Shown here: one piece after another, positions 1 through 22,844 of the stretch
Layout of the letters: each line of letters begins with the position of its first letter
How positions within the stretch are numbered: position 1 is the first letter of the stretch
From: a virus
IMG/VR virus record: IMGVR_UViG_3300030002_000116
Coordinates: 1-22,844 of that record
DNA length: 22,844 nt
Direction: 5' to 3' (one strand)
Position numbers and translations under genes: made by a program
The notes under the pieces: generated by a model
The model's input: only the letters and a program-made list of their open reading frames with translations
What the model was told of the DNA's origin: nothing
Databases searched by the model: none

Positions 1-170
1 TATAAGTTTTTAATTAATTCATCGTTAATATAACAAGCCATCTCATTTAACATTTTATTAGCGTGATTATGTTTTTCTATATCAAACGATTCTCCTATTT
101 GAGGTGTTGAATTAAATTTTTCAGTTGCTTTTACTAAGCAAATTTCTTCTATTAATTTTTTGTTTATCAT
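1..170 (-). CDS. Hypothetical small protein, C-terminus beyond window
   Basis: An open frame begins with ATG at 170 and runs leftward off the window with no stop, giving at least 56 residues (MINKKLIEEICLVKATEKFN...). The ATG is preceded by an A/T leader (GGATATTTATATG on the minus strand) that is repeated almost exactly before the gene starting at 1695, which supports this start. The visible part is mixed charged and hydrophobic and predicts as helical, with no motif I recognise. It is the last gene of the leftward series in this window. Function unknown. Confidence 0.6.
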   Translation of the reverse strand, partial: MINKKLIEEICLVKATEKFNSTPQIGESFDIEKHNHANKMLNEMACYINDELIKNL

Positions 171-199
171 ATAAATATCCTTAATTATTAAATCTCTTA
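168..199 (-). repeat. Repeated 5' leader (copies at 168-199 and 1693-1724)
   Basis: The same 32 bp occur at 168-199 and 1693-1724, each ending (minus strand) in the ATG of a different small gene: TAAGAGATTTAATAATTAAG followed by GATATTTATATG. A partial third copy lies at 442-457, and the sequence beyond it (acactttaattattt) is shared with the second copy. The leader, not the coding part, is duplicated. It may be a portable translation or transcription signal, or the trace of tandem gene duplication. Confidence 0.8.
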
Positions 200-433
200 A
201 ATTACTATATTTTTAAAATCTCCTTTGGGATTATCAGTTTTATATACTTCTTTAATATAAAATCTAACAACTCCGTTAGCTTCAACCTCTTTATTATCAA
301 ACCAAGTTCTTAAAACCTTTAGTTTACTATTTAATTTTCCATCGTTGATAAAGTGTAGATATTCCCATCTTCCCTCTCCGTAAACATCTTTATATATTTC
401 TACTTGAACAAATTTTCTTTTAAATATTGACAT
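197..433 (-). CDS. Hypothetical protein, 78 aa
   Basis: This 78-residue frame starts MSIFKRKFVQVEIYKDVYGE and is rich in aromatic and beta-forming residues (WEYLHFIN, VVRFYIKEVY). That suggests a small beta-sheet protein without membrane segment or signal peptide. It lies in the leftward operon of small genes and shares the local A/T start context. I do not recognise a family. The gene is accepted because of its length in a dense same-strand row and its normal codon use. Confidence 0.6.
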   Translation of the reverse strand: MSIFKRKFVQVEIYKDVYGEGRWEYLHFINDGKLNSKLKVLRTWFDNKEVEANGVVRFYIKEVYKTDNPKGDFKNIVI

Positions 434-468
434 AATGTATGATTATTAAATCTCTTATAACACTTTAA

Positions 469-630
469 TTATTTGTCTTCTTCTATTTCGAATAAAGTAA
501 GCTCAGCACCCATTCCGTAACGACCTTCAATTTCATCTTTAGCTAACTCAATCGCTTCTTTTTTAGTTTTAGCTTCAATATAAGCACTATCCATAAAAAA
601 TACATCAAGCTTAACATTCCATTTTCTCAT
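469..630 (-). CDS. Small DpnD/PcfM-like protein, 53 aa
   Basis: Reading from ATG at 630 gives a 53-residue frame ending in TAA at 469-471. It starts MRKWNVKLDVFF and contains an alternating strand followed by the helix IEAKTKKEAIELAKDEIEGR and an acidic tail. The pattern beta-strand, then 'A-x-T/S-x-x-E-A-I-x-x-A-K', is that of the small DpnD/PcfM-type proteins common in phages and plasmids; this assignment rests on pattern alone. The gene directly follows the tRNA-like element at 664-754 on the same strand. A rightward gene (13507-13668) has a similar build. Confidence 0.55.
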   Translation of the reverse strand: MRKWNVKLDVFFMDSAYIEAKTKKEAIELAKDEIEGRYGMGAELTLFEIEEDK

Positions 631-645
631 ACAATTTTTATTTAA

Positions 646-661
646 TTTACCAATAGTGAAA
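646..661 (-). repeat. 16-bp dispersed repeat beside tRNA-like elements
   Basis: TTTACCAATAGTGAAA occurs exactly at 646-661, 1854-1869 and 2105-2120. On the minus strand (TTTCACTATTGGTAAA) it lies just 3' of the elements at 664-754 and 2123-2254, and just 5' of the element at 1747-1842. It is therefore linked to the tRNA-like elements and not to any one gene. It may mark a duplicated unit, a processing site or a recombination point. Confidence 0.8.
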
Positions 662-663
662 GA

Positions 664-754
664 AAGATGTGGCTGGATTCGAACCAGCGATTACCTCAAA
701 TTAATGATTAGTAATAGTGTGCGACACCGCATTAAACCGCTCTGCCACACATCT
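664..754 (-). tRNA. Degenerate class II tRNA-like element
   Basis: On the minus strand the ends form a perfect 7-bp acceptor stem (AGATGTG/CACATCT). A perfect T-arm (GCTGG-TTCGAAT-CCAGC) and a Ser/Leu-type D-arm (GCAGAGCGGTTTAATGC) are present. The anticodon position is abnormal: the best arm is GTGT-CGC-ACAC, whose 3-nt loop cannot hold an anticodon. It is followed by a long variable-type arm ATTAC...GTAAT. It may be a tRNA pseudogene, a tRNA with an unusual insertion, or a deliberate tRNA mimic. A sister element at 2123-2254 shares the acceptor sequence and flanks. Confidence 0.5.
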
Positions 755-796
755 TTCTCTCGCTACTGGCCACCACCGAAGTGATGACTTTTGTTT

Positions 797-1501
797 TTAA
801 AGTTTGTTTGCTTCTACTTTTAATTCTTCTGCCTTATCAATTAATTCCTGAGCCTTTTTAAGTAGTTTAGTCTTTTGGCTGTTTTCTTCTTCAACTTTAC
901 AATCATCTTTTCCAATAAGTTCATAACTGCTATCTTCTCCTAAACTAAAGTATTTTAAATCTTCTTTCTTTTCTTTAAAACCAAAGAAATAACCTAGAGT
1001 AATTGACAATTTACCATAAACCCAAGCATTACCATAAACCTGAGCATTACCATAAACCTGAGCATTACCATAAACCCAAGCATCACCATAAACCCAAGCA
1101 TTACCATAAACCCAAGCATCACCATAAACCTGAGCATCACCATAAACCCAAGCATCACCATAAACCCGAGCATCACCATAAACCCGAGCATCACCATAAA
1201 CCTGAGCATCACCATGAACCCAAGCATTGCCATAAACCCGAGCATCACCATAAACCTGAGCATCACCATAAACCTGAGCATCACCATAAACCTGAGCATT
1301 ACCAGAAACCTGAGCATCACCATAAACCTGAGCATCACCATAAACCCAAGCATTACCATCTTCACTTACGTTTTCTTTTTTCTCGATGTAACCTCCTAAT
1401 TCTCCTTTACTTACATTACCAAATGACATTTCTGCCTTAATTTGATAAAGAGTAGTACCGCACCAAACTTTTGTGTTTTTTGTTAAGCTAAATTTTGACA
1501 T
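797..1501 (-). CDS. Hexapeptide-repeat (left-handed beta-helix-like) phage protein
   Basis: This is a 234-residue protein in three parts. The N-terminal domain (about 1-48: LTKNTKVWCGTTLYQIKAEM, then ELGGYIEKKENVS) is typical of phage and bacterial repeat proteins often annotated as polymer-forming. Residues about 50-165 hold 19 copies of the six-residue repeat (V-Y-G-[DN]-A-[QWR]), expected to fold as a repetitive beta-helix. The C-terminal part (about 165-234) ends in a lysine/glutamate-rich coiled coil. Role unknown; such proteins are often carried by phages as non-essential cargo. The repeats are near-identical at DNA level. A histidine/proline-rich frame on the other strand is only their shadow. 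Confidence 0.85.
   Translation of the reverse strand: MSKFSLTKNTKVWCGTTLYQIKAEMSFGNVSKGELGGYIEKKENVSEDGNAWVYGDAQVYGDAQVSGNAQVYGDAQVYGDAQVYGDARVYGNAWVHGDAQVYGDARVYGDARVYGDAWVYGDAQVYGDAWVYGNAWVYGDAWVYGNAQVYGNAQVYGNAWVYGKLSITLGYFFGFKEKKEDLKYFSLGEDSSYELIGKDDCKVEEENSQKTKLLKKAQELIDKAEELKVEANKL
1014..1361. repeat. 18-bp tandem repeat inside the beta-helix gene
   Basis: An 18-bp unit (cataaacctgagcatcac and close variants) repeats about 19 times without spacers. It encodes the hexapeptide repeat of the surrounding gene. Copies differ mainly at the codons for the variable repeat residues (Q, W, R; D or N). Exact periodicity with low divergence points to recent expansion or ongoing homogenisation by recombination. 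It is not a CRISPR array because there are no unique spacers. Confidence 0.9.
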
Positions 1502-1530
1502 ACTTTTATTATTAATTATTAGTTTATAGA

Positions 1531-1695
1531 TTAACTTGCCGACTGGTTATGGTTGGCAGGCAGTTCGTGTTGATGATTACACAAAGGACATACAGTAAAA
1601 TAAACTCCATACTTCCTTGTGGCGTTAAATTTATAATCAAACACAACTCCACAGTTTTGACAGTTTGTTAAATCTTCTAGCCTTATCTCTCTCAT
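1531..1695 (-). CDS. Small zinc-ribbon protein, 54 aa
   Basis: From ATG at 1695 to TAA at 1531 a 54-residue protein is encoded: MREIRLEDLTNCQNCGVVFD, then a basic stretch, then FTVCPLCNHQHE. Two CxxC pairs (NCQNC at about 11-15 and CPLC at about 36-39) form a classic four-cysteine zinc ribbon. Such single-domain ribbons are common in phages and usually bind nucleic acid or protein partners, but no specific role can be assigned. The start follows the duplicated leader also found at 168-199, which supports the call. Confidence 0.7.
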   Translation of the reverse strand: MREIRLEDLTNCQNCGVVFDYKFNATRKYGVYFTVCPLCNHQHELPANHNQSAS

Positions 1696-1746
1696 ATAAA
1701 TATCCTTAATTATTAAATCTCTTACAACACTTTAATTATTTGCTTT

Positions 1747-1842
1747 CGGAGGGGAGCCACAGCCAGCAAGGCTAGTTAATAGGGAATCGAACCCATCTAA
1801 AGTGGTATTGTCTTAAGCCTGTTTCCACTCTACCCCTCTCCG
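1747..1842 (-). tRNA. Degenerate tRNA-like element, possibly Leu-derived
   Basis: On the minus strand the ends pair as an acceptor-like stem (CGGAGAG with CCCTCCG, one mismatch). A T-loop core GGGTTCGATTCCC is present, and AGTGG...CCACT can pair around a segment containing CTTAAGA, which would read as anticodon UAA (Leu). About 30 nt lie between the T-loop core and the 3' acceptor strand, including a hairpin AGCC-TTGCT-GGCT, so a normal cloverleaf cannot form. It may be a decayed tRNA-Leu with an insertion or an unrelated structured RNA. Acceptance as a working tRNA is unlikely. Confidence 0.35.
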
Positions 1843-1869
1843 ACAACAAACAATTTACCAATAGTGAAA

Positions 1870-2088
1870 CTAATTGAATGGATTAAACTCAATTAGTTTT
1901 ATCTCTTTTTTACTTGAAAGTTGTTCTTTTATTTTTTTATAAGTTTCTCCTGCTTTGCCAATAAAAAGTCCAGGTCTTTCAAGATATATATTAATTTTAT
2001 TAAAAGAAATTGTTATTCTATGAATTTTAACATCTTCTTTTATTCCTAAATTTTCAAGGATAAATTTTAATTCAGTTTTAATTTTCAT
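1870..2088 (-). CDS. KH-domain protein resembling ribosomal protein S3 KH domain
   Basis: This is a 72-residue protein. Residues about 25-70 (INIYLERPGLFIGKAGETYKK... then EIKLIEFN) match the type II KH layout of ribosomal protein S3. In S3 a strand ends in 'ARPGxxIGxxG' followed by a helix and a final strand ending in 'IxEV/IEFN'. The GxxG RNA-binding loop is GKAG (44-47). The rest of S3 is absent, so this is a stand-alone KH domain. Known KH domains bind single-stranded RNA; a role in translation, RNA chaperoning or mRNA control is inference. It lies between two tRNA-like elements and downstream of the RNA ligase and lysozyme genes on the same strand. Confidence 0.7.
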   Translation of the reverse strand: MKIKTELKFILENLGIKEDVKIHRITISFNKINIYLERPGLFIGKAGETYKKIKEQLSSKKEIKLIEFNPFN

Positions 2089-2122
2089 ATAGTTTTAATT
2101 ATTTTTTACCAATAGTGAAAGA

Positions 2123-2254
2123 AAGATGTGGCTGGGATTTGCCGACTTAACCCGAGTTTTAGTTAAACAACGAAATATCTCACCCAGCATAGTTCACATA
2201 GGATAATTCGTGAACCTAGTTATCATTAGCGTCTACCTATTCCGCCACACATCT
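2123..2254 (-). tRNA. Degenerate Leu-like tRNA element with oversized T-loop
   Basis: On the minus strand the acceptor AGATGTG/CACATCT is identical to that of the element at 664-754. The D-arm TGGCGGAATAGGTAGACGC is nearly the textbook tRNA-Leu D-arm. A strong variable-type hairpin follows (GTTCAC...GTGAAC). The T-stem GCTGGG...CCCAGC encloses about 46 nt instead of 7, and no TTCGAAT loop is present. No convincing anticodon arm forms. About 130 nt is too long for a normal tRNA and too short for a typical group I intron insertion. Probable pseudogene or tRNA mimic. Confidence 0.45.
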
Positions 2255-2300
2255 TTCTCTCGCTGCTGGTTACCACGATTGTGAGAACTGATTTGTTAAT

Positions 2301-2705
2301 TTATCGGCACTCCCACCAACTTGGATGTAGTGGATATAGTTTTAAAAAGCATTTAATATTTAATTCGTTATCCATCACATCTCCACCACCACAGGCATAA
2401 TTCCAAGTTCCATATGTAAACTGATAAATCCCTTTAGCACTAGAATGTGGATTCTCCATTTGTGTTCCTAATTGGGATTCACATTTAGCAATTCTTAATG
2501 CTGTTAAAGTTGACACATCACTGTCAACTGTCAACCTAATTATCATATCACTAACTGATTCTATCTCTGGTGTTGTTGTAGTGGCAATATTTGCCACCGT
2601 GTTGACGTTTTTAACCTCTTCCTGACTATTTAGTGGTTTAGCATATACCACGCTAACACAGAGAAGAATTATAAATATTGACAATAACGCAAGTTTATAT
2701 TTCAT
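2301..2705 (-). CDS. Secreted lysozyme-like/transglycosylase protein
   Basis: The 134-residue protein starts with a signal peptide (MKYKLALLSIFIILLCVSVV, then YA-K), so it is exported. After a threonine-rich linker the catalytic-type segment ALRIAKCESQLG (about 69-80) supplies the glutamate E76 expected of the lysozyme/SLT fold. SSAKGIYQFTYGTWNYACG (about 88-106) is the second conserved block ('GxxQF...TW'). It should cleave peptidoglycan glycan strands, as an endolysin exported by the host Sec system or a wall-entry enzyme. At 134 residues it is shorter than most soluble lytic transglycosylases. Small exported proteins of this type are common in Patescibacteria, which bears on host choice. 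It directly follows the RNA ligase gene (15-bp gap). Confidence 0.75.
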   Translation of the reverse strand: MKYKLALLSIFIILLCVSVVYAKPLNSQEEVKNVNTVANIATTTTPEIESVSDMIIRLTVDSDVSTLTALRIAKCESQLGTQMENPHSSAKGIYQFTYGTWNYACGGGDVMDNELNIKCFLKLYPLHPSWWECR

Positions 2706-2720
2706 ACACTATTAATTTAA

Positions 2721-4007
2721 TTAATTAGCACTTTCCATATCAGCTTCTCCTTTGTCTAATTGTGATGTTTCATAAGCTAGGAAATCAAAGCTCTTTAATT
2801 TGTATGACTCAAACCACATTAAACTTTCAACTCTTAATACCATACCTTCTTTTGGAACTTTTTTAAGGCACATATCACAATCACCAGTGGCATATTGTTC
2901 TTCAAGTCTTTTTATTAGTTCTTCATTCCAATGTTCATCTAAAGATAATTCAGGGTAAATATTTTTAGCATAACCAACATAGTATAATGGAACATAATTT
3001 AATCCCATCTTATCACAAAATTCTTTTATTTGTAAAGTGGATAACTCTTGAATAAATCCATCAGGATTAACAGTTGTTATTCTATAAATAAATATCTTGT
3101 GTTCATCTGGTTTACATCCGTAATCATAACCTGATTGAATCGCACCACCAGTTTTAGTAAAGCCAACACATTCTCCGTAAATATTCCAGTTCTTAGGAAT
3201 TTTATCTTTTAATTCTTCTTTGATTTCAGCGTATAAATCTCCATCATAGAAATCATTAATATTTTGTGTTTCGTATTGGTTCTTAATTACCTTTCTACTT
3301 CCATAAATAATATCGTATTCCGTTTTATTTATATCAAATAACTTTCCAATAAGTTTAGTAAATATATTTGATTTCTTTTTAACAATTACATTATGAACGT
3401 GGAATGAAGTTCCGTGAAGTTTATTTGTAATACTTACAAAGTAATCTGGTTTAATCTTAAAAGCTTCTTTTCTTAAATTTGTAGTATCAACGTGAAGTAA
3501 AACTTGACCTTCAACTAACTTAGATATTCTTGGTTTCTTTCCTAGTTTATTATCATTATTCATTCCCTTAATTGGAAGTTCGTATTTCTTAACCATTAAA
3601 ATATCATTAATAGTATCAAATTCCATCCCAATTTCATCATTTTTAAATTTACCTGTAAATTCTTCAACTACAAGAAGTGGAACAATATAACCCATTGACT
3701 TCTCACCCCTTAATTTTACAGCACGAACTCTACCATTCTTATCAAAGTAACCTTTAATAGTTGTATCTTCATTTAACAACTGACTAGCAAATTGATTAGT
3801 ATGTTTCAAGAACTCAAAATGGATTTGACTTTCAACTGGAAAATATACAACTAAATCACCAACCTTTGTATCCATTCCTGTTATAACATCATTAAAATCA
3901 ATAACAGCAACTTGAAGTCTTTCAGCGTTTTCGTGCTTTCTTAAATTTTCTATTTTAACCACCTTAGCTAAATAATTTGGATTAGCTTGTTTTGAAATTG
4001 ATAACAT
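2721..4007 (-). CDS. RNA ligase, DRB0094/Rnl5-like
   Basis: The 428-residue protein has the nucleotidyltransferase motifs of an ATP-dependent RNA ligase. Motif I is KLHGTS with nucleophile K196; motif III is around NWNIYGECVG (about 273-282); motif IV is EGMVLRVE (387-394); motif V is YKLKS (402-406). An N-terminal module of about 115 residues (YLAKVVKIENLRKHENAERL...) looks like an OB/tRNA-binding-type domain, as in the Deinococcus DRB0094 (Rnl5) ligases that carry an N-terminal OB module. The reaction is sealing of 3'-OH to 5'-phosphate RNA ends via ligase-AMP. The gene follows directly after twelve tRNA genes, and a polynucleotide kinase-phosphatase lies before them, so tRNA repair is the likely job. 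Confidence 0.85.
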   Translation of the reverse strand: MLSISKQANPNYLAKVVKIENLRKHENAERLQVAVIDFNDVITGMDTKVGDLVVYFPVESQIHFEFLKHTNQFASQLLNEDTTIKGYFDKNGRVRAVKLRGEKSMGYIVPLLVVEEFTGKFKNDEIGMEFDTINDILMVKKYELPIKGMNNDNKLGKKPRISKLVEGQVLLHVDTTNLRKEAFKIKPDYFVSITNKLHGTSFHVHNVIVKKKSNIFTKLIGKLFDINKTEYDIIYGSRKVIKNQYETQNINDFYDGDLYAEIKEELKDKIPKNWNIYGECVGFTKTGGAIQSGYDYGCKPDEHKIFIYRITTVNPDGFIQELSTLQIKEFCDKMGLNYVPLYYVGYAKNIYPELSLDEHWNEELIKRLEEQYATGDCDMCLKKVPKEGMVLRVESLMWFESYKLKSFDFLAYETSQLDKGEADMESAN

Positions 4008-4029
4008 AAATATTTATTAATTATTATTG

Positions 4030-4101
4030 TTCTCAGGGTAGGGTTCGAACCTACATACTCAGGTTCAAAACCTGATGTCCTGCCAGTTAGACGACCTGGG
4101 A
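4030..4101 (-). tRNA. tRNA-Gln (anticodon UUG)
   Basis: Acceptor TCCCAGG/CCTGAGA (one mismatch), D-arm GTCT...GGAC, anticodon arm TCAGG-TTTTGAA-CCTGA giving UUG, and T-arm GTAGG-TTCGAAC-CCTAC. Last tRNA of the leftward array, 22 bp before the RNA ligase ATG. No CCA encoded. Confidence 0.92.
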
Positions 4102-4116
4102 TTATTTAAAAATTAT

Positions 4117-4189
4117 GTGCTGCCAACTGGAATCGAACCAATGTCGTAAGATTAAGAGTCTTCCATTCTACCATTGAAATATAGCAGCA
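4117..4189 (-). tRNA. tRNA-Lys (anticodon CUU)
   Basis: Acceptor TGCTGCT/GGCAGCA; the anticodon arm has loop CTCTTAA giving CUU; the T-arm carries TTCGATT. One of two adjacent Lys tRNAs, which together read AAG and AAA. Confidence 0.88.
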
Positions 4190-4193
4190 TATG

Positions 4194-4264
4194 TCCCCCC
4201 ACCAAGAATCGAACTTAGGTCATCTGATTAAAAGTCATCTACTCTACCATTGAGATATAGGGAG
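4194..4264 (-). tRNA. tRNA-Lys (anticodon UUU)
   Basis: Acceptor CTCCCTA/TGGGGGG (two G-U pairs), anticodon loop CTTTTAA giving UUU, T-arm CTAAG-TTCGATT-CTTGG, discriminator A. The anticodon stem is weak, with only three clear pairs. In coli, tRNA-Lys(UUU) is the target of the PrrC anticodon nuclease, which makes its presence beside repair enzymes notable. Confidence 0.86.
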
Positions 4265-4268
4265 TTTG

Positions 4269-4341
4269 TATTACCAGCAGGACTCGAACCTGCGACATTT
4301 GCCTTATAAGAGCAACACTCTACCAACTGAGCTATGGTAAT
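4269..4341 (-). tRNA. tRNA-Ile (anticodon UAU)
   Basis: Perfect acceptor ATTACCA/TGGTAAT, D-arm GCTC...GAGT, anticodon arm TTGCT-CTTATAA-GGCAA giving UAU, and T-arm with TTCGAGT. UAU reads AUA directly. Most bacteria instead use CAU modified to lysidine by TilS, so this isoacceptor avoids that need. Confidence 0.9.
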
Positions 4342-4346
4342 AAATG

Positions 4347-4419
4347 TATCTCCTGTTGGAATCGAACCAACTATCCTTGTGGATGTAAACCACCTGTTCC
4401 ACCATCAAACTAAGGAGAT
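4347..4419 (-). tRNA. tRNA-Val (anticodon UAC)
   Basis: Perfect acceptor ATCTCCT/AGGAGAT, anticodon arm GTGG-TTTACAT-CCAC giving UAC, T-arm GTTGG-TTCGATT-CCAAC, discriminator A. Confidence 0.92.
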
Positions 4420-4424
4420 ATATG

Positions 4425-4496
4425 TAGTGACTGAAAGAATCGAACTTTATACTTCTTATATATCAGCTAAGCGTTCTACCAATGAACTAAGTCACT
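4425..4496 (-). tRNA. tRNA-Ile (anticodon GAU)
   Basis: Perfect acceptor AGTGACT/AGTCACT, D-arm GTTC-ATTGGTA-GAAC, anticodon loop CTGATAT giving GAU, T-loop TTCGATT (outer T-stem pair mismatched), discriminator A. Confidence 0.88.
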
Positions 4497-4502
4497 ATAA
4501 AG

Positions 4503-4585
4503 CGGAAAGTGTAGGATTCGAACCCACGGATGTTTCCATCTCCTGTTTTCAAAACAGGTGCGATAGTCCACTCTGCCAACCTTCC
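4503..4585 (-). tRNA. tRNA-Ser (anticodon UGA)
   Basis: Class II tRNA with acceptor GGAAGGT/ACTTTCC, anticodon arm CCTGT-TTTGAAA-ACAGG giving UGA, a long variable arm (GATGGAAACATC), T-loop TTCGAAT, and discriminator G as expected for Ser. Confidence 0.93.
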
Positions 4586-4589
4586 AGTG

Positions 4590-4660
4590 CGTAGAGTATA
4601 GGAATCGAACCTATGTAAACAGATTAACAGTCTGCGGCTCTACCATTGAGCAAACTCTAC
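4590..4660 (-). tRNA. tRNA-Asn (anticodon GUU)
   Basis: Perfect acceptor GTAGAGT/ACTCTAC, anticodon arm CAGA-CTGTTAA-TCTG giving GUU, T-arm ATAGG-TTCGATT-CCTAT, discriminator G as expected for Asn. Confidence 0.93.
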
Positions 4661-4664
4661 AATG

Positions 4665-4735
4665 TGCTTCAGCCTTGAATCGAACAATAATCTAATGGGC
4701 TTCAACCATTCGCACTTCCGTTGTGCCACTGAAGC
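4665..4735 (-). tRNA. tRNA-Phe (anticodon GAA)
   Basis: Perfect acceptor GCTTCAG/CTGAAGC, D-arm GCAC...GTGC, anticodon arm AATGG-TTGAAGC-CCATT giving GAA, discriminator A. The T-stem is weakened by mismatches but the loop TTCGATT is intact. Confidence 0.88.
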
Positions 4736-4739
4736 ATTG

Positions 4740-4811
4740 TGCTGATATGGGGAGTCGAACCCCAGTATGATGATAGAAAGTCATCTGTCTTAACCACTGG
4801 ACGATATCAGC
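4740..4811 (-). tRNA. tRNA-Glu (anticodon UUC)
   Basis: Perfect acceptor GCTGATA/TATCAGC, anticodon arm GATGA-CTTTCTA-TCATC giving UUC, T-arm GGGG-TTCGACT-CCCC, discriminator A. Confidence 0.92.
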
Positions 4812-4816
4812 ATATG

Positions 4817-4901
4817 TATCATCGGTGGGATTCGAACCCACACACCATTTCTGGTATCTGGTTCTAAGCCAGACGTGTCTACCAGTTCCGACCACGATGA
4901 T
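4817..4901 (-). tRNA. tRNA-Leu (anticodon UAG)
   Basis: Class II tRNA with perfect acceptor ATCATCG/CGATGAT, anticodon arm TCTGG-CTTAGAA-CCAGA giving UAG, variable arm TACCAGAAATGGT, T-arm GTGGG-TTCGAAT-CCCAC, discriminator A. Confidence 0.94.
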
Positions 4902-4902
4902 G

Positions 4903-4974
4903 CGACCTAGCGGAGAATCGAACTCCGATTACTTGGTAGACAGCCAAGTATAATAACCATTATATCACTAAGTC
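4903..4974 (-). tRNA. tRNA-Asp (anticodon GUC)
   Basis: Acceptor GACTTAG/CTAGGTC, anticodon arm CTTGG-CTGTCTA-CCAAG giving GUC, T-arm CGGAG-TTCGATT-CTCCG, discriminator G as expected for Asp. First tRNA of the leftward array, starting 8 bp after the kinase-phosphatase stop. Confidence 0.93.
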
Positions 4975-4982
4975 AGTTGACC

Positions 4983-5843
4983 CTAGAAATCAACCCTAGG
5001 GTCTTGTCTACTTACATCACATACCATTAAACCAAGTTTCTTCCACATTCTAATTACTCTTGGTCTATCATCAAATACACACAGAACATTATACTTACCT
5101 TTTACTCCTTCATTATAAAGTTCTTCTTTAATAATGGAATCTTCTCTCATATCACCTTCTTTTCTCATTCCAAATAATCTTACAGGAATATTATTTTTAA
5201 TCAACCAGTCAACAGTTTCTTTTTGACAATTACTTTCACGACCACTTAAAATTACAACTGGAAGATTTAATCTTTGTAAAACTTCGATAAGTTTTTTGTT
5301 AGGTAAATCTTGGTCTACTTTTTTGTAGTCATAAACACTTCGTTCTGGAGAATAAGCAAGTGTTCCATCGATATCACAGATAACGCAAGTTGGAAGTTCT
5401 GGTTCATCTTTGAAATCATTACTTTCTATTCCTGCTCTTAGATACTGATTATACATTTTTAAGATAACTTTTTTTCCAACTGGTCTTTCTCTTTTTGAAT
5501 CTCTTTCAATACATTCGTATAAAGGAGTGGGAAAGAATAAAACTTCACATTCAACTAATTGTTCAGAACATATTTCTTTTATAGTATCAATATGTTTTGG
5601 TGCGAAATTTGTATCATCAATTACAACGCTATAACCATCTTCAAGAAACTTCAATAACAAATTATTTCTTATCTTTAATATTTCTTTTTCGTTTCTTTCA
5701 GTCCATTTTGAATTGTCAATCATAGCTCTTAGGTCATCTTTATTAATACGTTTCCAACATAGTTTTTCTACAAGTTGGAGGGCATATGTCGTCTTGCCCG
5801 AAGCGATTAATCCTTGTAATATTAGCACTTTTTGCTTACTCAT
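4983..5843 (-). CDS. pseT: Polynucleotide 5'-kinase / 3'-phosphatase (T4 PseT type)
   Basis: The 286-residue protein has both halves of T4 polynucleotide kinase (301 residues). The N-terminal kinase has the P-loop GLIASGKT (11-18), KDDLRAM (about 36-41), and lid arginines in RDSKRERPVGKK (about 114-125). The C-terminal HAD-type phosphatase has CDIDGTLA (D157 and D159), LSGRES (199-204) and DDRPRVIRMWKKLGL (258-272). It adds 5'-phosphate and removes 3'- or 2',3'-cyclic phosphate from broken RNA, preparing ends for an RNA ligase. The ligase gene lies downstream on the same strand beyond twelve tRNA genes, probably on one transcript. In T4 this enzyme pair repairs tRNA-Lys cut by PrrC. Start at 5843 fits the local AAAACTATG context. 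Confidence 0.93.
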   Translation of the reverse strand: MSKQKVLILQGLIASGKTTYALQLVEKLCWKRINKDDLRAMIDNSKWTERNEKEILKIRNNLLLKFLEDGYSVVIDDTNFAPKHIDTIKEICSEQLVECEVLFFPTPLYECIERDSKRERPVGKKVILKMYNQYLRAGIESNDFKDEPELPTCVICDIDGTLAYSPERSVYDYKKVDQDLPNKKLIEVLQRLNLPVVILSGRESNCQKETVDWLIKNNIPVRLFGMRKEGDMREDSIIKEELYNEGVKGKYNVLCVFDDRPRVIRMWKKLGLMVCDVSRQDPRVDF

Positions 5844-5882
5844 AGTTTTATAACTTAATTTTATTATAGCGTTCTGAATTAA

Positions 5883-6209
5883 TTAGTATGATTGATATGT
5901 TCCTTGATAAGGTTCACATTTGTTATTTTCAAAGAAATCTTCTACTGTCTTATCTTCTTCAATATTAAATATTTTTGCTGTTACATCTGTAACTTTTTTT
6001 TCTTCATTACCACCATTACAAGAACAACCACTTAGATAAGACCAAATTAAATCACCATTTTCTTTAACACCTAAGCATTCTTTATATTCTTCATAACTAC
6101 CACCTTCATTTTTTTCGGCAATAATAACAAATTCACCATTATCACTTGTCATTTTATCTAAAGAATTATAGTTTTTTTTGACTTCTTCTATTCTTTCTTT
6201 TAAGTTCAT
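5883..6209 (-). CDS. Hypothetical protein, 108 aa
   Basis: This acidic, probably cytoplasmic protein starts MNLKERIEEVKKNYNSLDKM. It has a central region GSYEEYKECLGVKENGDLIW and a short CSCNGG stretch, and a C-terminal part with VEDFFENNKCEP. There is no signal peptide or membrane segment. No family recognised. It lies between the kinase-phosphatase gene and the pilin-like gene, with a 130-bp gap on the pilin side that could hold its own promoter. Confidence 0.65.
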   Translation of the reverse strand: MNLKERIEEVKKNYNSLDKMTSDNGEFVIIAEKNEGGSYEEYKECLGVKENGDLIWSYLSGCSCNGGNEEKKVTDVTAKIFNIEEDKTVEDFFENNKCEPYQGTYQSY

Positions 6210-6340
6210 ATATTATTTATGTTTTTCAAAACCATCACTTTCGATTTTATTTTGTAATTTTATTCAATCGTATCTTGCTTATGTCGAGTAAACAACTACC
6301 AAGATATATAATGATTAGGGGATTCAGTTCTAAGCGTTAA

Positions 6341-6562
6341 TTATTTAATTGTATTTACTGGATAAGAATTTGTAAAGTGACTAATACAACCTGCTGGAAT
6401 GTTATTTAATGAACTGAATTTATAAATATCACAATTCATTTCAAATTGTTTTCCGTCAACATTATCTTTTGAATTGTTAAACGCAACAACTGATAATGTA
6501 GCAAGTAATCCTATAATAGATACTACTACTAATAATTCAATTAATGTAAATCCTTTACGCAT
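6341..6562 (-). CDS. Type IV pilin-like protein with class III signal
   Basis: With ATG at 6562 the protein has 73 residues and begins with a prepilin leader and core, MRKGFTLIELLVVVSIIGLL. The leader would be cut between G4 and F5, and the Glu at mature position 5 is in place. The hydrophobic N-terminal helix ends in AFNNSKDN. The globular part is very short (about 40 residues, with two cysteines). An upstream in-frame ATG (6583) would add seven residues and overlap the previous gene, so 6562, 4 bp after that gene's stop, is preferred. It could be processed by host prepilin peptidase and join the host pilus or pseudopilus. Virus-borne pilins are unusual. The motif wording is typical of Patescibacteria pilins (inference). 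Confidence 0.8.
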   Translation of the reverse strand: MRKGFTLIELLVVVSIIGLLATLSVVAFNNSKDNVDGKQFEMNCDIYKFSSLNNIPAGCISHFTNSYPVNTIK

Positions 6563-6566
6563 ATAA

Positions 6567-6743
6567 TTAAACTTCTTTACCATTTAAGATATCAGCTACT
6601 AATTGAGCAGCAGCATCTTCTTTTTTAGTAAACGATTCTTTATCAATAGTATCACATAATGTGATAAACTTTTTTTCAGCAGATTTAATTCTTAAATTTA
6701 CTGCTTCCATTACTCTTTTTTTAATTGACTTGTTTCCTAACAT
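6567..6743 (-). CDS. Hypothetical helical protein, 58 aa
   Basis: ATG at 6743 to TAA at 6567 encodes MLGNKSIKKRVMEAVNLRIK... ending ...LVADILNGKEV. The sequence is lysine-rich and predicts as two helices, with an alanine run in KKEDAAAQLVAD. It lies 2 bp after the SPFH-like gene and 4 bp before the pilin-like start, so the three genes form a tight unit. No family recognised. Confidence 0.65.
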   Translation of the reverse strand: MLGNKSIKKRVMEAVNLRIKSAEKKFITLCDTIDKESFTKKEDAAAQLVADILNGKEV

Positions 6744-6745
6744 AT

Positions 6746-7549
6746 TTATTTAAGATTAACCATTGGCGTATTAGCACCTAGAGTTGTAGAAGGTAATTGA
6801 CCATTCCACTTTTCAACCCATTTTAAATTAACATATTCAGCACCACCTTGATTTTGAATAGCACCTGCTTGGATTCTAATTGCTTCAGCTTCACCTTTAG
6901 CAGTTGTAATTCTTTGCTCTGCTTCAAATTTAACTTGTTCCAATTTATTCTTAGCGGCTAATGCTGATTGTTCAGCAGTTACTTTAGCTTCAATTGCTTG
7001 ATTAAATGATTGTGAGAAATCAAAGTTAGTAATATTTATCTGGCTAATAATAATTCCATAAGGAAGCATTTTATCTGATAACAATCCTTTAATTTCATCT
7101 CTTACTAATTCACGTTTTGTTATAAGTTCTTCGGCTGTATATTTAGCTGTTACAGCTTTTACAGATTCTTGAACTGCTGGGTCTACTAATCTTGTTTTAT
7201 AATCTTTACCAACTGTCTTATAAATATTATCTACATAATCTGGGGATAGATTATAATTGATAGCTAACTTAGAATTTACAGTCTGTAAATCTTTTGAAGC
7301 AGCACCAGCTTCTACTTCATCTTTTTGGATTTTTACATCCATTACTTTAACTGATTCAATGTAAGGAATTTTTGTATAAAACCCTTCATCAACAGTTCCC
7401 ACAACAGCATTCATTTTTAAACGCACACCACGTTCACCAGCACCAACTGTTCCCCAACTTGACCATAGAAGTGGAAGGACAATAAATAGTCCAATAAATC
7501 CACCAACAATTAATGACACAATTTTCTTTGTTGACATTTCTTCGTTCAT
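6746..7549 (-). CDS. SPFH/prohibitin-family membrane protein
   Basis: The 267-residue protein has a short cytoplasmic start, one membrane helix (about 9-30: VSLIVGGFIGLFIVLPLLW), then an SPFH/band 7 domain. Landmarks of that domain are GERGVRLKMNAVVGTVDEGF and later VKAVTAKYTAEELITKRELV. A long alanine/glutamate coiled coil follows (about 185-230), including EAKVTAEQSALAAKNKLEQV. Length and order match bacterial prohibitin homologues. SPFH proteins form rings or cages at the membrane and act with FtsH protease and other membrane systems. A phage version might protect or reorganise the host membrane or block FtsH; that is inference. It is followed without gap by two small genes including the pilin-like one. 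Confidence 0.88.
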   Translation of the reverse strand: MNEEMSTKKIVSLIVGGFIGLFIVLPLLWSSWGTVGAGERGVRLKMNAVVGTVDEGFYTKIPYIESVKVMDVKIQKDEVEAGAASKDLQTVNSKLAINYNLSPDYVDNIYKTVGKDYKTRLVDPAVQESVKAVTAKYTAEELITKRELVRDEIKGLLSDKMLPYGIIISQINITNFDFSQSFNQAIEAKVTAEQSALAAKNKLEQVKFEAEQRITTAKGEAEAIRIQAGAIQNQGGAEYVNLKWVEKWNGQLPSTTLGANTPMVNLK

Positions 7550-7571
7550 AGTTTTTTATTTAATAATTAAT

Positions 7572-7997
7572 TTAATTAGTTTTTTGACCGTGTTCTTCTC
7601 TGTGATGTTTAAAGCATAACCATTTAACATATAATGGTCTTCTATAATCTGGATGATGTGCCTGAGATTTTATATCTCCACATATTTCACAGGGAAGTCT
7701 GTTTAATTTTCCTTTTTTAATTAAGTTATTTACCATTCTATTTGCTTTTGTTTTATTAGGATGATTAATAACTCTTTTTCTTTGATATTCTTTAATTTTT
7801 AATTTACGTTCAGGATTATTAAATCTTAATTTTTCGTATTCAATAACTTTATTTCTACCTTCTTCTGTGCTATATCTATCTTTAACGTCTTTTTTATTAC
7901 ATTCTTTACATTTATTAACGTGTCCGTCTGGCATTTGTGAATGTTTATAAAATTCACTTATCTCTTTTTCTTTTTTACACTTAAAACATTTCTTCAT
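7572..7997 (-). CDS. HNH-type zinc-finger protein, putative endonuclease
   Basis: The 141-residue basic protein has an N-terminal four-cysteine zinc finger (C4xxC7 and C30xxC33, in MKKCFKCKKEKEISEFYKHS and KCKECNKK). A basic middle follows, then a compact HNH-like end: PCEICG (about 102-107), AHHPDYRRPLYVKWLCFKHH (about 113-132) and EEHG. This arrangement is common in phage HNH proteins, either free-standing homing endonucleases or recombination and packaging nucleases. The site between the SSB-like/ERF block and the membrane genes, with a hairpin just upstream, would suit a mobile HNH gene. Confidence 0.75.
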   Translation of the reverse strand: MKKCFKCKKEKEISEFYKHSQMPDGHVNKCKECNKKDVKDRYSTEEGRNKVIEYEKLRFNNPERKLKIKEYQRKRVINHPNKTKANRMVNNLIKKGKLNRLPCEICGDIKSQAHHPDYRRPLYVKWLCFKHHREEHGQKTN

Positions 7998-8004
7998 AAT
8001 TGCT

Positions 8005-8034
8005 GTGAAACCTTATGATGTTTAGCGGTTTCAC
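8005..8034 (-). other. Hairpin before the HNH gene
   Basis: Perfect 8-bp inverted repeat GTGAAACC...GGTTTCAC with a 14-nt loop, 8 bp before the HNH ATG at 7997. There is no U-tract, so it is not a typical terminator. It could hide or shape the start of the HNH message, or reflect insertion of the gene. The segment also reads as an open extension in frame with the preceding gene past its TAA. Confidence 0.5.
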
Positions 8035-8071
8035 GTGCCAACACCATAGGAACAATTTTATTATTATTTAA

Positions 8072-8350
8072 TTAAAATGGTACGGAACCTACTTCTATTT
8101 CTTCTTCTTGTTGTGATTCCTGCGAATTAGTTTGACCTTGATTACTTGGTTGCCATTCATTTAAAGAAGCGTATAGACTTCCAGTGGCACTACGTTGAAT
8201 GTCAACGTTACAAAAACCTTTAGCATTTGTATTTTGTTTTAGCCAATCAATCATCTTTTCTGTGTTAAATGATAATTGAGCTATAACAAATTCTGGTGCG
8301 TTTTCCCTTCTACTAACAAACATTCCATCAACAAATTTTTTTTCCGCCAT
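8072..8350 (-). CDS. SSB-like phage protein with acidic C-terminal tip
   Basis: This 92-residue protein starts MAEKKFVDGMFVSRRENAPE and continues with a strand-rich core (FVIAQLSF, GFCNVDIQRSATGSLYASLN). It has a glutamine/serine-rich linker and ends EEEIEVGSVPF. The acidic stretch closing in a hydrophobic Pro-Phe copies the plan of bacterial SSB tails (DDDIPF), which recruit repair enzymes. It lies 5 bp after the ERF-type annealing protein; annealing proteins are often paired with SSBs. A full OB-fold cannot be verified by eye, so single-strand binding is inference. Confidence 0.6.
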   Translation of the reverse strand: MAEKKFVDGMFVSRRENAPEFVIAQLSFNTEKMIDWLKQNTNAKGFCNVDIQRSATGSLYASLNEWQPSNQGQTNSQESQQEEEIEVGSVPF

Positions 8351-8355
8351 AAATA

Positions 8356-8973
8356 TTATTTATTAAGTTTATTAACTTTTTCTTCTAATTTATTAATGAT
8401 TAAATCGTAATTGTCTGGTTTAAGAATATATGTTGCCATTCCCATAACATATATCTCATATTCTTTAGCTGTTGTTCCAGTAAATCCTAATTGTTTACAA
8501 AGTTCTACTATCCTTGATTTCTTTGTATCAGTTTTAGGTAGTATAACTTCTTTAGTTCCTAGTTTAGTTGTATTAGGAACTACTGTTGTCTTGTTACTGG
8601 CTAAGTTACCATCATCATCTTCCGCTTGTAAACCTAACAGTGTTTGTAAAGAATAACGTCTGTAATAAGTTATAGCACTTCCCATCTTTTGTGGGTCTTG
8701 TAAATCAGGTAAAACAATTTCTGAACCAGCAATAACGTTATCATCACTTTCTATTTCTGTATCAATAATTTTAGTAACTAACACATTAAAAGTTTTATCA
8801 CCAGCATATCTAATTTGAAGTGGTTGAAGTATAACACACTTTAACTCATTCATTGTTGGTGTTATTTCTGACAATAAAGAATTAATATCGAAATAATTTG
8901 ATTCAAAGAAAGGATTAGCACTATCTTTCTTTATCGCTTGAACTTGTGATTGAAATGTAAGTAATTTATTCAT
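8356..8973 (-). CDS. erf: ERF-superfamily single-strand annealing protein
   Basis: With ATG at 8973 the protein has 205 residues. An upstream ATG at 9012 would overlap the preceding gene by 38 bp and lacks the local start context. The N-terminal part (TFQSQVQAIKKDSANPFFES, then YFDINSLLSEITPTMNELKC) and the signature QKMGSAITYYRRYSLQTLLG followed by LQAEDDDGN (about 110-138) identify the ERF family first defined by P22 Erf. These proteins anneal complementary single strands in phage recombination, often to circularise genomes or repair breaks. The C-terminal third looks like a small protein-binding domain. Neighbours (SSB-like, HNH) make a recombination module. Confidence 0.9.
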   Translation of the reverse strand: MNKLLTFQSQVQAIKKDSANPFFESNYFDINSLLSEITPTMNELKCVILQPLQIRYAGDKTFNVLVTKIIDTEIESDDNVIAGSEIVLPDLQDPQKMGSAITYYRRYSLQTLLGLQAEDDDGNLASNKTTVVPNTTKLGTKEVILPKTDTKKSRIVELCKQLGFTGTTAKEYEIYVMGMATYILKPDNYDLIINKLEEKVNKLNK

Positions 8974-8974
8974 A

Positions 8975-9241
8975 TTAATTATTATACTTAATTTTTTTAA
9001 AACTTTCAGCACTATTTAGATATGGTTGTATTTTTAATACATCTTTTATAATATCTACTGGTTCTTTGCCATCTACTTTTTGACCATACTTCCATTTTAT
9101 AACTAACATCACTAAGAACTTAATTTGTTTTTCAGTTAGTGATTCTATCTTTTCAACGGTTACAATTCTTTCTACAACTTCAGTTAATGTTTCTGCTAAT
9201 TGTTTTGGGTCGTGATAATTAACCATTGTCATTACAGACAT
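8975..9241 (-). CDS. Hypothetical protein before erf, 88 aa
   Basis: This 88-residue frame starts MSVMTMVNYHDPKQLAETLT, and its stop is separated by one base from the ERF start (TAATATG), indicating translational coupling. Its helical build (EVVERIVTVEKIESLTEKQI, later MLVIKWKYG) has no recognised domain. Location suggests a recombination accessory protein, but nothing in the sequence proves it. Confidence 0.7.
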   Translation of the reverse strand: MSVMTMVNYHDPKQLAETLTEVVERIVTVEKIESLTEKQIKFLVMLVIKWKYGQKVDGKEPVDIIKDVLKIQPYLNSAESFKKIKYNN

Positions 9242-9245
9242 AAAA

Positions 9246-9398
9246 TTATTTATTTAATTTTTTAAATTTATCTAAATCTCTGTAATAACCAAGCCACATT
9301 ATTTCTCCATTATACACACCACACATTGTTAGATTTAAATTGAAAGCTCTTTTTAAATCACTAACTAATTGAACTTTTAACACATTGAATTTTTTCAT
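9246..9398 (-). CDS. Hypothetical protein, 50 aa
   Basis: ATG at 9398 to TAA at 9246 encodes MKKFNVLKVQLVSDLKRAFN... ending ...DLDKFKKLNK. It contains a short strand-forming segment (LTMCGVYNGEIMWLGYY). It is the first gene after the 9,399-9,612 control region and sits 4 bp before the next start, so it is probably the first gene of that operon. No family recognised. Confidence 0.65.
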   Translation of the reverse strand: MKKFNVLKVQLVSDLKRAFNLNLTMCGVYNGEIMWLGYYRDLDKFKKLNK

Positions 9399-9478
9399 AT
9401 GTTTACAGAAACAGAGAGTGAAGTAATCTTTTTGTGTCTTTTGGACTTAACTACTAACACTCTCGTTCTTATATTTAA

Positions 9479-9507
9479 AGTATAATATAAATTAAGGAAT
9501 AATACAA
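9479..9507 (-). promoter_or_regulatory. Leftward sigma-70-like promoter
   Basis: On the minus strand TTGTAT (9507-9502) and TATACT (9484-9479) are separated by 17 bp. Transcription would begin near 9472 and give a leader of about 75 nt with a GAGAGTG...CACTCTC pairing before the gene at 9398. It would drive the erf operon. Confidence 0.55.
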
Positions 9508-9515
9508 GTCTTTTT

Positions 9516-9545
9516 ACTAACACAATTATTATTGTTTTTGTTAGT
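9516..9545. repeat. Inverted repeat ACTAACA...TGTTAGT
   Basis: A 7-bp inverted repeat with a 16-nt AT-rich centre lies just upstream of the promoter at 9479-9507. The half-site ACTAACAC also occurs at 9453-9460, downstream of the promoter. Three copies of one short site around a promoter look like operators; a weak terminator is the alternative for rightward RNA because a T-run follows. Confidence 0.45.
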
Positions 9546-9566
9546 GTTTTTTAATATTTTATAAAG

Positions 9567-9607
9567 TTATCCACAGTTTGTAAACTAAAGTTTAAAAAGT
9601 TTACAAA
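9567..9607. other. DnaA box plus inverted repeat, possible replication origin
   Basis: TTATCCACA at 9567-9575 is a perfect DnaA-box consensus. It is followed at once by a perfect 10-bp inverted repeat TTTGTAAACT (9577-9586) and AGTTTACAAA (9598-9607), in a very AT-rich 214-bp gap without genes. A second, one-mismatch box (TTATCCACC) is at 11616-11624. This fits a replication origin or replication-linked control region; function is inferred. Confidence 0.4.
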
Positions 9608-9612
9608 TTTAT

Positions 9613-9777
9613 TTAATATTCCCAATTACAAACTATGTTATCTAATTGGTCATCTATATCACTTAAACTATCAATATTCATAACTACATTTTCTTCTATT
9701 GGCTCATCGTCTTTAATATAATTAGTTATTCTTCCTAATTTTTCAAGTATCATTCCCTTTAAATTATCTCTGTCCAT
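9613..9777 (-). CDS. Hypothetical acidic protein, 54 aa
   Basis: ATG at 9777 to TAA at 9613 encodes MDRDNLKGMILEKLGRITNY... ending ...NIVCNWEY. It is acidic, with a C-terminal stretch DSLSDIDDQLD. Its start is one base after the stop of the preceding gene (TAATATG), the same coupling seen before erf. No family recognised. It is the last gene before the DnaA-box region. Confidence 0.65.
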   Translation of the reverse strand: MDRDNLKGMILEKLGRITNYIKDDEPIEENVVMNIDSLSDIDDQLDNIVCNWEY

Positions 9778-9778
9778 A

Positions 9779-9922
9779 TTATTGTAATCTTAATTTATTA
9801 AATAATTTATTCCAGCTCCCAAATTTTTTAGATTCTTCTTTAAGCCATTTAATATTTTCTTCACTTAAACGAACAGTCCAAACTCTATACTCTAGGTCTT
9901 TATGTTTTTTTTCTTCACTCAT
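9779..9922 (-). CDS. Small putative DNA-binding protein, 47 aa
   Basis: With ATG at 9922 (context AAAACTATG, as at 5843 and 7549) the protein has 47 residues. It contains EYRVWTVRLSEENIKWLKEE followed by a basic helix (WNKLFNKLRLQ). The order strand 'VWTVRLSEEN' then two helices resembles a ribbon-helix-helix protein, a class often used as small phage repressors. An ATG at 9988 would add 22 atypical residues. It lies near possible operator repeats, so self-regulation is conceivable. Confidence 0.55.
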   Translation of the reverse strand: MSEEKKHKDLEYRVWTVRLSEENIKWLKEESKKFGSWNKLFNKLRLQ

Positions 9923-9951
9923 AGTTTTATAATTAATTGTTACATATTGTG

Positions 9952-10116
9952 TTACATTTCCCCTTTTCCTGAACCTTTCCTGTCCCAAATCATCTTGTCG
10001 TTATACTGGGGTGTCTTTATAGACTTGTTTAAGATAGTTTTACTTGGAGCAGGTGAAGTTAGCAAAGGGGTGAAAAGCAGTAACAACATAATACCACATC
10101 TTAAAAGATACTTCAA
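9952..10116 (-). CDS. Possible small exported peptide (TTG or internal ATG start)
   Basis: A frame from TTG at 10116 (54 residues) or ATG at 10089 (45 residues) ends in TAA at 9952. It has a charged start, then a hydrophobic core (RCGIMLLLLFTPLLTSPAPS) like a signal peptide or anchor, then a basic tail (DKMIWDRKGSGKGEM). Codons are richer in C and G than the neighbours (CCC, CTG, ACC). It could be a lysis or membrane peptide, but the poor start context makes the call tentative. A frame on the opposite strand (9902-10120) is the competing reading. Confidence 0.3.
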   Translation of the reverse strand: MKYLLRCGIMLLLLFTPLLTSPAPSKTILNKSIKTPQYNDKMIWDRKGSGKGEM

Positions 10117-10170
10117 GTAGAATTTCTAACACTAAATAAGTTAATTATATTTGGCATTTTTTTAAGTTTT

Positions 10171-10614
10171 TTAATCTTCATATCTTCCGTGAGTATCTAA
10201 AAAATTTTGATGACGTTTTTCTTTTCGTTTTTGTTTTAAATATTCTTTGTTGTTTACAGCCCACTCTTGACACTTTGATGTGTTAAATTTTTTTTGGCAG
10301 AAAGCACATCTAGTAGCAGTTGTTCCACCTTTAATTTCACATCCACAATCTTGGCAATAAATTTTACTAGAATCAGTTCCACCCATAAAACCTATTTCAA
10401 ATCCTTCTTTATGACATTCAACATTATGAGTTAAACATCTCTTAGCTACCATTGGAAGTGATACTTCACCTTTTCTAGTTCCATATCTTACAAACATCTC
10501 ACACTTACATCCTTTATCTGAATGATGAAAGTGTTCATTTTCTAAATGGTCGGCATAACCATCATAATTATAATCTTCTTCAACTCCTAAACTTTCTTGT
10601 GTAATTTTAATCAT
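10171..10614 (-). CDS. Zinc-binding protein with treble CxxC motifs, 147 aa
   Basis: The 147-residue protein carries CKC (about 36-38), CLTHNVEC (about 61-68), YCQDCGCE (about 87-94), CAFC (about 104-107) and a further cysteine before a highly basic C-terminal tail (KQKRKEKRHQNF). CQDC...CAFC fits a four-cysteine zinc ribbon. Nucleic-acid binding is likely for such a ribbon with a basic tail, but no family or substrate can be named. Same strand and start style as neighbours. Confidence 0.65.
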   Translation of the reverse strand: MIKITQESLGVEEDYNYDGYADHLENEHFHHSDKGCKCEMFVRYGTRKGEVSLPMVAKRCLTHNVECHKEGFEIGFMGGTDSSKIYCQDCGCEIKGGTTATRCAFCQKKFNTSKCQEWAVNNKEYLKQKRKEKRHQNFLDTHGRYED

Positions 10615-10632
10615 ATTTATATTATTAGTAAA

Positions 10633-10773
10633 TTAATCCATCTTACCGTTACAAAACTCACTATCACTTTCTTCTTCACAATCACAATGTTCTTTACAAT
10701 CTGAACATATACCAGTTTTTTGGTCATAGTCAATACAACGGACAATAGCACCACAACAATTTGAAATAAGCAT
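10633..10773 (-). CDS. Cysteine-rich small protein, 46 aa
   Basis: ATG at 10773 to TAA at 10633 encodes MLISNCCGAIVRCIDYDQKT, then GICSDCKEHCDCEEESDSEF. The pattern NCCGA (a typical zinc-ribbon knuckle) followed by CSDCKEHC gives a compact metal-binding peptide, a miniature of ribbon proteins seen in many phages. The acidic tail is distinct from its basic neighbour at 10171. It ends 18 bp before that gene. Confidence 0.7.
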   Translation of the reverse strand: MLISNCCGAIVRCIDYDQKTGICSDCKEHCDCEEESDSEFCNGKMD

Positions 10774-10777
10774 ATTT

Positions 10778-10981
10778 TTATTTATTTAGTAAATCTTGTT
10801 CTAGTCTTTTATCTGTTTCACTTCCAACTTCGTAATCACCAACAAAGAAATTATCATTGATTCTCATTAGTCCAGTCATAACTCTTTTATTAGCTTGTCT
10901 TTCATTTAAATTACTTCCAATTTTTGCTGAAGCTTTTCCAGTTTCACATTCTATGATGTAAACATTGTAAATTTTTTCCAT
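10778..10981 (-). CDS. Hypothetical protein, 67 aa
   Basis: With ATG at 10981 (context AAAAATATG) the protein starts MEKIYNVYIIECETGKASAK and ends ETDKRLEQDLLNK. A longer frame from 11047 would add a hydrophobic stretch overlapping the upstream small membrane gene, so the shorter start is preferred. The strand-rich N-terminal half (NVYIIECETGKASAKIGSNL) recalls small phage proteins of unknown role. Separated by 4 bp from the next gene. Confidence 0.6.
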   Translation of the reverse strand: MEKIYNVYIIECETGKASAKIGSNLNERQANKRVMTGLMRINDNFFVGDYEVGSETDKRLEQDLLNK

Positions 10982-10995
10982 ATTTTTAAAGTTAA

Positions 10996-11118
10996 TTATA
11001 AGATTAATAATAAAGAGAACATAACCACTATAGTTCCAATAAAACATAATGAGTTTATTATCTCTGACTTCTTATATTTTTTAGAAGTCTTGATTTGATT
11101 TTGTTTCCAAATAGTCAT
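10996..11118 (-). CDS. Small single-span membrane protein, 40 aa
   Basis: ATG at 11118 to TAA at 10996 encodes 40 residues. A basic N-terminal half (MTIWKQNQIKTSKKYKKS) is followed by one hydrophobic helix to the C-terminus (SLCFIGTIVVMFSLLLIL). The positive-inside rule places the N-terminus in the cytoplasm. It is the first gene after the strong promoter at 11151-11178, so it should be abundantly made. It could be a holin-like or inhibitory membrane peptide; no family recognised. Confidence 0.6.
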   Translation of the reverse strand: MTIWKQNQIKTSKKYKKSEIINSLCFIGTIVVMFSLLLIL

Positions 11119-11150
11119 AAAGTTTTTTGATTTAGTTATTTATATTTTTA

Positions 11151-11178
11151 ATTATAGCACGTATGAAATAATTGTCAA
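11151..11178 (-). promoter_or_regulatory. Near-consensus leftward sigma-70 promoter
   Basis: On the minus strand a perfect TTGACA (11178-11173) and a perfect TATAAT (11156-11151) are separated by 16 bp. It lies about 30 bp before the small membrane gene at 11118. The 27-bp repeat at 11179-11205 abuts the -35 box, as an activator or operator site would. Confidence 0.8.
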
Positions 11179-11205
11179 GAGATAGTTCACTAACGACTTA
11201 AAGGG
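11179..11205. repeat. 27-bp inverted repeat, left copy (right copy 11528-11554)
   Basis: This copy and the reverse complement of 11528-11554 share AGATAGTTC and ACTTAAAGGG exactly, flanking a 7-nt variable centre with three matches. The two copies face each other across the gene at 11221-11514. Each touches a promoter: this one abuts the -35 of the promoter at 11151-11178, and the other covers the start of the promoter at 11560-11588. They are candidate operators, or pairing 5' and 3' untranslated ends of one mRNA. Confidence 0.75.
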
Positions 11206-11220
11206 ATTTAATTATTTTAA

Positions 11221-11514
11221 TTACTTAACTTCTTCTGGAACTGTTTTAACATTTGCTTCATCTAATAGATAAAATTTTTTTAATTCACGAAGCATAAAAA
11301 ACGCTTCATCCCATCTAGTTTTTCCAGGTTCATTTGGTTTTGGTATTTGTCTTTGTGTTGAAATATAATTTGCTAGTTGACGTTCTAAGATGTTTATCAT
11401 TCCTTTAACATCATAAGACATCATCATAGTTGTTGTCTTTCCATCTTGGCTTATTTCTTTTTTAAAAGTAGGAACTTCTAAAACGATTGTTGCTTGTCTT
11501 GTAGACTTAATCAT
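11221..11514 (-). CDS. Hypothetical protein flanked by inverted repeats, 97 aa
   Basis: The 97-residue protein starts MIKSTRQATIVLEVPTFKKE and continues with MMMSYDVKGMINILERQLAN and TRWDEAFFMLRELKKFYLLD. It predicts as a strand-rich beginning followed by two helices. It is the first gene of the leftward half, under the promoter at 11560-11588, so it is probably expressed early. The 27-bp inverted repeats on both sides and the small helical build would suit an autoregulator, but no DNA-binding motif is clear. Family unknown. Confidence 0.7.
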   Translation of the reverse strand: MIKSTRQATIVLEVPTFKKEISQDGKTTTMMMSYDVKGMINILERQLANYISTQRQIPKPNEPGKTRWDEAFFMLRELKKFYLLDEANVKTVPEEVK

Positions 11515-11559
11515 ATATTTTTATTTTCCCTTTAAGTTGTCAACGAACTATCTGAAGTA

Positions 11560-11588
11560 AGTATACCAAAAATAAATACACCTGTCAA
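11560..11588 (-). promoter_or_regulatory. Strong leftward sigma-70 promoter
   Basis: On the minus strand a perfect TTGACA (11588-11583) and TATACT (11565-11560) are separated by 17 bp. The expected start near 11553 falls at the first bases of the 27-bp repeat (AGATAGTTC...), so the transcript would begin with that repeat. Drives the gene at 11221-11514 and perhaps the whole leftward half. Confidence 0.8.
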
Positions 11589-11615
11589 TACCCTATAAAC
11601 ATTGGTTTATATTAG

Positions 11616-11624
11616 TTATCCACC
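11616..11624 (+). other. DnaA-box-like site
   Basis: TTATCCACC matches the DnaA consensus TTATCCACA at 8 of 9 positions and lies between the divergent promoters. A perfect copy lies at 9567-9575. One site alone is weak evidence. Confidence 0.3.
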
Positions 11625-11649
11625 GTTGAATTATGTCAATAAAAATGAA

Positions 11650-11678
11650 TTGAATAATGTTTTGGTATATGTTATACT
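11650..11678 (+). promoter_or_regulatory. Rightward sigma-70-like promoter
   Basis: TTGAAT (11650-11655) and TATACT (11673-11678) are separated by 17 bp. Transcription would start near 11685 and read into the terminator at 11756-11786 and then the rightward tRNA and head genes. It diverges from the promoter at 11560-11588. Confidence 0.65.
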
Positions 11679-11755
11679 TAATTTGAAGTTGATTAATTCA
11701 GTATACTAATTAGCCAATGAATAAAAAATATAAATAACATTGTAAGCCTATTTGT

Positions 11756-11786
11756 CCTAGAAGAAATAATATAACTCTAGGTTTTT
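11756..11786 (+). terminator. Intrinsic terminator or attenuator
   Basis: CCTAGA (11756-11761) pairs with TCTAGG (11775-11780) and is followed directly by six T. It lies only about 100 nt after the rightward promoter and before all rightward genes, so it would either release a short RNA or act as an attenuator that needs antitermination. The short leader holds a six-codon frame (MNKKYK). Confidence 0.55.
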
Positions 11787-11798
11787 TGGCATTATAGA

Positions 11799-11895
11799 TA
11801 TGGAAGAAGAACAGGAATGGGAAGATTGGTCTGAACTTGATGACGAATCTAAAACATCAGAAGAAATTGAAAAAGCTTTTAAAAAAACTAAATAA
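11799..11895 (+). pseudogene. Small acidic ORF interrupted by a +1 frameshift at GGGG
   Basis: ATG at 11799 opens MEEEQEW and then meets a run of four G near 11818. In the given sequence the frame closes after 11 codons. With three G it continues smoothly as EDWSELDDESKTSEEIEKAF, then KKTK and TAA at 11893-11895, giving a 31-residue acidic helical peptide. The joined reading has normal codon use. This is a sequencing error, a recent mutation or a programmed frameshift. Confidence 0.4.
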
Positions 11896-11896
11896 T

Positions 11897-11969
11897 GTGG
11901 GTGTAATGTTTAACGGTAGCATATCTGCCTTCCAAGCAGGGTGAAGGAGTTCGAATCCCCTTATCCACA
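11897..11969 (+). tRNA. tRNA-Gly (anticodon UCC)
   Basis: Acceptor GTGGGTG/TATCCAC, D-arm ATGT...GCAT, anticodon arm TCTGC-CTTCCAA-GCAGG giving UCC, T-loop TTCGAAT, discriminator A. First tRNA of the rightward array. Confidence 0.92.
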
Positions 11970-11977
11970 CAAATTCT

Positions 11978-12262
11978 ATGAAATTACCTAAAGAAATTAA
12001 GATTGGCGGATTAGTTTATAAGATAGAAGAAAAAGATTTAAGGATAACTGAAGTAGAAAATAATTCTGGATATTGTAGAGTAAATGATGAAAAGATTGTT
12101 ATTAATTCAGAACTAACTGAAAATGTAAAAGAGTCAACATTATTACACGAAATTATAGAAGCAATTAATTTTAATCATCAATTAGAATTACCACACTCAA
12201 CTATAATGACATTAGAAGCAACTTTGTATCAAGTAATAAAAGATAATAAATTATTTAAATAA
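11978..12262 (+). CDS. Minimal metallopeptidase-like protein (HExxE), 94 aa
   Basis: The 94-residue protein starts MKLPKEIKIGGLVYKIEEKD with a strand-rich part, then the helix STLLHEIIEAINFNHQLELP and the final helix LEATLYQVIKDN. The HEIIEAI helix sits where the HExxH metal site lies in small phage zincin-like proteins of the SprT/ImmA-like kind. Here the second histidine is replaced by glutamate, so catalysis is doubtful. Such proteins are common in phage genomes and mostly uncharacterised. It lies 8 bp after tRNA-Gly and 3 bp before the next small gene. Confidence 0.7.
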   Translation: MKLPKEIKIGGLVYKIEEKDLRITEVENNSGYCRVNDEKIVINSELTENVKESTLLHEIIEAINFNHQLELPHSTIMTLEATLYQVIKDNKLFK

Positions 12263-12265
12263 TAT

Positions 12266-12373
12266 ATGAAATCAATGTTTAAAAAGGTTACTAAGGAATT
12301 AGTAAAGGATATGGAGAAGAAAGAAAAGATGTGTAAGAAATGTGGTAAGAAAAAGAGTAACTGTAAATGTTAA
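12266..12373 (+). CDS. Lysine/cysteine-rich small protein, 35 aa
   Basis: ATG at 12266 to TAA at 12371-12373 encodes MKSMFKKVTKELVKDMEKKE, then KMCKKCGKKKSNCKC. The cysteine pattern CxxC-x(7)-CxC and high lysine content suggest a tiny metal-binding, nucleic-acid-contacting peptide. It follows the previous gene by 3 bp with the usual AATATATG-type start. No family recognised. Confidence 0.55.
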   Translation: MKSMFKKVTKELVKDMEKKEKMCKKCGKKKSNCKC

Positions 12374-12409
12374 TTAATAAATAAACAAATGTTTATAAAA
12401 AATAAAAGT

Positions 12410-12500
12410 CCGTTCTAATAACGGAAAAAAGGGGAAAAATCCATTACTACGATAACGTCTAACATTAGGTAGTGTAAAAAGAAAGTATCCCCTTTCTTTA
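12410..12500 (+). ncRNA. Candidate structured RNA between genes and tRNAs
   Basis: Three nested or adjacent pairings fill this stretch. They are a hairpin CCGTT-CTAAT-AACGG (12410-12424), a long-range stem AAAGGGG (12428-12434) with CCCCTTT (12489-12495), and inside it ACTAC (12446-12450) with GTAGT (12469-12473) next to CTAA-CA-TTAG (12459-12468). An alternative hairpin AAAGAAAG/CTTTCTTT overlaps the 3' side. No open frame of note is present. No known RNA family recognised. It ends just before tRNA-Trp. Confidence 0.4.
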
Positions 12501-12501
12501 T

Positions 12502-12572
12502 GTCGGAGTGATGTAGTGGTAGCATAAATGATTCCAAATCATTTTGTCTAGGTTCGATTCCTAGTGCCGATG
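12502..12572 (+). tRNA. tRNA-Trp (anticodon CCA)
   Basis: Acceptor GTCGGAG/TGCCGAT (one A-G mismatch), D-arm ATGT...GCAT, anticodon arm AATGA-TTCCAAA-TCATT giving CCA, T-arm CTAGG-TTCGATT-CCTAG, discriminator G as expected for Trp. CCA reads UGG only, in agreement with UGA acting as a stop. Confidence 0.9.
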
Positions 12573-12576
12573 CGTA

Positions 12577-12659
12577 TGTAAGTATAGTAAAGCGGTCAAA
12601 TACGCTTGGCTGTAAACCAAGTGCTTCGGCTTCGTGGGTTCGAATCCTACTGCTTACAC
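12577..12659 (+). tRNA. tRNA-Tyr (anticodon GUA)
   Basis: Class II tRNA with acceptor TGTAAGT/GCTTACA, anticodon arm CTTGG-CTGTAAA-CCAAG giving GUA, long variable arm TGCTTCGGCTTCG and T-loop TTCGAAT. Confidence 0.9.
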
Positions 12660-12676
12660 AAATTGTTTATTGCGGT

Positions 12677-12750
12677 GTGGATATAGTTCAATGATAGAAC
12701 AACCGTTTGTGAAGCGGAGAATGTGAGTTTGATTCTCACTATTCACCCCA
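12677..12750 (+). tRNA. tRNA-His (anticodon GUG), with encoded CCA
   Basis: Perfect acceptor GTGGATA/TATTCAC (one G-U), D-arm GTTC...GAAC, anticodon loop TTGTGAA giving GUG, and a TTTGATT T-loop. Discriminator C, typical of tRNA-His, is followed by CCA. The genome has T, not G, at position -1, so G-1 would have to be added after transcription. Confidence 0.9.
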
Positions 12751-12764
12751 TAGTAAATAAAAAT

Positions 12765-12836
12765 AGCGGGGTAGGGTAGAGGTCACCCGACAGGCTAATA
12801 ATCTGTATTACATTGGTTCGAATCCAATCTCCGCCA
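12765..12836 (+). tRNA. tRNA with anticodon AAU (Ile-type), unusual
   Basis: Acceptor AGCGGGG/CTCCGCC pairs at six of seven positions (A1-C72 mismatch). D-arm GGGT...ACCC, anticodon arm ACAGG-CTAATAA-TCTGT giving AAU, T-arm ATTGG-TTCGAAT-CCAAT, discriminator A. AAU would read AUU. Bacteria rarely keep A at position 34 outside tRNA-Arg(ACG), so decoding or identity is uncertain. Confidence 0.75.
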
Positions 12837-12855
12837 CAGTTATAAAGTTTCGATT

Positions 12856-12927
12856 CAGGGATTGATATAATGGCTATTATATGTGCTTTGGAAGCATAAA
12901 AAGTTGGTTCAATTCCAGCACCCCTGA
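12856..12927 (+). tRNA. tRNA-Pro (anticodon UGG)
   Basis: Acceptor CAGGGAT/ACCCCTG (one mismatch), anticodon arm TGTGC-TTTGGAA-GCATA giving UGG, T-arm GTTGG-TTCAATT-CCAGC, discriminator A. Confidence 0.88.
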
Positions 12928-12931
12928 CATT

Positions 12932-13003
12932 CATCTATTGGCGAAGTGGAAACGCTGCTGTCCGCAAAACAGAGATGCGTTGGTTCGATTCCAACATAGA
13001 TGT
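12932..13003 (+). tRNA. tRNA-Cys (anticodon GCA)
   Basis: Perfect acceptor CATCTAT/ATAGATG, D-arm GCG...CGC, anticodon loop CCGCAAA giving GCA, T-arm GTTGG-TTCGATT-CCAAC. Discriminator U as expected for Cys. Confidence 0.92.
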
Positions 13004-13011
13004 CAAATAAT

Positions 13012-13084
13012 GGGCGATAATGTTCCAAGGTAGGCGAAAATCATTTGCGATGAATTTGGGTGGGTTCGATTCCCACATTGTCCA
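13012..13084 (+). tRNA. tRNA-Ala (anticodon UGC)
   Basis: Acceptor GGGCGAT/ATTGTCC contains the G3-U70 pair that defines tRNA-Ala. Anticodon arm AATCA-TTTGCGA-TGAAT gives UGC; T-arm GTGGG-TTCGATT-CCCAC; discriminator A. D-arm and anticodon stems are weak. Confidence 0.82.
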
Positions 13085-13192
13085 CACCAAGAAAATATGA
13101 AATGCTAAAGAGAAAGATGACGAATGCTTGACCAGCTCCATCTACACAGTATCAAGGTAAAGCTAATAATTAACTTTTATGTCTGGTTAAAT

Positions 13193-13324
13193 ATGAAATT
13201 CAAATCTAGAAACAAACATAATAGAAATCTTAGCATTAAGTATAAGTGTAAGATGAATAAGGTTTATAAATTATTACAGGAACGTAAGGTAGAGTTAAGG
13301 GCTATAAAGGTATTCGATTACTAA
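13193..13324 (+). CDS. Hypothetical basic small protein, 43 aa
   Basis: ATG at 13193 (context TTAAATATG) to TAA at 13322-13324 encodes MKFKSRNKHNRNLSIKYKCK, then MNKVYKLLQERKVELRAIKV and FDY. It is extremely basic at the start, then helical, as expected of a small nucleic-acid-binding peptide. Its last 26 bp overlap the tRNA-like element at 13299-13360, which lowers confidence in one or the other. The preceding 108 bp after tRNA-Ala hold only very short frames. Confidence 0.4.
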   Translation: MKFKSRNKHNRNLSIKYKCKMNKVYKLLQERKVELRAIKVFDY

Positions 13325-13360
13325 TATAGTAAGACCAGAGTTCAATTCTCTGATAGTCCA
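13299..13360 (+). tRNA. tRNA-like element lacking a D-arm
   Basis: Acceptor GGGCTAT/ATAGTCC (seven pairs, one G-U), T-arm CAGAG-TTCAATT-CTCTG and discriminator A are perfect. Only 30 nt lie between acceptor and T-arm, enough for one hairpin (TTAC-TAATATA-GTAA) but not for both D- and anticodon arms. That loop has no U33 before its putative anticodon. Total 62 nt. It may be a decayed tRNA, an internally deleted one or a mimic recognised by tRNA enzymes. Confidence 0.5.
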
Positions 13361-13378
13361 CAAACAACAATATATAAC

Positions 13379-13426
13379 CAGCGAACGCTGAAGAAGTAAT
13401 AAAAGTTACTTAGGGGAGAAATCCCC
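13379..13426 (+). ncRNA. Three tandem hairpins before tRNA-Thr
   Basis: Three perfect hairpins follow one another almost without spacer: CAGC-GAAC-GCTG (13379-13390), AAGTAA-TAAAAG-TTACTT (13394-13411) and GGGGA-GAAA-TCCCC (13413-13426). No U-run follows, so termination is not implied. They lie 4 bp before tRNA-Thr and may guide processing of the tRNA transcript or form a small RNA. Confidence 0.45.
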
Positions 13427-13430
13427 AACT

Positions 13431-13503
13431 GCCGTCTTAGCTCAATTGGTTGAGCATTCGCCTTGTAAGCGAAAGGTTGAAGGTTCGATTCTTTCAGTCG
13501 GCA
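13431..13503 (+). tRNA. tRNA-Thr (anticodon UGU)
   Basis: Acceptor GCCGTCT/AGTCGGC, D-arm GCTC...GAGC, anticodon arm TTCGC-CTTGTAA-GCGAA giving UGU, T-arm GAAGG-TTCGATT-CTTTC, discriminator A. Last tRNA of the rightward array. Confidence 0.94.
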
Positions 13504-13506
13504 CAT

Positions 13507-13668
13507 ATGAAGAATAAAAACACAGATAAGAGATTTATCGTAAGAAAATATATAATGGCTCAATCCGCAGCCGATGCTATCAAAAAAGATAAGTTAGCAC
13601 CGGTCTTTGACGTATGGGTGGATGATGATTTTAAAAGAGATAATGAAATAGGATTTATTTGTAAGTAA
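13507..13668 (+). CDS. Small DpnD/PcfM-like protein, 53 aa
   Basis: ATG at 13507, 3 bp after tRNA-Thr (context CACATATG), opens MKNKNTDKRFIVRKYIMAQS, then AADAIKKDKLAPVFDVWVDD. A strand 'RFIVRKYIMAQSAADAIKKD' followed by an acidic region matches the same small fold as the gene at 469-630. An in-frame ATG at 13450 lies inside the tRNA and is rejected. Role unknown. Confidence 0.6.
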   Translation: MKNKNTDKRFIVRKYIMAQSAADAIKKDKLAPVFDVWVDDDFKRDNEIGFICK

Positions 13669-13672
13669 AAAT

Positions 13673-13816
13673 ATGGAAAATAAATGGGAAATAGTAGATG
13701 GACATAAGTATGGTAAATGGAGTGACATTAATCCTGATGACTATATCTATCTTGAGAAACACGTAGGTGGCTCAACATTTTATCGTAGAATAAATAAGCA
13801 AGTAGTAAATGATTAA
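13673..13816 (+). CDS. Hypothetical protein, 47 aa
   Basis: ATG at 13673 (AAAATATG) to TAA at 13814-13816 encodes MENKWEIVDGHKYGKWSDIN, then PDDYIYLEKHVGGSTFYRRI. It is a small mixed protein with several aromatics. It lies 4 bp after the previous gene and 14 bp before the small terminase, in the same transcript. No family recognised. Confidence 0.6.
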   Translation: MENKWEIVDGHKYGKWSDINPDDYIYLEKHVGGSTFYRRINKQVVND

Positions 13817-13830
13817 ATATTAGATTAAAT

Positions 13831-14181
13831 ATGGAAGAACATAAAATAACAACTGAAAAACAACTACCAATCAGCAAAGTTCCTGTTCAGTTACAACCTT
13901 GGATGTTTAAGAAAGGTCAAAGCGGTAATCCTGCTGGTAGACCAAAAGGAATGACATTAAAAGAATATTGTAGAGATTTTTTATCTAAACAAACAGACGA
14001 AGAAAGAGCAACATTTTTAGAAGGATTAGATAAGGAAACAATTTGGAAGATGGCTGAAGGTAGTCCTGAAACAAAAACAGATTTAACTACATTAGGTAAA
14101 GCATTACCAACGCCACTATTATATGGTATATTCGATAACGACAGCAACAAAGAAAATAGCAGCACTGAAAAAGAAGATTAG
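13831..14181 (+). CDS. terS: Terminase small subunit (candidate)
   Basis: The 116-residue protein contains LQPWMFKKGQSGNPAGRPKG (about 22-41). The 'KGQSGNPAGRPKG' block is the basic motif of the DUF5681-type region found in many phage small terminases. A helical middle (EYCRDFLSKQTDEERATFLE) and a short acidic tail follow. Small terminases recognise the packaging site and regulate the large subunit. Position directly before, and overlapping, the large terminase gene supports the role. It is short for a small terminase, and the DNA-binding part rests on the one motif. Confidence 0.75.
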   Translation: MEEHKITTEKQLPISKVPVQLQPWMFKKGQSGNPAGRPKGMTLKEYCRDFLSKQTDEERATFLEGLDKETIWKMAEGSPETKTDLTTLGKALPTPLLYGIFDNDSNKENSSTEKED

Positions 14182-15304
14182 AGCAGTCGCTGGTGGAACA
14201 TCCGCCAGTAAAACTATATCTATATTATGTTATTTAATTGATTTAGCACAAAGAGATGAAGTTCCAACACTTACCAGTGTAGTAGCAGAATCTATTCCAC
14301 ATTTAAAGCGTGGTGCTATGAGAGATTTTAAAAACATATTACAAGGTCACGGATATTGGGATGATTCTAGATGGAATATTACTGATTCAATCTATACATT
14401 TGAAACAGGAAGTAAGATAGAGTTCTTTAGCACTGATGATGGAGATAAATTAAGGGGTTCAAGACGTGATAGACTATTTATTAATGAAGCAAACAATACA
14501 ACATTAAATGCTTTTGACCAATTAGAAGTTAGAACAAAAGAGTTTGTATTCCTTGATTGGAATCCATCTAATGAGTTCTATTTCTATACTGATATTTTAG
14601 GAGTAAGAAATGATGTAGAATTTATCACATTGACATATAAGGATAATGAAGCGTTAAGTCCTGAAATTGTATCATCTATTGAAGCACGTAAGAATAACGT
14701 AAGGTGGTGGCAAGTATACGGTCTAGGACTACTTGGAGAAGCTGAAGGTAGAATCTATAAGGGGTGGCAAATGATTGACAGTATACCACACGAAGCAAGA
14801 CTTGAAAGATATGGAATTGACTTTGGATATACTAATGACCCAACAGTAATTGTTGCTCTATACAAATATAACGATGGATTCATAATTGATGAAGTTTGTT
14901 ATCAAAAGGAAATGAGTAATAAGATGATTGCTGATACATTAAAGAATTTAGAAAGAGCATTAGTAATTGCTGATTCAGCAGAACCAAAGAGTATAGCAGA
15001 AATTAAAGATTATGGATTAAATATATTGGGAGCAGAAAAGGGTCAAGGTAGTGTATATCAAGGTATACAATATGTTCAAGACCAGAAGATAAGTTTAACA
15101 AAGACAAGCACTAAAACAAAGAAAGCTTACGATAACTATTTCTTTTTAAAGGATAAACAAACAGATAAATATATTAATGAGCCAGATGATTCAATTCACG
15201 AATGGTCTAACTCTATGGATGCTATAAGATACGCCTTTAGTTCTTATAAACCAAAAAGAGATAGTATATTTGATAAGGCACAACCTGTTAAGAAATTTAG
15301 ATAA
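14123..15304 (+). CDS. terL: Terminase large subunit
   Basis: The 393-residue ATPase-nuclease packages DNA into the prohead. The ATPase has Walker A GGTSASKT (24-31) after IRAVA, and Walker B RLFINEA (117-123) with catalytic E122. The nuclease domain shows the three acidic motifs: GIDFGYTNDP with D233, VIADSAEPKSI with D284, and SNSMDAIRYAF with D366. The start at 14123 (context ATTATATG) overlaps the small terminase by 59 bp in another frame. No later ATG precedes Walker A, so this start is needed. Length and motif order are those of a complete protein. Confidence 0.95.
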   Translation: MVYSITTATKKIAALKKKIRAVAGGTSASKTISILCYLIDLAQRDEVPTLTSVVAESIPHLKRGAMRDFKNILQGHGYWDDSRWNITDSIYTFETGSKIEFFSTDDGDKLRGSRRDRLFINEANNTTLNAFDQLEVRTKEFVFLDWNPSNEFYFYTDILGVRNDVEFITLTYKDNEALSPEIVSSIEARKNNVRWWQVYGLGLLGEAEGRIYKGWQMIDSIPHEARLERYGIDFGYTNDPTVIVALYKYNDGFIIDEVCYQKEMSNKMIADTLKNLERALVIADSAEPKSIAEIKDYGLNILGAEKGQGSVYQGIQYVQDQKISLTKTSTKTKKAYDNYFFLKDKQTDKYINEPDDSIHEWSNSMDAIRYAFSSYKPKRDSIFDKAQPVKKFR

Positions 15305-15308
15305 TAAT

Positions 15309-17009
15309 ATGGATAATAAAAAAATAAGTGAATTAGTTGCTGATATTATAGAAGATTCTAAGACTTCAACATTAAAATTAGTTGAAGGTAGCAAACAAAA
15401 TAACATTCAGCCTATTCTTTTCAATCAACGTGATGTATTAAGAAAGATTAATTTCTATATTAATAACAGATACACTGAAAGAGATAACGATGCTATCTTT
15501 TGGAATATTAGTAATCATCGTATTACCCACTTTTCTAAGTTAATCAGTCCTGATACTAAAGACTTTTATCCATATGGATTAGGTCAACATAATTTCTTAC
15601 AAGCTTGGGCTTTACGTAAGAATGTTAAAGACTGGTTCGATGATGAAGCATTTTATAAAACATTAAATGATACTGGTGAAGGTCTAGCAACATATGGTTC
15701 TGAAGTATGGAAGAAATACAAAGAAGATAATAAGACCTGTGTAAAAGAATCTAAGTTAGAAAACTTATTCTTTGACCAATCAGTAGAATGGATTGAAGAT
15801 TCAAATATAGTAGAACTTCACGATTTAACTATTCACGACCTTTGGGAAAAGGATGGTGTGTGGGATAATATTACTGAAGTATTTAAAAAAGATAAGAAAG
15901 CAAAGAGATTTGAAGTATGGGAGTTCACTGGATATTTTAGTGAACAAGAAGATGAAAAACCAACTTACAAACACGTTATAGGATATGGATATGGTCAAGA
16001 TGAAATTATTCTTTGGTCTGAAGATTTAGATGAAGATGAATGTCCTTACTTAGACTTCCATTTAGGAAAGTATCGTGGCACTTGGTTAAGACAAGGTGTT
16101 GTTCAAAGATTATTTGATTTACAAGAAAGAGCAAATCAATTGATTAATCAAAACGCAGCATCAACAGAAATTTCTTCTTTATTACTATTAAAGAGTGATA
16201 AGGCAGATATGACTGGTAACGTATTAGAACAAGCAGTTAATGGTCAAATAGTTGGAGATGAATCATTACAACAAGTAGCGATTCAAAACGTTGGTTTAGC
16301 ACAGTTCATTCAAGAAATGAATATGATTAATCAACAAGCTGATAAGTTATGTCTTACACCTGAAATTGTTCAAGGTGAAGCAAGTCCAATTAATACCACA
16401 TTCCGTGGTATAGCAGTTGTAAACGCTGGTGCTGTTACAGCATTTAAGAACTTTAGACAAGACTTCTTTGAAAAGGTAGCGGACTTCTTACTAAAAGATA
16501 TCTTTCCACCATTAATGAAGAAATGGTCAAGAGAATTGATGATTGAAATGGCTGAAGATGCGGAAGATGTAGAAGCTTATGATAAAGCAGTTCTAGAATG
16601 GCTAAAGAAAGAATCAATGTTGAATGGTGAATTAGTAACACCAGAATTAGAACAAGAGTTACTAAAGAAAGTTCAAGATGGTATTTCTAGTATTGGTCGC
16701 AGAGTAGAACAGGCTGATGACTTCTTTAACTTTAAATGGGGATTTAAGATGATGGCTACTGATGAATCAGTTGATAAGTCAGCACAAAATGATGCCTATT
16801 TTAATGCCTTACAAATGATTGGAGCTAATCCTACATTAAGTGAAATTCCTTTATTCAAACAATACTTAGAAAATAATGGTATTAGTCCACATAAGATTAC
16901 ACCAGTTCAAAAGCAAGAGCTACAACAAGTAGCACAAAATGGTGGTGGTTCAATGCCCGAACCAAAACAACCTGACCAATTACTTGCTGGTGCTAAAATG
17001 ATACAATAA
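15309..17009 (+). CDS. Portal protein
   Basis: Starting at ATG 15309 (AATAATATG, 4 bp after terL) the protein has 566 residues. An ATG at 15270 inside terL is rejected. The middle contains the portal landmarks LFDLQERANQLINQNAASTE (about 273-292), the acidic region after TWLRQGVVQR, and a long helical end with coiled-coil character. The portal is the twelve-fold ring at the capsid vertex through which DNA enters; it binds terminase during packaging and the connector afterwards. Gene order terS-terL-portal-scaffold-capsid and length support this strongly. Confidence 0.88.
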   Translation: MDNKKISELVADIIEDSKTSTLKLVEGSKQNNIQPILFNQRDVLRKINFYINNRYTERDNDAIFWNISNHRITHFSKLISPDTKDFYPYGLGQHNFLQAWALRKNVKDWFDDEAFYKTLNDTGEGLATYGSEVWKKYKEDNKTCVKESKLENLFFDQSVEWIEDSNIVELHDLTIHDLWEKDGVWDNITEVFKKDKKAKRFEVWEFTGYFSEQEDEKPTYKHVIGYGYGQDEIILWSEDLDEDECPYLDFHLGKYRGTWLRQGVVQRLFDLQERANQLINQNAASTEISSLLLLKSDKADMTGNVLEQAVNGQIVGDESLQQVAIQNVGLAQFIQEMNMINQQADKLCLTPEIVQGEASPINTTFRGIAVVNAGAVTAFKNFRQDFFEKVADFLLKDIFPPLMKKWSRELMIEMAEDAEDVEAYDKAVLEWLKKESMLNGELVTPELEQELLKKVQDGISSIGRRVEQADDFFNFKWGFKMMATDESVDKSAQNDAYFNALQMIGANPTLSEIPLFKQYLENNGISPHKITPVQKQELQQVAQNGGGSMPEPKQPDQLLAGAKMIQ

Positions 17010-17010
17010 T

Positions 17011-17238
17011 ATGATGAATGTAAAATCATTTATAACATCTAATGATTACCAAGAGTTTAAACAGTTTATGATGAATGAGTTTGTTACTAAACCACTTGAC
17101 ATTAAAGCTGTTGATACTGAAGGAATTATTATGGAAGTTAAATCAAGCCAAATAGCAATTGATAAGTTATTAAAAGGCTTCAAGAAATTTGAATCAACAG
17201 CAGTAGCTGAAGTTCAAGTAGAAAAGCCTTATAGGTAG
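17011..17238 (+). CDS. Hypothetical protein after portal, 75 aa
   Basis: The 75-residue frame begins one base after the portal stop with two adjacent ATGs (MMNVKSFITSNDYQEFKQFM) and ends AVAEVQVEKPYR. It is helical with balanced charge. Position between portal and scaffold suggests a small head protein or assembly helper. No family recognised. Confidence 0.7.
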   Translation: MMNVKSFITSNDYQEFKQFMMNEFVTKPLDIKAVDTEGIIMEVKSSQIAIDKLLKGFKKFESTAVAEVQVEKPYR

Positions 17239-17249
17239 AATGGAATACT

Positions 17250-17348
17250 CCCAAGTTCAAGTCTTGGGCTACCATAGATTTATCTCCTAAAGAGATTAAG
17301 ACACTAAAGTCTATAAAATGACTAAAAATTAACAGGCACTAAACGCCT
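17250..17348 (+). other. Cluster of four hairpins before the scaffold gene
   Basis: The 120-bp gap holds CCCAAG-TTCAAGT-CTTGGG (17250-17268), ATCTC-CTAAA-GAGAT (17282-17296), AGAC-ACTAAA-GTCT (17299-17312) and AGGC-ACTAAAC-GCCT (17334-17348). The last three carry CTAAA in their loops. No promoter match or U-run stands out. It is the main untranslated spacer ahead of the scaffold and capsid genes and may shape message stability, translation or processing. Confidence 0.5.
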
Positions 17349-17358
17349 ACATATCACT

Positions 17359-17874
17359 ATGGAAGAAGATGAAATCGTGGTTGATGAACCAATTGTTGAA
17401 GAACAAGAAATCATTGAAGAAGAAGTAGAAGAAGAAACCAATGACTCCCCTACTTTGGAAGATTACAACAGACTAAAAAAGGAAAGAGAAACCTTGTTAG
17501 CTCAAAAAAATCATTGGAAAAAAAAGGCAGAAGGTTCTAAAGAAATTGAACAAAAGCCACTTATAAAAGAAAATAACAAAACTCAATCTAGCTCCCTTAC
17601 ACGTGAAGAAGCTATCTTGTTCGCAAAAGGTTACACTGAAGAAGAAGTAGACTTAGCTAATAAACTGGCAAAGGTTAATGGAATCGGTATTTTAGAAGCA
17701 GTCGAAGATGACTATTTAAAAAACAAACGTGCTTTACGCTTAAAAAATGAAATGTCTAATAAGGCATCACTACCAGCATCAAATGGTGTAGGTAAATTTA
17801 AAGCAGAAAAGCCAGTCGGTGAAATGTCTAAAGATGAACATAAGGCTTACTTTGATAAGGTAATGGGTAACTAA
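17359..17874 (+). CDS. Scaffolding-like protein
   Basis: The 171-residue protein has a very acidic start (MEEDEIVVDEPIVEEQEIIE), a coiled-coil stretch (YNRLKKERETLLAQKNHWKK), then a lysine-rich helical end (GKFKAEKPVGEMSKDEHKAY). Acidic, helical, about 170 residues and directly before the major capsid gene: this is the usual picture of a phage scaffold protein, which guides capsid assembly and is then lost. Sequence is not conserved between such proteins, so the call rests on composition and position. Confidence 0.7.
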   Translation: MEEDEIVVDEPIVEEQEIIEEEVEEETNDSPTLEDYNRLKKERETLLAQKNHWKKKAEGSKEIEQKPLIKENNKTQSSSLTREEAILFAKGYTEEEVDLANKLAKVNGIGILEAVEDDYLKNKRALRLKNEMSNKASLPASNGVGKFKAEKPVGEMSKDEHKAYFDKVMGN

Positions 17875-17890
17875 GTTGGGATAAAACAAT

Positions 17891-18751
17891 ATGGCTACTG
17901 GAGCATTTCCAACAGCGACAGAAACAAACACAACTCTTGCTTCTGTTATCCCAGGTTTATTCTCTGAAAAGATGAATAACTTTTACCAAGCCGCTAAAAA
18001 GGCAACAGCTTTTTTCACAGATTTATCTAGTGAACTAAGTTCAGGAACTAAAACTCTTTTAATTCCAAACATCACTGAAATGACAGCTTACGCTAAATCT
18101 AACGCAACTGTTGTTACTTTAAACAACCCAACAGACAACCAAATCACTTTAACAGTTGACACTTGGTATGAATGTTCGTTCGCAATCGAAGATAAAGAAG
18201 CAGAACAAATCAAAAAGTCTTATTCTTATATGTCTAAGTTAGCTGAAAATGCTGCTTACACTGTATCAAAGGCTTATGAAAACGCTGTATTAGCATTATT
18301 CACTGGATTCTCCCAAGTAGTTGGAACATCCGCTGCTGGATTAGCTGATTCAAACATCGTTCGTGCTATTCAATATCTTGATGAAGCTAACGCCCCACAA
18401 GAAGATAGAGCTTTCTTCTTAACTCCAAAACAAGTTTGGACTGATTTAGCTCAAATCAATAAGTTCTCTCTATTAGTAAACACCGTTGGTGCTGACCCTA
18501 TTATGAAAGGACACGTTGGTTATTTATATGGTATCCCTGTTATTATGTCTACTTTAATTGGTGCTACACTTGGTAGTGCTAACTCTTGTTTAGCTCATAA
18601 GGATGCTATCGTTCACGGTTCTACAATTATGCGTGTTCAATCTAATTATATTCCACAATATCTTTCAACTATCACTACTGCTGACGTAGTATTTGGTGCT
18701 ATTGAAAATCGTGATACTTCTGGTGTATGGATTAAAACAGCTGCTGTCTAA
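17891..18751 (+). CDS. Major capsid protein
   Basis: The 286-residue protein starts MATGAFPTATETNTTLASVI and has the profile of the phage capsid family with the HK97 fold. Its N-terminal arm is followed by a helix (YSYMSKLAENAAYTVSKAYE at about 115-134). Later segments are FFLTPKQVWTDLAQINKF and VGYLYGIPVIMSTLIGATLG, typical of these coat proteins. The gene uses more C-ending codons than its neighbours, as expected for a very highly expressed protein. It follows the scaffold by 16 bp (AAAACAATATG) and is followed by a strong hairpin. Confidence 0.88.
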   Translation: MATGAFPTATETNTTLASVIPGLFSEKMNNFYQAAKKATAFFTDLSSELSSGTKTLLIPNITEMTAYAKSNATVVTLNNPTDNQITLTVDTWYECSFAIEDKEAEQIKKSYSYMSKLAENAAYTVSKAYENAVLALFTGFSQVVGTSAAGLADSNIVRAIQYLDEANAPQEDRAFFLTPKQVWTDLAQINKFSLLVNTVGADPIMKGHVGYLYGIPVIMSTLIGATLGSANSCLAHKDAIVHGSTIMRVQSNYIPQYLSTITTADVVFGAIENRDTSGVWIKTAAV

Positions 18752-18782
18752 TCTGAACTCAATTTATTAATTTAATATATTG

Positions 18783-18819
18783 CTTGGGGGGATGGTCATT
18801 CTTTCCACCCCAAGAATGA
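18783..18819 (+). promoter_or_regulatory. Two mutually exclusive hairpins after the capsid gene
   Basis: CTTGGGG (18783-18789) pairs with CCCCAAG (18808-18814), and TCATTCTT (18796-18803) pairs with AAGAATGA (18812-18819). The 3' strand of the first and that of the second overlap, so only one can form at a time. No U-run follows. The element could protect the capsid mRNA 3' end and tune read-through or translation of the next gene, 10 bp downstream. Confidence 0.5.
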
Positions 18820-18828
18820 AAGTAATAT

Positions 18829-19041
18829 ATGGCAAACGTAGTAATGTCACCAAAACCAAAGAGAGTAAGAACATTTATGATTAATGGACAAATTTATGAA
18901 GGCGGAGCAGAAGAATATTATTCAGGAAAATCAACCCAACCAGCCACAGATACCACAGTGGGCGATGAATTGGGAGCAACTTCAGGAACAGATAGATTGG
19001 ATGAATCGACAGAAGATGATAAAAAAGAAGATAAAGAATAG
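18829..19041 (+). CDS. Hypothetical acidic protein after capsid, 70 aa
   Basis: The 70-residue protein starts MANVVMSPKPKRVRTFMING with a small strand-forming part. It ends in a Ser/Thr/Asp/Glu-rich, disordered tail (DRLDESTEDDKKEDKE). Small proteins of this shape after the capsid gene often decorate the head or fill the site of the connector, but no family is recognised. Starts with ATATATG like most genes here. Confidence 0.65.
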   Translation: MANVVMSPKPKRVRTFMINGQIYEGGAEEYYSGKSTQPATDTTVGDELGATSGTDRLDESTEDDKKEDKE

Positions 19042-19046
19042 ACGTT

Positions 19047-20126
19047 ATGTATAATCCAAAAGTAGCAATGATAAATAGTGGTTATGAAGGTTGTTCTTAT
19101 GTTCGTATTTATCTACCTTGTGTCTATAATGGATATTGGACTGATAAGCCAAGTATGTTAAAAGATAGACTTGGACTAGATGAAATTAAACAACAAATTG
19201 ATAGTGCTGACGTTGTAGTATTTCATAGAGCAGAAGAACAAGAATATCATAGACTTGCTAAGATGCTTAAAGCACAAGGAAAAAAGATAGTAATGGATAA
19301 TGATGATACCTTCGCAATTGAAGGTTATCACCCATTAGGACAATTTACTCCTGATGGAAAAAAGATTGATAATTTAAAAAGACGTTCTGATAATATCAAC
19401 GATTTTATTAAGATGTGTGATTTAGTTACTGCTTCAACCGAAGTATTAGCTGATGAATATAGAAAAATAAACCCAAATACAATTGTATTACCAAATTATG
19501 TTGACCCTGATGATTGGGATAAACCAAAAAGAAACACAGGAGATAAAATAAAGATTGGATTGATTGGTTCGGCTGCTATGGAATATGATTATCTTCACAT
19601 TAAAGATGTTATAAGACAATTAAGCGAAAGAGATGATGTAGAACTTATAATGTTTGGACTTGGAGATATAAAACATCGTAAACATAATCCTTTAGTAACT
19701 AAAGTTTTTAAGGAAGAATATGCCTTTTGGGATTCAATTAAAATGACACAAATACCTTGGTGTAAAAGAGCTGACTACAACAAGGCATTGAATGAGTGTA
19801 AATTAGATTTTATGCTTATCCCAAGAAAGGAAAATTACTTCAATACTTGTAAATCAAATATTAAGTTCCTTGAAGCTAGTATGTGTGAGATACCAGTGAT
19901 AGTCCAGAGCTTCAAAAACAGCCCATACGAAGAAATTACAGACGGAGTTGATGGAATACTCATCCACGACAATAAAGACTGGATGGATAAGATAGAACTA
20001 TTAATAAAAGATAAAGAATTAAGACTAAGAATTGGTAAAAACGCACATAAATATGTGTTAGATAACTATAATATAGAAAATAACGCTTATAAATGGGCTA
20101 ATGCCTATAAATCACTATTCGTATGA
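19047..20126 (+). CDS. GT-B fold glycosyltransferase (GT4-like)
   Basis: The 359-residue protein has a two-domain GT-B build. The N-terminal half includes ADVVVFHRAEEQEYHRLAKM and KKIVMDNDDTFA, the C-terminal half begins at IKIGLIGSAAMEYDYLH. The donor-binding segment FLEASMCEIPVIVQSFKNSP carries the GT4-type E...E pair, and DGILIHDNKDW follows. It should move a sugar from a nucleotide donor. It has no signal peptide or membrane helix. Its place between capsid and connector genes is unusual and suggests a job on virion proteins or host surface sugars. Its stop (TGA) overlaps the next ATG. Confidence 0.88.
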   Translation: MYNPKVAMINSGYEGCSYVRIYLPCVYNGYWTDKPSMLKDRLGLDEIKQQIDSADVVVFHRAEEQEYHRLAKMLKAQGKKIVMDNDDTFAIEGYHPLGQFTPDGKKIDNLKRRSDNINDFIKMCDLVTASTEVLADEYRKINPNTIVLPNYVDPDDWDKPKRNTGDKIKIGLIGSAAMEYDYLHIKDVIRQLSERDDVELIMFGLGDIKHRKHNPLVTKVFKEEYAFWDSIKMTQIPWCKRADYNKALNECKLDFMLIPRKENYFNTCKSNIKFLEASMCEIPVIVQSFKNSPYEEITDGVDGILIHDNKDWMDKIELLIKDKELRLRIGKNAHKYVLDNYNIENNAYKWANAYKSLFV

Positions 20127-20428
20127 GAACAATTAAAATAAATGCTGAAGGTTTAGTTGACTTGTTAGAAAAACAAGCAAAGATTCATAAAGCACAAGTT
20201 AAAATTAATAAAGAGTTGTCTGATTTAGACACAGAAAGAACTAAAAATGGTTATAAGTCTGAAAAGATTAAGGAAAAAATGAAGCCAATTATTGATGAAT
20301 TAGTTCCAACGTTTGAATTAGGAGAATTTGAAATTATCACAAGTATTTCACTGAATAATGGACAACCAGAAGCAGTAATTCTAGATATGGTTGAAGAATA
20401 TATTAATATGTTAAGAGAAAAGAAATAG
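20123..20428 (+). CDS. Hypothetical coiled-coil protein, 101 aa
   Basis: The 101-residue protein begins in the overlapping ATGA after the glycosyltransferase, which implies coupled translation. Residues about 8-55 (VDLLEKQAKIHKAQVKINKE...) are a coiled coil. The rest (GEFEIITSISLNNGQPEAVI) is strand-rich. Role unknown; its position suits a small head-completion or assembly factor. Confidence 0.7.
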   Translation: MRTIKINAEGLVDLLEKQAKIHKAQVKINKELSDLDTERTKNGYKSEKIKEKMKPIIDELVPTFELGEFEIITSISLNNGQPEAVILDMVEEYINMLREKK

Positions 20429-20441
20429 TTGGCTGATACAT

Positions 20442-20457
20442 CGACCTTAATTGGTCG
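20442..20457 (+). other. Short hairpin between genes
   Basis: CGACC-TTAATT-GGTCG (20442-20457) forms a perfect 5-bp hairpin 13 bp after the preceding stop. No T-run follows, so it is not a clear terminator; it may protect a processed mRNA end. Confidence 0.35.
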
Positions 20458-20486
20458 GTAATTAGATAATTATTTAATAAAACAAT

Positions 20487-21206
20487 ATGGTTTATAACGA
20501 TACAACTAATTTAAATGGTATACTTCAAGAAGTTGAAAGACTTACTGATTTAGGAACTGGATTTATCACTGGAGATGCTACAAGATTAAAAGAATTTACT
20601 ACTTACATTAATGAAGGTCAAGATGATATCTGGTATGCTATTTATAAGTCTACTGGTAACTGGCAATGGGATGATAGTAATCAATCAGATTTACCACAGG
20701 CAACTACTGATTTAGTTAGTGGAACTGGAAAATATTCTATACCAAGCGATGCCCTAACTATTCAAAAAGTGGCTATTAAAGCAAGTAATGGATTATGGAG
20801 AGATTTAATTCCATTTACTAAAGAACAATTAGTTTATAATCTGGATGAATTTGCTAAGGTAAATAATATTCCAATGTATTATAGAGCTATGGGTGACACA
20901 ATGGAACTTAAACCAGCACCTAACTATAATTCAACCGCTGGATTAAAAATTTACTTTGATAGGGCGATGGTTGACTTCTTGCCAACTGATACTACTAAAT
21001 CACCTGGATTTATTTCACCATATCACGGATTACTAGCTTTCTTTGCTACTATATTTTGGTTAAAGATTAAACAACCAACATCACCATCACTTCCTATATT
21101 TATGAAAGACTATGAAGATGGTAAAGCAGAATTAGTAGCTGTTTATTCTGGTAGATTTAAAAATTTAAAACCAAAGGTAACAAGACAAAAAGTATCTTAT
21201 AAATAA
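20487..21206 (+). CDS. Head-tail connector/adaptor candidate
   Basis: The 239-residue protein starts MVYNDTTNLNGILQEVERLT. It has a helix-rich first part (YINEGQDDIWYAIYKSTGNW) and later strand segments (GKYSIPSDALTIQKVAIKAS, then DTMELKPAP). The end contains SPGFISPYHGLLAFFATIFW. Proteins with this helical start and 'xxYxIPxDxLxIxxV' region are typical phage adaptor or stopper proteins that join portal and tail. Gene position after capsid and before appendage genes supports it. Family cannot be named more exactly by eye. Confidence 0.6.
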   Translation: MVYNDTTNLNGILQEVERLTDLGTGFITGDATRLKEFTTYINEGQDDIWYAIYKSTGNWQWDDSNQSDLPQATTDLVSGTGKYSIPSDALTIQKVAIKASNGLWRDLIPFTKEQLVYNLDEFAKVNNIPMYYRAMGDTMELKPAPNYNSTAGLKIYFDRAMVDFLPTDTTKSPGFISPYHGLLAFFATIFWLKIKQPTSPSLPIFMKDYEDGKAELVAVYSGRFKNLKPKVTRQKVSYK

Positions 21207-21216
21207 ATATAAAACT

Positions 21217-21678
21217 ATGAACGAAAATTTAAAATTAAAAGGTCTTATCTCCTTAACATTAACTGATTCAAACGGTAATGTAAAAGATAAGAGAGAAATT
21301 AAGAATACAATTACAAGTGCTGGTTTAGCTCAAATCGCTTTACTTGCTGGAGATGCTACTGCTATTCCTTTTACCTATTTAGCTTTAGGAACTGGTGTAA
21401 CTGCTGCTAATATCGCAGATACAGCATTACAAGCTGAAACTGCTGCTTCTGGATTAGCTAGAGCCGCTGCTACTGTATCACGTGTTACAACAACCGTAAC
21501 AAACGACACATTACAATTATTAAAAGCTTTTACTGCTGGTGCTTCCGTTGCTGTTACAGAATGTGGTATGTTTAATGCTGCTTCAACTGGAACAATTTTA
21601 GGAAGACAAGTTTTCGCTGCTGTTAATGTAGTTTCTGGTGATATCTTAACTATCACATACAAAGTTTCATTTGCTTAA
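21217..21678 (+). CDS. Tail or appendage structural protein
   Basis: The 153-residue protein begins MNENLKLKGLISLTLTDSNG and continues with a glycine/alanine/threonine-rich beta structure (FTYLALGTGVTAANIADTAL). It ends with strands VVSGDILTITYKVSFA. The segment 'YLALGTGxxxxxxxDTxL' is common in small phage tail and baseplate proteins that build beta-rich shafts. No signal or membrane segment. It opens the appendage gene block. Confidence 0.65.
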   Translation: MNENLKLKGLISLTLTDSNGNVKDKREIKNTITSAGLAQIALLAGDATAIPFTYLALGTGVTAANIADTALQAETAASGLARAAATVSRVTTTVTNDTLQLLKAFTAGASVAVTECGMFNAASTGTILGRQVFAAVNVVSGDILTITYKVSFA

Positions 21679-21700
21679 TTAGTTACTTAATCAATAAAAT

Positions 21701-22282
21701 ATGGCTGTTAAACTTTACAACGATTCTGGCACTCAATACGATGCCACTGATACTTCTTATGATGGAAACTCTATTATGAGCAAGATTTTAACTGATAGTA
21801 TTGGTCTAGCAGAGTCTTTTAGTAAAAGTTTATCTAGATTATTATCAGAATCAATTCACGGAACTGAAAGTATAATTAAAAGTTTATCTAAAACAATAAT
21901 TAATTCAATTAGTTCCGTTGATACGGTAATTAAAGAAACAATTAAGAATATTAGTGACTCAATAACTGGAAGTGAAATATATTCACGTATTATAAACTTT
22001 GTAAGAGTAGTTACTGATTCTATAACTGGAGCTGAAATTATAAAGAAAGAAACAGAAAAAACTAAAACAGATACAATTACTTCTAGTGAACAAGTTAGTA
22101 AGTTTGGTCAATTTTATATAACAGTAATTGATTCAATTAAAGGTTCTGATATTATACATAGATTCTTAAATGGAATAGAACAAATTTGGACTACGGTTAC
22201 AAAGCCAAGTGCTTCTGTTTATACAAAAGATACAAAGCCAAGTAATACTTGGACTGATGATAATAAACCTAACCAAATATAG
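21701..22282 (+). CDS. Repetitive appendage protein with DSI[TH]G-type repeats
   Basis: The 193-residue protein has a short beta start (MAVKLYNDSGTQYDATDTSY), then irregular repeats of about 20-35 residues built on 'DSI.G.E.I.K' (for example LTDSIGLAESFSKSLSRLLS, VTDSITGAEIIKKE, VIDSIKGSDIIHRF). The tail has two related pieces, TVTKPSASVYTKDTKPS and WTDDNKPNQI. Such repeat proteins occur in phage tail genes of uncultivated lineages and suggest an extended virion fibre or bristle. Role inferred from position and repeats only. Confidence 0.65.
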   Translation: MAVKLYNDSGTQYDATDTSYDGNSIMSKILTDSIGLAESFSKSLSRLLSESIHGTESIIKSLSKTIINSISSVDTVIKETIKNISDSITGSEIYSRIINFVRVVTDSITGAEIIKKETEKTKTDTITSSEQVSKFGQFYITVIDSIKGSDIIHRFLNGIEQIWTTVTKPSASVYTKDTKPSNTWTDDNKPNQI

Positions 22283-22298
22283 ATAATATAATAAAAAT

Positions 22299-22844
22299 AT
22301 GGCGATTAATTTCCCTACAAGTTTAGATACACTAACAAATCCAATAACAACCAGTCCATTAAATAGTCCAAGTCACGCTGGTCAACATTCTGATGCTAAT
22401 GATGCTATTGAAGCTTTAGAAGCAAAGGTTGGTATCACAAGTTCTGCTGATACTAATTCTTTAGATTATAAAATAGCACAAAAAGCACCACTTAGACCTG
22501 TAGCTACAAAAGTTACATTAGTTGATGCTGATGAAACAACTGGAAATGATAGTGCGGCATCTTTTGGTCAAATAAAAACTACTTGGACAAATGTTAAATC
22601 ATTTTTAAAGACTTATTTTGACACATTATACGCAACAATTACTAACTTAAATTTAAAAGCTAATATTGCTTCACCAACGTTTACTGGTATTGTAACAATC
22701 CCAACTATGGTATTGGGAACTCAAACAATAGCCACTGCTGGTGGAACTACTACTTTTACTTCGGCAACAGTTAATTATACAATTTTTACTGGAACTCAAG
22801 GACAAACTTTAGTGTTACCAAACGCTACTACATTATCAGTTGGT
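22299..22844 (+). CDS. Tail fibre protein, C-terminus beyond window
   Basis: ATG at 22299 (AAAAATATG) opens a frame that stays open to the window end, giving at least 182 residues. It starts MAINFPTSLDTLTNPITTSP and contains LNSPSHAGQHSDANDAIEAL followed by EAKVGI. This 'HAGQHSDANDAIEALEAKVG' block is a hallmark of phage tail-fibre N-terminal parts. Further on come beta-rich, repeat-like stretches (NLKANIASPTFTGIVTIPTM), typical of fibre shafts. The host-binding end is outside the window. Confidence 0.85.
   Translation, partial: MAINFPTSLDTLTNPITTSPLNSPSHAGQHSDANDAIEALEAKVGITSSADTNSLDYKIAQKAPLRPVATKVTLVDADETTGNDSAASFGQIKTTWTNVKSFLKTYFDTLYATITNLNLKANIASPTFTGIVTIPTMVLGTQTIATAGGTTTFTSATVNYTIFTGTQGQTLVLPNATTLSVG

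Follow-up and report, generated by a model that had tools for sequence, protein, structure and literature searches.

A twelve-tRNA array between a T4-type kinase-phosphatase and an Rnl5-like RNA ligase: a likely phage tRNA supply-and-repair island

It has long been asked why phages carry tRNAs, and the locus described here raises the question in a specific form: do RNA repair enzymes encoded on either side of a tRNA array serve the tRNAs beside them? The window, meaning the whole stretch of DNA that was analysed, comprises 22,844 nucleotides of IMG/VR virus record IMGVR_UViG_3300030002_000116. On its minus strand a polynucleotide 5'-kinase/3'-phosphatase (Pnkp), an array of twelve tRNA genes spanning 4974-4029 and an RNA ligase follow one another (Table 1). 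The first-pass annotation, made from the letters and open reading frames alone, had described such a one-strand cassette with gaps of 8 and 22 bp. Open reading frame and tRNA calls confirm the arrangement and the 8 bp between Pnkp and the first tRNA (4975-4982); the gap between the last tRNA and the ligase measures 21 bp (4008-4028). The count of twelve tRNA genes also stands, with ARAGORN reporting 11 between 4029 and 4974 and a weaker Lys-TTT call supplying the twelfth, which is found by Rfam and by ARAGORN when low-score calls are displayed.

Table 1. Features of the window, in order along the minus-strand block, followed by the second array.
Feature	Coordinates	Strand	Support and counterparts
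T4-type Pnkp, 286 aa	4983..5843	-	PF25109, PF13671, phrog_505
tRNA-Asp (GTC)	4902..4974	-	ARAGORN/Rfam; ortholog in L095 8944-9016
tRNA-Leu (TAG)	4816..4901	-	ARAGORN/Rfam; Leu-like sequence at same position in L095
tRNA-Glu (TTC)	4739..4811	-	ARAGORN/Rfam
tRNA-Phe (GAA)	4664..4735	-	ARAGORN/Rfam; ortholog in L095
tRNA-Asn (GTT)	4589..4660	-	ARAGORN/Rfam; ortholog in L095
tRNA-Ser (TGA)	4502..4585	-	ARAGORN/Rfam; ortholog in L095
tRNA-Ile (GAT)	4424..4496	-	ARAGORN/Rfam
tRNA-Val (TAC)	4346..4419	-	ARAGORN/Rfam; ortholog in L095
tRNA-Ile (TAT)	4268..4341	-	ARAGORN/Rfam
tRNA-Lys (TTT), weaker call	4193..4264	-	Rfam 46.7 bits, ARAGORN low-score
tRNA-Lys (CTT)	4117..4188	-	ARAGORN/Rfam
tRNA-Gln (TTG), 21 bp upstream of ligase	4029..4101	-	ARAGORN/Rfam; L045 ligase also directly preceded by tRNA-Gln
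Rnl5-like RNA ligase, 428 aa	2721..4007	-	PF21189, PF09414, phrog_968, fold
Second tRNA array, nine genes	11897..13504	+	ARAGORN/Rfam

The Pnkp combines an N-terminal P-loop kinase (PF13671 at 6-130) with a C-terminal HAD phosphatase (PF25109 HAD_PNKP at 151-280, E 1e-40), and matches phrog_505 across its full length. Its relatives in the PDB include Pnkp1 (4xrp) and T4 Pnkp (1ltq), the latter matching over 4-277 with E 9e-28. The catalytic residues are present, and K17, D36, R39, D76, R118, D157, D159, R168 and D259 are invariant in an alignment of eight proteins.

The ligase consists of an N-terminal OB domain (about 1-115; PF21189) and a C-terminal nucleotidyltransferase domain (about 165-418; PF09414), and matches phrog_968 'RNA ligase' across its full length. 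It carries the nucleotidyltransferase superfamily motifs KxxG, III, IV and V, with the nucleophile K196 lying within KLHGTS; K196/H198/G199, E279, E387/G388 and K403/K405 are invariant or over 90% conserved in 40 homologues. Fold comparison is based on an AF2 model (pLDDT 87.9), which aligns with NgrRnl over residues 9-416 (Z 27.1, rmsd 2.7, 306 residues), whereas fewer residues align with T4 Rnl2 (Z 16.6, only from residue 164) and with T4 Rnl1 (Z 13.2). The modelled architecture is that of Rnl5, an OB domain followed by a nucleotidyltransferase with no C-terminal RNA ligase domain. Membership of Rnl2, the label of XacN1 paralogues in PMC7824862, was rejected, since the fold comparison favours Rnl5. 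The ligase gives no match to PF09511 and so falls outside the Rnl1 family of the T4 Pnkp-Rnl1 system. Its match to TIGR02306 (the DRB0094 group; E 2.1e-13) reaches 49.9 bits, short of the cut-off of 151, which delimits DraRnl equivalogs rather than the entire fold family, and the ligase is therefore labelled 'Rnl5-like'. Both enzyme assignments of the first-pass annotation, a T4-type Pnkp and a ligase of a family other than T4 Rnl1, thus agree with the domain, fold and residue evidence. Apart from Rnl5 ligases, the best structural matches of the OB domain are tRNA-binding OB domains (Z about 8). This likeness is structural only; sequence homology to tRNA_bind (PF01588) was rejected as not significant (E 0.022).

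Pnkp, tRNAs and ligase probably share one transcript. No terminator-like site lies between them, and both such sites in 400-7600 are on the opposite strand. A sigma-70 promoter scan of the AT-rich genome returns sites more rarely than in shuffled sequences, which makes it uninformative here.

The same kinase-tRNA-ligase order, which the first-pass annotation had proposed to look for in other genomes, is found in the relative IMGVR 3300020048_000291 (locus L095), whose Pnkp and ligase are 61% and 53% identical to those of the window. The order there is Pnkp, Asp, Leu, Phe, Asn, Ser, Val, Arg, ligase, and six of these seven tRNAs are colinear with the window array. The genes immediately upstream of Pnkp differ between the two. 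Because this independent relative has the same block, a chance arrangement is ruled out. Locus L094, with 99.75% identity to the window over 9.6 kb, is near-identical and was excluded as independent evidence. As a single-protein query against viral contigs the window ligase gave no match; alignment queries gave matches, and genome contigs were searched with a five-sequence clade alignment. Elsewhere the placement of tRNAs relative to the pair varies between, before and after: in L045 they immediately precede the ligase and in L014 they immediately follow Pnkp, the order is Pnkp-ligase-tRNA-tRNA in L337 (an Ignavibacteriales MAG contig), and tRNAs flank Pnkp with an Rnl1-type ligase in L108-L110 and with an Rnl2-type ligase in L105. 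Near homologues also lie genes for tRNA nucleotidyltransferase (annotated in L013, recognised by sequence in L003), RlaP (L014, L096) and a Ro-like protein (L007). Relatives with kinase and ligase unlinked from tRNAs, which the earlier reading had named as evidence against itself, do exist and count in part against it: in L034 (ligase 56% identical) Pnkp and ligase overlap and the tRNAs are 7 kb off, and actinophages L005-L007 and T4 are further cases.

Of the 30 non-redundant kinase-ligase pairs in whose vicinity tRNAs occur, 10 lie within 200 bp of a tRNA, where 2.4 would be expected (P 0.001); the null relocates tRNAs inside the locus and does not match for accessory genes. When query seeds are excluded, the count is 7 of 27 pairs against 2.2 expected (P 0.005); for Pnkp alone it is 7 of 39 against 2.0 expected (P 0.007), on the same strand in all seven. 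The enrichment is about four-fold and spans three ligase families. Linkage is nevertheless the minority state: a tRNA lies within 300 bp in 11 of the 90 non-redundant pairs, and between the two genes in only four.

The plus-strand second array, 7 kb from the repair genes, encodes Gly, Trp, Tyr, His, an initiator-like tRNA (AAT), Pro, Cys, Ala and Thr and probably belongs to the same tRNA supply. Loci L227 and L228 were considered as further carriers of an altered initiator tRNA and rejected, the element not being a tRNA. With these nine tRNAs encoded at a distance, and with no anticodon nuclease, RlaP or CCA-adding gene recognised on the 22.8-kb fragment, the description of the block as 'self-contained' is not supported as worded. 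PADLOC returned no matches. Downstream of the ligase on the same strand are three tRNA-like hairpins (655-765, 1735-1850 and 2110-2265; z -5.1, -2.6 and -4.3), which lack a normal anticodon arm and two of which have a long closing stem in common.

The locus is best explained, with fair likelihood, as a phage tRNA supply-and-repair island. A host ribonuclease would cut tRNAs during infection, and the phage would supply both replacement tRNAs and, from the same DNA stretch, heal-and-seal enzymes. Judging by its intact T4-type active sites, Pnkp would remove the 3' or cyclic phosphate and phosphorylate the 5'-OH; the ligase, by its motifs and fold, would self-adenylate and rejoin the ends. The OB domain may steer the ligase to tRNA, given its resemblance to tRNA-binding domains. 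A role in counter-defence is suggested by analogy with T4 and with published models. The Rnl5 and Rnl2 enzymes that have been characterised seal nicks in duplexes, whereas a break in the anticodon loop lies in a single strand, so the substrate could be a stem nick or another RNA.

An unlikely but weighty competing account is that tRNA arrays are insertion-prone, non-core regions that gather accessory genes, and that the repair genes are functionally unconnected to the adjacent tRNAs. The minority status of the linkage, the variable gene order and the T4 tRNA cluster, where segB, an unrelated homing endonuclease, sits alongside small ORFs, all fit this account, and the enrichment null, lacking accessory-gene matching, leaves room for it. 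It sits poorly with a block retained at 53-61% protein identity despite differing genes upstream of Pnkp, with the uniform strand of the seven close Pnkp-tRNA cases and with an enrichment of this size across three ligase families.

The enzymes might instead mend other nucleic acids, such as rRNA, mRNA or nicks in phage DNA or RNA-DNA duplexes, leaving the tRNAs to codon or tRNA-level compensation only. Pnkp/Rnl pairs often occur in phages with no tRNAs in their vicinity, and Rnl5 enzymes are generally known as nick sealers, a term that the title of PDB entry 5cot applies to NgrRnl; even so, this reading is quite improbable in view of the co-location with tRNAs above expectation, the tRNA-end enzymes and RlaP near homologues and the tRNA-binding likeness of the OB domain. 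It is hardly credible that ligase and kinase mature the phage's own tRNA-like or interrupted RNAs rather than repair host-inflicted damage. The three hairpins would be candidates for such maturation by position, strand and anticodon-arm structure, but blastn finds no counterpart in any other locus, and the remaining tRNAs contain no interruption that would call for ligation.

That tRNA arrays are physically coupled with repair enzymes from several ligase families lends genomic support to counter-defence as an answer to why phages carry tRNAs. It also makes that answer testable, because whole cassettes can be cloned and challenged with known anticodon nucleases, and it suggests that tRNA may be a natural substrate of phage Rnl5-type ligases. 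More tentatively, and with doubt, phages may repeatedly assemble counter-defence islands from tRNA arrays and an exchangeable pair of Pnkp with Rnl1, Rnl2 or Rnl5, sometimes with RlaP, the OB domain of Rnl5 serving as a tRNA-binding module through which the ligase is directed to tRNAs.

Among known systems, the bacterial Pnkp/Hen1 and Pnkp1/Rnl/Hen1 complexes, with a long trifunctional Pnkp or Pnkp1 plus Hen1, differ from this locus: its Pnkp is short, TIGR04075 aligns with the kinase part alone (27.7 bits versus 750), and a scan of neighbouring genes revealed no Hen1-like protein. The Rnl5 family (Naegleria NgrRnl, Deinococcus DraRnl, which is DRB0094) has the same order of OB and nucleotidyltransferase domains at about 19% identity, with 340 residues versus 428 in the window ligase. 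The tRNA repair pair of T4, pseT (Pnkp) and rnlA, shares the two-domain Pnkp with its conserved catalytic residues, and T4 likewise has tRNA genes besides its kinase and ligase; the T4 ligase is an Rnl1, however, and pseT and rnlA at 134-137 kb lie about 62 kb from the tRNAs at 71-72.5 kb. Actinophages (Mycobacterium Contagion, Microbacterium Tandem and Gordonia Trax) have an adjacent, codirectional Pnkp and phrog_968 ligase (about 32-36% and 30-33% identical to the window proteins), but their few tRNAs lie 4 to 7 kb from the pair. The idea of phage tRNA supply combined with RNA repair is already published, and RtcB, an unrelated 3'-5' ligase, in phage tRNA regions is one precedent. It lies in or about 1 kb from the tRNA cluster of Sphingobium phage Lacusarx (PMC5648845) and Proteus phage Privateer (PMC7881722), and the accessible parts of both descriptions propose that it keeps tRNAs usable and make no mention of Pnkp; the Lacusarx authors consider the location not essential, since relatives lack the linkage (PMC5648845). 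As far as their accessible text goes, PMC10264068 presents phage tRNAs as substitutes resistant to anticodon nucleases, PMC7824862 covers the phage RNA-repair repertoire and tRNA provision plus RNA repair, and neither describes a kinase-tRNA array-ligase cassette; what this locus has in common with them is the general idea that phages both supply tRNAs and mend cut ones.

The cassette lies in a linear sequence, the whole IMG/VR record (22,844 bases, 31% G+C), which encodes a terminase, a major capsid protein and an Erf-type annealing protein. ORF, ARAGORN and Rfam calls confirm the first-pass annotation's arrangement of a polynucleotide 5'-kinase/3'-phosphatase (Pnkp), twelve tRNA genes and an RNA ligase, consecutive on one strand. 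The gap between Pnkp and tRNAs is 8 bp, and that between tRNAs and ligase is 21 bp rather than the 22 bp first given. Eleven of the tRNAs are reported by ARAGORN and the twelfth, Lys-TTT, comes from Rfam and from ARAGORN with weak calls shown. No minus-strand terminator-like sites were found in window 400-7600.

Coordinates of the cassette and of other features of the window
Feature	Position	Strand	Remark
T4-type Pnkp	5843-4983	minus	first in transcription order
Twelve tRNA genes	4974-4029	minus	between Pnkp and ligase
tRNA-Lys-TTT	4193-4264	minus	twelfth cassette tRNA
RNA ligase	4007-2721	minus	last in transcription order
tRNA-like hairpin, first	655-765	minus	3' of ligase
tRNA-like hairpin, second	1735-1850	minus	3' of ligase
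tRNA-like hairpin, third	2110-2265	minus	3' of ligase
Repeat ORF	797-1501	minus	
Small ORF	6341-6583	minus	
SPFH/Band 7 gene	6746-7549	minus	Pfam-confirmed
tRNA called Ile-AAT	12765-12837	plus	

The Pnkp has the T4 domain order, kinase and then phosphatase, with catalytic residues conserved in an alignment of eight homologues. The ligase is a full-length match to phrog_968 and contains all nucleotidyltransferase motifs; its match to the Deinococcus ligase DRB0094 is distant. Since an AlphaFold2 model built from 40 homologues (pLDDT 87.9) superposes along its whole length on the solved Rnl5 structure, that of Naegleria Rnl (NgrRnl; Z 27.1, 306 residues), but on T4 Rnl2 (Z 16.6) and Rnl1 (Z 13.2) over fewer than 190 residues each, the earlier label 'Rnl5-like' is right as to architecture. 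When the OB domain is folded alone, NgrRnl is again the best structural match (Z 10.7), followed by the tRNA-binding OB domains of YtpR, the PheRS beta chain, a Staphylococcus tRNA-binding protein, MetRS-C and Trbp111 (Z 8.5 to 5). Kinship with these domains is a lead only, because the corresponding sequence-level match is not significant.

Locus L094 is identical to the window at 99.75% of DNA positions and is not independent evidence. An independent relative, IMGVR 3300020048_000291 (loci L016 and L095), has a Pnkp 61% and a ligase 53% identical to those of the window, partly syntenic flanks (Erf, p92, p147, p94), and Asp, Leu, Phe, Asn, Ser, Val and Arg tRNAs between the two genes; Leu and Arg were read by eye, and the Arg stretch is also an Rfam hit. 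The six tRNAs from Asp to Val are colinear with those of the window; the block has thus been inherited, with changes to single tRNAs and to the genes upstream of Pnkp. On contig L045, five tRNAs end ~15 bp before the ligase with Gln-TTG, as in the window; no Pnkp was found on this contig, whose end falls inside the ligase. In L014 only a few bp separate Pnkp from a tRNA downstream of it, and in L034 (ligase 56% identical) Pnkp and ligase overlap, with tRNAs ~7 kb off. Contig L337, from an Ignavibacteriales MAG, holds Pnkp, an Rnl5-like ligase (52%), tRNA-Cys and tRNA-Asn within 2.4 kb (5082-7454), either as a prophage remnant or as a bacterial copy. It also has ORFs resembling histidine-degradation enzymes.

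The closest cellular relative comes from an Ignavibacteriales MAG. All 23 window genes examined have A/T-rich leaders, as in Bacteroidota and relatives, with no Shine-Dalgarno-like motif upstream; the host may plausibly belong to the Bacteroidota/Ignavibacteriota group.

Ligases of other families are also found with Pnkp and tRNAs. In L108-L110, a PF09511 (Rnl1) ligase overlaps Pnkp between tRNA arrays, and the order in L105 is four tRNAs, a PF09414 (Rnl2-type) ligase, Pnkp and tRNA-Tyr. An SPFH/Band 7 gene lies near the repair genes in the window, and putative ones do so in L045 (5173-5958) and L105 (8548-9405). Among 140 kinase-ligase pairs, drawn by similarity to tRNA-linked seeds, 90 are non-redundant at 70% Pnkp identity; in 11 of these a tRNA lies no more than 300 bp away, and in four the two genes are separated by tRNAs. 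Of the 80 pairs left at 60% redundancy, 30 have at least one tRNA within the fetched stretch. A tRNA lies within 200 bp of either gene in 10 of these 30, against 2.4 expected from shifted tRNA positions not matched for accessory genes (P 0.001), and in 7/27 against 2.2 when the query seeds are left out (P 0.005). Proximity is thus enriched, yet linkage is the minority state. Given the unmatched null, a shared insertion hot spot possibly accounts for the tRNAs beside such pairs.

T4 Pnkp heals tRNA that PrrC has cut and the T4 ligase seals it; the window's enzymes would likewise heal and seal cut tRNAs. Phage tRNAs would be provided alongside, countering attack on tRNA by supply and mending together. 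Nick sealing is the known activity of Rnl5 and Rnl2 enzymes, so the ligase may act better on breaks in tRNA stems or other duplexes than on loop breaks. Homologues elsewhere lie near RlaP (L014, L096), an annotated tRNA nucleotidyltransferase (DatBoi), a CCA-adding-like ORF read from sequence (L003) and a Ro-like protein (Gordonia phage Trax). By analogy with T4 and with the published idea that phages answer attacks on tRNA with both provision and repair (PMC7824862; PMC10264068), a supply-and-repair island for tRNAs is the best reading of the cassette.

Several other features accompany it. The tRNA called Ile-AAT resembles an initiator tRNA (1-72 mismatch, purine 11-pyrimidine 24). Its counterpart in the same place in L333 (8574-8642) and a tRNA of similar body in L336 (1738-1811) have anticodon CAT, whereas an A at the wobble position gives AAT in the window and L094. 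The three tRNA-like hairpins have no normal anticodon arm and recall the stable RNAs rnaC and rnaD beside the T4 tRNAs. The first, called tRNA-Val by ARAGORN, and the third have in common a closing stem of 22 nt, and their folds are far more stable than those of shuffled sequences (z -5.1 and -4.3); z is -2.6 for the second. In the repeat ORF an 18-bp unit is repeated in tandem ~19 times and encodes VYGDAQ-like hexapeptides of the sort seen in left-handed beta-helix proteins. The small ORF has, at its N terminus, a methylation motif like that of type IV pilins, which is unusual for a phage.

No description of a kinase-tRNA array-ligase cassette was found in the open-licence papers searched. 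T4 differs in that its repair genes are unlinked from tRNAs (pseT and rnlA at 134-137 kb, tRNAs at 71-72.5 kb). In actinophages, Pnkp and a homologous ligase stand side by side, the same pair as here, whereas the tRNAs are kilobases away. RtcB ligases have been described in or near the tRNA regions of Sphingobium phage Lacusarx (PMC5648845) and Proteus phage Privateer (PMC7881722), and the Lacusarx authors regard this location as not essential. With its function assigned by analogy, the cassette would be a variation on an already known phage tRNA/RNA-repair theme.
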